A program made the translations under genes and the position numbers. Shown one piece after another: positions 1-64,000 of a stretch of DNA of 64,000 bases. The stretch is taken from positions 1 to 64,000 of the forward strand of contig JAUNTX010000008.1 in assembly GCA_030538475.1 (NCBI GenBank). The letters run 5' to 3'. The notes below the pieces were generated by a model that was not told the DNA's origin, made no database searches, and saw only the letters and a program-made list of their open reading frames with translations. Positions within the stretch are counted from its first letter, which is position 1. Each line of letters starts with the position of its first letter. This DNA comes from Dermabacter sp. (lineage in GTDB: Bacteria > Actinomycetota > Actinomycetes > Actinomycetales > Dermabacteraceae).

Positions 1-134
1 GGTGGGTGCTGCGCACCCGCTCGTGGGTCCGCACCCACCCCTCATGCCTCCCTGCTTCATCGGCGCCTCCTTCCTCTGGCGCGTTCTGCCTACTCCAGAT
101 ACCTCTCACGCGCTCCTGCTACTTCTCGCGCGTG

Positions 135-183
135 GCGACACTGGATGGCGGCTGGGGCCTGGTTTGTCGCCATCGAGTGTCGC
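135..183. repeat. Dispersed hairpin repeat, copy 1
   Basis: The left arm at 135-150 (GCGACACTGGATGGCG) pairs with the right arm at 168-183 (CGCCATCGAGTGTCGC) at 15 of 16 positions across a 17-nt loop. The core GATGGCG...CGCCATC recurs at 401-457, 4380-4422 and 5487-5517. The outer arms differ between copies but stay complementary. Confidence 0.75.
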
Positions 184-400
184 TTCGGCGAGGAGTGCCG
201 GAGTAGCTTCGCAAGCTCGGTGCTCCTCGACTCTGGTTTCGCGCGGCGTCGACTCTCGCGCCTGAGGCACCTCCGGCCTTGATCCGGCCTCACATTCACG
301 TCGTCCCGATCCAAGGAGTCCCCGCTCTCCGTGGCGGCGAATCCCTTGAATCCGGTTCGTCGTGCTCTCGATGGTCCGCGCGTGGTTCCCTCAGCGCGGC

Positions 401-457
401 CACCGTGACGATTGATGGCGGCTGGAAGGCGTTGAGTCGCCATCGATGGTCGCGGTG
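401..457. repeat. Dispersed hairpin repeat, copy 2
   Basis: The arms at 401-420 and 438-457 are complementary at 17 of 20 positions, and two of the three mismatches are possible G-U pairs in RNA. The core is the same GATGGCG/CGCCATC as in copy 1, but the outer arm sequence differs. Conserved pairing with changing sequence points to a folded DNA or RNA element. Confidence 0.75.
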
Positions 458-1076
458 GAGCAACTACGCGGTGGAGCACTGTGATGGGGGGGGGAGGAGT
501 GAATGAGGTTGCGACTAAGCGCTGCGATGAGGCGGTGCAAAGAAGTGGTTGCGGTGAAGCACTCGAGGTTGGGCACCATGAAGGCGGCGCGGCGACTCGG
601 ATATGGCAGTCAACCCTGGTCGAGAGTGAAGGGGCCGCCGTGGATCCGCGGCGCACCACCAATGCCACCTATTGCTGATAGGAAAATCCCAGGTCAGCGA
701 TGGTGTAACCAACGATCAGGGGGCGTGTCAGCTCCGCGAGGATCGTTATCGCCCACGAGCTCCCGGAGTATTCCGGGTGCTGACGGGCATCAGGAGCTCG
801 TAGCGGAGCGATGAAAGAAGCAGGCCTCATGGCTGCCGGAGGTTTGCCGACTGGCGTCGATGCCTCGGAGAGCTTGGGGCTGCAGCGAGTGAACGCGCTG
901 CGCTATGCGCCTTACCTAGAGCAAGTGCTCGCCGTGACCGAGACGCGACGGTCTAAACCGTTCCCGAAAGAGCCACGGCACCCGCGTGCCCGCAAAAAAG
1001 CCCGAACTTGCGTGCCGGAAATCCCGGCGGCGCTGCTCCCGCGCAACGCCCACCCTCTAGCAGCCTCTTTCTGCGC

Positions 1077-2477
1077 CTAATCGCGATTCCATCCGCGCCG
1101 CCGCAGTGCGTCCACCACGCGCCCCACCAGCGGAAAGAGGTGCGGGTCTGTTCCAAGGATGCGCAGGCCGGTGATGCGCAGGCGATCCCTCACGGGATGC
1201 AGTGCAGCCCGAAGTTCTCGCAGTTCCGGGGCGGGAAGCGGGAAGGCGATGAGGTCGTCGGCGAAGGCGTTGAGGGTGAGCCACCCTTCCTCGGTGAGGG
1301 CGCGCGCCAGGCGGTCATCCTTCGACATTCGCCGCAGCGAGGTATGCGAGGCGCCTTGGTATTGCACTGCGACGCGCTCTTTGGGAAATGCGAGGTCGGG
1401 GACGGCGAGCAGGAAACCGGAGGCGTCTCGGATGCGGCGATTGGGAGATGGCTCGGGCAGCCCGGCGAGGGTGAGGATGAGCCGCGCCCTGGTCTCCTGG
1501 GGCGAATCCGACCCGACCCGAGCGAAGGCGTGGGCCTCGCGCAAGCGCCGCACGCCTTTCATCTGGGAGGCATCGTGGACGATCCCGGCGAGTCGAGAGA
1601 GTGTGCAGTGCGGTGAGGATCGTGACTCGAAACGGGGCCGAGGCTCGCGCACGAGGTGGTCGGCGATGACGACCAGGTCAACCGTGGTGAGGCTTTGCGC
1701 GAGGCTGCGCCAGGTAGCTTCGCGGGAGAGGACCGGGACTGTGGTGGGCGGCGCGCCGGGCATGCGTGACGCCCCCGGAATCCTGACGTGGGTGATGTCG
1801 GCATCGCTCACGAATGTCGTTCGGCAGGTGCTGGCGGCGTGTCGAACTCTCACGTGGCGCGTCCGGCTCGTGAGCGTCAGCGGATGGTCGCGCACCGCGC
1901 GGCGGAGGGTGGGCAGGTCGATGGGGTCGGCCCAGGAGCGGCTGGCCGGGCCTGTCGTGGATTCTCGCGCGCGCCCACCGAAGCGGGATTCGGTACCCGT
2001 GCCGGTCTGGTCGCTTTCACTTTGTTGCAGTGTGTGGGGCAGGGGTATATCCCAGGTGAGCGCCGCAGATTCGCGACTCACCACGAGGTCCGGCTTGTTC
2101 TGCATGATCGCGCGCGCAACGTCGAGCCGGCTCGCCGAATCGCCTGTGCACGCGAAGACGTTGAACGCCAGCCGCGTGTACGCCCGCGACTTCAGCTGCG
2201 AGCGCGTGACTCCCGCGACGGCCGCTTCGGCAACCGTGAAGGCGCGGTGGCGCAGGGCCGGTGGCGGGACATGCCGCGGGGGCCGACGGGAAGCCGGGCA
2301 CTTGGACCTCGGCGGGGGAGCAGTCTGCGACGGATCAACGTTTGCAGGCAACTCCGGCGCCTCGACACGCCCAATTCCGGCGGGTGTCGAGGTTCCCGCA
2401 GGCCACGCACCCCCCGCAGCCCCCGATGCCGGGCGCCGCGGCAGGGGAGCCGACGTCAACGAAGAAGATCCATGCAC
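1077..2477 (-). CDS. AbiEi/DUF559-like protein with altered catalytic motif
   Basis: The 466-residue protein starts at GTG 2477. After a low-complexity N-terminus of about 75 residues comes a winged-helix-like segment (RAFTVAEAAVAGVTRSQLK) of the kind found in AbiEi-type antitoxins. The C-terminal third resembles the Vsr/DUF559 nuclease fold, with ETRARL, GLPEPSPN, PDLAFP and a final EEGW. Actinobacterial relatives usually carry a VEYDG-like motif; here it reads VAVQYQG, so both acidic residues are glutamine. A catalytic nuclease role is therefore doubtful, and a DNA-binding or regulatory role is an inference. It lies alone on the minus strand with no partner toxin next to it. The start could be later, because the first 75 residues look unstructured. 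Confidence 0.65.
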   Translation of the reverse strand: MHGSSSLTSAPLPRRPASGAAGGAWPAGTSTPAGIGRVEAPELPANVDPSQTAPPPRSKCPASRRPPRHVPPPALRHRAFTVAEAAVAGVTRSQLKSRAYTRLAFNVFACTGDSASRLDVARAIMQNKPDLVVSRESAALTWDIPLPHTLQQSESDQTGTGTESRFGGRARESTTGPASRSWADPIDLPTLRRAVRDHPLTLTSRTRHVRVRHAASTCRTTFVSDADITHVRIPGASRMPGAPPTTVPVLSREATWRSLAQSLTTVDLVVIADHLVREPRPRFESRSSPHCTLSRLAGIVHDASQMKGVRRLREAHAFARVGSDSPQETRARLILTLAGLPEPSPNRRIRDASGFLLAVPDLAFPKERVAVQYQGASHTSLRRMSKDDRLARALTEEGWLTLNAFADDLIAFPLPAPELRELRAALHPVRDRLRITGLRILGTDPHLFPLVGRVVDALRRRGWNRD

Positions 2478-2695
2478 CCTTCAACCCTGGAGTATCGAGT
2501 CGAGATGTCAGGGCTCCACGATCATGCTTGTGCACAAGCGGCACCGATGCCGACGTACACACACGGGTCCGAGTGCGGGGTGCATCGACTCGGTGACCGA
2601 GTGTGTGGAGTCTCCAGCCGTCCGCCGGCCCGAGTGTGGAGCGCACCGGCCCCACTCACGCACGCGCGAGCGAAACCGCGCCCCCGTCGGCCCGC

Positions 2696-3172
2696 CTAAC
2701 GCCCATCCAACGCATCCAGCACCTGACCGCTGGTAGCCGTCGGCAACACCCGATCCCCCACCACCGCTAGCGGCAGCGCATCGAACCCGCCGTGCTGCTT
2801 CGCGAACGCCCGCGCCTCCGCATCGTGCATGTAATTCACCCAGGTCAAACGCGAATCATTCGGCCGCAACCCCACCTGAATCTGCGCCGACGCCCGATCC
2901 ACCGTCGACCACACGATGATCGCGTGCCCCTCGCCACGCGTCCGCGCCGCCTCCGCCCACGGCGTATGCAAGCCCTTGCGCGACGGTGACACCCACCACG
3001 CCATGAACAGCGACACCACCGCGAACACAATCGCGACCTGCCACCACCCATTCCACGCCAGAAGCAGCGCCAACACCACGCCCACCACGACGAACAGCGC
3101 GGTCCGCTTCCACAACTGAATCGCCGACGGATCCGCCCCCGGCCTGCGCCTACTCATCCTCATCACACCCAA
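2696..3172 (-). CDS. Membrane-anchored glutaredoxin-like protein lacking CxxC
   Basis: The 158-residue protein has two hydrophobic segments at about residues 23-60 (FVVVGVVLALLLAW and VAIVFAVVSLFMAWWV), then an SP..KG.H.PWAEA linker and a glutaredoxin-like domain. The fold signature is visible as IIVWSTVDRAS, then LTWVNYMHD, ALPLAVVGDRVLPTA and a final VLDAL. Family members have WxPGCPFC at the redox site. The aligned residues here are DRAS, so both cysteines are gone and thiol chemistry is unlikely. The stop of the upstream LysR gene overlaps the start by 23 bp, so the two are probably co-transcribed. Internal ATGs at 3163 and 3157 are alternative starts. Confidence 0.7.
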   Translation of the reverse strand: MGVMRMSRRRPGADPSAIQLWKRTALFVVVGVVLALLLAWNGWWQVAIVFAVVSLFMAWWVSPSRKGLHTPWAEAARTRGEGHAIIVWSTVDRASAQIQVGLRPNDSRLTWVNYMHDAEARAFAKQHGGFDALPLAVVGDRVLPTATSGQVLDALDGR

Positions 3173-4079
3173 TCACCGAACAGCCATGCTTCGAGGCCTC
3201 CGCCGTCAACGCCGCGACGAACGCGGCAATCGCCGGGATCTTCAACGCGCCCGGACGATTGACGATCCCGATCTGGCGCATGTCGAGCCCCTGCAGCGTC
3301 TTCACCGCGACAGTCTCGTGCGGATACGCCTCGAGCGCAATCTCGGGCAGCAGCGCGATGACGCCCGTGCCGTGGCTGATGAGCCGCTGCACCACGGTCG
3401 AATCGTCGGAGGAGTACTTGACGCGCGGCGTGAACCCGGCCGCCTCCGCGCTTGCCAGCAGGTGAGCGCGGCACCGCGAACAGCCGGCCACCCAGTTCTC
3501 ATCGGACAGGTCGTCGAGGGACAGGTCATCGCGGTCGGCGAACGGGTGATCCACGGGCAGCACGAGCCGCACTGGATCGGCCAGAATCGGGGTCCACTCG
3601 AGCGCGCCCTCCTCGCTGACCGGCGTGTCCGAGTACCGAAAAATCATCGCCACGTCGAGCTCGTTGCCCAGCACGCCCGCGATCGCCTCCGGCGGCTCAA
3701 GCTCGGTGAAGTTCAGGTCGATCCCGGGGTGCGCGGTCGTCATCGACGCCAGCGTGGCGGGCAGGAGAATCGCAGCGGCCGACGGGAATGCCGAGAACCG
3801 CACGCGGCCCTTCTTCAGGGCGGCGATGTCGTCCATTTCCCGATGGGCGGCGGCAAGGTTCGAGGCGATGGCGGCCGCGTGAGCAGCGAGGCGCGCGCCC
3901 GCCTCCGTGGGGGTCACGCCGCCTGAGCTGCGCAGGAGCAGCTGCATGCCGGTGTCCTTCTCGAGAGCAGCGAGATGCTGGGAGACCGCGGGCTGCGTCC
4001 ACCCGAGTTCGCGGGCCGCTGCGCCAATGGAGCCGTTGGTGATGACGGTGTGGAAGATGACGAGTCTGCGGGGGTCCAT
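3150..4079 (-). CDS. LysR-family transcriptional regulator
   Basis: The 309-residue protein has the usual LysR length and order. The N-terminal winged helix-turn-helix covers about residues 1-60 (ARELGWTQPAVSQHLAALEKD is the recognition region). A periplasmic-binding-like effector domain fills the rest, with the typical RVRFSAFPSAAAILLP opening. LysR proteins bind a small ligand and activate or repress nearby, often divergent, genes. The divergent side here is the 2.1-kb gene-free tract, so no target is obvious. It overlaps the downstream glutaredoxin-like gene and probably forms a two-gene operon with it. The effector is unknown. Confidence 0.9.
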   Translation of the reverse strand: MDPRRLVIFHTVITNGSIGAAARELGWTQPAVSQHLAALEKDTGMQLLLRSSGGVTPTEAGARLAAHAAAIASNLAAAHREMDDIAALKKGRVRFSAFPSAAAILLPATLASMTTAHPGIDLNFTELEPPEAIAGVLGNELDVAMIFRYSDTPVSEEGALEWTPILADPVRLVLPVDHPFADRDDLSLDDLSDENWVAGCSRCRAHLLASAEAAGFTPRVKYSSDDSTVVQRLISHGTGVIALLPEIALEAYPHETVAVKTLQGLDMRQIGIVNRPGALKIPAIAAFVAALTAEASKHGCSVIGCDEDE

Positions 4080-4379
4080 GGCGTCATGCTATCGCGAAGC
4101 CCCAAGTGTTCCTTATGGAGCGCTGGGTGATGGTGGGTCCTCGCTGCGGTGAATGGCCGTGCGGTGGCGTTATGGACCGTAGTGGTGATTATGGCCTGGG
4201 TGTTGGTGAGGCTGTGGCGGTTCGGCTGGTTCGGGTGGCTGTGGTGGTCGCGGAAGGTGGCGTGCGGCGGTCGCGGTGGTTGGCGTGTGGTGGTCGTTTG
4301 ATGCCTGGCGTTCAGGTGCGACTTCAGTTGCCTCCTGCAGGGCGCAGCCTCGGTCGCGGACCCACCTTTCCGCGAGTCG

Positions 4380-4422
4380 TCAATGGATGGCGACTGGGAG
4401 TCGGCGAGTCGCCATCCATCGT
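4380..4422. repeat. Dispersed hairpin repeat, copy 3
   Basis: The arms at 4380-4395 and 4407-4422 match at 14 of 16 positions, with 13 contiguous pairs (ATGGATGGCGACT against AGTCGCCATCCAT). It shares the GATGGCG/CGCCATC core of the other three copies. Confidence 0.75.
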
Positions 4423-4497
4423 CCCGGTGGCGCGGGGGGGGGGGCGATAGATCGTCGGGTGGGATAGATGGCGAGCCGAGGGCGCTTGTAGGCGTAC

Positions 4498-4522
4498 AAG
4501 GGCGCCCTGCGGGTCGGTCACG
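4498..4522 (+). repeat. 25-bp inverted repeat, left member
   Basis: This 25-mer begins AAGGGCGCCCTGCGGGT. It recurs in reverse orientation at 5366-5390 with two mismatches. A small hairpin (CTTGTA...TACAAG, 4485-4500) abuts its left side. The pair brackets the sRNA unit and may mark the ends of an old insertion or another repeated element. Confidence 0.6.
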
Positions 4523-4774
4523 GGCGCGGGAGGAGTCGACTCGGAGTTAGCGGGAGGGGGCTGGCCCGAGTGGGGAGGAGTGCGGGTGTTTGAGTGAGCC
4601 GCGGGTGTCGGAGTGAGCCGTGACAGGCATGGAGTGGGCGCCGTGGACCGCACGTCCTACGCCTGAAGAGTTGCCTGAATGCGAGGGTGGTTGGGGTGTC
4701 CGCGAGCACCGGCTTGCGAAAAAGCGAATATTGCAAGACGGGGGTTGCGTAATCGCGAACAAGGGTGCAGACTG

Positions 4775-4806
4775 TTCTTCGTGAGGTTAGGCAAGCCTCA
4801 TAGACT
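4775..4806 (+). promoter_or_regulatory. DtxR/IdeR-like iron box over a promoter
   Basis: The 19-mer at 4782-4800 (TGAGGTTAGGCAAGCCTCA) is an imperfect palindrome. It matches 15 of 19 positions of the DtxR/IdeR consensus TTAGGTTAGGCTAACCTAA. It fills the 17-bp spacer between a weak -35 (TTCGTG, 4778-4783) and a -10 (TAGACT, 4801-4806), where an iron-loaded repressor would block RNA polymerase. No protein-coding gene follows. The only thing downstream is a structured transcript ending at the terminator at 4897-4939. The box match is read directly from the sequence; its use by a DtxR-type protein is an inference. Confidence 0.55.
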
Positions 4807-4940
4807 CGAAGATGGTGGCCGTTCACGGCAACTTCTTGGCCCCATCTTCGTGAGGACGGCAGCGAACCCTGGACCAGTTCGCGCCACCTCGACCTTGGCG
4901 ATCCGCCCCGAATGCTCACCGGGGCGGATCGCCCTTTTTG
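4807..4940 (+). ncRNA. Putative iron-regulated small RNA
   Basis: A transcript started from the -10 at 4801-4806 would run about 130 nt to the terminator. Its 5' part can fold: CGAAGATGG at 4807-4815 pairs with CCATCTTCG at 4842-4850. The stem continues inward after one bulged T with GGCC (4817-4820) against GGCC (4838-4841), giving 13 pairs. A 46-nt linker precedes the intrinsic terminator. There is no open reading frame with a ribosome binding site. In mycobacteria the IdeR-controlled sRNA MrsI has the same plan (iron box, about 100 nt, terminator), so an iron-sparing role is a reasonable hypothesis. The 10-mer CTTCGTGAGG occurs both at the promoter (4777-4786) and inside the RNA (4846-4855). 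Confidence 0.5.
4897..4939 (+). terminator. Intrinsic terminator of the putative sRNA
   Basis: A perfect 14-bp stem (4897-4910 with 4920-4933, GGCGATCCGCCCCG and its complement) closes a 9-nt loop and is followed by CTTTTTG. It is the only strong terminator in the 2.1-kb tract and serves a plus-strand transcript. Confidence 0.8.
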
Positions 4941-5365
4941 TGCGCCCCGGGCTGGTCGATCCGTTCTTCGCCAGGTCGTGACCGCCCCCACCTCACCGAG
5001 GACGACGGCGAGCACCGGGCATACTCGCAGGGCATGTTCGATGCCCTAAACCCGCAGGTCAACCCAATGATTCGCAGGCTCTCATACACGCATTTTGGCC
5101 TATAACCCCGGAGTCGCGAGCGAAGGAAGAGCGGCGGTGTGACGAGAAGAGGCGGAGCGCCGGAGTCGATGCGACCCGCCCGTGCAGGAGCGCGTCCTCG
5201 ACCTCCTCGGGAAGTTGCACGAGGAAGCTGATCGCCGGAGTCGCGAGCAGAGGTGAAGCTCCCGAGCTATGGAGTGGCGCAGCCGCGGGCATGCCGCAAG
5301 CAAATGCCTGATCCCTGCACGATGTGCGACCGGCCTCCGCGCCCGCTGCTCCCCAAGCCTCAGAG

Positions 5366-5390
5366 CGTGACCAACCCGCAGGGTGCCCTT
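5366..5390 (-). repeat. 25-bp inverted repeat, right member
   Basis: This is the reverse-complement partner of 4498-4522, identical at 23 of 25 positions. It lies just left of hairpin copy 4. Confidence 0.6.
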
Positions 5391-5486
5391 GACCGCCAGA
5401 AAGTCCGCGCTCAGCTCGCTCCTTTCGGTCGGGCACCCGGGTGAGTGTCGCCGTGCACAGGCGGCGAAAAGCGCGCGGGGACGAAA

Positions 5487-5517
5487 GATGGCGGCTGGGG
5501 CGGCGTGAGTCGCCATC
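5487..5517. repeat. Dispersed hairpin repeat, copy 4
   Basis: The arms GATGGCGGCT (5487-5496) and AGTCGCCATC (5508-5517) pair at 9 of 10 positions over an 11-nt loop. The flanking bases match the other copies less well, so this looks like a degraded copy. Confidence 0.65.
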
Positions 5518-5528
5518 GAGTGTCACCT

Positions 5529-5620
5529 GGGGGAAGGAGGGTCGGGGGAGGGGGAAGCCAGGGGCAAAGCAATGGGGGATCTGCGGCGGAGTGAGAAGCC
5601 AGGGGCAAAGCAATGGGGGA
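5529..5620 (+). repeat. G-rich segment with 26-bp direct repeat
   Basis: A 26-mer beginning GAAGCCAGGGGCAAAGC occurs identically at 5554-5579 and 5595-5620, with a period of 41 bp. The bases just before it (5529-5554) contain four or more closely spaced runs of three to five G, which satisfies the simple G-quadruplex pattern. Degenerate versions of the GAAGCC...GGGG unit continue to about 5840. Confidence 0.7.
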
Positions 5621-6212
5621 GCCGGGGTGGGGAGTCGTGAGGGCCGCGGGGCGGGGAGGGAAGCCATGGAGTAGCCGTGGGAAGGGGGAGCGTCGTGGGG
5701 GCTGCGGGGAACGCAAGCAGTGGGGGAGCTTGGGATGGAGAAGCCGGGGAGGAGTGGTGTGGGGCGGGGAGAGGGGCCGTAGAGAAGGAAAGCAGTGGAG
5801 GGGCCATGGGCGGGTGACCGGGGCGAAGCCGGGGGAGTCTCGGCGGAAGTGGGGTGCAGGGTCCTCGGCAGCACTGGCGTGCGGAGTAGAACCAAGCAGG
5901 CCAGCCAAGCCAGGAGTTACCGCAAGCCAGGAGGCAAGGGGGCCGCCTTCGGGGTGAAGCCATAGTCGTTCTCGGAGTCACCGCAAACCGAGAGGCAAGG
6001 GGTAGGGCCCGTGAGAGGGCACCGGGCCCGTGGGAGGCGACCAAGCCCCGCGGGCCGGATCGCTGTCCTAACCGTGTGGTCAAAGCCGCACCGATGTGCA
6101 TGTTGCTGGTGGGCGGCGGTGGATATGCTGGAAAAGTTGGTTGACTGCCCTTCCCCTGTTCCTTGGTCCCTGCCGCGCGGCGGGCGAGCCGAGGCTGAAT
6201 TGATGGTGTGCT

Positions 6213-7979
6213 GTGACGATTGAAGATTTCCTCCGGCTGCTGCTGCGAAACGCGTTGCTGCTGATCATCTTGACGGTGGTTGGGTTCGGGGCTGGCTACG
6301 GCTACTCGTACACGAAGACGCCGGTGTATGAGGCGACGGCGCTGGGCTACGTGGCGACGAGCGTGACCACCGACGAGGCGGGCAACGTTGTCCCGACGGG
6401 TGCGAATGCGCCGGCGGGTGGCGAGGACTCGAAGTATGGGACGGCGCAGACGTTCCTGCCGCTGTTCAATACGCGCGCGGTCGGGCAGTCGATTGTGGAC
6501 CAGTTGGGGCTGGATCTGAGCCCGGATGGGGTGGCGTCGGGGTTGACGGCGAGTATCGACCCGAATGCTCCGATCATTACGGTGAAGGCGCGGGCGACGA
6601 CGCCGCAGGCGGCGATGGATATCGCGAACGCGTCGATTTCTGCGGTGGATCGCGAGGGGGCGTTCCTGCAGACGGGTGACCGCGACAGTGAGGCGGCGCC
6701 GATGAAGCTTATTCAGTATCAGACGGCCGACGGTGGCGGTGTGCCGGTGGCGCCGGATCGGATGCAGTTCGGGGCGATTGGTGCGGGTGCTGGCCTGCTG
6801 TTGGCGCTCGCGATTGCGTGGCTGCGTAACCGCAATGATTCGCGGGTGCGCACGGTGGAGGATGTGCGGTCGAAGACGCCGGTGTCGGCGCTCGGTGTGC
6901 TGCCGGATTCTAAGGATTTTGGTCGGAAGAAGGATGGTCTGCTTCCGGAGCCGAACTTGTTCCATTCGAAGGAGGCGCTGCGGAAGCTGCGCACGAACCT
7001 TCGCTTCGCGAACGTCGATAATCCGCCGCGGTCGATTGTGGTGAGTTCGTCGGCGCCGGGTGAGGGTAAGTCGACGGTGTCGGGCAACCTGGCGCGCGTG
7101 ATCGCGAAGTCGGGGCAGCCGGTGGTGCTGGTGGATGCTGACCTTCGGCGCCCGGTGGTGGCGAAGGAGTTTGGCCTGGATGGTTCGGTGGGCTTGTCGC
7201 AGTTGATTGCGGGGGCCGTGACGGCGGACGACGTGGTGCAGGAGTCGGCCACGAAGAATCTGCTGATTCTTCCGGCGGGTCAGATTCCGCCGAATCCGTC
7301 GGAGCTGCTGGGGTCGCAGCGGATGCGCGACATCATTCATGACCTGGCGGAAGAGTATTTCGTGATCGTGGATGCGCCGCCGATTTTGGCGGTGACGGAT
7401 GCGGTGCTGCTGAGTCGTCACACGGATGGGGCGATTCTCGTGGCGGTGCCGGGCCGCACGCGCGTGGAGGGGTTGTCGCGGGCGATTGAGTCGATTCGTC
7501 ACGTGCAGGGCACGGTGCTGGGCGTGGTGATGAACCGCGCGTCGACCAGCCGGTTGAACCGTTTGGCGTATGGCGATGCGGAGTATGGCTATTCGAGCTA
7601 CGGCTATTCGGCGTACCGCACCACGTATGACTCGGAGACGGGTAAGCGCCTCAAGCGGAAGCAGCGCAAGAATGCGCTGGATATTGAGGGGGCGTCGGCG
7701 GCGGGCGCGGGCGATCAGGTGATTCGTCCGGCCGTGGATGGTGGCGTCTATGGCGAGGATGGGCGCGAGCTGGGCCCGCGGGCGCAGGCGCGTCGGCGTG
7801 CGCGTGCGGCTCGGGAGCAGGCGGCGAATCCGACGCAGGGCTCCGGCGCGCAGGCTTCGCCAACGCAGGGGCAGGCGCAGGGGCTCGGCACTCAGGCCCC
7901 GGGCGCCCAGGGGTCGGGGGCTCAGGGGCCGACGTCAGCGTCGCGCGCTCCGGCGTCTTCTGACTCGCGCGAGGGCTAG
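6213..7979 (+). CDS. Capsular polysaccharide co-polymerase / BY tyrosine kinase
   Basis: The 588-residue protein (GTG start) couples chain-length control to autophosphorylation in Wzx/Wzy capsule export. An N-terminal Wzz-type segment carries membrane helices at about 11-30 and 185-205. The cytoplasmic kinase follows, with Walker A APGEGKST (about 281-288), Walker A' VVLVDADLRRP (about 304-314) and Walker B FVIVDAPP (about 383-390). A tyrosine cluster around 453-472 (YGDAEYGYSSYGYSAY) is the expected autophosphorylation tail, followed by an unusual 100-residue Gln/Gly/Ala-rich extension. It heads the capsule operon. The likely cognate phosphatase is the low-molecular-weight enzyme at 26596-27267. 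No strong ribosome binding site is visible, so the start is less certain. Confidence 0.9.
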   Translation: MTIEDFLRLLLRNALLLIILTVVGFGAGYGYSYTKTPVYEATALGYVATSVTTDEAGNVVPTGANAPAGGEDSKYGTAQTFLPLFNTRAVGQSIVDQLGLDLSPDGVASGLTASIDPNAPIITVKARATTPQAAMDIANASISAVDREGAFLQTGDRDSEAAPMKLIQYQTADGGGVPVAPDRMQFGAIGAGAGLLLALAIAWLRNRNDSRVRTVEDVRSKTPVSALGVLPDSKDFGRKKDGLLPEPNLFHSKEALRKLRTNLRFANVDNPPRSIVVSSSAPGEGKSTVSGNLARVIAKSGQPVVLVDADLRRPVVAKEFGLDGSVGLSQLIAGAVTADDVVQESATKNLLILPAGQIPPNPSELLGSQRMRDIIHDLAEEYFVIVDAPPILAVTDAVLLSRHTDGAILVAVPGRTRVEGLSRAIESIRHVQGTVLGVVMNRASTSRLNRLAYGDAEYGYSSYGYSAYRTTYDSETGKRLKRKQRKNALDIEGASAAGAGDQVIRPAVDGGVYGEDGRELGPRAQARRRARAAREQAANPTQGSGAQASPTQGQAQGLGTQAPGAQGSGAQGPTSASRAPASSDSREG

Positions 7980-7981
7980 CC

Positions 7982-9259
7982 GTGGTGGCGCGAGGGGGCG
8001 GTTCCCAGATGGCGGGGGCCGACGGGCCGACGCGAGAGGGTGCCGGTTCGGCCGGAACCAACGGGCCGACGCGAGGGGGCGCCGGTTCGGCCGGAAGCGA
8101 CGGGCCGACGGCAGCAGGCGTTCGTGTGACGCCCTCAATGGTGGGCGTCGTGGTGCCGAGCTATGGGCCGCTCGACGATGTGGCGGCGATGCTCAATGGG
8201 CTCGTGGGGCCGCACGTGCCCGCGGACGAGCGTCCGGGGCGCGTGGTCGTGGTGGACGACTGTTTCCCCGGGCCGGTTGATGCGTCCGTGCTGCCGGACG
8301 GGGTGGAGCTGATTCGGCGTGAGCGCAATGGGGGGTTTGGGGCCGCGGTCAACACGGGCCTGAAGCGTCTAGAGGGAGCCAGCGAACATGATCGCGTCGG
8401 TGGCGCCGGGTCCGACACGCACCGGCGCGAGGAACGCGGTGCGCCGGATGCGCATGGTGACGAGCGTGGGACCGCCAAGGATGATCGCGAAGGCGATACC
8501 GGGCGCGACCAGCACTACCGCGAGGATGCGACGACCGTAGCGCCCCGCATCGAGTACGCGCTCGTCGTGAACTCGGATGTGCGCCTGCCCGAGCTTTTTC
8601 TACGTGACCTGCTGACCTCGGCCTCGCCGTGGCTGCCCGCCGTCGTGGGTTGTCGAAGCGAGGACGAGTCGGGGCGCAGCGGCTATGCGGCGCGACTGTT
8701 CCCGACGGTTGGCCAGCAGGTGGTGGAGTGGCTCGTGCCGCTCGCGTCGCTGCGGCACACGGACGTTCTGCATCGAGCGGTGGGGCATGATCTTGCGGCG
8801 GAGCGGGCTTCGGGCGTGGTCCCGGTTGAGTGGGTGAGCGGTGCGCTCATGCTGCTGCCGCTGGCCGAGGTCGCGGCGGTGGGGCGCTTCGACGAAAGCT
8901 ACTTCATGTATACGGAAGAGGTGGATCTGCAGGGCAAGCTGCGGGCGGCGGGGGTGCCCGCGGTGTATGCGGCGCACCTGCGCGTGACGCACGCGGGTGG
9001 TGGCAGTGCGGGCAGCGAGGCGCGCAGGCGCGGTTGGCTCACGAACGCGCGCGACCTCTATGCCCGCCGCCACTTGAATCCGTGGGCGCTCAGGGCGGGA
9101 CTCGCGGGGGCAACGCTCGTGAACCTCGCCTGGAACACGGGCAGGCGCGCGGCCGGGCGCGACGTGCACCCAGTGCAGACGGCGGCTTTTGAGTGGGGGC
9201 TGCTTCGTGCGGCGCGGCGCTTCCGCGGGGCCGACGGAGCAGGCTGGGGAGCGTCCTGA
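7982..9259 (+). CDS. Family 2 glycosyltransferase with low-complexity insertions
   Basis: The 425-residue protein starts with GTG two bases after the kinase stop. The GT-A core begins near residue 53 (MVGVVVPSYGPLDD), shows VVVVDDC and RNGGFGAAVNTGL, then VVNSDVRLP and FMYTEEVDL, as in rhamnosyltransferase-type GT2 enzymes. It should transfer a sugar during repeat-unit assembly; donor and acceptor are unknown. Two oddities stand out. The first 45 residues are a 13-residue repeat (GPTREGAGSAG...) written by a 39-bp DNA repeat. A charged, His/Asp/Arg/Gly-rich insertion of about 60 residues interrupts the core between NTGLKRLE and IEYALVVNSD. The 3' end runs into a 36-bp tandem repeat. Confidence 0.85.
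   Translation: MVARGGGSQMAGADGPTREGAGSAGTNGPTRGGAGSAGSDGPTAAGVRVTPSMVGVVVPSYGPLDDVAAMLNGLVGPHVPADERPGRVVVVDDCFPGPVDASVLPDGVELIRRERNGGFGAAVNTGLKRLEGASEHDRVGGAGSDTHRREERGAPDAHGDERGTAKDDREGDTGRDQHYREDATTVAPRIEYALVVNSDVRLPELFLRDLLTSASPWLPAVVGCRSEDESGRSGYAARLFPTVGQQVVEWLVPLASLRHTDVLHRAVGHDLAAERASGVVPVEWVSGALMLLPLAEVAAVGRFDESYFMYTEEVDLQGKLRAAGVPAVYAAHLRVTHAGGGSAGSEARRRGWLTNARDLYARRHLNPWALRAGLAGATLVNLAWNTGRRAAGRDVHPVQTAAFEWGLLRAARRFRGADGAGWGAS
8024..8118 (+). repeat. 39-bp tandem repeat in the GT2 5' end
   Basis: Units begin at 8024, 8063 and 8102 (partial), each opening GGGCCGACG; the first two units are nearly identical over 39 bp. The unit is 13 codons long, so copy-number change keeps the reading frame and only lengthens the N-terminal repeat of the glycosyltransferase. 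Confidence 0.75.
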
Positions 9260-9358
9260 GCTGGGGCCGATGGGGCAAGCGGGGAAGCGCCCTGAGACCG
9301 GGCCGACGGAGCAGGCAGGGAAGCGCCCTGAGGCGCGGCCGACAGAGCACCGCCCTGG
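9227..9358 (+). repeat. 36-bp imperfect tandem repeat
   Basis: Units begin at 9227, 9263, 9299 and 9335 (partial), with the pattern GGGGCCGACGGAGCAGGC then a G-rich stretch and CCTGAG. The first unit lies inside the GT2 reading frame and contains its stop codon's neighbourhood. The others lie in the gap before the next gene. The 12-codon period and the GGGCCGACG core are shared in style with the 39-bp repeat at 8024. Confidence 0.75.
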
Positions 9359-9439
9359 GGCGCGGTGCGTGCGGTTTTTCGTCGCGCGTGGTGTGCGTCC
9401 CGATTTGCCGCCGCCCGCTCCTTACCGCTTGTTCAGGTT

Positions 9440-9454
9440 CGTATGATGGACGCT
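9440..9454 (+). promoter_or_regulatory. Possible internal promoter (-10 TATGAT)
   Basis: TATGAT at 9442-9447 matches the -10 consensus at 5 of 6 positions and lies 15 bases before the ATG at 9463, which has no Shine-Dalgarno sequence. A start near 9454 would give a very short leader. No good -35 is visible, so this is tentative. Confidence 0.35.
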
Positions 9455-9462
9455 AGGCCCGC

Positions 9463-10824
9463 ATGCCCACGAAGAGAACGGACGTGTTCGTGAATATCTG
9501 GCAGGACCCCGATGCCAGTTCGGGTCTCATTTACCCCTCTGACCTTGCCGAATGGCAGGAGTGGCAGAACTCCCGCAGGCGCGTGCAGCGCGGTGCGGCG
9601 GCGGCGCGAGGCGCGGTGAAGGCGGCGGCGTCGTGGCGGCCGTCCCGCCGAGCAGTGGCGCCGGGGGCGCCGGAGGGGAGCGCGGGAACCGGGGAAGTCC
9701 TGGGCGCCGCAGGGGACGCGCCATCACAGGAGCGCACGGGCGGGACGGATCCTGTCGTGGATGCCGGGAAGCACACGAGGGCGCACGAGGGTGACGCCCA
9801 GACCAGTGCGCAAGAGCCCCGGAAGCAGGTACACGCGCAGACACCCGCGGCCGAGGCCGCGGCGCCCGCGCGCTCAGCCGCCACCGACGATGCTCCCCGC
9901 TATGCGCTCGCCCACCGTGCGGGTGAGGTGGCCGGTTCTCACGTGGTGATCGGCATTGACTCGAACTCGCCCACGGCGAAGGCGAACAGTCTGTCGATCC
10001 TGCCGTACATGTCGGGCGCGGTGTCGGTGCTGTTCCCGGCGCACCTGGATTTTCCGGAGCTTCGCGGCGAGGGGTGGAGCCGCATCGACCTCAGCGACCC
10101 GGTGGCGGAGATTGTGGAGCGGGCCCCGTCGGCGGTGGTGACGCTCGGGCATTTCCTCGGCGCGGGGGCGGTCCTGCACCGCGTGGCCGCGCGGGCGGGG
10201 ATCGAGGAGTTTGTGCTGCAGCACGGGGTGCTGACCCCGTATGCGCCGCCGCTGCCGCCGAATGCGACGCTGCTCGCGTGGAGCGAGGCCGATGCCGAGT
10301 TTTGGACGATGCGCCGCGCCGATGTCACGTCCCGCACGGTGGGCAGCCAGCACCTGTGGGAGGCGGCGCAGCGCCCGTTGGAGGGGGATGTGGTGGAGCG
10401 CCCGGTGTTCCTTGGCCAGTTGCATGGCGCGGAGCTTCCGAGGCGGGTCACGGGGGGCAGCGCGTGGCATTTTTGCCAGGGGAACAACGGCCTGTATCGG
10501 CCGCATCCGCGCGAAGAGGACGCCTTGAGCAGGGCGCAGCACGCGCTGTGGCGTCGCCGGGGCATGGAGTTCGCGGACTCGTCGGTCCCGCTGAATGAGA
10601 TGCCGAATCAGGTGGTGGGCGTGTTTTCCACGGGCGTCCTGGAGGCGGCCGTGCGGGGGATCCCGGCGTGGGTGTATGCGGTGCGGGCACCCCTGTGGGT
10701 GGAGGAGCTGTGGGGCCGGTACGGCATGAGGCGGTGGGGGTCGCAGAGGCCGACGGAGGCCCTGGACATTATTGAGGCCGAACCGGCCACGCGGATCGCG
10801 CAGATTGTGGAGGCAGGAGCATGA
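9463..10824 (+). CDS. GT-B-like capsule biosynthesis protein (putative glycosyltransferase)
   Basis: The 453-residue protein has a long Ala/Glu/Thr-rich low-complexity stretch at about residues 30-145. A globular domain follows with VVIGIDSNSPTAKANSLSIL, FVLQHGV, YRPHPRE and a late GVFSTGVLEAA..GIPAWVY block. The pattern of a PHP motif followed by a Ser/Thr-Gly...EAA...G.P motif resembles GT-B enzymes such as polysialyl- or CDP-glycerol-type transferases. The neuA start overlaps its end by 4 bp, so use of the CMP-activated sugar as donor is an attractive inference. I cannot assign a family with certainty. Confidence 0.55.
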   Translation: MPTKRTDVFVNIWQDPDASSGLIYPSDLAEWQEWQNSRRRVQRGAAAARGAVKAAASWRPSRRAVAPGAPEGSAGTGEVLGAAGDAPSQERTGGTDPVVDAGKHTRAHEGDAQTSAQEPRKQVHAQTPAAEAAAPARSAATDDAPRYALAHRAGEVAGSHVVIGIDSNSPTAKANSLSILPYMSGAVSVLFPAHLDFPELRGEGWSRIDLSDPVAEIVERAPSAVVTLGHFLGAGAVLHRVAARAGIEEFVLQHGVLTPYAPPLPPNATLLAWSEADAEFWTMRRADVTSRTVGSQHLWEAAQRPLEGDVVERPVFLGQLHGAELPRRVTGGSAWHFCQGNNGLYRPHPREEDALSRAQHALWRRRGMEFADSSVPLNEMPNQVVGVFSTGVLEAAVRGIPAWVYAVRAPLWVEELWGRYGMRRWGSQRPTEALDIIEAEPATRIAQIVEAGA

Positions 10825-11522
10825 CGGTACTGGCGGTGATTCCGGCGCGGGGTGGGTCGAAGGGGATTCCTCGCAAGAACCTGCTGCCGATTGGCGGGCG
10901 GCCGCTGATCGCGTGGACGATCGCGCAGGCGCTCGAGGCGGGCGATGATGTGCACGTGGCGGTGTCCACGGAGGATGAGGAGATTGCGGAGGTGGCCCGG
11001 CGGTACGGGGCGCACGTGATCGAGCGTCCGGCGGAGCTCGCGGAAGATACGACGCCGACGGAGCCGGTGATCGTGCACGCGATGGACGTGGCGGAGGCGG
11101 CGGGCATGGAGCTCGAGGCGGTCATGCTGCTGCAGGCGACGAGCCCGGTGCGCAGGCCGGAGACGATTCGGCGGGCGATTGAGAAGTTTCGGGCCGACGG
11201 GGCGGATTCACTCGTGGCGGTGGTGCCGGAGTCGCCGTTCTTTTGGCGCCCGCCAGCCACGCCGGGGGAGAGCGCGAGCGCGCACTACGACTGGTCGAGG
11301 CGTCCGCGGCGCCAGGAACTCACGCCAGATCAGATGTTTTATTTCGAGAACGGCAGTCTGTACGTGACGAAGCCGGAGCTGTACCGCGAGACGATGAATC
11401 GTCTGGGCGGCAAGATTTCTTTGTTCATGCTGGAAGAAGTGGAAGGGGTGGACATCGATACCGTGGCAGACGTTGCTGCTGCCGAGCAGATGCTCGCCCG
11501 GATTGGATGGACCCTCTCATGA
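10821..11522 (+). CDS. neuA: Acylneuraminate (nonulosonate) cytidylyltransferase
   Basis: The 233-residue protein activates a nine-carbon keto sugar acid with CTP to give CMP-sugar. It has the family length and the N-terminal nucleotide-binding motif IPARGGSKGIPRKNL, then VAVSTEDEEIAEVA, VMLLQATSPVRRPETI and FYFENGSLYV. It overlaps the upstream gene by ATGA and the downstream neuB fusion by ATGA, so all three are translated together. Sequence alone does not show whether the substrate is Neu5Ac, legionaminate, pseudaminate or another nonulosonate. Confidence 0.9.
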   Translation: MTVLAVIPARGGSKGIPRKNLLPIGGRPLIAWTIAQALEAGDDVHVAVSTEDEEIAEVARRYGAHVIERPAELAEDTTPTEPVIVHAMDVAEAAGMELEAVMLLQATSPVRRPETIRRAIEKFRADGADSLVAVVPESPFFWRPPATPGESASAHYDWSRRPRRQELTPDQMFYFENGSLYVTKPELYRETMNRLGGKISLFMLEEVEGVDIDTVADVAAAEQMLARIGWTLS

Positions 11523-13768
11523 TTATTGACCGCACCACCTCCCCGTACACGGTGAGCAGCGAGGCAAGCATTCTCGAGGCGCTGCGCAAGATTAGCGACA
11601 ATCAGGCTCGGATCGTGTTCGTGGTGGACGCGCACGGCGTGGTGCACGGCACCTTGACCGACGGCGATGTGCGCCGCTACCTGGTGCGCGAAGCATCGCC
11701 GGATCTGGGGTTGCCGGCGCTCGACGTGGCGAACACGGGGTTCTTGTCGGTCCTGGAGGGGACGCCGGGCCCGGAGGTGGAGCGGTTGTTCCGCCCGGGC
11801 GTGGATCGTTTGCCGGTGCTGGATGAGCGCGGCCGCATTGTCGCGGTGGCGTCGCCGAGTGCGGAGGTGATGACGATTGGTCGGCATTCGATTGGTCGGG
11901 GTTTGCCGTCGCTCATCATTGGCGAGATCGGTAATAATCACCAGGGTGATGTGGAGCTGGCGAAGCATCTCGTGGATCACTGCGTGAACGCGGGTGTGAA
12001 CACGGTGAAGTTCCAACTGCGCGATATGGCGAGCCTGTATAGGTCGGGCGGGTCGAGTTCGGCAGGCGAGGATTTGGGCCCGCAATACACGATGAATCTG
12101 CTCGCGAAGTATTCGCTGAGTGTCGAGGACATGTACCGCGTGTTCGATTATTGCGGCGAGAAGGACGTGGATGTCATCTGCACGCCGTGGGACCTGGTGA
12201 GTGCGGACGCGCTGCACGCCTACGGGATGGTGGGGTACAAGATCGCGTCGGCTGACCTGACGAACGATGAACTGCTCGCGCACGTGGCGAATTTCCACGA
12301 CCCGATGGTGGTGTCCACGGGCATGTCGAGCGAGACGGAGATCCGGGGCGCGGTGAAAATCCTCAAGGATCACGGCGCGCCGTACGCGCTGCTGCAGACC
12401 CAATCCACGTACCCGGCGCCGTTCAAGGACGTGAACCTGGCCTACATGGATCGGCTGGCTGAACTGGGAGAATGCCTCGTCGGCTATTCGGGCCATGAGC
12501 GCGGCTGGCACGTGCCGATCGCGGCGGTGGCGCGCGGGGCCTCGATTATCGAGAAGCACGTGACGGTGGATAAGTCGCTCGAGGGCAACGATCACAAGGT
12601 GTCGCTGTTGCCGGACGAGCTCGCGCACATGGTGCGCCAGATCCGCGAGGTCGAGGAGTCGATTGGTTCGGCTCGCCCGCGCGAGCTGTCCACGGGCGAG
12701 CTCATGAATCGCGTGAACCTCGCGAAGTCGCTCGTGGCGGCGCGGGACCTCACGGTCGGCGATGTCATCACGCCCGCGGATATTGATGTGAAGTCGCCGG
12801 GTCGCGGCCTGCAGCCGAACCAGCGCGAGGCCCTGCTCGGCGTGACCCTGCACCGCGATGTTCCCGCGGGCGACTTCTTCTACCCGGGTGACCTCGCCGA
12901 ACAGGCGCAGCAGCATCACGCGTACAGCTTCCGTCGGCCCTGGGGCCTGCCGGTGCGGTTCCACGACTTCCGGCCCCTGCTCGAGGTGTCCGAGCCGGAT
13001 TTCCTGGAGTTCCACCAGAGCTACAAGGATATGGAGCTGGATCCGGCGAGTTTCTTCACGCCGGGCGAGAAGCTGCCGCAGTTCTTCACGGTGCACGCCC
13101 CCGACCTGTATGCGGGCGACTTCCTCATTGACCTGGCGAGCCCGGACGATGAGATCTGGGAGCGGTCGATCCGCGAGGTGCAGAAGGTTGTGGATATGAC
13201 GCGCGACATGCGCCGATTCTTCACGTGCGCCGAGGACCCGATCGTGATCGTGACGATGGGCGGGTTCCTGCCGGACGCCCACGTGCGGCCCGAGGAGCGC
13301 ATCCCGATGTACGAGCGGGTGCAGCGAGGCCTCGAGCGGATCGACGAGGAGGGGGTGCGCCTGACCGCGCAGACCCTGCCGCCGTTCCCGTGGCTCATGG
13401 GCGGTCAGCAGTTCCACAACCTCTTTATGGACCCCGAGGATTCGGTGTGGTTCTGCGAGAAGTACGGGCGTCGGCTCACGTTTGACGTCTCGCATTCGAA
13501 GCTCGCGGCGAACTTTGCGGGCCGCCCGTTCAGCGAATACATCGACCTCATGGGCCCCTACAGCGAGCACCTGCACGTCGTGGATTCGGTGGGCGTTGAT
13601 GGCGAGGGCGTCCAGGTGGGCGAGGGCGAGGTGGATTGGGCGGACTTCGGTCAGCGGATCGACCGCGTGGCGCCGAACGCCCCGTTCATTCCGGAGATTT
13701 GGATGGGCCACGTGAACAATGGCGAGGGCTTCTTCACCGCCCTGGACCGCCTCGAAAAGTGGATGTGA
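11519..13768 (+). CDS. neuB: CBS - NeuB synthase - TIM-barrel isomerase fusion
   Basis: Start ATG 11519 overlaps the neuA stop and gives 749 residues, about twice the length of a normal NeuB. A CBS-domain pair occupies about residues 8-118 (VFVVDAHGVVHGTLTDGDVRRYL; LPVLDERGRIVAV). The NeuB barrel covers about 130-385 (IIGEIGNNHQGD, TVKFQ, QSTYPAPF, VGYSGHE, IEKHVTVDKSLEGNDH). An SAF/antifreeze-like domain follows at about 397-460. The last 275 residues form a xylose-isomerase-like TIM barrel (FHDFRPLL, TVHAPDLYAGDF, LTFDVSHSKLAAN). NeuB condenses phosphoenolpyruvate with a six-carbon amino sugar. The C-terminal barrel may supply an isomerase/epimerase step, and the CBS pair may sense nucleotides. 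Confidence 0.88.
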   Translation: MIIDRTTSPYTVSSEASILEALRKISDNQARIVFVVDAHGVVHGTLTDGDVRRYLVREASPDLGLPALDVANTGFLSVLEGTPGPEVERLFRPGVDRLPVLDERGRIVAVASPSAEVMTIGRHSIGRGLPSLIIGEIGNNHQGDVELAKHLVDHCVNAGVNTVKFQLRDMASLYRSGGSSSAGEDLGPQYTMNLLAKYSLSVEDMYRVFDYCGEKDVDVICTPWDLVSADALHAYGMVGYKIASADLTNDELLAHVANFHDPMVVSTGMSSETEIRGAVKILKDHGAPYALLQTQSTYPAPFKDVNLAYMDRLAELGECLVGYSGHERGWHVPIAAVARGASIIEKHVTVDKSLEGNDHKVSLLPDELAHMVRQIREVEESIGSARPRELSTGELMNRVNLAKSLVAARDLTVGDVITPADIDVKSPGRGLQPNQREALLGVTLHRDVPAGDFFYPGDLAEQAQQHHAYSFRRPWGLPVRFHDFRPLLEVSEPDFLEFHQSYKDMELDPASFFTPGEKLPQFFTVHAPDLYAGDFLIDLASPDDEIWERSIREVQKVVDMTRDMRRFFTCAEDPIVIVTMGGFLPDAHVRPEERIPMYERVQRGLERIDEEGVRLTAQTLPPFPWLMGGQQFHNLFMDPEDSVWFCEKYGRRLTFDVSHSKLAANFAGRPFSEYIDLMGPYSEHLHVVDSVGVDGEGVQVGEGEVDWADFGQRIDRVAPNAPFIPEIWMGHVNNGEGFFTALDRLEKWM

Positions 13769-14889
13769 CGCGGGGACGAGTGCTGAGCGCCATGACCCCC
13801 ATCCGCCCTTCCGGCGGCGCCGTGCCTCGCACGGTGCTGTGGTACACCCCGGTCCCGAATGTGGCCGGGGTGGGTCGGCATCTGCTGGACGTGGCGGGGG
13901 CGGGCATCCCGGGTTTTAGGGTCGTGTTCGCGGTGCCGGAGGGTCCGCTTGCCGAGGCGCTGCGCGAGAGCGGAGCGGCGGTCGTGACGGGCAGTTTTGG
14001 CGTGGCCGACGGGGCCCGGTCCGCGGTGCGGGAGCTGCGCGCGCTCATGCGTCGGCTCCGCCCGGCCGTTCTGCACACGCATCTCGCGTTTGGTGACCTG
14101 GTGGGGATGCTCGCCGTGGTCAGGATGCGGGGGGCCGACGGGCGCCGGGTGCGGCTCGTGAGCACGGAGCACGGCATCGCGGGCGATTCGACCCTGTATC
14201 AGGCGCATCGGGCGATTGCGGCGCTCAAGCTGCAGATTCATTCGCTGCGGCTGCGGCGGACGGATCGGGTGATCGCGGTGAGCGCATCGACGAAGCGGCA
14301 GGTGCTGCGGCAGTGGGGTCGCGGCGCGGGTATCAGCGTGATTCGCAACGGCGTGGATCCGGTGGATGCGGCGCCGCCGCGGTCGGGTCTCAGGGTGCTG
14401 AGCCTCGCGCGCCTCAGCCACGAGAAGCGGATCGATGCGCTGCTCGAGGGCTTCGCCCTGGTGGTGCGGGAGCATCCCGAGGCGAGGTTGAGTGTGGCGG
14501 GCGAGGGTCCGCTGCGCGCCGAGCTGGAGGCGCGGGCACGCGCGCTCGGGATTGAGGATGCGGTGGCGTTTGTCGGGTTTGTTGACGGCGCGGAGGCGAT
14601 GCGAACGCACGATGTGGTGGCGCAGCTGTCGGCGTGGGAGAACCTGTCGTACACGCTGCTGGACGCGGTGGCGCACGGCCGGGGCGTCGTGGCGAGCGAT
14701 GTGGGCGGGAATCGGGAGATTGTTCCCGCGCGCTGCCTGGTCGATCCCGACGACCCCGCCGCGGTGGCCGCGGCCGTGATCGAGCAGGGGCAGGACCTTG
14801 CCGAACGGCCCACGCCCGCGCGGGGCAGCGTGAGCGTGGGGCAGATGTGTGAACGGATCGCTGGGGCATACGAGGAGGTGCTCGCGTGA
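13765..14889 (+). CDS. Family 4 glycosyltransferase
   Basis: I place the start at GTG 13765, which overlaps the neuB stop by 4 bp. ATG 13792 is an alternative that gives a shorter N-terminus. The GT-B protein has the usual GT4 marks: VPNVAGVGRHLLD near the start, LVSTEHG, VIAVSASTKRQV, the donor-site block LRVLSLARLSHEKRIDALLEGF, AGEGPLR and a late AWENLSYTLLDAVAHG region. It adds a sugar to the lipid-linked repeat unit at the cytoplasmic face. Donor and acceptor cannot be read from sequence. Confidence 0.85.
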   Translation: MTRGRVLSAMTPIRPSGGAVPRTVLWYTPVPNVAGVGRHLLDVAGAGIPGFRVVFAVPEGPLAEALRESGAAVVTGSFGVADGARSAVRELRALMRRLRPAVLHTHLAFGDLVGMLAVVRMRGADGRRVRLVSTEHGIAGDSTLYQAHRAIAALKLQIHSLRLRRTDRVIAVSASTKRQVLRQWGRGAGISVIRNGVDPVDAAPPRSGLRVLSLARLSHEKRIDALLEGFALVVREHPEARLSVAGEGPLRAELEARARALGIEDAVAFVGFVDGAEAMRTHDVVAQLSAWENLSYTLLDAVAHGRGVVASDVGGNREIVPARCLVDPDDPAAVAAAVIEQGQDLAERPTPARGSVSVGQMCERIAGAYEEVLA

Positions 14890-16124
14890 GCGCACACGTG
14901 GCGGCGGGAGCCGACCGGGCCGACGGCCGCGATACTGCCGCGCGCATGGCAGATTCGCTGCGCGCCGGGGTGCGCGGGGCGGGCCGCTTCCGGATCATCG
15001 AGATCGTGGCGGGCTTCATCCTGTTCACCGGTCTCCCGGTGACCTTGCCGTTCAAGAGCGAGGCCGTGACGCTGGGCCTCTTGCTCGTGATCTCTCTCGG
15101 GCGCAAGCCGCTGCGGGACCTCGGGAAGCTCCAGCTGCTCGTGCCGATCCTCGTGATCGCCGTGTCGTACCTGGCGCTCGTGTCGTTTACGGCGACGCCG
15201 ACGGAGCTGGCCGCAGACTGGCGGGGGCGCCTGCTGAGGATGGTCGTGGTGCTCGGCTTCGCGATTGTGGTGGCGAGCGGGCGGCTGGACTTACGTTCGA
15301 TTCTGGCGGGCTTTGCCGCGGCCTCGCTCGTGAACATTCCGCTGTTTTACGCGGGCCTCGTCTCGCGCAACTACGGGGATTACCTCACCGGCTGGGCGGG
15401 CGATAAGAACTACTCGGGCCTCGTCTACTGCATCACGGGCATCCTGCTCCTCGCCTATGCGAAGAGCCCCTACCTGCGGTTTCTTGTTGTCGTGGTGTAT
15501 TCCTCGGCCCTGTGGCTCACGGGCTCGCGCACCTCGCTGGCCGCGTTCGCGGGGGCGATGATCTGGATCCTCATCGCCCCGAGGGTGAACCTTGTGGGCC
15601 GCTGGCTGCTGGCGGGCGTCATCTACTGGGGCGTCATGATCACGGCGGAGGACTATTCGCAGATCGGGCAGTTCTCCGACCGCGAGGGCTCCGACCTTCT
15701 GCGCGCCCGCATTGATGAGGCGGCGCAGATCAAGACCGACGGCGCGGGCTTCTTCGGCATGGGCCTCGGTGAGGCCGTGGTGAAGATGGATGGCGGCCGG
15801 TGGTTCTTCCACAACTCCTACCTCTCCGCCCTTGTGGAGGGCGGGTGGCCGTGGCTGCTCGCGATTGTGCTCATCACCGTCGTGGTCATGCTGCAGCCGT
15901 TCAAGGCGCACCTCACTCGGGCGGAACTCTACGCTCAGGCGCTCGCGGTGGGCATTTTGATCTGTGCGTGGCGCCTCGGCGAAGTGTTCGTGACGGTGCC
16001 GTGGGCGCTCGCACTCGCGTTCGCGCTCATCGCCCAGGTGGAAGCCTCGAAACCTCCCGCCGAGGAGGCCGCGGACGGGGAGCCGCTGCCGGGCGAACGC
16101 GCACTCGTGAGCGACGACCGATGA
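14886..16124 (+). CDS. O-antigen ligase/Wzy-like polymerase
   Basis: The 412-residue multi-spanning protein has roughly ten hydrophobic segments between residues 35 and 385 and a large extracytoplasmic loop (about 245-300) that contains RARIDEA and FHNSYLSALVEGG. The NSYL...GG motif after the loop is typical of Wzy/WaaL-type proteins. It probably polymerises the repeat units outside the membrane. It is the only such candidate in the window. Start GTG 14886 overlaps the upstream stop, so it is translationally coupled. Confidence 0.75.
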   Translation: MSAHVAAGADRADGRDTAARMADSLRAGVRGAGRFRIIEIVAGFILFTGLPVTLPFKSEAVTLGLLLVISLGRKPLRDLGKLQLLVPILVIAVSYLALVSFTATPTELAADWRGRLLRMVVVLGFAIVVASGRLDLRSILAGFAAASLVNIPLFYAGLVSRNYGDYLTGWAGDKNYSGLVYCITGILLLAYAKSPYLRFLVVVVYSSALWLTGSRTSLAAFAGAMIWILIAPRVNLVGRWLLAGVIYWGVMITAEDYSQIGQFSDREGSDLLRARIDEAAQIKTDGAGFFGMGLGEAVVKMDGGRWFFHNSYLSALVEGGWPWLLAIVLITVVVMLQPFKAHLTRAELYAQALAVGILICAWRLGEVFVTVPWALALAFALIAQVEASKPPAEEAADGEPLPGERALVSDDR

Positions 16125-17209
16125 CGACGAAGCGCGCGGGGGCGCGGCGGCGCCCGCGCGTCGCCATCGCCACGAACAACGGCGATATCGGCGGCGGCGA
16201 GGTCATGCTGCTTGCCATCGCCGAGGCGATGCGCACCCTCGGGATCGAGGTCGTGGTCCTCGGCCCGCGCGCCCCGGGGGACCTCGTGGCAGAGGCAGCC
16301 CGGCGCGGCTTCGAGGTCACCACGGTGTCCGCCTCCTCGCGGGCGGCCTACATGGCACACCTGGCGCTGTGGCGCGCCCGGCACCCCCGCACGCCCCTGT
16401 GGTGCAACGGCCTCGTGCCATCGCTCGCGACGGCGCCGTTTGGGCGCCGGATCGTTCACCTTCATTCCCTTCCCTCGGGGTGGGGCCAGCGGGCCTCGGC
16501 CGCCCCTGCGCGCGTGCGCGCCGCCGCCACCCTCGTGCCCTCGCACGCGGTTGCCCGCAAAGTCCCCGGCAGCCGCGTCCTGGAAAACTGGACAGCGCCC
16601 ATCGACGCCTCCCACATGGTGCCGCTTGCCGAGCGGCCCGCGCGCATCGGCTATCTGGGGCGGCTCACCGCGAGCAAGGGCGTCGCGGACCTCGGCGCGG
16701 CGCTCGCCGACCTGAACGAGCGCGGGCGCGGCCTCACCCTCGTGGTCGGTGGCGCCTCCCGGCACGCGCGCGCGGGGGACGACGCCGAACTGTCGCGCGC
16801 CCTCGAGCGCCTCGGGGACGCCGTGGAATATCTCGGCTGGGTGAGCCCCGCCGATTTCTTCCCGCAGATCGACATCCTCGTGGTCCCCTCACGCGCCTTC
16901 GAGACGTTCGGGCTCGTAGTCGCCGAAGCCCTCGGCTACGGAGTGCCGGTCGTGGTCTCGGACGCCGGAGCGCTCGCGGAGGTCGCAGGCCCGGATCACC
17001 CGTGGGTGTTTCCCGCGGGGGACGCCGAGGCTCTCGGCGCCGTCCTCGAGGAGGCGCTCGAGACCTGGGATGCCCGGGCGGCGCGCGTGCGCGAGCGGGG
17101 CCGTGACAGGTGGACCACGATGTATAGCCCGCAGGCTGGACTCCGCCGCCTGCAGACCACGCTCACGACCCTGGCCCCCGCCACCAGCTCAGATAAGGAC
17201 GGCCTGTGA
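16121..17209 (+). CDS. Family 4 glycosyltransferase
   Basis: Start ATG 16121 overlaps the polymerase stop (ATGA) and gives 362 residues. The N-terminal half has IATNNGDIGGGEVMLL, a typical Gly-rich acceptor-side loop. The C-terminal half shows RIGYLGRLTASKGVADL, YLGWVSPADFF and the EX7E region FETFGLVVAEALGYGVPVV. It is a retaining GT-B enzyme of the capsule pathway. Substrates are unknown. Confidence 0.85.
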   Translation: MTTKRAGARRRPRVAIATNNGDIGGGEVMLLAIAEAMRTLGIEVVVLGPRAPGDLVAEAARRGFEVTTVSASSRAAYMAHLALWRARHPRTPLWCNGLVPSLATAPFGRRIVHLHSLPSGWGQRASAAPARVRAAATLVPSHAVARKVPGSRVLENWTAPIDASHMVPLAERPARIGYLGRLTASKGVADLGAALADLNERGRGLTLVVGGASRHARAGDDAELSRALERLGDAVEYLGWVSPADFFPQIDILVVPSRAFETFGLVVAEALGYGVPVVVSDAGALAEVAGPDHPWVFPAGDAEALGAVLEEALETWDARAARVRERGRDRWTTMYSPQAGLRRLQTTLTTLAPATSSDKDGL

Positions 17210-18345
17210 CCGCTGAACCGCGCATCGCCATCGCGCACGATTACCTGACCCAGCGCGGCGGAGCCGAACGCCTCGTCCTCTCGATCCTCAAGGCGTTCCC
17301 CGGCGCGCGCCTGCACACGCTCATGTATGCCCCCGAGCAGACGTACCCGGAGTACCGGGACGTGGATATTCGGGTGTCGCCGCTGAACCGTATCGGCCCG
17401 CTGCGCCGGGATCCGAGGCTCGCCCTGCCGATCCTGCGCCACGCCGCGAGCCGCATGACGATCGATGCCGACGTGGTGGTGGCCAGTTCGTCGGGCTGGG
17501 CCCACGCATTCCCCACCACCGGGAAAAAGCTCGTGTACTGCCACTCGCCCGCGCGCTGGCTGTACCTCGAGGACGACTACGTGGGGGAGGCGGGCCGCCT
17601 CGATCCGAAGCGGCTCGCGCTCGCGGCCCTCGGCCCGTCGCTGCGGGCGTGGGATGCGCGGGCCGCGCACGGCGCGGATCGCTACCTGGGCAATTCGAGC
17701 GTCGTCGTGAAGCGCATTGCGGACGTGTACGGCATCGCGGCGGACCCGCTGTTCCCGCCGTTCTCGCCGTCCGTCGCGCACGGCACGCACGAGGGCATCA
17801 CGGAGCTGGGTGAGCAGTGGTCCGCGGGCGGTCACTTCCTCGTGGTGTCGCGCCTGCAGCCGTACAAGCACGTGGATCGGGTGATCGACGCGTTCCGGCA
17901 GATGCCCGGCAAACGGCTGCTCGTGATCGGGAAGGGCCCGCTCAGAGATCAGCTGCGGGCAAGCGCGCCGGAGAACGTGCGCCTCGTGGAGGGCCTGAGC
18001 GATGCCCAGATGCGGTGGGCGTATGCGAGCGCACGTGCGCTCGTGGCCGCGAGCCACGAGGACTTTGGCCTCACGCCGCTCGAGGCGGGGGCGCACGGCG
18101 TGCCGACCCTCGCGCTGCGCGCGGGAGGCTACCTCGACACCATCAGCGAGGGCACGAACGGCGCGTTCTTTGCCGCGGCCGAGGTGGCGGACATCCGCCG
18201 CGCCGTGGAAGATTTCGGCGACGGCGCCGCCTACGATCCCGCCACGGTGCGCGCGCACGCCGAGACGTTCGGCGAAGACGCATTTATTCAACGATTGCAG
18301 GATGAGGTGCGGGCCCTGGCCGCGCCGGATGAAGGAGAGCGCTGA
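17206..18345 (+). CDS. Family 4 glycosyltransferase (WbaZ-like)
   Basis: The 379-residue protein starts with GTG overlapping the previous stop. It opens with IAIAHDYLTQRGGAERLV, continues with CHSPARWLYLEDDYV and has FLVVSRLQPYKHVDRVIDAF and SHEDFGLTPLEAGAHGVPTLALR. The combination HDYLTQRGGAERV and CHTPxRYxWD-like sequences is characteristic of WbaZ-type mannosyl/rhamnosyltransferases. The nearby manA gene could feed GDP-mannose synthesis, which would fit, but the sugar is inferred. Confidence 0.85.
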   Translation: MTAEPRIAIAHDYLTQRGGAERLVLSILKAFPGARLHTLMYAPEQTYPEYRDVDIRVSPLNRIGPLRRDPRLALPILRHAASRMTIDADVVVASSSGWAHAFPTTGKKLVYCHSPARWLYLEDDYVGEAGRLDPKRLALAALGPSLRAWDARAAHGADRYLGNSSVVVKRIADVYGIAADPLFPPFSPSVAHGTHEGITELGEQWSAGGHFLVVSRLQPYKHVDRVIDAFRQMPGKRLLVIGKGPLRDQLRASAPENVRLVEGLSDAQMRWAYASARALVAASHEDFGLTPLEAGAHGVPTLALRAGGYLDTISEGTNGAFFAAAEVADIRRAVEDFGDGAAYDPATVRAHAETFGEDAFIQRLQDEVRALAAPDEGER

Positions 18346-18346
18346 T

Positions 18347-19357
18347 ATGGGCACGAAACTCTTGATCGTCTCGCCGGCCTTCCACGGCTACTACGAGGCG
18401 TTTCGCCGCGCGTTCGATGCGGCAGGTTTCGAGACGAGCGTCGTGCTCGTGGATCACTTCGCCACCGTGGCGAAGAAGGCGTGGAACAAGGTCGCGTTTG
18501 AACTTCCCGAACGCGTCGGCCTGAACTCCGGGCCCGCCCGCTCCGCCTACGTGAGCGCCCCCGTCATCAAGGCGTTTCGCGAGGTGAAGCCCGATGCGGT
18601 CATCGTCATCAAGGGCGACGCGCTGTCGGACGCGTGGTGGGCGGAGCTCGAAAGCTCGGGCGTGCCGTACGTGGTGTGGATTTACGACGAGGTGCGGCGG
18701 ATGCGCTTCAGCGATGAGCGCCTGCAGAGTTTCCCGAAGGTGGCCACGTATTCGGCGGAAGACCACGCGGCCCTGAGCGCGCGCGGGATCACGAGCATGC
18801 ACATCGCCAACGGTTTCGATTCGTTCCTCGAGTACCGCGAGATCGGCCACCGGGACGAAGTGACGTTCGTGGGGGCGGCCTACGACAACCGCATCGAGGT
18901 CCTGAGCGCCGTCCACGAGGCGGGGGAGCGGGTGCGGGCCTACGGCCGCGACTGGAGCCACGACTGGCGCGACAGGGCCCGGACGTGGAACAGGCCGCGA
19001 CCGGACATTCCCGCGAGCCGGGACGTGTCGAGGGCCGACGCCTACGGGGTCATGAAGGGCTCGCTCGCCAACATCAACATTCACTTCAACCAGGACGGGT
19101 TCGCGATGCGCACCTTCGAGGTGCCGGGCGTGGGCGGCGTGCAGCTCATCGACCGCCCCGACGTGGACCAGCATTTCGACGTGGGGACCGAGGTGCTCGT
19201 GTACGAAAGCCCCGAGGAACTGGTGGAGCTGAGTGCGAAGGTGCGGCGGGATACGGCGTGGGCGAACCGGATTCGCGAGGCGGGGCAGAAGCGCACGCTC
19301 GCCCAGCACACGATGGTGCATCGCGCTGAAGTCATGAAGGGGTATCTGGGGGCGTGA
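18347..19357 (+). CDS. CgeB-like glycosyltransferase
   Basis: Start ATG 18347 lies behind a good AAGGAGAG sequence and one base after the upstream stop, giving 336 residues. An N-terminal Rossmann-like half has LIVSPAFHGYYEAFRRAFDAAG and VPYVVWIYDEVRR. The C-terminal half has VTFVGAAYDNRIEVL, INIHFNQDGFAMRTFEVPGVGGVQLID and VYESPEELVE. This order is that of the CgeB/DUF3880-type glycosyltransferases. Its stop precedes a 190-bp gap, so it may end a transcription unit. Function in the pathway is otherwise unknown. Confidence 0.75.
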   Translation: MGTKLLIVSPAFHGYYEAFRRAFDAAGFETSVVLVDHFATVAKKAWNKVAFELPERVGLNSGPARSAYVSAPVIKAFREVKPDAVIVIKGDALSDAWWAELESSGVPYVVWIYDEVRRMRFSDERLQSFPKVATYSAEDHAALSARGITSMHIANGFDSFLEYREIGHRDEVTFVGAAYDNRIEVLSAVHEAGERVRAYGRDWSHDWRDRARTWNRPRPDIPASRDVSRADAYGVMKGSLANINIHFNQDGFAMRTFEVPGVGGVQLIDRPDVDQHFDVGTEVLVYESPEELVELSAKVRRDTAWANRIREAGQKRTLAQHTMVHRAEVMKGYLGA

Positions 19358-19549
19358 GCCGCTGAAGGCGCCGCGGGGTGTGGGCTGCCTTCCACATCGG
19401 CCGTGCGCGTTGAGCGCGCCCCGCGGGCCTTGTAGTCTTGGCTGTAGATATACCGAGTGGTAAGCCGCGTCACATATGCGGCAGATCTTGTGGAACCCCC
19501 TCGGCCGGTTGCCCCGCGCGGGCGCGTGACATCCGAGAAGAGGGCGAGC

Positions 19550-20983
19550 ATGGTGCAGCAGGGCAGGAGGCCCAAGGGCCTGTATCGGCCCGTCCAGTTT
19601 GGTGCCGACCTCGTCTCCCTCGTGGCCGCGCTGCTGCTCGCCTACGTGATCCGCACGCAGCTTCCCACGTTCTCGGACGCGCACGATCTGTCCTCGAACC
19701 TCGCGAGCGGCCTGTGGGTCCTCGTGTTCGGCTGGGTCGTCGCCATTGCCTTTCACGGCGGCTACAACCCGCGCCTGCTCTCAACCGGCAGCCAGCTGTA
19801 TTCGGCGATCACGCACGCGACCATTTACGCGGCCGGTTTCACGGGTGTCATCCTCTACCTCACCGGCATCCCGCTGTCGCGCGTGTTCTTCGCCGTCTTC
19901 TTCGTGCTCGGCCCCTTTTTCCTCCTTCTGAACCGCCTGATCCTGCGCCGCGTGCTCAACGGGCTGCGCTCCCGCGGGAAATGGCTCATGCCGACGATCC
20001 TCGTGGGCTCGCTCCCGCAGGTCGACGCGATTGGGCGAACGCTCAAGCGCGAGGGGTGGCTCGGCTATTCGATCATCGGCGCGATTTCCCCCGAGGGCGA
20101 TCCCCGTCGGCATTCGCGGCTCGGCATCGAGGTGCTCGGCAGCGACGGCGACCTCATCGACATCGTGCGCGAGCGCCGCCCCGCGATCCTCATCTTCACC
20201 GCCGGATCGTCCTTCCAGGGCGCCGAAATGCGGCGCCTCGCGTGGGAACTCGGCGACTTCAACGTGGACATGATCGTTGTGCCCGCCATCTCGGAAATCG
20301 CGTCGGACCGCGTGATGATGCGCCCCGTGGCGGGCCTGCCGCTCGTGCACCTCGACCCCCCGCGGGCCCGCGAGGCGCTCCGGTGGTCCAAGCGTGCCTT
20401 CGACATCGTGGCGAGCGCCGTGGGACTCGTCGTCACCTCACCGCTCCTGCTGGTCACGGCGGCCGTGGTGAAGCTGGCCGACGGTGGCCCCGTGTTCTTT
20501 GTGCACAAACGCGTGGGCCAGGGCGGCAAGCACTTCGACTTCTACAAGTTCCGGTCCATGGTGCCGAATGCCGAGGAGATCCGCGCCGCGGAGCTCGAGG
20601 GGGCCGAACGCGACAAGGGCAACGCGGTCATGTTCAAGATGGCCGACGACCCCCGCATCACGAAGCCCGGGCGCATCCTTCGCCGGTACTCGATCGACGA
20701 ACTGCCGCAGCTGTGGAATGTGCTCAAGGGCGACATGTCGCTCATCGGGCCGCGCCCCGCCCTGCCCTCCGAGGTGCGCGCGTATGACGCCGACGCGCTG
20801 CACCGACTGTCGGTGCGCCCGGGGATCACGGGCCTGTGGCAAGTCAGCGGCCGCAGCGACCTCTCGTGGGACGAAACGGTGCGCCTGGACCTGTATTACG
20901 TGGACAACTGGTCGTTCACGCAGGACATTTCGATCCTCACGCGCACCGTGCGCGCGGTTCTCGCCTCCGACGGGGCGTACTAG
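19550..20983 (+). CDS. Polyprenyl-phosphate sugar-1-phosphate transferase (WbaP/CpsE type)
   Basis: I chose ATG 19550 because AGAGGG lies 5 bases upstream, giving 477 residues; GTG 19457 is in frame but has no such site. The N-terminal half has about four membrane helices (residues 18-135) and a CoA-binding-like cytoplasmic segment. After another helix (about 288-310) comes the catalytic domain with FDFYKFRSM, RRYSIDELPQLWNVL, GDMSLIGPRPALP and GITGLWQVSGRSDL. The enzyme puts the first sugar phosphate onto undecaprenyl phosphate and so commits the pathway. An AT-rich TAGATATACC at 19445-19454 may be part of a promoter, but the -35 is unclear. Confidence 0.92.
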   Translation: MVQQGRRPKGLYRPVQFGADLVSLVAALLLAYVIRTQLPTFSDAHDLSSNLASGLWVLVFGWVVAIAFHGGYNPRLLSTGSQLYSAITHATIYAAGFTGVILYLTGIPLSRVFFAVFFVLGPFFLLLNRLILRRVLNGLRSRGKWLMPTILVGSLPQVDAIGRTLKREGWLGYSIIGAISPEGDPRRHSRLGIEVLGSDGDLIDIVRERRPAILIFTAGSSFQGAEMRRLAWELGDFNVDMIVVPAISEIASDRVMMRPVAGLPLVHLDPPRAREALRWSKRAFDIVASAVGLVVTSPLLLVTAAVVKLADGGPVFFVHKRVGQGGKHFDFYKFRSMVPNAEEIRAAELEGAERDKGNAVMFKMADDPRITKPGRILRRYSIDELPQLWNVLKGDMSLIGPRPALPSEVRAYDADALHRLSVRPGITGLWQVSGRSDLSWDETVRLDLYYVDNWSFTQDISILTRTVRAVLASDGAY

Positions 20984-20987
20984 CGCG

Positions 20988-21617
20988 ATGGGCACGGGAG
21001 CAAGCACCAGGACCGGTAGTGAGGCCGCGGGCGGTGACGCCACTGAAACTCACGCCACCAGCACTAACGCCAGGGTCGGGACCAGGGCGGGCCTGCCCGC
21101 GTGGCTCGGGGCCCTCGCCAGCCTGATCGCGGTCGCGTACCCGGTGGGCATGGCGTGGCTGCTCACCACCGCGGACGGCTGGCGCATCAACCGACTCAAC
21201 GTTGACGTGTGGCTCGCCGTCCTCTCCCCGTTTGATCTGCATCGGGTCGTGAGCCCCGAACAGTTCGCGGTCGCCATGAACGTGGCTCTCTTCGTGCCGC
21301 TCGCGTGGGCGCTCGCGGTGCTCGTGCCGCGCTGGTGGTGGCTCGCCGCCCTCGTCGGCCTCTCCTGCGCGGTCGAGTCCTATCAGTGGGTGATCGGCTC
21401 CCGCCAGGCCTCGCTCGGGGACATCGCGAGCAACGCCACGGGGGCCGCGCTCGGGGTGTGGCTCGGAATCCTTACCGCGCGGAGGTATCGCCGCCGCGCG
21501 GGCGCACCAGTCGGCGAAGACGCCTGGTCCCCCGCCCCAGGCGGTGCACCCACTCGCGGGCAATCTCCGCGCGCGTCGGCGCATGCCCCAGCTGGATCGC
21601 GAGGTGATCGCGATTAA
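20988..21617 (+). CDS. VanZ-like membrane protein
   Basis: The 209-residue protein starts at ATG 20988, five bases after the transferase stop. It has a Thr/Gly-rich N-terminus of about 35 residues, then four hydrophobic segments. The VanZ signature is present: NVALFVPLAWALAVLV, SCAVESYQW and SLGDIASNATGAALGVWLG. VanZ-like proteins are common near cell-envelope genes, but their chemistry is not settled. Its last 146 bp lie antisense to the end of the nucleotidyltransferase gene. Confidence 0.8.
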   Translation: MGTGASTRTGSEAAGGDATETHATSTNARVGTRAGLPAWLGALASLIAVAYPVGMAWLLTTADGWRINRLNVDVWLAVLSPFDLHRVVSPEQFAVAMNVALFVPLAWALAVLVPRWWWLAALVGLSCAVESYQWVIGSRQASLGDIASNATGAALGVWLGILTARRYRRRAGAPVGEDAWSPAPGGAPTRGQSPRASAHAPAGSRGDRD

Positions 21618-22368
21618 CGTGCGCCGCCTTCCACATGATGCCTATCTTCTGCGTCCACGAATGCGCGTCCTGAATCTGCGCATTCCACAGCTCCGTGGGG
21701 TTCGCCCCGCGGCTGATCGCATCCCACAGGTGAAACGTCGGCTCGCCTCGCACGCGGTCGATCCGCTCGCCGTCGCCCGTGTCGGTGAGGATCATGAGCG
21801 GGGTGATCGCGCCAAGAGCGACGGCGCGGGCCTCGAGTGCGCGGCGCTCGTCGGCGCTCGCGTCCTCCCAGGTCACGCGGAAATCGTGCGAGGTGAGCGC
21901 GTTCGGGGAGCGCGCGGCGTGCATGAGCAGCAACACGCGCTGGTCCAGGGCCGACGGCACCCGGAGGCGAGCCCCACCGAGCTCGATCTCCCGGCCGTCC
22001 TGCCACCAGGCCTCGAAGGTCGCGTCGGCGTCGGTATCGAGGCCCGGGAACGACCGGTGCACGTCCACCGTGCCCCACACGGGGTGGTACATCGTGGCGG
22101 CGTGGCCGAACACGCTGCCGTGCTCGAACCGGGTGCGCAGATCCCAGCCGTGGGTGGCGAGGGCGTCGCAATAGCGTTCAGCGTCTGTCGGGGGCACGAG
22201 TACGTCGCAGTCGGTCGAGGCGTGCCGGTTCTTGGCCAGGTCCGCATCGAGGGTCACGCCCTTGATGTGGAGGACCCTGATACCGGCCTCGCGGCCCAGG
22301 GTCTCCAGCAGGGCGTGCGTGATGCGCAGCCGGGTGGCCATGGGTGGCGCCGTGGGAGTGGTGGGCAT
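21472..22368 (-). CDS. Nucleotidyltransferase-fold protein (PF14907-like)
   Basis: From ATG 22368 the protein has 298 residues; ATG 22341 and 22395 are also possible. The marks of the family are LHIKGVTLDADLAKNR followed by STDCDVLVPPTD, which supplies the two acidic residues of the fold, then YHPVWGTVDVHRSFPG and VPSALDQRVLLLMHAAR. Members occur with HPr-kinase-like and PqqD-like genes in some peptide-modification clusters such as paeninodin-type lasso peptide loci, and the same pair follows here. Substrate is unknown. The gene diverges from manA and shares an AT-rich promoter region with it. Confidence 0.75.
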   Translation of the reverse strand: MPTTPTAPPMATRLRITHALLETLGREAGIRVLHIKGVTLDADLAKNRHASTDCDVLVPPTDAERYCDALATHGWDLRTRFEHGSVFGHAATMYHPVWGTVDVHRSFPGLDTDADATFEAWWQDGREIELGGARLRVPSALDQRVLLLMHAARSPNALTSHDFRVTWEDASADERRALEARAVALGAITPLMILTDTGDGERIDRVRGEPTFHLWDAISRGANPTELWNAQIQDAHSWTQKIGIMWKAAHVNRDHLAIQLGHAPTRAEIAREWVHRLGRGTRRLRRLVRPRGGDTSAR

Positions 22369-22370
22369 GC

Positions 22371-22381
22371 CATTTATAGTA
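22371..22381. promoter_or_regulatory. Shared promoter region of the divergent manA/NTase pair
   Basis: The AT-rich string CATTTATAGTA stands out in GC-rich DNA. Read on plus it offers a -10 of TATAGT for manA, followed by an AAGGAGA ribosome binding site. Read on minus it offers CTATAAAT just before the ATG at 22368, which would make the nucleotidyltransferase mRNA nearly leaderless. The -35 elements are unclear. Confidence 0.45.
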
Positions 22382-22406
22382 GTGAGGGCGAACAAGGAGA
22401 ATCCAC

Positions 22407-23612
22407 ATGCTGCGCCTAGAGGGCTTTCTTCAGCGATACGCGTGGGGCTCCACGGAGGCCCTTCCGCAGTTCCTGGGGCGTGCGGCCGACGGGGACACGT
22501 GGGCAGAGGTGTGGTTCGGTGCGCATCCGCTCGCGCCGTCGATGGTGCTGGGGTCGGAGCGGGCGCTGGATCGGGTGATCGCCGAGGAGCCGCGGCGGAT
22601 GCTGGGCGATGCCGTGATCCGCACGTTCGGCAGTGAGCTTCCGTTCCTCCTCAAGGTCATCGCCCCCGCGCAGCCGCTCTCGTTGCAGGTGCATCCCACG
22701 CGCGAGCACGCCCGCGAGTCGTTCGCGGCGGAGAATGCTGCGGGGCTCGCGCTCGATTCGCCGAACCGCAACTACCGCGATGCGAACCACAAGCCGGAGA
22801 TGGTGCTGGCGCTCGCCCCGTTCGAGGCCCTATGCGGTTTCCGCACTCCCCGCAAGGCCGCGGCGATCCTCGAGGGGCTCGAGTGCCCGCTGGCCGAACG
22901 GATGCGGCTCCTCGTGCGCGAGCAGCCGACGGCCCACGGCATTCGCGCGGCGTTTCGGATGCTGATTTCGCCCGCGATGCGGCCGAAGCCGGATGAGATC
23001 CTCGACCTCGCGCGCGCGTGCCAGGAGCGCCTTGAGGCCGGGGTGTCGCCCTCGCCGAGGATTGATCGGGCCGTGGTGGCGCTCAGCGAGCAATACCCGG
23101 GCGATCCTGGGGTCGCGGTGGCGCTCCTGCTCAACCCGGTGAGCCTCCAGCCGGGGGAGGCGATGTTTGTTCCCGCCGGCACGATTCATTCGTACCAGAG
23201 CGGCCTGGCCGTCGAGATTATGGCGTCGAGCGATAACGTGCTGCGCGCGGGCCTCACCCCGAAGAAGGTCGATGCCGACGAGCTGTTGCAGTGCGTGAGC
23301 GTGACCGCGGCGCCGCCGATCAGGATCGCCCCGGAGCGCCTCGCGCCCCACACTGTGGCCTATTTTTCCCCGATCGATGACTTCGAGCTCACGGTGACCA
23401 CGCTCGATGATGATCGCGGCTCGTTCCTTCCGGCGCACACGGTGCCCGGGGGCGGGCCGCGCATCCTGCTGTGCCTCGAGGGTGATGTCATCGCGGAGTC
23501 GAGCACGGGGCGCCACCGCGTGCGCTCCGGCGAGGCCCTGTTCATTCCGGCCGCCTCGGGCGAGGTTCGGCTCGGCGGCGTCGGCACCCTCGTGCAAGCG
23601 AGCGTTCCGTGA
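22407..23612 (+). CDS. manA: Mannose-6-phosphate isomerase, class I
   Basis: The 401-residue protein interconverts fructose-6-phosphate and mannose-6-phosphate and so feeds GDP-mannose and GDP-fucose for the glycan. The zinc-site pieces are present in order: LQVHPTREHA, then HKPEM, then PAGTIHSYQSGLAVEIMASSDNVLRAGLTPK. The start has an AAGGAGA site 5-6 bases upstream. The next gene begins with GTG overlapping the stop, so manA leads a three-gene operon with two PqqD/HPrK-type genes. That is an unusual association for a central sugar enzyme. Confidence 0.95.
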   Translation: MLRLEGFLQRYAWGSTEALPQFLGRAADGDTWAEVWFGAHPLAPSMVLGSERALDRVIAEEPRRMLGDAVIRTFGSELPFLLKVIAPAQPLSLQVHPTREHARESFAAENAAGLALDSPNRNYRDANHKPEMVLALAPFEALCGFRTPRKAAAILEGLECPLAERMRLLVREQPTAHGIRAAFRMLISPAMRPKPDEILDLARACQERLEAGVSPSPRIDRAVVALSEQYPGDPGVAVALLLNPVSLQPGEAMFVPAGTIHSYQSGLAVEIMASSDNVLRAGLTPKKVDADELLQCVSVTAAPPIRIAPERLAPHTVAYFSPIDDFELTVTTLDDDRGSFLPAHTVPGGGPRILLCLEGDVIAESSTGRHRVRSGEALFIPAASGEVRLGGVGTLVQASVP

Positions 23613-23899
23613 GCGGCCGGACGCTCTACCGGGCGCGCGCCTTCGGCGTGGATCCCGTGGGGGACAGCGTGTGGGTGGGGCTGTTTCCCGACGGCCCGAT
23701 GGTAATGATGAACGGGGTGTCGTTCGCCCTGCTCGACGTCGTGGAGGCGGCCGGGCGACCGCTCACGGTCGAGGAGGTCATGGAGGCGCTGCGAGAAACG
23801 GTGGACGACGTGCCCGATAACGCCGAGCCGGTGGTGCACGCCGCCCTCGAAGACTTCGTGCAGCGCGGCTTCATGGTCCACGTGCGGGACGGCGCATGA
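23609..23899 (+). CDS. PqqD-like (RiPP recognition element-like) protein
   Basis: This 96-residue protein consists of a single PqqD-type winged-helix domain: GPMVMMNGVSFALLDVVEAAGRPLTVEEV in the first half and VVHAALEDFVQRGFMV at the end. PqqD domains usually hold a leader peptide for a modifying enzyme, but free copies also occur beside glycan genes. It overlaps manA upstream and the HPr-kinase-like gene downstream, both by 4 bp. No radical SAM or cyclase partner is present in the window. Confidence 0.7.
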   Translation: MSGRTLYRARAFGVDPVGDSVWVGLFPDGPMVMMNGVSFALLDVVEAAGRPLTVEEVMEALRETVDDVPDNAEPVVHAALEDFVQRGFMVHVRDGA

Positions 23900-25131
23900 G
23901 CGCGCCCCGCGTTCGCCTTGCTACCGCTGGCCTCACGATTGACCTCGTGTTCCACGGGGCCACCGGGCGCTTCCCTGACCTGGTGCGCCTGCTGTGGGCC
24001 CCCGCGCTCACGGAGGCGGGCGGGGAGCCCACGTTCGTCGTCAACGCGGTGATTCCGAGCGGTGACGGGGATGCCGCGCACAGCATTGATCGGCCCGTGC
24101 AGCTCAACCGCGTGGGCGGCGATGCCACCTACCGGCTCTCGGGGGAGGTGACGATGCGGATCCTCGAACATCTCGTGGGATCCAGAATCCTCCTGCACGC
24201 GGGCGCCGTGATCCTCGAGGATCTCGGCACCGTCATCACCACGGGTGCCTCGGGCGCGGGAAAGTCCACGGCCGTGACCACTCTCGCCCGCGGCGGCACC
24301 TACCTCACCGACGAACTGACGATCCTCGACCCCATCGACTTCTCCATCACCGCCTACCCGAAGCCGATCTCGCGCGTGTATTCGGAACCGGGTGAGCCCG
24401 CGCGCCACAAGCGCGACTACGCCCTTGAGGACCTGGGCATCACGTCCGTGTGCGCGGGGACGGCCCCCGCCCCCTCCCACGTGGTCCTCGTCAACCGCCA
24501 GGTCGACGCCGCCGAGGCGGTCGTCGAGCCACTGTCGCTCTTGGAAGCCGTGGCCATTCTCGCGGGCCAATCCTCGTCGCAGTGGAAACTGCCCAGCCCG
24601 CTCGGCTCCCTCGCCCGCCTCATCACCTCGCTCGACGGCGTGTGGCGGGCCACGTACACGGAAGCAAGCGAGCTGCCCGGCGCGCTGCGCGCCGCGGTCA
24701 AGGCCCGGGCCGACGGGGAGGGCGCGGCTCAGGCGTCGGCGGCCGACGCCACGTACGAGGTGCTTGCCCCCGGCGATGCCGCGCCCGGTGCCGTCGCCGA
24801 GGAGCCTCCTACCGTGGAAGGGGCGGACACCGCGGCGGCGGGTCCTGCGCCGTCGGCTATTCCCGCCGAGCGCGTGTGGCGACTCGCCCCCTTCTACGAG
24901 GCCCTGTGGAGCGAGGGGGAGTTCGCGGTGCTCACCGCGTGCACGGAACCGCAGGTGGTGCGCCTGACCGGGGTGAGCACCACCGTGTGGGACCTCCTGT
25001 TCAGCAGCGGGCCACTGACCACGTCGGCGATTGTCGAGAGCGTCGTGGCACTAATGGGCGAGCATCCCGATGCCGACGAGCGGGTGTGCGCCGCCCTCGC
25101 CTCATGTGCTGAGCACGGGGTGCTGGTTTAG
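23896..25131 (+). CDS. HPr-kinase-like P-loop protein fused to a PqqD-like domain
   Basis: The 411-residue protein has an HPr-kinase/SerK-like core: LLHAGAVILEDLG, Walker A TTGASGAGKSTAVTTLA (about residues 114-130) and TYLTDELTIL. A 55-residue Ala/Glu/Pro-rich linker (about 268-325) joins it to a C-terminal PqqD-like domain with VVRLTGVSTTVWDLLFSSGPLTT and CAALASCAEHGVLV. HPrK homologues in paeninodin-type lasso clusters phosphorylate the peptide; here no precursor is recognised. Its own PqqD domain plus the free one just upstream suggests that it binds a peptide or another small partner. Target and reaction are unknown. Confidence 0.7.
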   Translation: MSAPRVRLATAGLTIDLVFHGATGRFPDLVRLLWAPALTEAGGEPTFVVNAVIPSGDGDAAHSIDRPVQLNRVGGDATYRLSGEVTMRILEHLVGSRILLHAGAVILEDLGTVITTGASGAGKSTAVTTLARGGTYLTDELTILDPIDFSITAYPKPISRVYSEPGEPARHKRDYALEDLGITSVCAGTAPAPSHVVLVNRQVDAAEAVVEPLSLLEAVAILAGQSSSQWKLPSPLGSLARLITSLDGVWRATYTEASELPGALRAAVKARADGEGAAQASAADATYEVLAPGDAAPGAVAEEPPTVEGADTAAAGPAPSAIPAERVWRLAPFYEALWSEGEFAVLTACTEPQVVRLTGVSTTVWDLLFSSGPLTTSAIVESVVALMGEHPDADERVCAALASCAEHGVLV

Positions 25132-25414
25132 TCGCGGTGCTGCGGCTCCTGGCGACGGACGGGCTCGGGCAGAACAAAGCCCCGCGGTGCCTAACTGACC
25201 GGAGCCAGACAGAGGACGGTTGCCGCGGGGCGATGTTCCTAGAGTAGTTGGTTCGACCGATGGAGTTACTTACCTCGACGTTCGACGCCGCACTCTCCTG
25301 GTTCCCAGTGCCGGGGCTGACCACCGTGACAGTCCCGACATGCTCCTGGTCTTTCGTGTACCAGGGGACGCGGCAGGTGAGGTGTGAGCCGTCGCGGGGT
25401 GCCGGAGGTAGGCA
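25132..25414. other. Intergenic stretch with possible small ORFs
   Basis: This gap lies between the convergent HPrK-like and MauE-thioredoxin genes. GC is high at positions divisible by three with remainder 2, a coding-like pattern, but it does not say which strand is used. Candidates are a 52-residue plus-strand frame at 25260-25418 (MELLTSTFDAAL, with two cysteines and no ribosome binding site) and a 49-residue minus-strand frame from an ATG joined to the MauE stop (TAATG, 25413 down to 25264, with CRDC). Neither is recognisable. The minus-strand terminator lies at 25171-25231. Confidence 0.3.
25171..25231 (-). terminator. Terminator of the MauE-thioredoxin/phosphatase transcript
   Basis: GCCCCGCGG (25179-25187) pairs perfectly with CCGCGGGGC (25223-25231). 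On the minus strand the stem is followed by TTTGTTCT. The loop is long (35 nt). It also lies after the plus-strand HPrK gene and could work both ways. Confidence 0.5.
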
Positions 25415-26599
25415 TTAGTTGGTGCTTGACTCCGCGTCAGTGCTTGCCGCGTCGGGATCGGCCTGCTCGGGCAGGGGCGCGTCGGCCAGCTGTTCGAGAA
25501 TGTCGCCCACGAAGCGTTCCACGGCGCGGCCGCCCGCGACGGGACCCCCGGCCATGAGCCCGTCGGCCCCGAGTAGAACCGCGGCGGGCCGCCCGTAAAT
25601 GTCGAACTGCATTGAGGTGGAGGTGTCCACTTCCTCCATCTGCGTGCCCTCGACCTGACGGGCCGTCTCTTCCGGGAGCTGGGACAGGTCGAGGGAGAAC
25701 ACGGTGATGAGCCGCACGTGGGGCTCGAACTGCGCCTTCCAGTCCTGCACCTTCGGCATGAGGTCGAGGCAGGCCCCGCAGCCGGGGCTGAAGAACAGCA
25801 GCAGCACCGCCTGGTGGGAGGCAAGTTCGCGCAGCGTGTGGGGAGTACCGTCCGGAGCCTTGAGCGCCGAGAAGGGGATGGGGGCGCGCAGATAGTCGTC
25901 GTCTTCGTCCTCCTGGGTGTCGGCGCTCTGGTCGGCGCTGACCGCTGCACCCTCCGCGGCCGCTTCCGGAGCCTGAGCCGCGGGAGCCGCGGACGCTGCA
26001 GCGGCGGGGGCGGCCGCACGCACGGGGGCACGCCCGGACCGGGCGGGCATGGCGTCGGCTTCCCCGGCGAAGCGGTCGGTGCCGCCGAGGATGAGCAGCA
26101 CGATGGCGGGGGAGAGCACGAGCAGCAGCACGAGGGTTAGGACGGCCAGCGGGTTCGTGAGCAGCTCCTGGCCGGGGTAGATGCCCGGGCCGAGGATGGT
26201 GAGCAGGAAGGCGACGAGGGCGACCGCGCTGAGCACGAGGTTGCGCACGAGCGTGCTCGGGCCCACCGTGGGGGAGCCGAGCGTGCCGAAGCACGCGCAG
26301 TGCACCGCATCCTCGAACCGCAGGGCGCGCGCGATGATGACCGTGAACGCGAGCATCATCGCGAGGCCCACGAGCGCGGCGGAAGCGGCCACGCCGCGGA
26401 TCGGCACCCACACGCCGATAGCGACATACAGTTCCGCGAGCGGCGCCGCGATGGCGAGGATGCCGTGCAGCTGAGGGAATGGGATCTGCAGGGAACGCAG
26501 CCCGCTGCGCGTTCCCCGAGGATCGGCCAGTTTGCCCGCGGCGCTCACTGCGAACGTGAGGCTGAGGAGGATCGCGAAACCGGAGGCGACGGTGGTCAT
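25415..26599 (-). CDS. MauE/DoxX membrane domain fused to thioredoxin-like domain
   Basis: ATG 26599 overlaps the phosphatase stop and gives 394 residues. The N-terminal 170 residues form a four-helix MauE-type unit with the redox motif HCACFG (about residues 86-91). A 60-residue Ala/Glu/Asp linker follows. The C-terminal TlpA/thioredoxin-like domain has FFSPGCGACLDLMPKV, so its active site is CGAC. MauE/MauD pairs pass electrons or form disulfides for envelope proteins, and fusion gives both halves in one chain. The substrate is unknown. It ends next to the HPrK/PqqD gene in convergent orientation. Confidence 0.82.
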   Translation of the reverse strand: MTTVASGFAILLSLTFAVSAAGKLADPRGTRSGLRSLQIPFPQLHGILAIAAPLAELYVAIGVWVPIRGVAASAALVGLAMMLAFTVIIARALRFEDAVHCACFGTLGSPTVGPSTLVRNLVLSAVALVAFLLTILGPGIYPGQELLTNPLAVLTLVLLLVLSPAIVLLILGGTDRFAGEADAMPARSGRAPVRAAAPAAAASAAPAAQAPEAAAEGAAVSADQSADTQEDEDDDYLRAPIPFSALKAPDGTPHTLRELASHQAVLLLFFSPGCGACLDLMPKVQDWKAQFEPHVRLITVFSLDLSQLPEETARQVEGTQMEEVDTSTSMQFDIYGRPAAVLLGADGLMAGGPVAGGRAVERFVGDILEQLADAPLPEQADPDAASTDAESSTN

Positions 26600-27267
26600 G
26601 CGGAGTGCCTTTCGCTGAGGTAGAGGGCAATCGAGGAGTGCAGGGACGCGGCCAGGGCGCGGCAGTGAGTGTCCACGAGCGCGGCGGAGGCGGCGTACTG
26701 GTCGGGGGCCTTGCGGAAGGGATCGGGCACGTCGGCGATGTCGCCCGTGGCGCGGCGGGCCACGGCGTGAATCGTGTCGATGCTGACCGGGGCGGGCGCG
26801 GTGGCCAGGGGCCGTGAGGCGCGGCGCCCGTGCCGCGGATCGCTCGCGGCGGGCTGGGACTGGGCGCGGGCGGAGCCCTCGAGGGAGCCGACGGCGCCGA
26901 GCAGGAGGGTCTTCTTTCGCGAATGGGGCCATTCGTCCACGATGAACGCGCGCTGGCGCCGAGACATCGTGAGAATGAGATCGGCGCGCTCCACGTCGTC
27001 GGCGGTGATCTGGTGCGCGACGAAACCGTCGGGGCTCAGGCCCCGCGAGGCAAGCTCGGGTAGCATCCCAGCATCCACCCCCTCACCTTCCATGGCATAC
27101 ACACCTGCGCTGGATACCGTGATGCCCGTGCCCGCCAGCAGATCGGCCAGCAGCAAATGACCGAGCGGCGAGCGGCAAATATTGCCGGTACACACCACGA
27201 GGATGTGCCCGACACCCGTGGCCGCGGGGCCGGGAGCATCGGGCACGGAAGGATGGTGGGCGCACAT
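26596..27267 (-). CDS. Low-molecular-weight protein-tyrosine phosphatase
   Basis: The 223-residue protein has the P-loop VCTGNICRSP (CX5R-S) near residue 26 and the general-acid motif VPDPFRK near residue 180. Partners of BY-kinases in capsule loci (Wzb, CpsB-like) belong to this family, so it probably dephosphorylates the tyrosine tail of the kinase at 6213-7979. The chain is about 60 residues longer than typical. A Ser/Ala/Arg-rich insertion at about 127-160 separates the core from the DPF loop. It is translationally coupled to the MauE-thioredoxin gene. Confidence 0.9.
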   Translation of the reverse strand: MCAHHPSVPDAPGPAATGVGHILVVCTGNICRSPLGHLLLADLLAGTGITVSSAGVYAMEGEGVDAGMLPELASRGLSPDGFVAHQITADDVERADLILTMSRRQRAFIVDEWPHSRKKTLLLGAVGSLEGSARAQSQPAASDPRHGRRASRPLATAPAPVSIDTIHAVARRATGDIADVPDPFRKAPDQYAASAALVDTHCRALAASLHSSIALYLSERHSA

Positions 27268-27310
27268 GCCCCCAGCCTACGGCCACTGACCTACCAGAAG
27301 TGAGGGACCT

Positions 27311-28756
27311 GTGAGTGACACCCCCGGAACAGAGACCGATCTCGCCGCCGACGCCCCCGAGGCGGGCGACGTGATCGCGCGCGACGTGCGGGAACTGCGC
27401 TCCGCCTTCACCTCCGGCGCCACGCGCGACATCGAGGCCCGGCTACGCGTGCTCACGCAGCTCCAACGCGGAATCGAGGCCGAATCCGAGGCGCTCACCC
27501 GCGCGCTCGCGGCCGACCTCGGCAAACACGCCGCCGAAGCCGCCATCACCGAGATCGGCGCGGTGCTCAGCGAGATCGCCCACGTCAAGAAGCACCTCGC
27601 GGGATGGCTCGCCCCCCGCCGCTTCGGCATCGGCGCGATGCTCATGCCGGGCCGCGGAACGCTCGTGCGCGAACCCCTGGGCCTCGCCCTCATCATCTCC
27701 CCGTGGAACTACCCCGTGAACCTTGCCCTCAGCCCCCTCGTGGGCGCCATCGCCGGGGGAAACACCGCCATCGTCAAGCCGTCGGAAGTGGCCGGTGCCA
27801 CCTCCCGGGCCATCGCCCACCTTCTGCGCACCCACGTGAGCGCCGACTGGGTGCGCGTGATCGAGGGCGGGGTCGAGGAAACAACCGCCCTGCTCGCGGA
27901 ACGATTCGACATCATTTTCTACACGGGCAACAGCGCCGTGGCTCGCATCGTTGCCGCTGCCGCCGCGAAGCACCTCACGCCCACCGTCCTCGAGCTCGGC
28001 GGCAAGTCCCCCGTCTTCGTGGATCAGGGCATGGACATTCCCCAGGTGGCGAAGCGGCTCGCGTGGGGCAAGTTCACGAACGCCGGGCAGACGTGCGTGG
28101 CGCCCGACTACGTGCTCGCGACCGCCCCCGTCATCAAGGAGCTTCAGCGGGCGATCCCGCGCGAAGTGGCGGCGATGTACGGCGCGCACCCGAAGGAGTC
28201 GCCCGCCTACGGCCGCATCATCAACGAGAAGCACGTCGAGCGGATCGCCTCACTCATCGACCCCGAGAAGGTGGTGAGCGGCGGCGAGGTGGACGAGGCC
28301 GCGCGCTACATCGCCCCCACCCTCATGAGCGGCGTCAGCCTGGATGATCCCGTCATGCAAGAGGAAATCTTCGGGCCCGTGCTCCCGCTCGTCGAGGTCT
28401 CCGGCCCGGACGAAGCCATCGACATCATCACCGCCCGCGAAAAACCACTGACCCTCTACGTGTTCACCGACGACCCCGACGTGGAACAAGCCTTCGTGGA
28501 CAAGACCAGCTCCGGCTCCGTCGCGCTCGGCCTCACCCTCGCACACCTGGGCAGCCCCCACATGCCGTTCGGGGGCGTGGGGGAAAGCGGCATGGGTGCC
28601 TATCACGGGCGGGCCAGTGTCGAGGTGTTCACCCACCTCAAACCGGTCGTCAAGAAGCCGCTGCGCCCCGACACCCTCCAGGTGGTCTACCCGCCGTACG
28701 GCAAGGTCACGGGGCTGCTCACGCGGGTGCTCGGCGTGGGGCGCGGCCCCTGCTAG
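27311..28756 (+). CDS. Aldehyde dehydrogenase family protein
   Basis: The 481-residue NAD(P)-dependent enzyme starts with GTG 27311 behind GAGGGA. Class marks are LIISPWNYPVNLALSPLVGAI, the catalytic glutamate in VLELGGKSPVFVD (about residue 228), the catalytic cysteine in FTNAGQTCVAPDYVL (about 261) and EEIFGPVLPL. The short C-terminus with HMPFGGVGESGMGAYHG and the membrane-like tail resemble the fatty/aromatic aldehyde dehydrogenases of the ALDH3 type. It stands alone between minus-strand genes and has no clear link to the glycan pathway. Confidence 0.92.
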   Translation: MSDTPGTETDLAADAPEAGDVIARDVRELRSAFTSGATRDIEARLRVLTQLQRGIEAESEALTRALAADLGKHAAEAAITEIGAVLSEIAHVKKHLAGWLAPRRFGIGAMLMPGRGTLVREPLGLALIISPWNYPVNLALSPLVGAIAGGNTAIVKPSEVAGATSRAIAHLLRTHVSADWVRVIEGGVEETTALLAERFDIIFYTGNSAVARIVAAAAAKHLTPTVLELGGKSPVFVDQGMDIPQVAKRLAWGKFTNAGQTCVAPDYVLATAPVIKELQRAIPREVAAMYGAHPKESPAYGRIINEKHVERIASLIDPEKVVSGGEVDEAARYIAPTLMSGVSLDDPVMQEEIFGPVLPLVEVSGPDEAIDIITAREKPLTLYVFTDDPDVEQAFVDKTSSGSVALGLTLAHLGSPHMPFGGVGESGMGAYHGRASVEVFTHLKPVVKKPLRPDTLQVVYPPYGKVTGLLTRVLGVGRGPC

Positions 28757-29916
28757 ACCTGCCCCACCTCGCGCAAGTGCCGGATGCGGGCGGCGAACTC
28801 GTCCTCGAACGTGTGCTCCTGCATGAAGGCCCGGCCCCGCAGCCCGGCCTCGACGATCTCTTCGCGATGCTCGTGCAGGTGGGCGAGCCGATCCGCGAGG
28901 GCGGCGCTGTTCTTCATCGGTTCGGCCCAGCCGATTCCGTGCCGCGCGGATAGCTCTGCAAAGGCCCGATTCTGGAAGCTGACCACCGGCACGCCGAGCG
29001 CTGCGGCCTCGAGGTAGGTGCCCGCGGGATCGCCCTGCGTGTGAGGCAGCACCATCACGTCGATTTCCCTGGCCACCTCCGGCACCCAGGCGGTGCCGTA
29101 GGGGAGGGAGCCGCGGAAGATCGCCGAGTCGTCGCCCGCCGCTTGGGCCCGAAGCGCCGCCGTCTGCGCGCCTTCGCCGTAGAACGTGAGGGTCGCGTCG
29201 ATGCCCCGCCCCCGTAGGAGGGCGTGGGCGCCAAGCGCGTAGGCCGGGCCCTTTTCTTCCGTGTGGCGGCCCGAGAATCCGAGCCGCAATCGGGGCGATT
29301 CCGCGAGCTTCGCCTCGAGGGATTCGCGCGTCACGGGGTGCTCGGCCAGCTGGGCGCGAGAGACCCGAGTATCGAAGTAGAGGAGCGGGCGCGGGTTGAG
29401 GGCCCCGACGGCCAGATGCGCCGGATAGCCATTGGACTGCACGCCGCCTGCCCTCGCGAGCATCGAGCGCAGCCGCGGCGCCTTCCGGAGCCAGCCGAGG
29501 GTGCTGCGGGCCGCCTGGAGCGGGGTGGAGGACTGGACCCGCCCCATGCGGAGGCGTTCGGAGAGGGGGTTTTCGTGTGTGAAGACCAGCCGGTCGGGCG
29601 CGTGGTCCATGAGGTAGGCGTTGTGGGGGCCGTGGAGCGCGAGGGTGACCGCTGCGGTTCGTCGCGCCCGCTGCACGTCTTCCGGGCTATCGGCAATAAC
29701 GAGGGAGAACGCTGAGGCGCCCGCGGCGATCCGCGTTGTGACGGCAGGATCGGCCGTGCCCCGATGGGAGGGCGCCACGGCGACGACCTCTCCCGGCCAT
29801 GCCTTCGCGTATTCGCAGAGCCCCTCGTAGGTCTTCGTGGCGAGGTGGTGCACGCCGTGAGAATCCTCGATCACCCCGTCGGCCAGCAGGACCACGAGCT
29901 GGCTCTTCACTGTCAT
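28753..29916 (-). CDS. Family 4-like glycosyltransferase
   Basis: I chose ATG 29916 (CGGGAG upstream), giving 387 residues; ATG 29991 would add 25. GT-B features are DSHGVHHLATKTYEGL at the N-terminus, LRLGFSGRHTEEKGPAYALGAHALL, TFYGEGAQTAAL and DVMVLPHTQGDPAGTYLEAAALGVPVVSF. Its stop overlaps the end of the aldehyde dehydrogenase by 4 bp, tail to tail. It probably adds a side sugar to the surface glycan. Confidence 0.82.
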   Translation of the reverse strand: MTVKSQLVVLLADGVIEDSHGVHHLATKTYEGLCEYAKAWPGEVVAVAPSHRGTADPAVTTRIAAGASAFSLVIADSPEDVQRARRTAAVTLALHGPHNAYLMDHAPDRLVFTHENPLSERLRMGRVQSSTPLQAARSTLGWLRKAPRLRSMLARAGGVQSNGYPAHLAVGALNPRPLLYFDTRVSRAQLAEHPVTRESLEAKLAESPRLRLGFSGRHTEEKGPAYALGAHALLRGRGIDATLTFYGEGAQTAALRAQAAGDDSAIFRGSLPYGTAWVPEVAREIDVMVLPHTQGDPAGTYLEAAALGVPVVSFQNRAFAELSARHGIGWAEPMKNSAALADRLAHLHEHREEIVEAGLRGRAFMQEHTFEDEFAARIRHLREVGQV

Positions 29917-29997
29917 GGTCCCATCTCCCGGGTGGTTGCGCCGCCCGCGGCTGCCCTTATCAATCCAGTCCACATGGGCGCACTCTACCAATCGGCC

Positions 29998-31446
29998 CTA
30001 CCGGGTGGCCGGGGAGGTGGGGGACGGGCCCGTGGGGATGTCGGCGAGGTGCATCCACGCGTCCGTGCGGCCGCGCCACCACAGGGTCACGGCGCGCGAG
30101 CCGAGGAACACGACGGTGAAGATCGCCCACAGGAGCGCCAGCCCGTAGGGGGAGTCGGTCTGGATCCGGCCGCTGTCGGCCGCCCACCACAGGGCCCCCG
30201 CGAACGGGAGGTAGACGGCCATCGTGAGGATCCCGGCGAGGCCCAGGTAGCGGGCGTCGCCCGCCCCCATGTAGACGCCGTCGAGCACGAACACGTAGCC
30301 GGCGAGCGGCTGCGCCACGAGGAACACGATGAGTGCCCAGAAGAGCGACTGCTGCACGTCGGGGTCGGGTGTGAAGATGCCGGGCATGACGAACGCGCCC
30401 GCGAGGACCAGGAGGGCCACGGCGGCGCCGCCCGCGAGCGACCAGCGGATGAGGGTGCGGGTCACGAACTCGACGCTTGTGCGGTCGCGCGCGCCGAGGT
30501 ACTTGCCGGTGAGGGCCTGCGCGGCGATGGCGAGCGAATCCAGGGCCAGGGCGGCGAGTGCGAAGACGGAGTTCATGAGCTGGTGGGCGGCCAGGGTCAC
30601 GTCGCCGAGCTTGATAGCGACGGCGGTCGCAACGAGCAGGACGATTCGGAGGCTCACGGTGCGCACGAACAGCCAGCGGGCGTCGCGCCACGCCGAACTG
30701 ACGCCCCCGCCGCTCGGGGAGAGCGGCACCTCGTGCCGCAGCGCGCCGCGCACCACGATGACCAGGTAGCAGGCGGCCATCGCCCACTGGCACACCACCG
30801 TGCCAATCGCCGAACCGGCGATCCCCATGTCGAGGCCGAAGATGAGCACCCAGTTGAGGGGAATGTTTGCGCCCGCGCCGAGCGCCGCGATGACCAGGGT
30901 GATCGTCGTGTTCTGCAGCCCCCGCACGAGGCCCATCGCGGCCTGGATCAGAAGCATCGCCGGCAGGCCAATGGCGGAAATGCGCAGGTAGGTGGCGGCC
31001 TGCGCGGCCACCTCGGGGCTCGGCCCGAACAGCCCCAGCAGGGGGCCCGTGAACACGGCCAGCAGGATCGCGCACACCACGCCAATCCCAGCCGCGAGCC
31101 ACGTGGCATCCACGCCCTTCGTCACGGCCCGGCGCATGTTCCCTTCGCCGACGGCGCGCGCCACCGCGGCGGTCGTGGAATAGGCGAGGAAGATTGCGAG
31201 GCCGACGATCGTGGTGAGGATCGTGGAGGCGAGGCCGAGGCCCGCGAGCGCCACGGTCGAGACGTGGCCGACGAAGACGGAGTCCACGAGCAGGAACAGC
31301 GGTTCGGCGATGAGGGCGCCGAGCGCGGGGATCGCGAGCGCGCCGATGGTGCGGGCCGAGACCGCGGCCTCGGGCGACGGCGTAGAGGCGGGCGCTGGAG
31401 CGCCCGGGGCGCTTGGGGCGGGAGCGGGGGAGGGTGAGGATTCCAC
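29998..31446 (-). CDS. MATE-family transporter
   Basis: The 482-residue protein has a Pro/Ala/Ser-rich N-terminus of about 30 residues and twelve predicted helices arranged as two similar halves. DinF-type marks are LFLLVDSVFVGHVSTVALAGLGLAST and ARAVGEGNMRRA in the first half and LDSLAIAAQALTGKYLGA in the second. MATE proteins export drugs by Na+ or H+ antiport; in a capsule locus without an obvious Wzx, a repeat-unit flippase role is possible but not shown. It diverges from the RND gene. Confidence 0.88.
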   Translation of the reverse strand: MESSPSPAPAPSAPGAPAPASTPSPEAAVSARTIGALAIPALGALIAEPLFLLVDSVFVGHVSTVALAGLGLASTILTTIVGLAIFLAYSTTAAVARAVGEGNMRRAVTKGVDATWLAAGIGVVCAILLAVFTGPLLGLFGPSPEVAAQAATYLRISAIGLPAMLLIQAAMGLVRGLQNTTITLVIAALGAGANIPLNWVLIFGLDMGIAGSAIGTVVCQWAMAACYLVIVVRGALRHEVPLSPSGGGVSSAWRDARWLFVRTVSLRIVLLVATAVAIKLGDVTLAAHQLMNSVFALAALALDSLAIAAQALTGKYLGARDRTSVEFVTRTLIRWSLAGGAAVALLVLAGAFVMPGIFTPDPDVQQSLFWALIVFLVAQPLAGYVFVLDGVYMGAGDARYLGLAGILTMAVYLPFAGALWWAADSGRIQTDSPYGLALLWAIFTVVFLGSRAVTLWWRGRTDAWMHLADIPTGPSPTSPATR

Positions 31447-31564
31447 GCCGAAAGCCTACGCTGTGGTGCATCCCACCGCCGTGGGGCTTCCCCGATACCT
31501 AAGCGTGTGGCCAGGCATGACACTGTGGGATCGCTCCCGTCACGGTCCACGAAGGTGCCCTGCC

Positions 31565-34500
31565 ATGCAAGCTCTTGCCTCCATTTCCCTGAAGAACCGC
31601 GCGTTCACGGCCCTCGTGGTCATCGTGGTCTCGATCCTCGGCATCTTCGCCATGCTCACGATGCGCCAGGAACTCATTCCCACCGTGTCGCTCCCTCAGG
31701 TGCAGGTCATCGCGACCGAGCCGGGCGCGTCGAGCGAGCAGATGCGGGAGCGGGTCGCGCAGCCCATCGAGGAATCGATTCGCACGCTCGAAAACGTCGA
31801 GGGCACGCAATCCACCTCGACCTCCTCACTCACCCGCGTCACGGTCGAGCTCGCCTACGGCACCGACACGGCCCGCAGCTCCAACCAGATCGAGGCGGCG
31901 ATTAACCGCCTGGAGCTGCCGGACAACGTGGAGCCCCGCGTCCTGTCCGGCGGCACGGGCGACATCCCCGCCGCCGTCATCGCCATCTCCTCCGACCTCG
32001 ACACCTCCGAACTCAACGCCCGCCTGAGCGACCAGGTGGTGCCCGAACTCGAGCGCGTCGATGGCCTCGCGAGCATTTCGGTCATGGGCGGGCCCGAGAC
32101 CATCGTCCGCATCACCCCGAACGCCCAGGCGCTCGCGGAGCGGGGCCTCACCGACGCCGACATCACCCAGGCGATTGACGACAACGGGCTCTCCATTCCC
32201 GCCGGTCAGGTCTCCGATGGCGAGCGGAGCCTCGATGTGACCGTCGGCCAGCCCCTCGGCTCCATCGAGGACCTGCGCGCGATCCCCGTCAAGGCGTCGG
32301 CCTCCGATGCCGATCCGGCGGCCGCGCCCCAGGTGGTGACGCTGCAGGACGTGGCCACGGTCGAGGAAGTCCTGCAGGATCCGGAGTCCATCGCGCGCAC
32401 GAACGGCCGCGATTCGCTCGTGCTCGTCGCGATCCCCACGGCCGATGCGAACCTAGTGCAGATCTCCACGGATCTGAACGCGGAGCTGGACCGGCTCATG
32501 CCCGAGGTGGGCGGCGGGGCGAAGGCCGACGTGGTGTTCGACCAGGCGCCGTTTATTCAGTCCTCGATCAGCGCGCTTGCCGAAGAGGGCCTGTTCGGCC
32601 TCGTCTTCGCCATCGCTGTGATCCTCGTGTTCCTGCTCGCGGTGCGGCCCACGATTGTCACGGCCGTCTCGATCCCCGTCTCGCTGCTCATGGCGTTCGT
32701 GGGGATGCTGGTCTCCGGGTACTCCCTCAACATGCTCACCCTGGCCGCGCTCACGATCTCGATTGGGCGCGTGGTGGACGATTCGATCGTGGTGATCGAG
32801 AACATCACGCGGCACCTGAGCTACGGGACCGAGCGCAAGCAAGCGATCCTCACGGCGGTGCGGGAAGTGGGCGGGGCTATCACGGCCTCCACGCTTGCCA
32901 CGGTCATCGTGTTCCTGCCCATCGCCGTCGTGAGCGGCCTCGCCGGGGAACTTTTCCGGCCCTTCAGCCTCACCGTCGCCATTGCGATGCTGTCGTCGCT
33001 GTTCGTGGCCCTCACCATCGTGCCGGTGCTTGCCTACTGGTTCTTGCGCGCCCCGAAGAAGCTGCGGGACGGCGAGGCCACCGTGGCCGAGGTGCTGGAT
33101 GAGGCGGAGCGGAAGGAAGAGCGCTCCTGGCTGGCCCGGATCTACCGGCCCGCGCTCGCGTGGACTCAGCGCCACGCCCTCGTGACGCTCGCCATCGCGC
33201 TCGCCGTGCTCGTCGGCACCGGCTTCCTGTTCCCCCTCATGAAGGTGAACCTGCTGAGCGACTCCGGGCAGAACATCGCCTCCTTCACCCAGACGCTCCC
33301 GAACGGGACGAGCCTTGAGGCCACGAGCGAGAAGGCGCTCGAGGTCGAAGAGCGCCTCGTCGATCTGGAGGGTGTGGAGACCGTGCAGACCACCATCGGC
33401 GCCAACGCGATGGGCTTCGGCGGGTCCGCGAACGAGGTGGACTACTCGATCACGACCGACGTGGACGCCGACCAGGAGGCCCTGCGCGCCACCATCCTCA
33501 AGGAGATGCGCGCCGTCCCCGAGTCCGGCGAGATCGAGGAATCGGCGATGGCACAGGGCCCGCTCGGCGGCGGCGATGTCACCATTCAGATCACCGCCGC
33601 GACCGTGGCCGATCGGCAGGCGGCGACCGACCTCATCATGGGGCAGTTCGATCCGGACGCCCTGCCCGCGTCGATCTCGCGGGTCAGCAGCGACCTCGAT
33701 GCCGATCAACCCACCGCCGTGGTCACCGTGGATCGGGCGAAGGCCGCCGAGCGCGGGCTGAGCGACGCCGCCGTGGTGGGCCTCGTGGCCCAGCAGATGC
33801 AGCCGCAAGCCTCCGGCACCGTCACGTTCAACGACCGCGACCTCGACATCTACCTGGATCGCGGCGAAACGGTCGAGACCTACCAGGCGCTCACCGAGCT
33901 CACGATCGCCGGGATGCCGCTCACGGACGTGGCGAGCATCGAGGAAAGCATGGTGCCGCCCACCGTCCACACCGAGAACAACCGCATCACCGTGACGGTG
34001 GCCCTCACCCCCGCGGGCGACAGCATCGATCAGGTCAGCGCCGAGGCCCGCGCCGCGATCGACGCCGTACAGGACGAGCTGCCCGAATCCTCGAACGTGC
34101 GGATCGGCGGTGCTTCCGCCGATGTCGACGAGACCTTCACGCAGCTCGGCATCGCCATCCTCGCGGCGATCCTCCTCACCTACGTGCTGCTCGTGTGGAT
34201 CTTCAAGTCCCTCGTGCAGCCCCTCGTGCTGCTCGTCTCCATCCCCTTCGCCGCCACCGGCGCGTTCGGCCTCCTGGTCCTCACGCAGGTGCCGCTCGGC
34301 CTGCCCGCGATGATCGGCCTGCTCATGCTCATCGGCATCGTCGTCACCAACGCCATCGTGCTGATCGATCTCGTGAACCAGCGCCGCCGCGACGGCATGA
34401 ACCTCAACGACGCCATCATGGACGGCGCCATGAAGCGACTGCGGCCCATCCTCATGACCGCCGCCGCCACCATCTTTGCGCTCCTGCCCATGGCCATCGG

Positions 34501-34723
34501 CATCACCGGCCACGGCGGCTTCATCTCGCAACCCCTCGCCATCGTCACGATCGGCGGCCTTGTCAGCTCGACCCTCCTCACCCTCCTCCTCGTGCCGGTC
34601 CTCTACCGGCTCACCGAGGCGCCTGGGGAGAAGCGCCGGCTGCGCGCGGGCACCGACGGGACGGAGCAGGGGGCCGACGGGTCCCGGGGCGGCAGGCGCG
34701 GGCGGCGGGCACGCACGGCATGA
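31565..34723 (+). CDS. RND efflux permease (HAE1/AcrB-like)
   Basis: From ATG 31565 the protein has 1052 residues, the length of a full RND pump. The first helix is at about 12-32, and NLVQISTDL and other porter-domain segments follow. The proton-relay helix has TISIGRVVDDSIVVIENITRHL, and the repeat half ends with IGIVVTNAIVLIDLVNQRRRDG. No periplasmic adaptor gene is adjacent, as is usual for actinobacterial members. Substrate is unknown. The C-terminus is Arg/Gly-rich. Confidence 0.92.
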   Translation: MQALASISLKNRAFTALVVIVVSILGIFAMLTMRQELIPTVSLPQVQVIATEPGASSEQMRERVAQPIEESIRTLENVEGTQSTSTSSLTRVTVELAYGTDTARSSNQIEAAINRLELPDNVEPRVLSGGTGDIPAAVIAISSDLDTSELNARLSDQVVPELERVDGLASISVMGGPETIVRITPNAQALAERGLTDADITQAIDDNGLSIPAGQVSDGERSLDVTVGQPLGSIEDLRAIPVKASASDADPAAAPQVVTLQDVATVEEVLQDPESIARTNGRDSLVLVAIPTADANLVQISTDLNAELDRLMPEVGGGAKADVVFDQAPFIQSSISALAEEGLFGLVFAIAVILVFLLAVRPTIVTAVSIPVSLLMAFVGMLVSGYSLNMLTLAALTISIGRVVDDSIVVIENITRHLSYGTERKQAILTAVREVGGAITASTLATVIVFLPIAVVSGLAGELFRPFSLTVAIAMLSSLFVALTIVPVLAYWFLRAPKKLRDGEATVAEVLDEAERKEERSWLARIYRPALAWTQRHALVTLAIALAVLVGTGFLFPLMKVNLLSDSGQNIASFTQTLPNGTSLEATSEKALEVEERLVDLEGVETVQTTIGANAMGFGGSANEVDYSITTDVDADQEALRATILKEMRAVPESGEIEESAMAQGPLGGGDVTIQITAATVADRQAATDLIMGQFDPDALPASISRVSSDLDADQPTAVVTVDRAKAAERGLSDAAVVGLVAQQMQPQASGTVTFNDRDLDIYLDRGETVETYQALTELTIAGMPLTDVASIEESMVPPTVHTENNRITVTVALTPAGDSIDQVSAEARAAIDAVQDELPESSNVRIGGASADVDETFTQLGIAILAAILLTYVLLVWIFKSLVQPLVLLVSIPFAATGAFGLLVLTQVPLGLPAMIGLLMLIGIVVTNAIVLIDLVNQRRRDGMNLNDAIMDGAMKRLRPILMTAAATIFALLPMAIGITGHGGFISQPLAIVTIGGLVSSTLLTLLLVPVLYRLTEAPGEKRRLRAGTDGTEQGADGSRGGRRGRRARTA

Positions 34724-34736
34724 TGCCGATGTCACG

Positions 34737-34774
34737 CCTACCCGCCGCACACAACCGGCCGGTAGGCGGGTAGG
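34737..34774 (+). terminator. Hairpin between RND and ABC genes
   Basis: CCTACCCGCC (34737-34746) pairs perfectly with GGCGGGTAGG (34765-34774) over an 18-nt loop. It lies 13 bases after the RND stop. There is no T-run, so it may be a weak terminator, or an element before the ABC transporter gene. Confidence 0.5.
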
Positions 34775-34822
34775 TTAGGGAGATGCCTGGGGCGCCAGCC
34801 CCGAACGACCCCGAGGAGCACG

Positions 34823-36697
34823 GTGAACACGACCGGCCGTCACACCGACAGCACTGGCCACGAGGACGCGACGAGCGCGGCAAGCACCGCCAGCACCGCT
34901 CACAAGATCCGCGTGGTGCTCGAGCGCACGGTCAAGGTCAAGCTGCTCATCGGGGCCGTGATCTCCACGGCCCTCGCGCTCCTGGACAGCGCCGCCGTCG
35001 TGCTCGTGCTGCCGCTCGTGAACCTCGCCGCCGGGGCCGATCACACCACCGGGGCGATGGGAAGCCTGTGGAGAGCGCTCGGGGAGCCCGGGGTCAGCAC
35101 GTTCGGGATCGTCCTCGTCGCGCTCGTGGTGGGCCTGTTCATCGTCAAGGACGTCGTGTTCATTGCCTTCACCTGGTGGCAGAGTGGCGTCATCGCGAAC
35201 GAACGCGTCCGGATCTCCACGCAGATCTTCCGCAACGTCCTCCAGAGCGACTACGTGTCTTTCCGGAACCGGAAGATTAGCGACATCATGGCCATCATGA
35301 GCACCGCCGTGGGCCAGACGATGAACGCGGTGGTCGGCGGGATCACCCAGATCTTCACCGCGGGGATCACGATCCTCGCACTGCTGGCCGTCCTCGTGAT
35401 CGCGACCCCCATCCAGGCGCTCGTGGCCATCGTGTACTTTTCCGTCGCAGCCCTCATCTACATGCGGTTTGTCCGGGCCCGGCTCACGCGAGTGGGCGAG
35501 GGGATGCTGCGCGGATCGCTCGCGCTCACCTACGCCCAGCTCCAGGGCCTCAACGGCTTCAAGGAAGTGAAGCTGCGCCACACGTCCGAGGTCTTCGTTG
35601 AGAAGTACACCATCGGGGCCGACGAAGTGGAGCAGTCCTCGCGCCGCGGGAACTTCATCTCCGGGATCACCAAATACATCATGGAGATCCTCTTCATCCT
35701 CGGCATGGGGGTGCTGCTCACGATCAGCTTCCTCACCGGTGGAGGCGCGGGCGCCGTGGGCGCCCTCGCCATCTTCGTCGCCGCGGGATTCCGCATGCTG
35801 CCCAATATTTCCGCCCTCGTCGGCGCGTTCAACAGCGTGCGGGTCGGAAGGAAGTCCCTCGACGTGGTGTACGCCGAACTCAACGGCTCGGTCCACGTGG
35901 ACCCCGAGACCCCGCCCGCGAACACCATCGAGTTCTCTCGCGAACTGGAACTTCGGGACGTCCGCTACGCCTACCCGTCGGCCCAGGGTGAGGTCATCAA
36001 GGGCGTCAACCTCACCATTCCCTTCGGCAGCTCCGTGGCTTTCGTGGGCAGTTCCGGCGCCGGCAAAACCACGATGGTGGACATCATCCTGGGTCTCACC
36101 ACGCCGACGCACGGGACCATCCACGCGGACGGCGTGGATGTCTCCCGCGATATTCGGGCCTGGCAGCGCAACTGCGCGATGGTGGCCCAGGACGTCTTCC
36201 TCGTGGGCGGGGCCCTCCAGGGAGACATCGTGTTCGATGAGCTGCCCGAGCACGTGAACGACGAACGACTCCAGCGTGCCGTCCGCGACGCGCAGCTCGA
36301 GGATGTAGTCGCGGGGCTCGACGGTGGTCTTGAGGGCGACATCGGCGAGTTCGGCTCCAAACTCTCCGGCGGGCAGAAGCAGCGCGTCGGCATCGCCCGA
36401 GCTCTCTACCGTGCGCCGCGCCTCCTGGTCCTCGACGAAGCCACGTCGGCCCTCGATAACGAGACCGAACGCAAGGTGACCGACACGATCAACGCCTTGC
36501 GCGGCCAGGTCACTGTCGTCATCGTGGCGCACCGACTGTCCACCGTGAAGAACGCCGATACGATCGTGTTCATGAAAGATGGCGTGATCGCTGGCGCGGG
36601 GCCCTTCGCCGAGCTGCGGGCCTCCAACCCCGACTTCGCGCGGCTCGTCGAACTGGGCGACCTCTCCGACGCGCCCTCGGTCACGGCTGCCCCCTAA
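34823..36697 (+). CDS. ABC exporter, PglK/MsbA type
   Basis: The 624-residue half-transporter starts with GTG 34823 behind GAGGAG. Six membrane helices occupy about residues 40-345, and the nucleotide-binding domain follows with Walker A VGSSGAGKTTMVDIILGL (about 407-424), Q-loop CAMVAQDVFLVGG, signature LSGGQKQRVGIARAL and Walker B LLVLDEATSALD. The ordering and spacing resemble PglK-type flippases that move lipid-linked oligosaccharides. With fucosyl- and GT2 enzymes next to it, glycan export is the favoured reading, but a drug or lipid exporter is possible. Its end overlaps the convergent GT11 gene by 4 bp. Confidence 0.88.
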   Translation: MNTTGRHTDSTGHEDATSAASTASTAHKIRVVLERTVKVKLLIGAVISTALALLDSAAVVLVLPLVNLAAGADHTTGAMGSLWRALGEPGVSTFGIVLVALVVGLFIVKDVVFIAFTWWQSGVIANERVRISTQIFRNVLQSDYVSFRNRKISDIMAIMSTAVGQTMNAVVGGITQIFTAGITILALLAVLVIATPIQALVAIVYFSVAALIYMRFVRARLTRVGEGMLRGSLALTYAQLQGLNGFKEVKLRHTSEVFVEKYTIGADEVEQSSRRGNFISGITKYIMEILFILGMGVLLTISFLTGGGAGAVGALAIFVAAGFRMLPNISALVGAFNSVRVGRKSLDVVYAELNGSVHVDPETPPANTIEFSRELELRDVRYAYPSAQGEVIKGVNLTIPFGSSVAFVGSSGAGKTTMVDIILGLTTPTHGTIHADGVDVSRDIRAWQRNCAMVAQDVFLVGGALQGDIVFDELPEHVNDERLQRAVRDAQLEDVVAGLDGGLEGDIGEFGSKLSGGQKQRVGIARALYRAPRLLVLDEATSALDNETERKVTDTINALRGQVTVVIVAHRLSTVKNADTIVFMKDGVIAGAGPFAELRASNPDFARLVELGDLSDAPSVTAAP

Positions 36698-37563
36698 GCT
36701 GCGAGGTCCGGGCGGCCAGGACGTACGTTCGTGCGGTCCCACGCGGGATCGAAGAGCAGGTCGACGACCTGCCCCGTATCGGGGTAATACTCGTGCGCCG
36801 CGGGGGCAATCGCCCGTTGGGTGCCGCTCACGCTGCGGCTGATGAACTGACCCCAGTAGGAAAACGTCGAGTTGGCAAGCACGAGGGTGCTGGCGGTGGC
36901 GAGCGCCGCCAGGTCGTTGAACATCGAGGCATGCCCGGGCGGCGTGAGGGGCATGAGGGTGGCCAGATCCGACAGGTGTTCCTTGCTCCAGGGCACATCA
37001 TCGGACACGATCGCCGCGGCGGGCCGAGCGCCGGGCGCGTGGCCCAGTAGGGACAGGGCTTGACGCACGTGCTCGTGGGCGTCCAGATCGTAGCGGCGCT
37101 GAAAGTCGGGGTTCGTGTAATAGTCACCGCGGCGGATGTTGAGCACTAGGGCGTCATCGCCCATGGCCTCCCGCGCCCACGCGAGCCGCTCCTGGAACCG
37201 CGCCGAGGGCAGCAGCCGATCCGTGACGAACGCGGCGAGGTCAGCGCCGCCCATCGGGTCGTCGTAATACATGAGCGACGTGGCGTGGCGTCGGTCCAGC
37301 AGCCGGGGGCCGCGGGCGTCCAGGGTGAGGGGGAGCAGGTCGGGAAACTCCTCGAGCCAGGGGCCGACGTGCCTATTGCGCTCGACAATCGCTGTGCCCG
37401 CCCCGTGGCGTTGATTGAGCGTATGAGCCCACGCCCAGTGGTACAAGAGGTTGCCGCCGCGGGCCCCGTCGGGCGACATGATGACCGTGCGAGCACCCGG
37501 CCGGGACCGGAGGCGAGCTAGCGCCGCGCGGGGAATGTGGGAGAGAGCCGACGTGATCGACAT
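36694..37563 (-). CDS. GT11 (alpha-1,2-fucosyltransferase-like) protein
   Basis: The 289-residue protein carries GGNLLYHWAWAHTLNQRHG near the N-terminus and the GT11 donor motif in VLNIRRGDYYTNPDF (about residues 139-153). DVPWSKEHLSDL and LALATASTLVLANSTFSYWGQFIS follow, as in bacterial FutC/WbnK-like enzymes. GT11 enzymes transfer fucose from GDP-fucose. No GDP-fucose synthesis genes are seen in the window, so the donor would come from elsewhere or differ. Confidence 0.85.
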   Translation of the reverse strand: MSITSALSHIPRAALARLRSRPGARTVIMSPDGARGGNLLYHWAWAHTLNQRHGAGTAIVERNRHVGPWLEEFPDLLPLTLDARGPRLLDRRHATSLMYYDDPMGGADLAAFVTDRLLPSARFQERLAWAREAMGDDALVLNIRRGDYYTNPDFQRRYDLDAHEHVRQALSLLGHAPGARPAAAIVSDDVPWSKEHLSDLATLMPLTPPGHASMFNDLAALATASTLVLANSTFSYWGQFISRSVSGTQRAIAPAAHEYYPDTGQVVDLLFDPAWDRTNVRPGRPDLAA

Positions 37564-37604
37564 GGGCCTGATGGATCCTCACTCGGGGGATGGAAGGACG
37601 GGGG

Positions 37605-38516
37605 TTATCCGGGAAGGAACGCCAGGAGCGTTCGGTACACCGCTGACCGGAGGCTCGGGGCGCCGCGCAAGGAGGTCAGAGTCATCCGAATCGTCTCCCG
37701 TCGGGGGCTCCCGATCCGCCGGGCACGGACCGAGGTCTCCCACAGGAGACGGTAGACCTCCGCATCCAGCTCCGGGGACTTCCCGAGAGCGTTCCGCAGA
37801 GTCACGAACTGGGCGCGCAAGAACCGCGGCTGCTTCGGATCAAACCCCACCGCGCCCAGTGACGTGTCCAGGCGGCGCACGGCCACGAGCGGCTCCGTGG
37901 AGTACGTAAAGGAATGATGGCGGGCGAGCCGCGTGAGGAGCTCAATGTCCTCGTAGAACAAGTCTTCTGCGTAACCGCCCGCCTCCTTGAGGGCGCGCGT
38001 GCGCATGAACATCGAGGCCGCCGGAATCCAGTTGGTGCGCACCAACTGCTCGAGGGTCGATTCGGACCGCGCCGGTTCCTCGGGCCACGGGAACTCCTCG
38101 CTGGACATGCCGATCACGGCCCCGGCCTTGTCGATGACCGTCGCGTCGCTATAGGCCAGGGGAACGTCGGGACTCGCGGCATCAAGCAGGGCCTGGTGAG
38201 TCTCGATCCGCTGCAAGGCCATCAGATCGTCCGCGGCAATGTAGGTCACGTACTCCGTGGTGACCTTCGCCAGCATCGCGTTCAGCGTCCGGGTGAGGCC
38301 CATGTTGTGCGTGTTGGCGTGCAGCGTCCCGAAACCCGGGTGCTGCTCGAGGTAGTCGCGAATGACCTCCACTGTTCGCCCGTCCGGCGAACAGTCGTCG
38401 GCGATGAGGACCTCCGCCGCCGGACGTGACTGGGCCCGAATGCTCTCCAGGCACTCCACCACGTAATCGGCGTGGTTGTAGGCCACCACGATGACCGTCG
38501 TCTTCTTCTCTGTCAT
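37605..38516 (-). CDS. Family 2 glycosyltransferase
   Basis: ATG 38516 overlaps the previous gene's stop (ATGA) and gives 303 residues. The GT-A core shows TVIVVAYNHADYVVECLESIRAQ, VLIADDCSPDG and YVTYIAADDLMALQ, with the DD pair as metal ligand, then DLFYEDIELLTRLA. It resembles GlcNAc- or rhamnosyl-type GT2 enzymes of capsule loci. It is the downstream partner of the GT2 at 38513-39487. Confidence 0.88.
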   Translation of the reverse strand: MTEKKTTVIVVAYNHADYVVECLESIRAQSRPAAEVLIADDCSPDGRTVEVIRDYLEQHPGFGTLHANTHNMGLTRTLNAMLAKVTTEYVTYIAADDLMALQRIETHQALLDAASPDVPLAYSDATVIDKAGAVIGMSSEEFPWPEEPARSESTLEQLVRTNWIPAASMFMRTRALKEAGGYAEDLFYEDIELLTRLARHHSFTYSTEPLVAVRRLDTSLGAVGFDPKQPRFLRAQFVTLRNALGKSPELDAEVYRLLWETSVRARRIGSPRRETIRMTLTSLRGAPSLRSAVYRTLLAFLPG

Positions 38517-39487
38517 GCCGATCCCGTCGCTGTACTGGTAGGAGTGGGGGAGGCGGGCGCGTCCAGGCCCAGCCCGATGCGCTGCAGCGGAAGCGGGCGG
38601 CCGCACAGGTGCGCCACGCGCGTCGCGCCGATCGTGAACGCGACGGCGATCCGCACCTTCGTCGCCTCCACATCCCGGACCCGGCGTGGACGCAACACCT
38701 GCCGCACGTGCGCCGCGAAGGCCCGCGCGAGATCCCGGACCCAATGCCGGTAGGCGGAGTGTTTCCAGATTCCGTAGCGCATACCGAGCTGCACCTGGGC
38801 TCGGGCGGCGTTGGTTGCGGCCCGCCGAGCAGCAGCGCCACCATCGCGCTGCCGGTACGCAATCTTCGTGACCTTGCACGTCACCGTCGGAAATCCGGCC
38901 AATCCCGCACGAATCCCGAGGTCGTTATCCTCCCCGCCCGCGGGCGCCCCCGCGTCAAAACCGCCGAGCGCGAGCATCGTGTCTCGCCGCACGCCGAAGT
39001 TGCCGCCCATGAGCACCGGAAAGAACGACCCCTCCTGCTCCCGCACCGGCGGCCGCCACACCGCCGTATCGTCAATCAGGGCGCGAATCTGCTCAAGCGG
39101 CAACGCGAACGCCGAACCGGGCACCGGAATGCACGAACCGCTCCACACATCCGCCACCTCAAACGTGCGCAGCGCGTGCGCGACCCACCACGCAGAGACC
39201 ACATCGTCGGCATCGCAAAACAGCAGCAGATCGCCGTCGGCCTCCCGAACCCCCACGTTCCGCGCATACGCCGCCCCCGCCACCTCCGGCGCCTCCACCA
39301 ACCGCACCGACACGTGGGCCGGCGGGGTCACGGAGGCCACGAACCCCGCCAGATCATCCGTCGAACGATTATCGACCACGACAATCTCAAACTCCGGCGC
39401 CGACTCCTGCGAGAACAGCGCCTCCAACTGACGACCAAGAGTGCCCGTCGCATTGAAACAGGGGATGATGACACTGACCTCGGGCAT
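38513..39487 (-). CDS. Family 2 glycosyltransferase
   Basis: The 324-residue protein begins VSVIIPCFNATGTLGRQLEAL and shows IVVVDNRSTDD, AGAAYARNVGVREADGDLLLFCDADDVV (metal-binding DADD) and FGVRRDTMLALGGFDAGAPAGGEDNDL. The C-terminal 100 residues hold amphipathic and hydrophobic stretches that could bind the membrane. It begins the last minus-strand operon of the glycan locus. The tRNA-Ala lies 210 bp away. Confidence 0.88.
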   Translation of the reverse strand: MPEVSVIIPCFNATGTLGRQLEALFSQESAPEFEIVVVDNRSTDDLAGFVASVTPPAHVSVRLVEAPEVAGAAYARNVGVREADGDLLLFCDADDVVSAWWVAHALRTFEVADVWSGSCIPVPGSAFALPLEQIRALIDDTAVWRPPVREQEGSFFPVLMGGNFGVRRDTMLALGGFDAGAPAGGEDNDLGIRAGLAGFPTVTCKVTKIAYRQRDGGAAARRAATNAARAQVQLGMRYGIWKHSAYRHWVRDLARAFAAHVRQVLRPRRVRDVEATKVRIAVAFTIGATRVAHLCGRPLPLQRIGLGLDAPASPTPTSTATGSA

Positions 39488-39699
39488 GGACCGATCCTAC
39501 CTGCCTAGCGGTCAGCAGCCCGGCCCGTCGTGGGCGCGGCCGATACGGGTATGCGGCGCTGCACCTTTGCCTTGCCGCCTGAGGGTGCCGCCCCCGCACC
39601 GGCGCCCGCCGCTCGTCGAACGCGACCAGGGTTGCCCGTCACGCCCACCTGCCCCGGATGTGCACCCACCCGAACGCGGGTGTATAGTTGACGCGGCTT

Positions 39700-39772
<73 letters not shown>

Positions 39773-39801
39773 CTCGAGAAACCTTGAGACAGTGACTCGT
39801 T

Positions 39802-39842
39802 CCGAAGGCCCCTCCACGATGGTGGAGGGGCCTTCGGCTTTG
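39802..39842 (+). terminator. Terminator of tRNA-Ala
   Basis: A perfect 16-bp stem (39802-39817 with 39822-39837, CCGAAGGCCCCTCCAC and its complement) with a 4-nt loop is followed by CTTTGCG. It lies 30 bases after the tRNA. Confidence 0.8.
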
Positions 39843-39899
39843 CGTGGGGAGCGTGGCGACCCAGTGTCGGGGTTAGGGGGTTAGCGGCAGAAATGTGTG

Positions 39900-41095
39900 T
39901 ATGGGTCTCTTAACCGTTCCGGGTTCGATGCTGCTACTTTGCGGGTTCGGGCTCTCGGGTGAGGGCCGGGGTGCAAGACCGTAGTGCGGATACACTCCGC
40001 TTTGAGCAGGTCGTTCACCGTCTTCATCGGTGTGTTGTCGTAGGCATCGCCGATCGATCCGATTTGAGGGATTGATAGCCTCCAGCGCCGGGTGCTCGGT
40101 CAGTCGCACGGATGCGTTTTGAGACCTGGCATCGCTGTGACGGGTTAGCTTACCGGTGGTCACGGGATGGTTCTCCCGGTCTCGCTGCCACAGTCCCATC
40201 TGCAACGGGGGCATCACCGGATTTGCGCCCTTTCTGGTGCAGGCGTGCCCGGCCACGATCTTTTGGGCGAATACGTGCGCGATGAGCGGGATATACCCGA
40301 ACCCGACCCACGTGCGGACGTACGTGAAATTGGTGACCCACACCCGGCTCGGTGCTGCGGCTGTGAAGTCCTGGTTCAGCGGGCGGCCTGCACGTTCCCT
40401 ATCCGCGGATGGGAACGTGGTGCGGAGCTTCTTCGTGTGGACCACGCCTGTCAGGCGCAAGGCCCGCATCGCCCGGTCCACTGCGCTTCTGGAGGTGTCG
40501 GCGAAGCCGGCCTGGCGGCCGTACTAGCGAGATCATTTTCCGTCGCTCGTAGAGGCCCTCTGGCGTTATCCGTCGACGCATGGTGGCCTCCTCAGTGGTT
40601 TAGATGAGCTGGCGGATCTTGCTTTCGACCAGGGCGTCTGTGATGGTGTGATCCGAGATTCGGGCCGGTTCCTTTCAGGCTCGGTAGGTGCCTGTAGCGA
40701 TCCTCTGGCCCGGCTGGCGCAGAACCCTCGGGATCGACTCGACTGCGTAATCGTCTGCTCTCATCTCGTCGATGAACGTCAGAACCACCGGTTGCGGGAC
40801 TCGAGCTTCCCCGCAAAAGAAGTTGGGGTCGGGCGAAGGATCTCGGTGTCTTCTCGCAGGCGTCGGTTCTCGGCTTTCAACCGTTTGACTTATGCAGAGT
40901 CCTGGCTGGTCATACCGGGTCGGATCCCATTGTTGATCTCGGCCAGGGCCAGCCACTACCAGAAGGACTCTTTCGAGACACCCTCTTGGCGGGTCACCGG
41001 GGCCACCGCTGCGGTCTGGGTAGGGTATTCCTGTTGGTGCTCACGTGCCAGGCGCATGCGCCTGGCACGTGACTGGGGTGGATCTTCTTCGGCAT
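39900..41095 (-). pseudogene. Decayed IS3-family transposase (orfA and orfB remnants)
   Basis: OrfA would start at ATG 41095 (MPKKIHPS), and orfB matches follow: YERRKMISLV, MDRAMRALRLTGVVHTKKLRTT, VWVTNFTYVRTWVGF, VFAQKIVAGHACTRK and LWQRDRENHPVT. Several frameshifts and stops break both frames. The first catalytic Asp of the DDE triad is Asn (VWVTNF where relatives have VWVTDF), and the C-terminal part after the QSGVYPH region is missing. The element is dead. I could not find clear terminal inverted repeats. It lies between tRNA-Ala and the cargo genes. Confidence 0.85.
41041..41072. repeat. 32-bp perfect palindrome
   Basis: The left half TCACGTGCCAGGCGCA is followed directly by its reverse complement, with GCATGC at the centre and no spacer. 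On the minus strand the right-hand context matches the expected orfA coding (RMRLARE), while the other half is an inverted copy of it. This looks like a local inverted duplication inside the IS remnant. Such arms can extrude as a cruciform. Confidence 0.9.
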
Positions 41096-41345
41096 GCTGT
41101 CCACCCTGCCGAACTCAAACAGTAGCGGTATCAAACGCGGGACGGGTCACACTCGCGGGCGTTCCGAAGGGCGCGCTCCGTGGTCATCCGGCATGTTACT
41201 CTCAGGGCTCTGACCTGGATAATTACTAGATCGGAACACGTCCTCTTATTGGTTTGGTTGCTTGCAACTATATAAGCTGTATCGACTTGACTCTCGGTTC
41301 GACGAGCAGTATGCTCGCAGTGGTCAGCCTCTACCAGCTGACAAA

Positions 41346-41375
41346 GGCCCGACCCCGCGTCAACGGGATCGGGCC
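41346..41375 (-). terminator. Hairpin in the gap before the unknown gene
   Basis: GGCCCGACCCCG (41346-41357) pairs with CGGGATCGGGCC (41364-41375) at 11 of 12 positions over a 6-nt loop. Read on the minus strand the stem is followed by TTTGT, like a weak terminator, but no intact minus-strand gene lies upstream of it. It may be left over from a lost gene. Nothing else is recognisable between 41096 and 41501. Confidence 0.45.
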
Positions 41376-41501
41376 AGTACCGGCCCGAGGGCGCGGCGGT
41401 GACTTCGACAGTCCTCCGCATCGTATCGAAGTTCCCTGAGACATCGTGTCTCTGCTTCTTCCTTGGGTCTCAACCTCAAGATAAGAAGCAAGGAGGGCGC
41501 C

Positions 41502-42416
41502 ATGCCCAACATCACCACCCACTACGGGATCACTAGCCCCGTTCCGTTCGTCGATGTCGAGGTCACTGCTGACAACCGCCTCTATGTTGACCCTCATGCC
41601 ATCCGACTTTCGAGGCTGCCCCAACCGTTCGCGGATGAAGCGCTCGAGTGCATCGACTCTTTCGCTCGCGAAGTGACGGCCTGTGTTGTGAGTAGCAGCT
41701 CCGCTACTCGCCTTCGGGGCGAGAGTCTGTTGAAGCGGTTCGCTGAACCGAGGGAGACCAGGCTCGGAATGTCCGTGAAGGGTTTCCATGGTCACGGAGG
41801 TGCCGACATCGTTGGCGCCGAGATATGGGCAGAGCTCAACTCCAATGCGGAAGCGCTCGTGCGCGTCGGCCTGCTCCGGCAACTGGAGGACCTGCCGATG
41901 TTCGTTAAGGGGGTGGATCGTGACATCACGTCCGACATCACCACGCGTATCATCTTCGAGCCGCTCGCTCGGTTCACGGAGAAGATGCTTGACCAGTATC
42001 CACAGTTCACATCGGCCGGGCACACGGTCAAGACTGATACCCAGCAGGTATGGAGTTCGACGGCTTGTGAGTGGGCTGATGCACCAGTAACTCTGCCGGT
42101 GATTGACGGAGAGCCGCTCCTGCTTGTGCCCCAGCAGTGGGCTCGCCCTGCGCTCCTGATGTCTGCCAGGCGGTTCCACGACACGAGCGCTCTCTCGTTC
42201 GCTCAGCTCAAGCAGGCTGTCCGAACACTTGATGGCATGTTGATCAAGACCCCCAAGGCTCGACTCAAGCATCAGCCGGGTTTCGGGCCGGGGCGCCTGA
42301 CCAATATTCGGATCACCTTGGAGGCCTACGACGACGGCGAAAACCTTGTCGACACCTTCAAGTCGTTTGTGGCCGACCGCTATGACGACGATACCGACGG
42401 GCAGGTGGCCGCGTAG
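41502..42416 (+). CDS. Conserved protein of unknown function
   Basis: ATG 41502 has a strong GGAGG site 6 bases upstream and gives 304 residues. I do not recognise the family. The N-terminus opens with ITSPVPFVDVEVTADNRLYVDP, followed by IRLSRLPQPFADEALECIDSF. A central part has GLLRQLEDLPMFVKGVDRDITSDITTRII, and the C-terminus has FGPGRLTNIRITLEAYDDGENLVDTF. There is no signal peptide or membrane helix. GC is visibly lower than in the capsule genes, as in the rest of this segment, which fits transfer. It is the first intact gene after the IS remnant. A defence-related or phage-related role is possible but unsupported. Confidence 0.7.
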   Translation: MPNITTHYGITSPVPFVDVEVTADNRLYVDPHAIRLSRLPQPFADEALECIDSFAREVTACVVSSSSATRLRGESLLKRFAEPRETRLGMSVKGFHGHGGADIVGAEIWAELNSNAEALVRVGLLRQLEDLPMFVKGVDRDITSDITTRIIFEPLARFTEKMLDQYPQFTSAGHTVKTDTQQVWSSTACEWADAPVTLPVIDGEPLLLVPQQWARPALLMSARRFHDTSALSFAQLKQAVRTLDGMLIKTPKARLKHQPGFGPGRLTNIRITLEAYDDGENLVDTFKSFVADRYDDDTDGQVAA

Positions 42417-42430
42417 AGCGCTACAGGGGC

Positions 42431-42461
42431 GGTGAGGGTGCTTCTTTGAGGCATCCTCACC
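42431..42461 (+). terminator. Hairpin after the unknown gene
   Basis: GGTGAGGGTGC (42431-42441) pairs with GCATCCTCACC (42451-42461) with one G-T pair over a 9-nt loop, 15 bases after the stop at 42416. There is no T-run. Confidence 0.5.
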
Positions 42462-42509
42462 GGGACCCCGCACCTCGTCCCCTCGTCGGCGGTCGCCAGG
42501 GATAATTCC

Positions 42510-42538
42510 TCGTCATCCTTCGGGCCGGCGGATAAGAT
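42510..42538 (+). promoter_or_regulatory. Probable promoter of the 88-residue gene
   Basis: TCGTCA at 42510-42515 and TAAGAT at 42533-42538 match -35 and -10 consensus at 4 of 6 positions each, with a 17-bp spacer. The gene at 42645 follows about 100 bases downstream behind a GGGGAGAGG sequence. Confidence 0.4.
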
Positions 42539-42644
42539 GTGAGGGACCGGGTCAAGGTGGTTGCCCTGGTTCGATGGGGTAGGCCCGCCTGGATGGCGCC
42601 GTGTCCACCGACAAGCTGATCCGTATCACGAGGGGAGAGGAACG

Positions 42645-42911
42645 ATGACCAAGTACTCCTTTGAAGAAGCGCTTCAGATGCGCATCGACGCTGGCCTCCC
42701 GGAAGGCGTGTACCTCAACCCGTACGGCGCCGAGGATGATGACTACTTCGTCATGAACTTCAACGATAGCAAGAAGCAGCTCTACGGAGCCATCATCGTT
42801 GATCGGCGGGATCCGCTGAAGCTCACGGATCCCCGTCTAATGTCCCGCTTGAAGTTCAGTGCCATGCGCGATGTCGGCGACTGGTCGAAGGTGTTCCCCT
42901 TCTCCGTGTAG
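42645..42911 (+). CDS. Small hypothetical protein
   Basis: The 88-residue protein starts at ATG 42645 behind AGGGGAGAGG. It is rich in acidic and aromatic residues (EDDDYFVMNFNDSKKQLYGAIIVDRRDP) and ends KVFPFSV. There is no membrane segment or known motif. The layout of a short acidic soluble protein with its own promoter fits an immunity or antitoxin-type protein, but nothing shows that. It follows the unknown gene at 41502 and precedes a bidirectional hairpin. Confidence 0.6.
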   Translation: MTKYSFEEALQMRIDAGLPEGVYLNPYGAEDDDYFVMNFNDSKKQLYGAIIVDRRDPLKLTDPRLMSRLKFSAMRDVGDWSKVFPFSV

Positions 42912-42935
42912 CCTGACCGACTCCCTCTAGTTCTT

Positions 42936-42979
42936 CGACCCCACCGCCCGTTTCGGGTCGTGGGGGTCGTTGTGTTTCC
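42936..42979. terminator. Hairpin terminator between convergent genes
   Basis: CGACCCCAC (42936-42944) pairs with GTGGGGGTCG (42960-42969) with one bulged G. On plus it is followed by TTGTGTTTCC. It lies between the plus-strand 88-residue gene and the minus-strand GrpB gene. Confidence 0.5.
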
Positions 42980-43083
42980 ACCATTTTCCGAGCCCCCTTT
43001 TCCCCACCTGGTTCGCGACCGCCACGACCTCGGCCATCAACTCCGGGAATAGGGGAGCGCCAGGGACAAGCCCCGGGCCAGCC

Positions 43084-44001
43084 TCACGCCTCCGCCCCGC
43101 CAACGCGTGGTTCCCACGCGGTGCGGTGCGCCCAGTCTTCTGATGCCTGGTAGGCGTGATCGAACCAGTAGTCCTTCGCGCGTGCGTACGCATCGAAGTT
43201 GGCGTCGCCGCCGTGCGCCGCTGCGAGGTCGGCCTTGACGCGGGCGTAAGCGTCCCGCTGATCATCGTTGGCTCGAAGCCAGTCCCGAAAAAGGAGTGCA
43301 TACCGCCAGTTGGCGGCCCCGATGCGTCGAATATGCACGATCGTTTGCGGGGCCTCGTCCACTCCGGCGTAGAGGCGCTTCTCCCACTGCCTGCCGTTCG
43401 TGCAGCCCCCTCGAGGGTTGTCGTTCCGCACGCCGGGCGCGTCAGGAACGATGTGCTGAACATTCACGAACCCAGCCGAGCGAAGGGCCGCGTCGGCCTG
43501 GTCCACATCGCTGAGCCGTTCGACCGACACCTGCAGATCGATGATGGCTTTTGCGGGAAGCCCGGGCACGGAGGTCGAACCGATGTGATCCACGAGCCCC
43601 GAGACCCCAGAGCTGGCCAGAGCGTTCAGCACGCGTGCGCCGATGCGCCGCGCGGCAACGCCCCAGGTAGGCGACCACGGCGCGATCGACGGGGGAGAGC
43701 CCGGCGGAAGCTCGTGCGCCCGGCGCCGCTCATCAAAGGCCCGCGCTCGGCGCACACACCGGTCAAGGTCGGAGGGAGTGCGCACGGTGGCGTCGGCAAA
43801 CTCGGGGACGGCCGACGGGGCGTCGTTCTCGGCGACGTGGAAGACGAGATGTGCGTTCGCAGATGCCTCCCGGATCGGCTGGTCGCCTGGGCCGTGGGCG
43901 CGCACCGTGGCGACGGGCAAGGCTGCGCGTAGCGTGCGAGCGGCGCGGACGTTCGCGTCATCGTTCACCCCGGTGATGAGCACGACCATGGGTTGCAGCA
44001 T
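43084..44001 (-). CDS. GrpB/UPF0157 protein with divergent N-terminal domain
   Basis: The 305-residue protein has a clear GrpB-type nucleotidyltransferase fold in its second half: VDHIGSTSVPGLPAKAIIDLQVSVE, then QWEKRLYAG, VHIRRIGAANWRYALLFRDWLRAN and YWFDHAYQASEDW. The first 120 residues (MVVLITGVNDDANVRAARTL, then an Arg-rich helix) recall the P-loop kinase half of actinobacterial CoaE-GrpB fusions, but the Walker A GxxxxGK is absent. It may be a cargo descendant of such a fusion whose kinase half has decayed. The role of GrpB domains is not established. Confidence 0.75.
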   Translation of the reverse strand: MLQPMVVLITGVNDDANVRAARTLRAALPVATVRAHGPGDQPIREASANAHLVFHVAENDAPSAVPEFADATVRTPSDLDRCVRRARAFDERRRAHELPPGSPPSIAPWSPTWGVAARRIGARVLNALASSGVSGLVDHIGSTSVPGLPAKAIIDLQVSVERLSDVDQADAALRSAGFVNVQHIVPDAPGVRNDNPRGGCTNGRQWEKRLYAGVDEAPQTIVHIRRIGAANWRYALLFRDWLRANDDQRDAYARVKADLAAAHGGDANFDAYARAKDYWFDHAYQASEDWAHRTAWEPRVGGAEA

Positions 44002-44059
44002 TCACTCGCTCCTTCGTCAGCACTCGGGGGGGGTCGATGGGTGGCCCCTTATGGCCAGG

Positions 44060-44575
44060 CTAGTTGCCGTCCTCGCTGAGGTAGTCCATCTCGCCGGTGA
44101 GCCAGCTGCCGTCGGGCTGCTTCAGCGCGGTCATTCTGAATCCGAGCCAGTCGGTCTCAACGATGAAGGTGACGCTGGAAGGTTCGGCGTGTTCGACGCG
44201 GATGTCCGTGACGGCGGAGTCCTTGATCTTGTGGGCCCAGGTGAGGCGGGAGATATCTTGAGCCTCGGGCGCGAGGGTGGGTTGGATGGCCTCGACGAAG
44301 TCCATCTGAGTCATGGTGGGGCCGGCTAGCCAGACGGCCATCGTGGCTTCGATGGCCCGCTGGGCGGCGTCGATGTCGGCTTGGCCTTCGTGGGGGTCTT
44401 CGGTATCTGTTTCCCCGTTGCCGGGCGGCGCGGTGGCGGGGACTGGGGAAGCACCACCGGGCGCAGTGGCGCCTGCGACAGGGCTCTGGTCATTCTTCGC
44501 TTCACTGGTAGTGGTGCATGCGGGAAGGGCGAGGAGAAGAACAATGGCCAGGGTGGTGGCGGTGCGGCGATTCAC
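44060..44575 (-). CDS. Lipoprotein of unknown function
   Basis: The 171-residue protein has a lipoprotein signal peptide (MNRRTATTLAIVLLLALPAC, lipobox LPAC at about residue 20). A Thr/Pro/Gly-rich linker follows to about residue 60, then a small globular domain (WLAGPTMTQMDFVEA, TFIVETDWLGFRMTALKQPDGSWL). Its size and layout resemble the lipoprotein at 53947-54492 in the conjugation module, so it may be a second element-encoded NTF2-like lipoprotein. It diverges from the MerR regulator. Confidence 0.75.
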   Translation of the reverse strand: MNRRTATTLAIVLLLALPACTTTSEAKNDQSPVAGATAPGGASPVPATAPPGNGETDTEDPHEGQADIDAAQRAIEATMAVWLAGPTMTQMDFVEAIQPTLAPEAQDISRLTWAHKIKDSAVTDIRVEHAEPSSVTFIVETDWLGFRMTALKQPDGSWLTGEMDYLSEDGN

Positions 44576-44712
44576 AGGTGGCCTCCGTTGTCAGTCATGG
44601 CGATGCGTGAAAGGAAGGGCGTGAGCCGATATGCGTGCACTGTAGCCCCGTCAACAACAAAGGTACGGAGTAGGGAGGCTCCTACGTGCACGCCTGCCAC
44701 CTTCTGACGATG

Positions 44713-44761
44713 ACTGGATACTTGCGCTATCGATCAGTAGACGATAGCATCGCTATCCAGT
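44713..44761. promoter_or_regulatory. Concentric dyad operator and promoter of the merR unit
   Basis: Two inverted repeats share one centre at 44737: outer ACTGGATA/TATCCAGT (44713-44720, 44754-44761) and inner GCTATCG/CGATAGC (44726-44732, 44742-44748). A -35 of TTGCGC (44722-44727) and a -10 of TAGCAT (44745-44750) with a 17-bp spacer overlap the inner dyad. This is where a MerR-type dimer or dimer pair would bind. The minus-strand lipoprotein gene lies 140 bases away and could share the control. Confidence 0.65.
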
Positions 44762-44785
44762 AGGGCAAGACCCCAGGAGGTATGC

Positions 44786-45430
44786 GTGCGCATCTCAGAA
44801 CTCTCGGAACGCTCGGGCGTTCCCGTCCCGACCGTGAAGTACTACTTGCGTGAAGGCCTTCTCGCCCCCGGCGAGGCGCTGAACGCTCGCGAATCCGCCT
44901 ACTCCGACGATCACCTCGCCAGGCTGCGGCTCATTCGGGGAATGGTGCACGTCCTCGGCGCCTCCGTCGCACAGGTGCGCGACGTGGTCGCGATCATCGA
45001 CACCCGAGACCAAAGCCCCCTTGAAGCGATGGGAAAGGCCACGTCGGCCCTGCCAACCATCGGGGCGGCCGGCGGCGAAGCTCCCACCGACGAGCCCTCG
45101 CGCGCCACCCAGTTGCTGGAGAACCTGGGTTACCACTACGAAGCGGATGCCCCCGGCGTGCGCCAACTGGAGACCGCGCTGGACCTCGCCGAAAGCGTCG
45201 GCATCGCGCTCGATAACGAGCAGATCGCCGTCTACGGCGACGCTGCCCGACGGATCGCCCGCGCCGACTTCGCCCGAATCCCCTGGGAGGAGCCCGACGC
45301 CGCGATCGCGTTCGCTGTGCTCGGCACCGCCCTCTACGAGCCGGTCCTACTCGCTCTGCGCCGATTGGCGCACTACGAACTGGGCCTCGCCCTCGAAGCC
45401 GCCCCCGACACCCAACCCGACGCAGAATAG
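44786..45430 (+). CDS. MerR-family transcriptional regulator
   Basis: The 214-residue protein (GTG 44786 behind AGGAGG) has an N-terminal MerR winged helix (ISELSERSGVPVPTVKYYLREGLL, then YSDDHLARLRLIRGM). A coiled segment follows, and then a C-terminal helical domain of about 110 residues without metal-binding cysteines (ALDLAESVGIALDNEQIAVYGDAAR). It probably responds to a small organic ligand or partner and controls its own operon through the dyad just upstream. Confidence 0.9.
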   Translation: MRISELSERSGVPVPTVKYYLREGLLAPGEALNARESAYSDDHLARLRLIRGMVHVLGASVAQVRDVVAIIDTRDQSPLEAMGKATSALPTIGAAGGEAPTDEPSRATQLLENLGYHYEADAPGVRQLETALDLAESVGIALDNEQIAVYGDAARRIARADFARIPWEEPDAAIAFAVLGTALYEPVLLALRRLAHYELGLALEAAPDTQPDAE

Positions 45431-45439
45431 AGGACGCGC

Positions 45440-45739
45440 ATGAGCACCGACGAGCACATGGCCGACGAACACGCACTGGAACGGCGCGCCCGCGCCACCG
45501 TCATCTCCCGCACCGTCTACAAGGGCGTCGTCACGCTCTGGGTGGTGTCCGCCGCTGGAATGCTCGCAATCTGGTGGCTGACCACGCCCGGCGGATACTT
45601 CTGGGTGATCTGGCCCGTGTTGGGCATGAGCACTGCCGCGCTCATCTGGGGTCTCGCCATCTACGGCAAGCCCCCGTTCCGCGTGCGGCGCGATCAGGTG
45701 GAACGCGAGGTGGCCCGCCTGCGAGCACGGCAGTCATGA
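45440..45739 (+). CDS. Small 2TM-domain membrane protein
   Basis: The 99-residue protein starts 9 bases after the merR stop. A charged N-terminus is followed by two helices (VVTLWVVSAAGMLAIWWL and VIWPVLGMSTAALIWGLAIYG) and a basic C-terminal coiled stretch (RRDQVEREVARLRARQ). This is the layout of the 2TM domain family. It is probably co-transcribed with the MerR regulator and may be its output, for example an envelope stress protein. Confidence 0.7.
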   Translation: MSTDEHMADEHALERRARATVISRTVYKGVVTLWVVSAAGMLAIWWLTTPGGYFWVIWPVLGMSTAALIWGLAIYGKPPFRVRRDQVEREVARLRARQS

Positions 45740-45873
45740 CGACCCTCATTCTTCGCGCCCACATCCTCGGCATCACCCTCAAGCAGATCTATGTCCTGGG
45801 ATCGATGGACGGCCCTCGCGATACCCTCAACCGCCGGTCCAGGTTCCTGGAAAAGATCGAGGGGCTGGCCTGA
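45736..45873 (+). CDS. Possible small protein (45 residues)
   Basis: An ATG overlaps the stop of the 2TM gene (ATGA) and opens a 45-residue frame (MTTLILRAHILGITLKQIYVL...). No ribosome binding site is visible, and I recognise no motif. Only the overlapping start supports it. Confidence 0.3.
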   Translation: MTTLILRAHILGITLKQIYVLGSMDGPRDTLNRRSRFLEKIEGLA

Positions 45874-45957
45874 CCGCACGCGCCCGTGCCAGCCAAAGCC
45901 CACCCGCGGGGCGCCTCAATGGTGTGTACTGAACTGAAACGATGAAGGGAGCTGGCG

Positions 45958-46362
45958 ATGGAACAGCAATTGACGGACAGGGCGGGAGCCCCCGTGACGG
46001 TCAGGGTCGAGGAGGCAGGCGGAGTGGGCTCGTACATCATCTCGGTCGCCGACGGCGAGACCGCAGGCAGGGCCGATTTCGTGGATTCGGGCTCGGGGGT
46101 CGAGCTCGAGCGGATTATCTTTCACACCGAGGTGGACGAACAATTCGGTGGCCGAGGACTCGCCGGAATTCTGGTGCGTGAGGCACTGCATGACAGCATT
46201 CGCTCCGGATTCGGTATCGTGCCGGTGTGCCCGCTGTTCGCCTCGCACCTCAAGAAGCACGGCGACGAGTTCATCGCGGAAGGCGGAGTATTCCGACGAC
46301 CGAAGCGGGATGATCTGGTGCTGGTCTCGAAAAGAGCTCGATCAAGTAGAGCAGATGGGTGA
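45958..46362 (+). CDS. GNAT-like N-acetyltransferase (Acetyltransf_CG type)
   Basis: The 134-residue protein is a short GCN5-like fold: AGRADFVDSGSGVELERIIFHTEVDEQFGGRGLAGILVREAL, with the acetyl-CoA loop in QFGGRGLAGIL, then VPVCPLFASHLKKH. The P-F-A...KKH ending is typical of the small YjdJ-type acetyltransferases. Substrate is unknown. The DUF192 gene overlaps its 3' end by 8 bp. Confidence 0.85.
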   Translation: MEQQLTDRAGAPVTVRVEEAGGVGSYIISVADGETAGRADFVDSGSGVELERIIFHTEVDEQFGGRGLAGILVREALHDSIRSGFGIVPVCPLFASHLKKHGDEFIAEGGVFRRPKRDDLVLVSKRARSSRADG

Positions 46363-46834
46363 ACGATCTGAGACGCACTCGGTTGAGGTAGGGGTGATCG
46401 GGAAGGCCCGTGCGGTGCTCACTTTGGCCCTGGCAAGTCTTCTGGTGGGCTGTGCGCACAGGGAGGCGCCGACGGTCACGGTGGCGGTTGGTGACATCGA
46501 GTTTCGGGTAGAGGTGGCCCAGGGCGAGCAGGCGCAGCGCGACGGCCTCAGCGGACGTGAGTCGCTGCCCGAAGGTACCGGAATGCTGTTCGCCTTCGAA
46601 GGCAAGCAGGAACAACAGGTGTGGATGGCAGGAATGGAGATTCCTATCGATGTCGCGTGGATAGCCGACGACCGGGTTCTCGCCGTTGACTCCTACACTC
46701 CGTGCACACTCACCGACCAAAGCCAATGCCCTCGCTGGACCTCTCCGGCGCCAATCGACGCGTTCTTGGAGGTTCCAGCCGGGTCGCTTGAGGGCATCGA
46801 GCCCGGTACTCTGGTGACGATCACCGAGAAGTAG
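46355..46834 (+). CDS. DUF192 lipoprotein
   Basis: From ATG 46355 the protein has 159 residues. A lipoprotein-type signal (VLTLALASLLVGCAH) precedes the DUF192 domain with AQRDGLSGRESLPEGTGMLF, VWMAGMEIPIDVAWI and ADDRVLAVDSYTPC. The canonical FWMKNT motif is changed to VWMAGM. DUF192 proteins are common exported proteins without an established function. An internal GTG would give a shorter form, but the signal peptide supports this start. Confidence 0.82.
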   Translation: MGERSETHSVEVGVIGKARAVLTLALASLLVGCAHREAPTVTVAVGDIEFRVEVAQGEQAQRDGLSGRESLPEGTGMLFAFEGKQEQQVWMAGMEIPIDVAWIADDRVLAVDSYTPCTLTDQSQCPRWTSPAPIDAFLEVPAGSLEGIEPGTLVTITEK

Positions 46835-46930
46835 ATTACGCTCTCATGCAAGCGGCGATGGACGCGCAGCTTGGAGCGTGCACCCAGCAAGTGTTGATGC
46901 AAAAAGCAAGAAAGATACGAGGTGATCGTA

Positions 46931-47398
46931 GTGGTAACAGCAGAGATTCCAGTAGCGGCTCAAGAGGCGCGGAAGGCGGGGCATCGTCGGGACGTGGCTG
47001 AACTTGACTACGTGCGAAAGATCGCTGAGTTGGACGTTGAGGGTCTGACGCTCAACGATATTGCTGTCATGCTGGGAATCGGGCCATCGAAAGCGCAGGC
47101 TCTCTTGGAGCGGGCATCAGCGGTCAAGATGCCGGTAGCGGGCTTCTCAGGTGCAGACCCGTACGAGATTTGCCAGCGATACGCTGCCGGGATGATCGGC
47201 CGGGAGCAACTTATTGAAGAGCTGATCCGCTGGGAGTACCTCGAGCCGGGTCGCACCAGTGGCCCGCTGGACGACCTCATAATGTTTGTATCGGGTTCAG
47301 TTGATGATCTAGAGCGCGCACAGAGCCGTGGCTTGATCGACAGTGAGCTGTACCACGAGATTGGTGATCGAAAAGAGGCTCGGGCGGCAGGCGCGTGA
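46931..47398 (+). CDS. HTH protein, putative antitoxin of zeta module 1
   Basis: I chose GTG 46931 because GAGG (46919-46922) lies 8 bases upstream; GTG 46922 is an in-frame alternative. The 155-residue protein has a helix-turn-helix (LTLNDIAVMLGIGPSKAQALLERA, about residues 40-63) and an acidic helical C-terminal half. The zeta-toxin gene starts in its stop codon (GTGA), the usual coupling of antitoxin and toxin. An antitoxin role is inferred from position. Confidence 0.7.
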   Translation: MVTAEIPVAAQEARKAGHRRDVAELDYVRKIAELDVEGLTLNDIAVMLGIGPSKAQALLERASAVKMPVAGFSGADPYEICQRYAAGMIGREQLIEELIRWEYLEPGRTSGPLDDLIMFVSGSVDDLERAQSRGLIDSELYHEIGDRKEARAAGA

Positions 47399-48456
47399 TC
47401 ACCGAGGATGAGCGTCGGCACATTGGTCTCGTCCGAGAGTTGTCGAAGCCCGGTGGTCCACTGGACAAGGGTGCTGATAATGCCTCCTTGCGGAATCCAG
47501 CCTGGTATCGCCACGACGGGTCGCGTAGAGCGAATCGTGAAGCCTCTCTTAATCGTATGAAGGCAGAGGTTGTTGGCAACTCACCCAACGCCCGAAATGA
47601 GCGTCGCGCGCTTGTCCTCGCGGGGCCGCCAGGAGCTGGCAAGGGAAGTGTTGCTGAAGCAGTGCTCGGCGAGGATCGCGACCACTACGTCAACATTGAT
47701 GCAGATGAGTTCAAGAAGCTTCTGCTTCAGGAGGCGATTGCAGACGGTAGCTACGAGGGGTGGATCAAGCCATCTGAAGTGCGCGACTTGGAGGCGCGGG
47801 GAGAGAAGTTCCATCCGCTTGAACTTGCCTCGCTCGTTCATGAGGAGTCAGCCCGACTCTCTCGAATCTTTCGTACAGAGATGATTGCCCAGGGGAAGAA
47901 CATCATCGTCGATACGGTGCTCAGCGACCCCGAAATGGCGGTGCAGATGGGCGAGCACCTTGCCGAAGCCGGCTACCAGGTAACGGTTGTCGATGTAGAA
48001 GTGCCGTTCGAAGTCTCGGAGGATCGGATCGTGCAGCGTTGGCAGCATGCGATGCGAGAGGCGGAATCCGGGAAGGGTGAAGCGCTAGGTGGGCGCTGGG
48101 TGCCGAGTTCCTACGCGCGACCCCTGTTCGATACCGAGCACGGTCGGTCGAAGTCACAGGATGCCGCTCTTCAACTCGCACAGTCGTGCCCTCGTGTCGT
48201 TCGATACGAGCGGTACTTCACGAGCGTGGAGGAGCATCGCGCCTCGCTACGGGAGGGTCGCGCGGCACAGCCTGTTCGTGAAGAGGCTCAGGTGCGTCAG
48301 AAGCCCGGCGCGGAACTCAAGGCTGAACAGAGTGTCGCTCCCTTGCGAGCCGCGAGTTTCGCGCAGGTGAAGGCGCCGAGCCACGGTGCGAGCTCAGGCA
48401 TTCAGAGGTCAGAGTTACGTCCACGCAAGGGCCCAAGAAGCGATCTTGGTCGATAG
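47395..48456 (+). CDS. Zeta-toxin-family kinase 1
   Basis: The 353-residue protein has the zeta/P-loop kinase core: Walker A LAGPPGAGKGSVAEAV (about residues 75-90), then YVNIDADEFKKLLLQ and IIVDTVLSDPEMA. Zeta toxins phosphorylate UDP-GlcNAc and block peptidoglycan synthesis. The segment that in zeta carries the catalytic Arg (TLR-like) reads TVLSDP here, so activity may be changed or target a different substrate. A C-terminal tail of about 80 residues is Arg/Ala/Ser-rich. It is coupled to the HTH gene upstream. Confidence 0.78.
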   Translation: MITEDERRHIGLVRELSKPGGPLDKGADNASLRNPAWYRHDGSRRANREASLNRMKAEVVGNSPNARNERRALVLAGPPGAGKGSVAEAVLGEDRDHYVNIDADEFKKLLLQEAIADGSYEGWIKPSEVRDLEARGEKFHPLELASLVHEESARLSRIFRTEMIAQGKNIIVDTVLSDPEMAVQMGEHLAEAGYQVTVVDVEVPFEVSEDRIVQRWQHAMREAESGKGEALGGRWVPSSYARPLFDTEHGRSKSQDAALQLAQSCPRVVRYERYFTSVEEHRASLREGRAAQPVREEAQVRQKPGAELKAEQSVAPLRAASFAQVKAPSHGASSGIQRSELRPRKGPRSDLGR

Positions 48457-48651
48457 TGTCACTGCTGATACTTGCGTTATGAAGATCGGTAGCGCCCTAA
48501 TTGTAATGATGGCTAATGCCGCATTTTTAGTAGATGTCAGCATTGCGACCGGAGAGTCGCCTACCAACGGTGGGCCGCGACTGCACTGACTATGGACTAC
48601 CTCCTGGTGCTCTACTAGGATTGGTGTCAGATTCAGAAAAGGGGAGTGGAC

Positions 48652-48912
48652 GTGGATAGCGATAGAGACTTCAGTCCAATGATCTACGACGTGATGCGCG
48701 AGCTCGCGACGCAGCTTGGTGGCCGTTACGTTGAGTGGATGCGGGAGGCTCCGGACGTGAGTGCACGGGAGCACTGGCGGAAGGAGCAGTTCCGAGTGAT
48801 GAGGGAGGCGCGCGCAGTTGATCCTGATAGTCGCGCGGCGATCGAAGCGCACACAGAAAAACTGCGCATGGAGTTGGCCCAGATGCCTCGCTATGCGCCG
48901 GTTCTCCCATGA
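48652..48912 (+). CDS. Putative antitoxin of zeta module 2
   Basis: I chose GTG 48652 because GGGGAG (48641-48646) lies 5 bases upstream; GTG 48646 would overlap it. The 86-residue protein is helical and charged (MIYDVMRELATQLGGRYVEWMREA), with no membrane segment. It ends in an ATGA overlap with the second zeta toxin. Epsilon-type antitoxins are similar small helical proteins, but the identity here comes from position. Confidence 0.65.
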   Translation: MDSDRDFSPMIYDVMRELATQLGGRYVEWMREAPDVSAREHWRKEQFRVMREARAVDPDSRAAIEAHTEKLRMELAQMPRYAPVLP

Positions 48913-50039
48913 GTGGCGAACTGAGCTCGGAGCAGCTACGTAGCTACTTCGATCAGGACGTGCGCCCTTACCTTGATGAGCAGCGTCCACAGGCGTCCAG
49001 CGGCAGGTCCGGGTCCCCCGTGCTTGTATTCACGGGTGGGCAGCCGGGCGCCGGGAAGAGCCGCGCGAACGAGCGGGCTGCACAGGCCCGGCCGTCTCTT
49101 GTGGCGGTGATTGGCGACGATCTGCGGCAGTTTCATCCGGACTATGTGCAGTTGATGCAGGATGACCCGCTGGCAATGCCGGAGATGACCGCTCAGGCCT
49201 CTGGACGATGGATCGGCATGTCTGCGGATTATCTGCGCGAGCAAAGAGCAGACGTCTTGATTGAGACGACGTTGCGATCGCCGGACGCGATGGCGCGGAC
49301 GATCTCGGGATTTCGAGAAGCTGGTTACGCGGTTGAGCTGCGAGTGGTGGCCGTACCGGAGGAGGTCTCTCGATTGTCGACGGTAGAACGATACACGGGG
49401 CAGGTAGCGGCCACCGGCGCCGGCCGCTGGACTCCTTCGGCTGCGCATGATGAGGCGTATGCCCGGGCCGCCGGAACGGTTGAGGGTCTCGTGTCGTCCG
49501 GGGCTGTCGATCGGGTCGTCCTTGAAGATCGTGCGGGAAGAGTTGTGTTCGAATCGAACTATTTCGGTAGCAGTGATAGTGAACTGAAGGCTGCAGGGAT
49601 GACCGCGGCTGCGGCCCTTGAGCACGCACGGGGGATCGATCAGATGGTGCCCGAGACAGCTCGCTCGTGGATTGGGTTGGCGAAAGAGCAAATCGAGAGT
49701 GTTCGGGGGCTAGGGCAGCAGGACGAAGATCTGTCAGCGACCATCGAGCGGATAGGCACGATCGACGCCAATGCTGTCGCTGCTCGGGCGTTCCCGCACG
49801 AATCGGCGCGAGCAGACTCGGCAGCAGAGTCGCTGAGTGTCGCGGCACGCGAGGCAGTTCGGTCAACGAAACAATCGACGACCAGTGCGGAGCGGCCAAC
49901 TGTTCCCGCCTCCTTTCCGCAGGCGGTAGCTCAAGCGACTATTCAGCGCCCACAAACAGGGAAGCTGAGTGGTCCTAGGGCGGTCTATCGGGGCTCGAAT
50001 GCGCCAGGCCGCGGTAGCGATACGGGGCCGGCAAAGTGA
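48909..50039 (+). CDS. Zeta-toxin-family kinase 2
   Basis: The 376-residue protein has the full zeta signature: Walker A FTGGQPGAGKSRANERA (about residues 41-57), VAVIGDDLRQFHPDYVQL, and IETTLRSPDAMARTISGFREAGY, matching the GDE-FR-HP and EGTLR motifs of zeta with the catalytic Arg kept. A later DRAGRVVFES fits the C-terminal part. The last 130 residues are low-complexity. It is probably an active UDP-GlcNAc kinase of the toxin type, in contrast to module 1. Confidence 0.85.
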   Translation: MSGELSSEQLRSYFDQDVRPYLDEQRPQASSGRSGSPVLVFTGGQPGAGKSRANERAAQARPSLVAVIGDDLRQFHPDYVQLMQDDPLAMPEMTAQASGRWIGMSADYLREQRADVLIETTLRSPDAMARTISGFREAGYAVELRVVAVPEEVSRLSTVERYTGQVAATGAGRWTPSAAHDEAYARAAGTVEGLVSSGAVDRVVLEDRAGRVVFESNYFGSSDSELKAAGMTAAAALEHARGIDQMVPETARSWIGLAKEQIESVRGLGQQDEDLSATIERIGTIDANAVAARAFPHESARADSAAESLSVAAREAVRSTKQSTTSAERPTVPASFPQAVAQATIQRPQTGKLSGPRAVYRGSNAPGRGSDTGPAK

Positions 50040-50242
50040 AGTCGATGCAAGCGGCATAGTGGTGCACTGTTGATGCCGTGCCACCTATGAGTATCGGTGC
50101 TTCTTGCCTAAGCTGCGTATGGTCACCCTGGTTGGCGCTGGTACACATTTCCCCGGCGTAAGCGCCCGCAATAGCAACCCTGCGGGCGTCGGCGCGGTGT
50201 CATTTTGGTAGACTGAATGTACATCCTGAAAGGCGGACTGTC

Positions 50243-50443
50243 ATGGATCGCATGAACACTGAGAATCAGCCGGTGCCAGCTGAAGCCAACGAGCACCTGG
50301 AGTTCGCGGAGGCGGCTCTCGCGCTGGCTGGCCACGAGGTCACCGATCCTCGACTGAACGATCTCATTGCTCGTCAGGCGCGCGGTGAGCTGACGGGCGA
50401 CCAGGCTCGCGAGCTGGGCCGAAAAATCATCCTGGGTGGTTAA
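50243..50443 (+). CDS. vbhA: VbhA-type antitoxin with degenerate inhibitory motif
   Basis: The 66-residue protein starts at ATG 50243 behind AAAGGCGG. It has the VbhA layout: a helix (EHLEFAEAALALAGHEVTDPRL) followed by RQARGELTGDQARELGRKI. VbhA-type proteins block Fic toxins with an (S/T)xxxE(G/N) motif on that helix. The aligned stretch here is AALALAG, in which both the Ser/Thr and the Glu are Ala, so inhibition by that motif should be lost. It is followed 3 bases later by the fic gene. Confidence 0.75.
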   Translation: MDRMNTENQPVPAEANEHLEFAEAALALAGHEVTDPRLNDLIARQARGELTGDQARELGRKIILGG

Positions 50444-50446
50444 GGG

Positions 50447-50812
50447 GTGGGTCGCCGCAGCGTCTTTCGTACCTGGGATGACTACTTCATCCCGGGCACG
50501 AACGTGCTCCGTAACAAGTTCACGGCGCCCGGCATGCCCTATGGGCAGACTGATGCCGTGCGACTCACAGAACTGGATGAGTTTTACACGAAGTCGAGAA
50601 TTGCGGAATTGTTCGCACATCCGATAGATGGCCGCTTCGATTACGACCACATGAAGGCCATTCACGCCTATATCTTTCAGGACGTGTACGAGTGGGCCGG
50701 AGTCCCTCGTGTGGGACCTATTGGTCGAATGACGAAGGACGGGCCGAATGTGCTCAACCCCGGTGACGCGAATCCAGTTGTATACGGCTACTACCCCGGC
50801 GGGAAGTCATGA
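50447..50812 (+). CDS. fic: Fic toxin, N-terminal part (split gene)
   Basis: The frame starts with GTG 50447 and ends after 121 residues at TGA 50810-50812. It covers the N-terminal part of a VbhT-like Fic protein: WDDYFIPGTNVLRNKF, then FDYDHMKAIHAYIFQDVYEWAGVPR and YYPGGKS. The Fic active site is not in this piece; it continues in the next frame. The break falls at GGGAAGTCATGA, where a single-base deletion explains the shift. Relatives run on as GGESM in the same frame. Confidence 0.8.
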   Translation: MGRRSVFRTWDDYFIPGTNVLRNKFTAPGMPYGQTDAVRLTELDEFYTKSRIAELFAHPIDGRFDYDHMKAIHAYIFQDVYEWAGVPRVGPIGRMTKDGPNVLNPGDANPVVYGYYPGGKS

Positions 50813-51729
50813 ACGAGGCGGCCGAGGCAGAATACGCAAAGCTTGCTGCACAAGACCTGTTGCGTGATCGGGGTCATCAAGAGTTTGTTGATCAGCTGGC
50901 CGAGAGCTGGGGCGAGTTGAACGTCATTCACAGCTTCCGCGAGGGTAACACGCGGTCGCAGTTCGTGTTCTTTTCACAGCTTGCAGAGCAAGCGGGCTAC
51001 CGGCTCGACGCAAAGAAGTTTGCTTCAGGTGCACCTTTACGCGATGAGTTCGTGCGTGCACGGTTCTACAGTCAAGCAACGAGCCGAAACGATCAACTCG
51101 CCGCCGTGCTGGGCAGGGCGATCGTCCCCGGTGAGCGCAGCACCGATGGCCCTCGACAGAGGGCACTTGCCCTCGCGCTCGGTGATGACACTCGGCCCCA
51201 CACAAGCGATGCGATCACGCGCCAGGATGAGCCGCACCGCGCGAGCTTCCCGACGACACCGGCACCAGGAGTAGTGAACAGTACAGCGATGCAGCGGAAG
51301 TCGTCACCTACTCAGGACCGAGATCCGGACCGGGGCCGAAGAGAACGAGCGTGGCTCACGAGTCGGCGGCAGGCAGTGCAGCATACTTTTCGAGTTGAGA
51401 CACGCACGGAAGGGGCGCCCACACTTTTTTGTGGGCGCCCCTTCCGTGTGGTTGCTCGGGGGAGAGCTTTCGGGCGTTTACAGCCCGCGGGCGACGGCTG
51501 CGCCGGCGGCGAGCCATGCGCGTTGCGTGAGCGGCCGCAGCGCTTCGGAGGACAGCATGTCGGCGCCAAGAGCTGGGTCGTAGGGGATCGTGACAACCTC
51601 GCGAGCAAGCGGCGCGAAGCCGTCCCGAAGTTGCTGCACTTCACGGTCGGGCAGGTCGTGCTTGTGTTTGCTCACGACGACGACGGCTTCGGCGGCGAGC
51701 TGGGCGAACCTGCCGCCCCGCTCAGCTAG
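50809..51729 (+). CDS. fic: Fic toxin, C-terminal part with active site
   Basis: The frame opens with ATG 50809 inside the previous stop (ATGA) and continues the Fic fold with EYAKLAAQDLLRDRG, LAESWGELNVIHSFREGNTRSQFVFFSQL. The Fic motif HxFxEGNxR is intact. After about residue 110 the sequence is low-complexity. From 51478 it is antisense to the ParA-like gene and runs through the terminator hairpin at 51405-51448, so the ancestral stop is probably lost. Either the toxin is a pseudogene, or two chains are made by coupled translation and assemble. Confidence 0.75.
   Translation: MNEAAEAEYAKLAAQDLLRDRGHQEFVDQLAESWGELNVIHSFREGNTRSQFVFFSQLAEQAGYRLDAKKFASGAPLRDEFVRARFYSQATSRNDQLAAVLGRAIVPGERSTDGPRQRALALALGDDTRPHTSDAITRQDEPHRASFPTTPAPGVVNSTAMQRKSSPTQDRDPDRGRRERAWLTSRRQAVQHTFRVETRTEGAPTLFCGRPFRVVARGRAFGRLQPAGDGCAGGEPCALRERPQRFGGQHVGAKSWVVGDRDNLASKRREAVPKLLHFTVGQVVLVFAHDDDGFGGELGEPAAPLS
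51405..51448. terminator. Bidirectional hairpin between fic and the ParA-like gene
   Basis: A perfect 18-bp stem (51405-51422 with 51431-51448, CACGGAAGGGGCGCCCAC and its complement) closes an 8-nt loop, ACTTTTTT. The T-run is in the loop rather than after the stem. It lies just past the Fic core and 30 bases beyond the stop of the minus-strand ParA-like gene, so it may stop transcription from both sides. Confidence 0.7.
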
Positions 51730-52881
51730 ACCTTCGAGGAGGAGAGCGGCGGACTCGGCAGCTTTCGCTTCGCCAATGGTGGGCACAACGAGCTGAGAGG
51801 ACAGTTCGACGGCGCGCAGCCACATGGGGTCGGTCTCGTCATTGCCACTGTCGATCAGGATGAGGCGGTAGAACTTTGCGGCGACGTCGTGGATGGCGTT
51901 GACGGTTTCATCGTCGAATCGCTGCTGGGTGGCGAGGACTTCGGGCTTGCTGCGCAGTACGTCGAACCGGTCGCCGGTCTGGTGGTGCACGTACCTCGCG
52001 AGGTCGGAGGCCTGTGCACCAGGGCCAAGGAATGCTGGGACTTGGGGGAGGAGGTCGAGGATGCTCGCATCGTGCGGGCCCTGTTCGGTGCTCCACCCCA
52101 GGGTTCCGCGAGTCTGGTTGTTGTCCCAGGCGAGGACTCCGGCGCCGCCGTAGCGGGCGAAGATCGCGGCGAGGTTGATCGTGGTCATGGTTTTGCCGAC
52201 GCCGCCCTTGCCATTGACGATGGCGATCGTGCGCGGCCCGGGCCAGTGCTGGGAGACGGCTCGTGCGTCGGCGCGCTCGGAGCGCTCGGCTGCACTGGGG
52301 GCAAGACGAAGACCCACGCGGGTGGCCAGGCCGCGCCATCCTTGGGTGGCTGGCTTCTCGATCTGTTCTTGCTTCAAGAACGATGGGCGCGGTTCGCGGT
52401 GAGTGGCGGTGACGTCAGCGACCCGGGAAAGCTCCGCGGCCTGTTCGTCGGCCGAGCGCACCCAGTCATGCGCCGGTTCCGCAGTGGGGGCAGGCTCTTC
52501 GGGCAGCGCATCAATAGGCACAGACGCGGCTGCAGGTTCGGTGAGGTCGGTGGTGGGGGAGGAGTTCGCCGGGGGAGTGGCGGCGTGTGTTGGTCGTAGC
52601 CGCGGCCTGGTGTCAGCATCATCCGGGTCGATGCTCACGGTCCCATCCGGATGGATCACGATGCTCCACTCGCCGTCGGGTTCCGTTGTCAGGGCCCGCA
52701 GGGGTCGGCCGAGCTGCTCGGCGCGTTGCGCGATCAGCGCGACGACCTGCGGGCGTGCCTCATCCACGGTGGATGCCGTCACGGTGTGAAGGGTGCCGCC
52801 GATGGATACTTCGGCGTGGCCGTCGGGATTGAGTGTGGCCTGGACTCGCGGCCAGGTCGCCACCTCCGCGGTGGTGCTCAT
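51478..52881 (-). CDS. ParA/MinD-like ATPase of the conjugation module
   Basis: The 467-residue protein has a variable N-terminal half (residues 1-215, Pro/Ala/Glu-rich, with a short beta-rich opening) and a C-terminal ParA-type domain: AIVNGKGGVGKTMTTINLAAIFARYG (deviant Walker A KGGVGKT), VLAWDNNQTRGTLGW and YRLILIDSGNDETDP. Such proteins occur in actinobacterial conjugative elements next to wall-hydrolase genes and may position the transfer machinery or help segregate the excised element. It is the last gene of the minus-strand operon that starts at 54773. Confidence 0.85.
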   Translation of the reverse strand: MSTTAEVATWPRVQATLNPDGHAEVSIGGTLHTVTASTVDEARPQVVALIAQRAEQLGRPLRALTTEPDGEWSIVIHPDGTVSIDPDDADTRPRLRPTHAATPPANSSPTTDLTEPAAASVPIDALPEEPAPTAEPAHDWVRSADEQAAELSRVADVTATHREPRPSFLKQEQIEKPATQGWRGLATRVGLRLAPSAAERSERADARAVSQHWPGPRTIAIVNGKGGVGKTMTTINLAAIFARYGGAGVLAWDNNQTRGTLGWSTEQGPHDASILDLLPQVPAFLGPGAQASDLARYVHHQTGDRFDVLRSKPEVLATQQRFDDETVNAIHDVAAKFYRLILIDSGNDETDPMWLRAVELSSQLVVPTIGEAKAAESAALLLEGLAERGGRFAQLAAEAVVVVSKHKHDLPDREVQQLRDGFAPLAREVVTIPYDPALGADMLSSEALRPLTQRAWLAAGAAVARGL

Positions 52882-52897
52882 GTCTATACTCCTTCTT

Positions 52898-53944
52898 CTA
52901 TTTCAGGGTGATCCCGACGTGCTCCATGTAGGGCACAGGATCGGTCGGGGAGCCATTCACCCGAACCTCGTAGTGGAGGTGGCAGCCGGTGGAGTTTCCA
53001 GAGCTGCCGACGAGGCCGATCTGATCGCCGGCATTCACCTTGTCTCCCTCGCGTTTGAGGATCCCGTTTTCGTACATGTGCAGGTAGGCGGTCTCGATGC
53101 CGTCACCGTGGTCGATGACGATGATGCCGTTGCCTGCTGAGTCGAATTCGCTTCGGGTGACCGTGCCTGATTGGGCTGCCCAGATGGGGCCGTCGCAGCC
53201 CCCACCGGCAAGGTCAACACCGGCGTGGAGCCGGTGGAGGCCGGTCACTGGGTTGTCACGCATCCCGTAGCCGCTGGTGATTGGGCCTGCGCTGGGGGTT
53301 GCCCAGCCCTGCTGGTTGACTTCGACGCTGCCGGTGGCGCCGCACCCGGCACCAGAACCGTCACCGGCTTCGATCTCTGCTCCGCTGAGCCCTTCCACGA
53401 CCTCAACCGCCTTCGGCCAGTAGGGGGCGTAGTGGAAGGGGTCCTGGTTGCGCTGGACGCGGTGTGCGGCCATCGTCGGCTCGAGCGCATCGCGATCCTC
53501 GATCCCCATTAGGACGCGGAAGAAGTTTGTGGCGGAGGTGAATGGGTCCATTCGGTCTTCGTAGGAGCCCCACGCGCCGTTGTCGCGCTGCTGGAACAGG
53601 CCGCGGCTGTCGGGCCCGGCCGCGTCACCGTAATCAATCACGCGCAGGCTCGATTCGCCCATCGCCGTCATCACGCCAATGGTCTGATCGCGAGAGGAGA
53701 GCCCGAGGGCTTCGCCTGCCTGCATGATGTAGGCGGCGTTGGTGAGCTGCTCATGGTCATAACCCGCGATGGACGAATCTGGAACGGAGGCGGGGTCGAT
53801 CTGCACGCCGGGTTGGCCGCCCGCGGGCACGCATGCTGCAGAGCCCGCCCCGCCCAGCAACACGATGCTGAATACGAGGCCAAAGATCAGCAGCGGCACC
53901 ACGCCAGCGATGAGAAGCAGAGCCCCCGCCTTCTGTCCTTCCAT
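52898..53944 (-). CDS. Conjugation cell-wall hydrolase (lysozyme-like + M23)
   Basis: The 348-residue protein has an N-terminal membrane helix (about residues 8-32), then a lysozyme-like domain with a catalytic Glu in IGVMTAMGESSL and SRGLFQQRDNGAWG. The C-terminal M23 peptidase has HRLHAGVDLAGGG and CHLHYEVRVNG, the zinc-binding H-D and HxH pieces. Two wall-cutting domains on a membrane anchor are the mark of VirB1/TcpG-type proteins that open the peptidoglycan for the transfer channel. It lies two bases from the lipoprotein gene and 16 from the ParA gene. Confidence 0.9.
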   Translation of the reverse strand: MEGQKAGALLLIAGVVPLLIFGLVFSIVLLGGAGSAACVPAGGQPGVQIDPASVPDSSIAGYDHEQLTNAAYIMQAGEALGLSSRDQTIGVMTAMGESSLRVIDYGDAAGPDSRGLFQQRDNGAWGSYEDRMDPFTSATNFFRVLMGIEDRDALEPTMAAHRVQRNQDPFHYAPYWPKAVEVVEGLSGAEIEAGDGSGAGCGATGSVEVNQQGWATPSAGPITSGYGMRDNPVTGLHRLHAGVDLAGGGCDGPIWAAQSGTVTRSEFDSAGNGIIVIDHGDGIETAYLHMYENGILKREGDKVNAGDQIGLVGSSGNSTGCHLHYEVRVNGSPTDPVPYMEHVGITLK

Positions 53945-53946
53945 CC

Positions 53947-54492
53947 CTACACGCTCTCCTGCGGAGTGATCCGGCTAACCAGCCACGGGGAAGCGGCGTC
54001 CTGCCTGATTAAGAGAATCTGGTAAGTGCCCGCGTCGGTGGGCACTTCGACGGTGGCGACGTACGCGCTCGAGTCCTCAATGATGACCCCGGGGCCCGTC
54101 ACTTCCCGTGCCGGGATGTTCGCCGGATCAACGTAGCTGTAGTCCATGGCTCCGGTATCGGTCAGCAGTGGCTCCAGCTCAGCCCACCAGGTGTCTTCAT
54201 CAAGATCTGGCCGGGCAAATGCCCGCATAGCGTTCTCAGCCCGAGAAACCACGTCCTCTTGAGAGGCCTCATCCCACTGCGGGACCGGTCGGGGCTCGAT
54301 GGTCTCACCCGTATCCTCGTCGATCACGCCGCTCGGCGCGGTGGGGAACTGATCAAGGCCAGCGCTACTCTCGCTGGCCGTCGGGCTGCTCGAGCTCGAG
54401 GTGGTGGGGGCGGACCCTTCGTCCTGGGCGGTGCAGCCGGTTAGGACGAGCGCTGCCGCAAACACCGCGCCTTTTATCGTTGCAGTACGCAC
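53947..54492 (-). CDS. Conjugation-module lipoprotein
   Basis: The 181-residue protein has a lipoprotein signal (GAVFAAALVLTGC, lipobox LTGC near residue 20), a Ser/Thr/Pro linker, then an NTF2-like domain (RAENAMRAFARPDLDEDTWWAELEPLL, YVATVEVPTDAGTYQILLIRQDAASPWLVSRI). NTF2-like folds are typical of TcpC/VirB8-type parts of Gram-positive transfer systems. It sits in the minus-strand operon between the HTH gene and the wall hydrolase. Confidence 0.8.
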   Translation of the reverse strand: MRTATIKGAVFAAALVLTGCTAQDEGSAPTTSSSSSPTASESSAGLDQFPTAPSGVIDEDTGETIEPRPVPQWDEASQEDVVSRAENAMRAFARPDLDEDTWWAELEPLLTDTGAMDYSYVDPANIPAREVTGPGVIIEDSSAYVATVEVPTDAGTYQILLIRQDAASPWLVSRITPQESV

Positions 54493-54503
54493 GTCACCCC
54501 TCC

Positions 54504-54773
54504 TTATCCATCCTCATCAAGTCCCGTCTCCCGTCCCCGGGGAGCAGAGTTGGCCCCCTTGCGCAGCGTCTCTTTCAGTTCGTCGCGCACGATGAACCAC
54601 GTAGTGCCGACCTTGTACCCGGGGATCACCCCATCGCGCAGCCAGTGGTAGACCCCCTGTTTTGTCATCCCGAGCAGGTCAGCCACCTCGGGCGCAGACA
54701 GGGTGGCGCTACGACTCTCGAAGAGCGCATCGAGACCGTCGGTCACTTCGCGCACCCGTGTCCTCTTCTCCAT
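54504..54773 (-). CDS. Excisionase-type HTH DNA-binding protein
   Basis: The 89-residue protein has a MerR-like excisionase helix-turn-helix: ATLSAPEVADLLGMTKQGVYHWLRDGVIPGYKVGTTWFIVRDEL. Proteins of this type act as recombination directionality factors or as local repressors. It starts the minus-strand operon. A palindrome lies over its own -10 (54778-54803), so autoregulation and control of the divergent transfer operon are likely. The mRNA would be almost leaderless. Confidence 0.85.
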   Translation of the reverse strand: MEKRTRVREVTDGLDALFESRSATLSAPEVADLLGMTKQGVYHWLRDGVIPGYKVGTTWFIVRDELKETLRKGANSAPRGRETGLDEDG

Positions 54774-54777
54774 TTTT

Positions 54778-54803
54778 CCATAGTATACGCGGCAATACTA
54801 TGG
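54778..54803 (-). promoter_or_regulatory. Operator palindrome over the HTH gene promoter
   Basis: CCATAGTAT (54778-54786) and ATACTATGG (54795-54803) form a perfect 9-bp inverted repeat with 8 bases between. On the minus strand it contains TATACT (54787-54782), a 5-of-6 match to the -10 consensus, ending 9 bases before the ATG at 54773. Binding of the HTH protein here would shut off its own gene. Confidence 0.6.
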
Positions 54804-54842
54804 CGTCACATTTCGGACAAAAACATGCTCTGAACTCCTGCT

Positions 54843-54871
54843 TTGTCATAATCCCGTTGCGCCATTACGAT
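54843..54871 (+). promoter_or_regulatory. Promoter of the conjugation operon
   Basis: TTGTCA (54843-54848, 5 of 6) and TACGAT (54866-54871, 4 of 6) are separated by exactly 17 bp. A start near 54878 leaves a 40-base leader with an AGGGGAGG ribosome binding site before GTG 54920. Confidence 0.5.
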
Positions 54872-54919
54872 GACTGTGCAGGAAGAGACGCACACCATTA
54901 TCAAGGGGAGGCTGGTGTC

Positions 54920-55510
54920 GTGACCGACAGTTCTAACCCTTGGCTCTCGCGCTCGCCGGAGCCCGAACCGGAAGCCCCGGCGCCCCCGGTAAGCCAGGCA
55001 CCGCAGCCGACGGGACCGATGACCCCGCAGCGCGGCGTTCCTGCCCCCAAAAGGAGCGAACGACTCCCCATCAGTGAGCGCCCACAGCGCGCCGACCTGT
55101 GGTGGCTGGGTACCCACGGTGGTGCGGGTGAGTCCAGTCTCGCTGAACTGGTTCCGCAATGGCAAAACGCCGACCACATGTGGCCACACCCGCCGGGCGA
55201 AGGCCCTACCCGGGTTGTCCTCACCGCACGTTCCAACATGCGCGGGCTCAATGCCGCACAAGCTGCCGCCACGCAGTGGGCCGCGGGCCTGGTGCCGCAC
55301 GTCGACGTGCTCGGTCTCGTTGTTGTGGCGGATGCTCCCGGTCGCATCCCTCGTCCCTTGCGAGACTACGCAGGAATTATTGGTGGCGGCCTGCCACGCA
55401 TGTGGTCCGTGCCGTGGATCGAGTCATGGCGTCTTGGAGAGTCCCCCACTCTCGAGAGTGCCCCGCGTGCCGTTCGTCAGCTGATTGACGAACTGCACGC
55501 TCTCCTCTAA
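54920..55510 (+). CDS. Conjugation-module protein (DUF6668-like)
   Basis: From GTG 54920 (AGGGGAGG 8 bases upstream) the protein has 196 residues. The first 60 are Pro/Glu-rich, then RADLWWLGTHGGAGESSLAEL, VVLTARSNMRGLNAAQAAATQWAAG and GLVVVADAPGRIPRPL. The GTHGGAGESS stretch resembles a P-loop without the Lys, as in the DUF6668-type proteins of actinobacterial elements. It heads the plus-strand transfer operon. Function is unknown; an ATPase-like scaffold is possible. Confidence 0.7.
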   Translation: MTDSSNPWLSRSPEPEPEAPAPPVSQAPQPTGPMTPQRGVPAPKRSERLPISERPQRADLWWLGTHGGAGESSLAELVPQWQNADHMWPHPPGEGPTRVVLTARSNMRGLNAAQAAATQWAAGLVPHVDVLGLVVVADAPGRIPRPLRDYAGIIGGGLPRMWSVPWIESWRLGESPTLESAPRAVRQLIDELHALL

Positions 55511-55546
55511 CCCGGTGCCTTGGGCACCACCTATGAAAGGAATCTG

Positions 55547-55858
55547 ATGAGCACGCTTCTCATGATGGCAGGCTCGGTTGGCGACATCCTCGCCGCCCTC
55601 CCCTACGAGATCATTGCCCAAGTGCCGGACCCCGACCCGGTGCAGCCCCCGGGCACCGAAGGCTTCACCACGGTCATGGGATGGGGCAAGTGGGTCGCGC
55701 TGGCAGTGTGCATCCTCGGCTTGTTTGCCGCCGGTGCCCTCATGTCGATCCAGTCGCGCCGCGGTGAAGGTGGCGAGCACGTCGGCAAGATCGGCATGGC
55801 CCTCGGTGGCGTCATCGTCATCTCCGCTGCAGCAGCACTCGTCGGCTTCCTGGCTTAA
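55547..55858 (+). CDS. VirB2-like (DUF6112-type) small membrane protein
   Basis: ATG 55547 follows AAAGGAAT and gives 103 residues. After a short signal-like N-terminus and a Pro-rich stretch there are two helices (GKWVALAVCILGLFAAGALMS and GMALGGVIVISAAAALVGFLA) around a short SRRGEGGEHVGK loop. Pilin-like VirB2/TrbC proteins have this size and layout. The two-helix unit is repeated in the VirB6-like protein two genes downstream, which is unusual. Confidence 0.72.
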   Translation: MSTLLMMAGSVGDILAALPYEIIAQVPDPDPVQPPGTEGFTTVMGWGKWVALAVCILGLFAAGALMSIQSRRGEGGEHVGKIGMALGGVIVISAAAALVGFLA

Positions 55859-55870
55859 AGAAGGTCGACA

Positions 55871-56629
55871 ATGGCTACTGAAGAGACCGAGCGCAGCCCC
55901 TTCACCCGTCCCGGATTCATCATCTCGACTATCGTGATCGCCCTGATCCTGGTCCTCGGCGTCGTGATCGGCATCGTCAACATCACCCGCCAAGATCCAG
56001 AGGCGGCCCCGACAACCTCCGCGTCATCGGCGCCGACCAGCGCCGCCCCCACTACCGAGGCGCCCCAGGCTCCCGAAGGGGACAGCGTGTGCGGGCTGCC
56101 CGGCGTCGTCACCGGCGACGCCCGACTCACCAAGCCTCCCGCCGCCGATGAGTGGCAATACCATGGCACGGCCGCCTACCCCACCTCGGCTGAGTTCGGC
56201 CCCGCCGCCACCGCCGACGAAGGTTACCGCTACTGCTACCAGCACTCACCAGAAGGCGCGGTATTTGCCTCAGCGTACGCGTCGATTGCGGGAGCTGATC
56301 CAGCTATCGGTGTTCAATGGTTTAAGTACTTCGCCGCTCCTGGACCATACCGCGAGCAATTCACTCAAAAGGCAACTACAACTAGCAGCGGCGAGTCTCC
56401 TGACATGCGCATGAGGATCGCGGGCTACCGCCTGCTCTCCTACGATGGGGATTCCGCCACAGTCGACATCGCTATTGTGGTCTCCATCAAGGGGCAGACC
56501 GTCACGATGTCTGCCGTATACCCACTCGTATGGGTTGAGGGGGACTGGAAGCTGAGCACCGAAACTCCAGACCCTGGCGGTGTTGCAAGCATCCCCGACC
56601 TCACGGGTTACACACCCTGGGGAGAATAG
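55871..56629 (+). CDS. VirB8/TcpC-like membrane-anchored protein
   Basis: The 252-residue protein has one N-terminal helix (FIISTIVIALILVLGVVIGIV, about residues 15-36), a Thr/Ala/Pro linker, then an extracytoplasmic domain with two cysteines (VCGLPG and YRYCYQH) that may pair, VQWFKYFAAPGPYREQF and VTMSAVYPLVWVEGDWKLST. The last part has the NTF2-like feel of VirB8/TcpC. GC and codon use drop around 56250-56450. Assignment rests on layout and position. Confidence 0.6.
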   Translation: MATEETERSPFTRPGFIISTIVIALILVLGVVIGIVNITRQDPEAAPTTSASSAPTSAAPTTEAPQAPEGDSVCGLPGVVTGDARLTKPPAADEWQYHGTAAYPTSAEFGPAATADEGYRYCYQHSPEGAVFASAYASIAGADPAIGVQWFKYFAAPGPYREQFTQKATTTSSGESPDMRMRIAGYRLLSYDGDSATVDIAIVVSIKGQTVTMSAVYPLVWVEGDWKLSTETPDPGGVASIPDLTGYTPWGE

Positions 56630-56630
56630 G

Positions 56631-58271
56631 ATGTGCGAGGCTTGGGAATGGGTGACACGTAGTGAGGAGTGTGCCGCAGAAGCAGCTTCTTCCTTGGTGG
56701 CCAGCGCGATTGACGAGATGGCTGTTTCCGTGAAGGAGGCGTTCGGCAAGACGGTCGCCTCGATGGGCACAATCTGGGTGAATATTGGGACGCCGAACCT
56801 GACCGGCACGGGTGGTGAGTCCTCGATTAAGGCGGGCAGCTCGGCGGTGAACGCGGGCAACCTTATGATCATCCTCAACTATGTGACCTGGATCAGCCTG
56901 GCCATTGCGGTGCTGTCACTGTTCGCCCTGGGTGCACTGATCGCCACCCGTATGAGGTCCGGTGAAGGTGTCGCCGCTGTGGGGCGGGTGGGGCTTGTTC
57001 TGGGCGCGGTCGTATTGATCTCCTCCGCAGGTGCCATCGTCGCCGGATTCTTGCCCGCCGGCCCGAACGGTGCTGGAGGCGCCGTGCTGTTCCTCCAGTC
57101 GGGCCTGTGGTGGTATATGGGCGCCGCAGCGGTGCTTTCCGTCATCATCGGCGGCGCTCGAATGGCGTGGGAGCAGCGCGCTGAGCCCGGCAAAGAGGTC
57201 GTGAAGAGCCTCCTGACGCTGGTTGTTGTCGCGGGTACGGGCGTGACCATCATCGGCCTTTTGGTCGCAGCCGCGGACTCGTTCGCGGTGTGGATTATCG
57301 ACCGCTCCCTGGATTGCACCGTTCAGACCGAAGACAGCACGTGCTTTGGCGAAAACATGCTCAAGATGCTCGCCCTCACCATCGACTCCAATGCAGCCAG
57401 TCTGGGCGCCCTGCTCATCATCATTTTCGGCCTCATCGCGATCCTCGCGGCCGCGCTGCAGATCGTGCTCATGGTCGCACGCGGTGGGATGCTGGTGATC
57501 CTCGCCGGCGTCCTGCCCCTGGCGGCTTCGTTCACGAACACCGAGATGGGCAAGACCTGGTTCAAAAAGTGCATCGCGTGGCTCGTCGCCTTCATCCTGT
57601 ATAAGCCTGCAGCGGCGATCGTCTATGCGGCCGCGTTCCAGCTGACAGGAACCGACGTGTTTAAAGACGATGGCTCGGGGCTGCTCGCGGTCCTTACGGG
57701 CCTCATGCTGATGGTGATCGCCCTGTTCGCGATGCCTGCCTTGATGCGGTTCGTGACCCCGATGGTTGGGGCGATGGCCGGGGGTGCCGGTGGTGGTGTG
57801 ATGGCCGCCGGTGCTCTCGCGGCGCTGCCGACCGGGGCGGCGGCTGTTGGTCGTTTGGCCGCAGGTAGCGGTGGCGGATCCGGATCCTCGGGAGCTCCCG
57901 GCGAGTCCGGTACCTCGGGCCCGCAAGGTCCTTCCGGCGGCGGAGAAGGCGGGGGTAATGCCTCCAAGCAGGCCCAGTCTTCGGGTACCCAGCAAGCAGG
58001 CAGCACCGCACCGGCCGCGGGCGGTGGCGCGGGCCAGGGCGCAGGCACAGCCGCAGCCTCCACGGGCGCCGGAGCCGGAGCCGGAGCCGGGGCCGGTGGT
58101 GCAGCCGCAGGCGGCGGCGCCGCGGCGGGCGCTGCTGCTGGCCCGGCCGGTGTCGCGGCCGGCGCCGCACTGGAGGCAGGAACAAAGGCCGGGCAGGCCG
58201 CCGCCGCAGCGGCCCAAAGCGTCGGAAACCACGCAGCAGGCGAAGGGGACGGTCCAGATGGCAGCCGTTGA
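56631..58271 (+). CDS. VirB6/TrbL-like channel protein
   Basis: The 546-residue protein has an N-terminal ectodomain-like region (1-85), seven or more helices between about 90 and 400, and a C-terminal Gly/Ala/Ser-rich tail of about 135 residues. The first two helices (VTWISLAIAVLSLFALGALIA, then LVLGAVVLISSAGAIVAGFL) match the small VirB2-like protein closely, including the MRSGEGVAAVG loop, and a weaker second copy follows. It is the polytopic core of the mating channel. Its start lies two bases from the VirB8-like stop. Confidence 0.8.
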   Translation: MCEAWEWVTRSEECAAEAASSLVASAIDEMAVSVKEAFGKTVASMGTIWVNIGTPNLTGTGGESSIKAGSSAVNAGNLMIILNYVTWISLAIAVLSLFALGALIATRMRSGEGVAAVGRVGLVLGAVVLISSAGAIVAGFLPAGPNGAGGAVLFLQSGLWWYMGAAAVLSVIIGGARMAWEQRAEPGKEVVKSLLTLVVVAGTGVTIIGLLVAAADSFAVWIIDRSLDCTVQTEDSTCFGENMLKMLALTIDSNAASLGALLIIIFGLIAILAAALQIVLMVARGGMLVILAGVLPLAASFTNTEMGKTWFKKCIAWLVAFILYKPAAAIVYAAAFQLTGTDVFKDDGSGLLAVLTGLMLMVIALFAMPALMRFVTPMVGAMAGGAGGGVMAAGALAALPTGAAAVGRLAAGSGGGSGSSGAPGESGTSGPQGPSGGGEGGGNASKQAQSSGTQQAGSTAPAAGGGAGQGAGTAAASTGAGAGAGAGAGGAAAGGGAAAGAAAGPAGVAAGAALEAGTKAGQAAAAAAQSVGNHAAGEGDGPDGSR

Positions 58272-59766
58272 CACACACAGAACTGTTCGGACCTATGGGA
58301 ACTGGCGCCGCCCCACCTCGCCAGGAATCCTGGGCCTCGGCTCCGTCGGCACGGGCTTACTCCTGGCAGGGCTCATGGGCGTGGTCATCACAGTGATGGT
58401 CGCCGGGCTCCTCGAAGCGGTCATCTTCGCCGCCATCCTCGGCGCCCTCATGCTCGCCGTATTGACGAAGGACGCGCACGGGAAAAACGTCATCAGCCGC
58501 GCAGGCGCCCGGATCGCCTGGTGGCTATCCCGCTCGCGCGGCTCAAACCTGTATCGCTCAGGGCCTCTGGGCCGCGCGCTCTGGGGCACCTACCAACTGC
58601 CTGGCCTGGCCGCGCCCACGCGCCTGAGCGAGCACGAAGATTCCTACGGCCGCAAGTTCGCCATGCTCTACACCCCGGCTACAGGCTCCTACTCCATCGT
58701 GATCGGGACCGAACCTGACGGGGCCGCCCTGGTCGATCAGGAGCAGATTGACGTGTGGGTCGCCGATTGGGGCCACTGGCTCGCGAACCTTGGCGACGAG
58801 CCCGGTATCGAAGCAGCCTCGGTCACCATTGAGACGGCCCCTGACTCGGGCACGCGCCTGCGTCGAGAGGTCGAGAACAACGTCGATGGGGACGCGCCCG
58901 CGTTCGCGCGGGAGATGCTGAACGAGGTCGTTGACCGGTACCCAGCCGGATCGTCGACCGTGAAAGCGTATGTGGCGATCACGTTCAGCGCCGCGCAGCG
59001 CTCCGGGAGCAAAAGGCGAAAGCCCGACGAGATGGGCCGCGAGCTCGCCGCTCGCCTGCCCGGCCTCACGGCGGGATTGCAGTCCACCGGCGCGGGCGCA
59101 GCGCACCCCCTGGCCGCGCAGCACGTATGCGAGGCGATCCGCATCGCCTACGACCCAGCCGCCGCGATCCTGATTGACGAAGCGCACGTGGCCGGGGAGA
59201 CACCAGAGCTGTCGTGGACGGACGTCGGCCCGTCCGCAGCGCAAACCGATTGGGCCGGCTACCGTCACGATTCCGCCTACAGCGTCACGTGGTCGATGAC
59301 CCAGGCGCCCCGCGGCAACGTCCAGTCCGGCGTCCTGGCCCGGCTCCTGGCCCCGCACAGGGACATCGCCCGCAAAAGGGTGACGCTGCTGTACCGGCCC
59401 ATCGACGCCGCAAAAGCCGCCGCGATCGTCGAAGCGGACCTGCGCGCGGCGGAGTTCCGCATGACCTCCACCAGCAAACCCGCCGCCCGCGACAGCCTGG
59501 CCGTGCGGGCCGCGTCGGCCACCGCCCAAGAAGAAGCCTCCGGTGCGGGCCTCGTCCAGTTCGGCATGCTCGTCACGGCCACCGTCGCGGACCTGACGAA
59601 GGAAGCAGACGCCCGGGCAGCGATCGATAACCTCTCGGCAACAGCGCGGCTGCGCTTGCGCCCCGTGTATGGGTCGCAAGATTCAGCGTTCGCGGCAGCG
59701 CTTCCCCTGGGCCTGGTGCTGCCCAAGCACATCAAGGTCCCGGCCGAGCTGAGGGAGAAACTGTGA
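58258..59766 (+). CDS. SCO6880-family conjugation protein
   Basis: From ATG 58258 (AAGGGGA upstream) the protein has 502 residues. Two adjacent helices (about 25-65: GTGLLLAGLMGVVITVMVAGLL, VIFAAILGALMLAVL) are followed by a large cytoplasmic domain (SEHEDSYGRKFAMLYTPATGSY, VTLLYRPIDAAKAAAIVEADLR, LRLRPVYGSQDSAFAAALPLGLVLP). This is the arrangement of the SCO6880/PrgI-VirB4-linked proteins of actinobacterial elements. It is coupled to the VirB4-like ATPase that starts within its stop (GTGA). Confidence 0.85.
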   Translation: MAAVDTHRTVRTYGNWRRPTSPGILGLGSVGTGLLLAGLMGVVITVMVAGLLEAVIFAAILGALMLAVLTKDAHGKNVISRAGARIAWWLSRSRGSNLYRSGPLGRALWGTYQLPGLAAPTRLSEHEDSYGRKFAMLYTPATGSYSIVIGTEPDGAALVDQEQIDVWVADWGHWLANLGDEPGIEAASVTIETAPDSGTRLRREVENNVDGDAPAFAREMLNEVVDRYPAGSSTVKAYVAITFSAAQRSGSKRRKPDEMGRELAARLPGLTAGLQSTGAGAAHPLAAQHVCEAIRIAYDPAAAILIDEAHVAGETPELSWTDVGPSAAQTDWAGYRHDSAYSVTWSMTQAPRGNVQSGVLARLLAPHRDIARKRVTLLYRPIDAAKAAAIVEADLRAAEFRMTSTSKPAARDSLAVRAASATAQEEASGAGLVQFGMLVTATVADLTKEADARAAIDNLSATARLRLRPVYGSQDSAFAAALPLGLVLPKHIKVPAELREKL

Positions 59767-61319
59767 GCCAGAAGCGAACTCGGCGCAAGCGCGGCAGTGC
59801 GAAGGTTGAGCAGCCTCGCGAGTTGCGCCCGCAGCGCCCACCCATGCGCGGGTGGCTGGGCCGCGGCCGCGGCACCTCGAGTTACGTCCAGCAGGCAGAC
59901 GAATGGCGTGGCACCACGGTGCAGGTCTGCGGCATGTGGCCGTTCGCTATCGGCACCGGCACCCCCATGGTCGGGGTGCCGCTTGGCCGGCACATCCACA
60001 CCGGCGCCACCCTGTGCTGCGATCCCATCTCGTGGTTCCAGCGGGCCAAACTCATCAGCAACCCGAGCGCGTTCGTGCTCGGGAAACCGGGCCTCGGCAA
60101 ATCCACCATCGTGCGCCGGATGGCGACCGGACTCGCCGGCTACGGCGTGATGCCGCTCGTGCTCGGTGACCTCAAACCCGACTATGTTGACCTCATCGAA
60201 GCCCTGGGTGGTCAGGTCATCACCCTCGGTCGTGGCCGCGGCTACCTGAACATCCTCGACCCGGGCGAAGCCACCGGCGCCGCGACGCGCCTACGCGAGG
60301 CCGGGCGCGAGAAAGAGGCCGCGCAGGTCCTCGCGGATGCCCACGGTCGCCGACACACGATGGTGTCGGCGCTGCTGACGATTCTGCGATCCACCCCGCC
60401 CACGGATCGCGAAGAGACGATCATTGACCGCGCGCTCAAGCACCTCGACGAGCATCACGACGGTGTTCCCGTCTTGGGTGATCTCCTGCGCGTTATCCAG
60501 GACGGCCCGCCAGAGGTGCGCGCCGTCGCCCTGGACCGCGGCGATGACGCCCGCTATAAGGCGATCACGGAGGACCTGGAAGCCTCCCTCATCGGCTTGG
60601 TGGGAGGTGGTCGGCTCGGTGAGACGTTCGCCCGCCACACCACCAACCCGATGCGCCGTGACGCCCCGGTGGTCTACGACGTGAGTGCGATCGACGACTC
60701 CGAGATGGACCTCCAAGCCGCAACGCTCCTGGCGTGCTGGTCTGCAGGCTTCGGCACCGTCAACGTTGCCAACGCCCTCGCCGACGCGGGCCTCGAGCCG
60801 CGCCGACACTACTTCGTCATCCTCGACGAGCTATGGCGTGCACTGCGCGCTGGCCGCGGCATGGTCGATCGCGTCGACGCTCTCACGCGCCTCAACCGGC
60901 AGCGAGGCGTCGGCATGGCCATGATCTCCCACACGATGAGCGACCTGCTCGCGCTGGCCAGCCAAGAAGACCGCATGAAAGCACGCGGCTTCGTCGAACG
61001 CTCCGGCATGGTCATTTGCGGCGGCCTCCCCTCAGCAGAAATGCCCCAACTGAGCGCCGCCGTACCGTTCTCCCAGGCCGAGCAAGAACTTTTGATCGGG
61101 TGGCAGGACCCACCCGCGTGGGATCCCGCGACCGGCCGCGAAGCCGAGCCACCAGGTCGCGGAAAGTTCCTGGTCAAGGTGGGTGGCCGCCCCGGCATTC
61201 CCGTTAACGTCCAGCTCACCGCCACGGAAATGTCGATCAACGACACGAACAAGCTGTGGCACGAACGGTCCCGCGTGGGCCGCAGCGCCCAGCATGCCGT
61301 CGAGGAAGCACACCCATGA
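59763..61319 (+). CDS. VirB4-like ATPase
   Basis: The 518-residue protein has Walker A VLGKPGLGKSTIVRRMATGL (about residues 108-127), LNILDPGEATGAATRL, Walker B YFVILDELWRALRAG (about 355-369) and MAMISHTMSDLLAL. It is short for VirB4. It begins close to the P-loop, and the N-terminal half of VirB4 proteins is represented by the upstream SCO6880 protein, so the pair may act as one split ATPase. It powers assembly of, and transfer by, the mating channel. Confidence 0.88.
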   Translation: MSQKRTRRKRGSAKVEQPRELRPQRPPMRGWLGRGRGTSSYVQQADEWRGTTVQVCGMWPFAIGTGTPMVGVPLGRHIHTGATLCCDPISWFQRAKLISNPSAFVLGKPGLGKSTIVRRMATGLAGYGVMPLVLGDLKPDYVDLIEALGGQVITLGRGRGYLNILDPGEATGAATRLREAGREKEAAQVLADAHGRRHTMVSALLTILRSTPPTDREETIIDRALKHLDEHHDGVPVLGDLLRVIQDGPPEVRAVALDRGDDARYKAITEDLEASLIGLVGGGRLGETFARHTTNPMRRDAPVVYDVSAIDDSEMDLQAATLLACWSAGFGTVNVANALADAGLEPRRHYFVILDELWRALRAGRGMVDRVDALTRLNRQRGVGMAMISHTMSDLLALASQEDRMKARGFVERSGMVICGGLPSAEMPQLSAAVPFSQAEQELLIGWQDPPAWDPATGREAEPPGRGKFLVKVGGRPGIPVNVQLTATEMSINDTNKLWHERSRVGRSAQHAVEEAHP

Positions 61320-63112
61320 GCAACCCCACCAACCGTCGCCGCGATCCCGGCGGCCTCTCCAGCGAAGCGATCCTGATCTGGATCGCCGTCATCCTCGTCG
61401 TGCTGGTCGTCGGGTCCATCTATGCCGCGATGCACCTCGGCCATCGCTTCGCCGGCACCGGCATCGAGATCCCCGTCGACCCGTTCTCCGTCGTGTTCGG
61501 CCTGCTCGCCGGCGACCTCGTCTGGCCCGGCGCCGCAGGCTGGTGGGTCCTGGGCGGTTCTCTCGCAGCGATCTTGGCGCTCGGCGGCCTGATCGGGCTC
61601 ATGCTGCGCAAGCGGGGGCGGCGCAGCTCCCGCGTCGACCGAGCCGCCTCTTACATGGGTCGGGGTCGCGATGTCGAAGACCTGAGCCGCAAGAGTGCAG
61701 CCACCAAGGCCCAACGCCTTGGTGTGACCGGGGCCCCCGGTGTCCCCATCGGCCGCACCGTCGCCGCAGGGCAGCCGCTCTACGGCTCGTGGGAGGACAT
61801 GCACATCGACATTTGGGGACCGCGCACCGGCAAGACCACCAGCCGGGCCGTACCCGCGATTCTCGACGCGCCCGGCTCAGTCCTCGTGACCTCCAACAAG
61901 CGCGACGTCGTCGACGCCACCCGAGACGTCCGCGCAACAGCCGGGCCGGTCTGGGTCTTCGACCCCCAAGCCATCGCGCTAGAAAATCCCACCTGGTGGT
62001 GGAACCCCCTGTCCTACGTCACCGACGAGGTGCGCGCTGCCAAGCTGGCCGAACACTTCGCCACCGGTAGCCGCGACCCCGCCGCGAAAACCGACGCCTA
62101 CTTCGACCCAGCCGGACAAGACCTCCTTGCGGGCCTCCTGCTCGCGGCAGCGCTCGATCACCGGCCCATCACCGACGTGTACACGTGGCTGACCCGACCC
62201 ACCGACGAAACCGCCGTCGACATCCTTCGTGAGCACGACTTCGCCCTCACCGCCGATCAAGTCGCCGGTGTCGTCTCCGCACCAGACAAGCAGCGCGGCG
62301 GTATTTACGGCACGGCCATGCAAATGGCCTCCTGCCTCACCAACCGTCAAGTCGCCCAATGGGTCACACCCAAGGGTGCAGCGGATCCTCGCCCACAGTT
62401 TCGGCCAGAGGAGTTCGAGCGCGCCGACGGCGGCACCCTCTACTCCCTATCCAAAGAAGGCCGCGGAACCGCAGGCCCGCTCGTCACCGCACTCACGGTC
62501 GCCGTGGTCGAAGCAGCAGAAGAACTGGCCGCGAGGTCCGCTGGCGGGCGGCTCACGACACCACTGCTCGGCGTCCTCGACGAAGCCGCCAACGTGTGCC
62601 GCTGGCGCGCGCTTCCCGACCTCTACAGCCACTACGGCTCACGCGGAATCGTCCTCATGACGATTCTGCAGTCCTGGTCTCAAGGGGTAGAAGTATGGGG
62701 CGAATCCGGGATGAAGAAGCTCTGGTCCGCAGCAAACGTCAAAGTGTACGGCGGCGGCGTCAGCGAGGCAGCCTTCCTGGAAGACCTCTCGCGCCTGGTC
62801 GGCGACTACGACCGCCTGTCCTCCTCCACCTCGAGCAGCCGCGGACAGCGCACGGTGTCGCAGCAGCTCCACCGTGAGCGCATCCTCGACGTTGCGGACC
62901 TCGGCGCAATGCCCAAAGGCCGCGCGCTCGTCCTCTCCTCAGGCTCGCGCCCCACGCTGATCCGCACCATCCCGTGGATGACGGGCCCGCACGCAAGCGC
63001 CGTTAAAGCCTCCATCGCTGCACACGACCCACAAGCGCAACACACACTAGGCACGGCACAGCAAGAACTGGCCGCCGTTGAGGCATTCATCGGCACCGAG
63101 GAGGCATCATGA
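61316..63112 (+). CDS. Type IV coupling protein (VirD4/TraG-like)
   Basis: Start ATG 61316 overlaps the VirB4 stop and gives 598 residues. Two N-terminal helices (about 20-42 and 78-98) anchor a cytoplasmic ring ATPase with Walker A IWGPRTGKTTSRAVPAIL, VFDPQAIALENPTWWWNPL, YFDPAGQDLLAGLLLA and Walker B LLGVLDEAANVCRW, then MTILQSWSQG. It couples the relaxase-DNA complex to the channel. All elements of the family are present, so it should be functional. Confidence 0.93.
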   Translation: MSNPTNRRRDPGGLSSEAILIWIAVILVVLVVGSIYAAMHLGHRFAGTGIEIPVDPFSVVFGLLAGDLVWPGAAGWWVLGGSLAAILALGGLIGLMLRKRGRRSSRVDRAASYMGRGRDVEDLSRKSAATKAQRLGVTGAPGVPIGRTVAAGQPLYGSWEDMHIDIWGPRTGKTTSRAVPAILDAPGSVLVTSNKRDVVDATRDVRATAGPVWVFDPQAIALENPTWWWNPLSYVTDEVRAAKLAEHFATGSRDPAAKTDAYFDPAGQDLLAGLLLAAALDHRPITDVYTWLTRPTDETAVDILREHDFALTADQVAGVVSAPDKQRGGIYGTAMQMASCLTNRQVAQWVTPKGAADPRPQFRPEEFERADGGTLYSLSKEGRGTAGPLVTALTVAVVEAAEELAARSAGGRLTTPLLGVLDEAANVCRWRALPDLYSHYGSRGIVLMTILQSWSQGVEVWGESGMKKLWSAANVKVYGGGVSEAAFLEDLSRLVGDYDRLSSSTSSSRGQRTVSQQLHRERILDVADLGAMPKGRALVLSSGSRPTLIRTIPWMTGPHASAVKASIAAHDPQAQHTLGTAQQELAAVEAFIGTEEAS

Positions 63113-63576
63113 GCACCATGGACGACTGGGGCGAAGGCGACACAGCGTGGCCAACAGCCACCTCCGAGCACAGCACATGGAACGACGATGCTGGCTCGGC
63201 GGATGGCCTCCTGAACGACGACGACCCCGCCCCCTACTACGGCTCGGTCGATGAGTTCGTTCGCGAGTATTTGCGCAACGTTTATCGACGTCGGATCGAC
63301 GGCCGACACCGGTGCTGGGCGGGCCGGTGGTGGGAGTACGACGAGGCAGCGATTAGGCTCGAATCGCTCTGGCGCGCGTGGGAGCACCTGCGTCTGGACG
63401 CCGCTACCGGTATGAGTGTGTGGTGGCGTGATCACGCGGACTACCACATGGCCATTCTCATGGATCCCGACGGGCCATTTGCGAACGCTACAGAGGGGGA
63501 AGAGAATACGAATAAGAGGGGCGAACCTTTGCCATACGTCGCGCCGCCAGAAGGAATGTTCCCCGATATCCGCTAG
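63109..63576 (+). CDS. DUF4913 protein
   Basis: The 155-residue protein overlaps the coupling gene's end by 4 bp. The DUF4913 core is YGSVDEFVREYLRNVYRR, then RCWAGRWWEYDEAAIRLESLWRAWEHLRLD and MSVWWRDHADYHMAILMDPDGPF. This domain occurs nearly always next to the coupling protein in actinobacterial elements, where it may act as an adaptor for the substrate. The mechanism is unknown. Confidence 0.88.
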   Translation: MSTMDDWGEGDTAWPTATSEHSTWNDDAGSADGLLNDDDPAPYYGSVDEFVREYLRNVYRRRIDGRHRCWAGRWWEYDEAAIRLESLWRAWEHLRLDAATGMSVWWRDHADYHMAILMDPDGPFANATEGEENTNKRGEPLPYVAPPEGMFPDIR

Positions 63577-63677
63577 GAATGAGAGCCCAGCTGGGATCAG
63601 CGAGCTGAGCCGCCTACGTGAGAGTGCGTGATTGCCGACGCTGGCCGTCCCTTACTCATGCACTCTCAGGATGGTCA

Positions 63678-64000
63678 TCACCTACCTACTCCCGACCCTC
63701 TTACCCCTGGACGATGGGCCTGCAGTTGCACGGCGCGGCCACGAAACTGACGCACCTGAGGGCTGCGGCCAGCCGAACCTTGTCTGACGGCAGCTGTGGC
63801 AGGCCTCGCCTGGCTCACGTCGGCGCGCATGCGTGTGGACACAGTTTGACCGTCGATTCCTCGTGCCTCTAGTTCCCGGGCCGTTCCCTCACGACGTTCG
63901 GCACTGTCGTATGCCATGCGGCTATCCTGCCGGGCGTGATCCCCCGCGGCTTCGCGCTGCTCGGCCTCCGCAGAGGCGCGGGCGCGCTCGTCCGGGTCCG
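63678..64000 (-). CDS. C-terminal part of a large charged protein, possibly the relaxase
   Basis: An open minus-strand frame enters from the right edge and ends at the TGA at 63678-63680, giving at least 106 residues. The sequence is rich in Ala, Glu, Arg and Gln (DPDERARASAEAEQREAAG, MAYDSAERREGTARELEARG, MRADVSQARPATAAVRQGSA) and looks like a coiled C-terminal tail. In related elements the relaxase or mobilisation protein lies on this side of the DUF4913 gene and ends in a similar tail, so a relaxase is plausible. The catalytic part lies outside the window. Confidence 0.55.
   Translation of the reverse strand, partial: DPDERARASAEAEQREAAGDHARQDSRMAYDSAERREGTARELEARGIDGQTVSTRMRADVSQARPATAAVRQGSAGRSPQVRQFRGRAVQLQAHRPGVRGSGVGR

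Follow-up and report, generated by a model that had tools for sequence, protein, structure and literature searches.

A capsule-locus kinase with peptide-docking domains in Dermabacter and its probable role in the tagging of dedicated exported proteins

The gene module and its surroundings

The window, a stretch of 64,000 nucleotides of Dermabacter DNA analysed at its full length, belongs to contig C10 in a high-GC genome of 2.53 Mb. It holds a capsule or exopolysaccharide (EPS) locus whose upstream genes encode a Wzz/ParA-type protein, NeuB, several glycosyltransferases, and an undecaprenyl-phosphate sugar transferase (Bac_transf). One ORF of this part (11243-13768) combines a NeuB-family synthase with CBS, SAF, and xylose-isomerase-like domains, and judging from this ORF the capsule may contain a nonulosonic acid. 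The genes of interest are the following:

19457-20983, plus strand: undecaprenyl-phosphate sugar phosphotransferase of the capsule locus, 5′ neighbour of the module (PF02397, 2e-70; TIGR03025, 9e-126); kept in the conserved block
21043-21617, plus strand: VanZ-like membrane protein, start approximate (PF04892, 7e-12, in ORF 20484-21617); about half of the loci have a homologue in this position
21472-22395, minus strand: PF14907 nucleotidyltransferase-like protein (NTase; PF14907, 2e-15)
22407-23612, plus strand: manA (TIGR00218, 2.5e-73), the sole copy in the genome
23609-23899, plus strand: free, PqqD-like RiPP recognition element (RRE) of 96 aa (PF05402, 6e-5); most host-family loci have a homologue in this place, flanked by manA and HprK
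23896-25131, plus strand: HprK-like kinase of 411 aa with a C-terminally fused RRE
24871-25128, plus strand: C-terminal RRE domain of the kinase, residues about 326-411, a wHTH domain (pLDDT about 72-93 per block; 5v1v_A, TMt 0.63)
25415-26599, minus strand: MauE membrane domain joined to a thioredoxin (MauE-Trx; PF07291, 3e-21)
26596-27267, minus strand: low-molecular-weight (LMW) protein tyrosine phosphatase (PF01451, 5e-19); kept in the conserved block

Overlaps of 4 bp each connect manA with the PqqD gene and the latter with the kinase gene. The PF14907 gene, for which ATG codons at 22368 or 22341 are alternative starts, is divergent from manA, and the MauE-Trx gene, sharing 4 bp with the LMW phosphatase gene, converges on the kinase. 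Coordinates, overlaps, and Pfam/NCBIfam matches thus confirm the gene content given in a preliminary description of this DNA. The module genes overlap or abut and contain no small conserved ORF among them. Neither a lasso cyclase nor a B2 protease or a radical SAM gene was found among the window genes scanned, and the absence of the first two led us to reject a lasso cluster. An archaeal or SipW-type signal peptidase is likewise missing from the module, the best TIGR02228 matches of a genome search being located on contig C12 and far below the cut-off. An ABC exporter is encoded about 10 kb away (34823-36697); the conserved block has no such gene. The LMW phosphatase is probably an EPS regulator of the BY-kinase type. 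Farther downstream, GC content falls straight after a tRNA-Ala gene (39700-39773), and the following genes encode a zeta-toxin-like kinase, a ParA-like ATPase, an M23 peptidase, and a TraG/VirD4 coupling protein; the region 39700-64000 looks like an integrated conjugative element.

By sequence, both the kinase and the RREs are remote homologues of characterized proteins. The assignment to HprK is weak at this level (TIGR04352, 3.6e-7, far under the curated cut-off), a sequence search of the PDB with the kinase returned P-loop matches only, and the Pfam match of the free PqqD protein is borderline (23.7 bits against a cut-off of 23.4). In an AlphaFold2 model of the kinase (m38946aac17a1), which also drew on three relatives from named genomes, mean pLDDT is 71, with values mostly of 80-93 for the core and the C-terminal domain. 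The model is similar to PEPCK and HprK/P structures of the PDB, and the C-terminal domain to TbiB1, a lasso RRE whose structure was determined together with its leader peptide (5v1v, TM 0.63). These similarities confirm the HPrK-PqqD fusion named in the preliminary description; on this model the kinase carries a peptide-docking domain of its own, to which the operon adds a second, free one. The catalytic apparatus expected of an HprK-like peptide serine kinase is intact in the P-loop HprK/PEPCK fold: Walker A reads GASGAGKST, and H101, K123, D139, E140, and R201 are invariant among the kinase relatives of host-family loci. In the NTase, D62xD64 and D111 are invariant; its structure model was of low confidence (pLDDT 47) and unusable.

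A kinase relative is present in 20 of the 47 genomes of the host family. Comparison of 19 host-family neighbourhoods of 20 kb each revealed, in most of them and apart from local rearrangements and a few exceptions, the order sugar transferase, VanZ, NTase (minus strand), manA, PqqD, HprK/RRE, MauE-Trx, phosphatase, and aldehyde dehydrogenase. In two loci of another genus, MauE-Trx is found between manA and the kinase in the same direction. The LMW phosphatase gene (26596-27267) also belongs to the conserved block. Since this order recurs although the kinases are merely 26-40% identical across the family, the grouping is more than chance. The suspicion that the genes might rarely co-occur was not borne out in the 19 host-family loci or in 396 genomes of the order, and the idea of a functional group in a capsule locus, akin to RRE/HprK/NTase peptide tailoring and without cyclase or radical SAM enzyme, stands. 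Two of the genes counted as core members had to be removed from that core. One is manA, a conserved neighbour in the host family only, with no match in loci L041-L083. The other is MauE-Trx, which inside the host family also occurs in kinase-negative genomes and is therefore accessory; outside the family, 32 of 34 genomes with MauE-Trx also have the kinase. A plasmid origin was rejected as well, as the plasmids searched contained no kinase relative.

Exported proteins with a shared Tat-like signal

Because the module leaves no room for a small conserved ORF, the search for substrates was extended to kinase neighbourhoods across the order: kinase relatives were gathered and 40 further neighbourhoods read. 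Many of these loci hold one to seven exported proteins whose sole common part is the N-terminus, a Tat-like signal of the form RR-x7-W-x2-P-x-[IVLA]...P-AxA-x-S, followed by about 110-540 residues. Such a protein is encoded in 26 of 62 kinase loci (about 20 kb each, 1.2 Mb in all), with up to seven in tandem; signals near the kinase are mostly on the kinase strand, and each genome holds only a few. The W-x-x-P-x-[IVLA] element within the signal corresponds to the recognition motif of lasso-type RREs, [Y/W]xxPx[L/V/I/F/A] (PMC13381572; see also PMC12710340).

At W+17, which is residue +2 behind the AxA site, a serine is found in 79 of 85 proteins (Ser/Thr 94%) selected with a profile (A2) that was seeded from kinase-adjacent proteins and includes the serine column. 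When selection used the RR and WxxPx[ILVAMF] alone, serine was present in 67 of 74. Ser/Thr make up 0-27% at each of the other positions from W+12 to W+23. This serine, although located past the signal, is more constant than any other residue of the region. Profile A2 has some background, since one match in genome G007 has, by eye, the look of a normal cholesterol-oxidase-type Tat enzyme.

Within the window, strict and loose motif scans identified no substrate. Six proteins matching the profile are encoded elsewhere in this genome: five on contig C7, of which three are in a row at 29-34 kb, and the sixth on C6. Each of them has Ser at W+17, preceded by AxA (W+13 to W+15) and by Pro at W+12 and W+3. 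With the twin-arginine motif, hydrophobic stretch, and AxA cleavage site in these proteins and TatC in the genome, export through Tat is predicted. The preliminary description had expected an invariant small ORF within the cluster as partner of the kinase. The proposed partners are instead full-length exported proteins, mostly encoded elsewhere in the genome and presumably recognized through their Tat-like signal. As to its alternative of a peptide or a lipid-linked glycan as substrate, a polypeptide is the most likely one; the lipid-linked glycan as direct substrate is unsupported, and a glycan could be the group that is attached to the polypeptide.

The mature parts tested matched no Pfam or NCBIfam family. 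Two candidate substrates from sister genomes carry a choice-of-anchor G domain (NF033766; E 2e-41 and 1e-36) without an LPXTG motif, a weak hint at attachment to the surface through an anchor situated elsewhere. Near the kinase, L028 (about 11535), L032 (12810-14384), L033 (6798-8387), and L039 (7850) encode large signal-bearing proteins of about 450-540 aa; those of L032 and L033, the two scanned, have choice-of-anchor G domains. In L064, L065, L066, and L068, tandem arrays of four to seven signal proteins directly follow the kinase. Their mature parts are divergent and nearly free of cysteine, and the respective genomes lack MauE-Trx. Overall, candidate substrates contain two or more cysteines in 31 of 39 cases with MauE-Trx versus 4 of 38 without it. 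The CxC and CxxC pairs of MauE-Trx are invariant, and we propose that it serves as disulfide machinery for the signal-bearing exported proteins and perhaps for others.

Co-occurrence of kinase, nucleotidyltransferase, and signal

In the host family, the signal (profile A2) is found in all 20 kinase-bearing genomes and in 4 of the 27 others; the three sister genomes of the window's genus have neither kinase nor signal. Among the 396 genomes of the order, 80 contain kinase and signal, 5 the kinase only, 7 the signal only, and 304 neither (Fisher 1e-68, a value that overstates independence as the genomes are related). Only a few candidates per genome were scored in these searches, and the counts depend on cut-offs (kinase 1e-25, signal 1e-6, NTase 1e-20) that were set once the gap in the scores was apparent. 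The link between kinase and signal also holds within five genera (CMH p 9e-19, from genus tables compiled by hand), and the association therefore does not merely reflect shared ancestry. A PF14907 relative was detected in 80 of the 396 genomes, in 79 together with the kinase, whereas 310 contain neither. All three components occur in 79 genomes and none in 304. Six HprK-positive genomes lack the NTase, among them the five with kinase and no signal (G147, G160, G199, G223, and G274), whose kinase relatives probably serve another function.

Signals without a kinase were found in G011, G013, G020, and G143, as well as in the incomplete G033 and the borderline G325; in G011, G013, and G020 the signal proteins are accompanied by neither kinase nor NTase. 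In the signal-only genome G034, the kinase is reduced to two short fragments (G034:C8:1015560-1017109) beside an intact MauE-Trx gene, an apparent recent loss of the system. In G342, also signal-only, a weak degenerate kinase match contains in-frame stops. The remnants in both genomes are as expected after recent loss. Outside the 396-genome sample, two Nocardioides genomes and a Kocuria genome, taken from a kinase scan of genome contigs (at least three loci), carry 3-4 signals each, all with the serine, as predicted.

Proposed tagging pathway and relation to known systems

As the module almost always occurs in genomes with signal-bearing surface proteins, it probably tags these proteins, and we consider it likely that it represents an RRE-guided protein-tagging system for dedicated exported proteins. 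The computed gene group, kinase and RRE fold, signal motif, fixed serine spacing, and three-way co-occurrence of kinase, NTase, and signal can be combined with phosphorylation and nucleotidylation, both transferred from Bacillota relatives, into the following pathway. First, while the exported protein is still cytoplasmic, both RREs, namely the free one as a proposed docking protein and the one at the kinase C-terminus, would bind W-x-x-P-x-[IVLA] in its Tat-like signal peptide. In a second step, the HprK-like kinase would phosphorylate the serine at W+17, mature residue +2 behind AxA. The PF14907 enzyme, proposed to be a second tailoring enzyme, would then extend the phosphoserine by a sugar or a nucleotidyl group in the manner of its relative PsmN, which adds hexoses to the phosphoserine of pseudomycoidin (PMC9266682). 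Finally, Tat would export the folded, tagged protein, the signal would be removed, and MauE-Trx would handle disulfides where cysteines exist. We infer the first two steps from the motif, the spacing, and the relatives, and the third from PsmN on pseudomycoidin together with the near-perfect co-occurrence.

The closest known system is that of the linear polyphosphorylated peptides (LPP) of Bacillota, encoded by lppA/K/B/S/D/N (PMC13381572, 2026). As in LPP loci, a discrete RRE, an HprK-like serine kinase, and an NTP transferase occur together here, embedded in a capsular polysaccharide locus, and a Y/WxxP recognition motif is shared. The LPP kinase uses Ser as acceptor and neither Thr nor Tyr, and the phosphorylated serine, at +3, lies 18 residues behind the motif tyrosine, Y(-16)..S(+3) (PMC13381572); the corresponding spacing is 17 in our proteins, where the serine presumed to be modified is also located just past the leader cleavage site. 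No activity of LppN was observed in the host reported for it (PMC13381572). Several differences exist between the two systems. The kinase of the present module has a second RRE attached to it, a SipW-type signal peptidase is missing, no dedicated exporter is seen in the conserved block, and the substrates would be complete exported proteins of Tat type, whose genes are often distant from the module and present in several copies. They show RR-x7-W-x2-P-x-[IVLA]...P-AxA-x-S with 113-541 residues behind the signal and do not match the LPP-type precursor (35-200 aa, YxxPxVLxHQxIxFETxxS). The host belongs to Actinomycetota, whereas LPP and paeninodins have been called restricted to Bacillota (PMC13381572). 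With paeninodin and pseudomycoidin lasso clusters (PadeK, PsmK, PsmN; PMC9266682) the module shares an HprK-like kinase, a B1-type RRE, and a PF14907-like NTase; it differs in having no cyclase and no B2 peptidase among the window genes scanned, and phosphorylation in the lasso peptides occurs at a C-terminal serine. By the features tested, the system would work like LPP and paeninodin tailoring and is a member of neither, because it has no SipW-type peptidase, no cyclase, a different leader, and whole exported proteins as putative substrates; it is probably an RRE-guided kinase/NTase tailoring system with a sorting or surface function.

Processing enzymes encoded in an EPS locus, acting on many genome-dispersed substrates with a short shared sorting signal, are also known from PEP-CTERM/exosortase systems. 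The likeness lies in this arrangement, in which the substrates share only the sorting signal, and in the choice-of-anchor G domain (NF033766) of two candidate substrates from other genomes; the signal described here is N-terminal and Tat-like, and the enzymes are kinase, NTase, and RRE rather than a transpeptidase. No paper on such a system in Actinobacteria was found in the literature searched.

LPP clusters contain the same three enzymes and also reside in capsule loci (PMC13381572), and one might therefore regard the module as a true RiPP cluster of the LPP or paeninodin kind, in which a small precursor at or close to the locus has escaped annotation and the signal proteins are just co-inherited. 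Given that the overlapping or abutting genes leave no conserved small ORF in the host family, and that the signal proteins bear the RRE motif, adjoin the kinase at 26 of 62 loci, and co-occur with it genome-wide, this is improbable. It is equally hard to believe that the enzymes act on the capsule itself, as a sugar or lipid kinase and an NTase making an activated sugar, with the signal proteins being ordinary capsule-binding Tat proteins: manA, sugar transferases, and phosphatase in a capsule locus would suit such a role, which leaves unexplained why there are two RRE domains, why the signal peptide contains WxxP, and why the serine is fixed at W+17; manA and the sugar transferase are also absent beside many kinase loci outside the host family. 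That the RRE and the HprK-like protein form a chaperone or targeting pair escorting signal peptides to Tat without covalent modification, as the peptide-chaperone nature of PqqD-like domains and the overlap of motif and Tat signal might suggest, is equally improbable in view of the invariant catalytic residues of kinase and NTase, the constancy of a serine beyond the signal, and the proven serine kinase activity of the relative LppK (PMC13381572).

RRE-guided tagging of exported proteins would, if true, extend this kind of tailoring from small RiPPs to whole proteins, the signal peptide doubling as leader. Capsule attachment is a possibility raised by the locus: it is conceivable, though rather doubtful, that the phosphoserine near the N-terminus serves, via the PF14907 enzyme, as attachment point for the capsule or its lipid-linked precursor, with a phosphodiester linking proteins exported by Tat to the capsule. 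If so, this link would constitute a new way of fixing proteins to the bacterial surface. The tagging hypothesis predicts the target residue (Ser+2) and a list of substrates across dozens of genomes, and it suggests a role, open to testing, for three families of capsule loci about which little is known, namely PF14907, HprK-like, and free PqqD proteins. It also bears on the question of why LPP and paeninodin genes sit in capsule loci.
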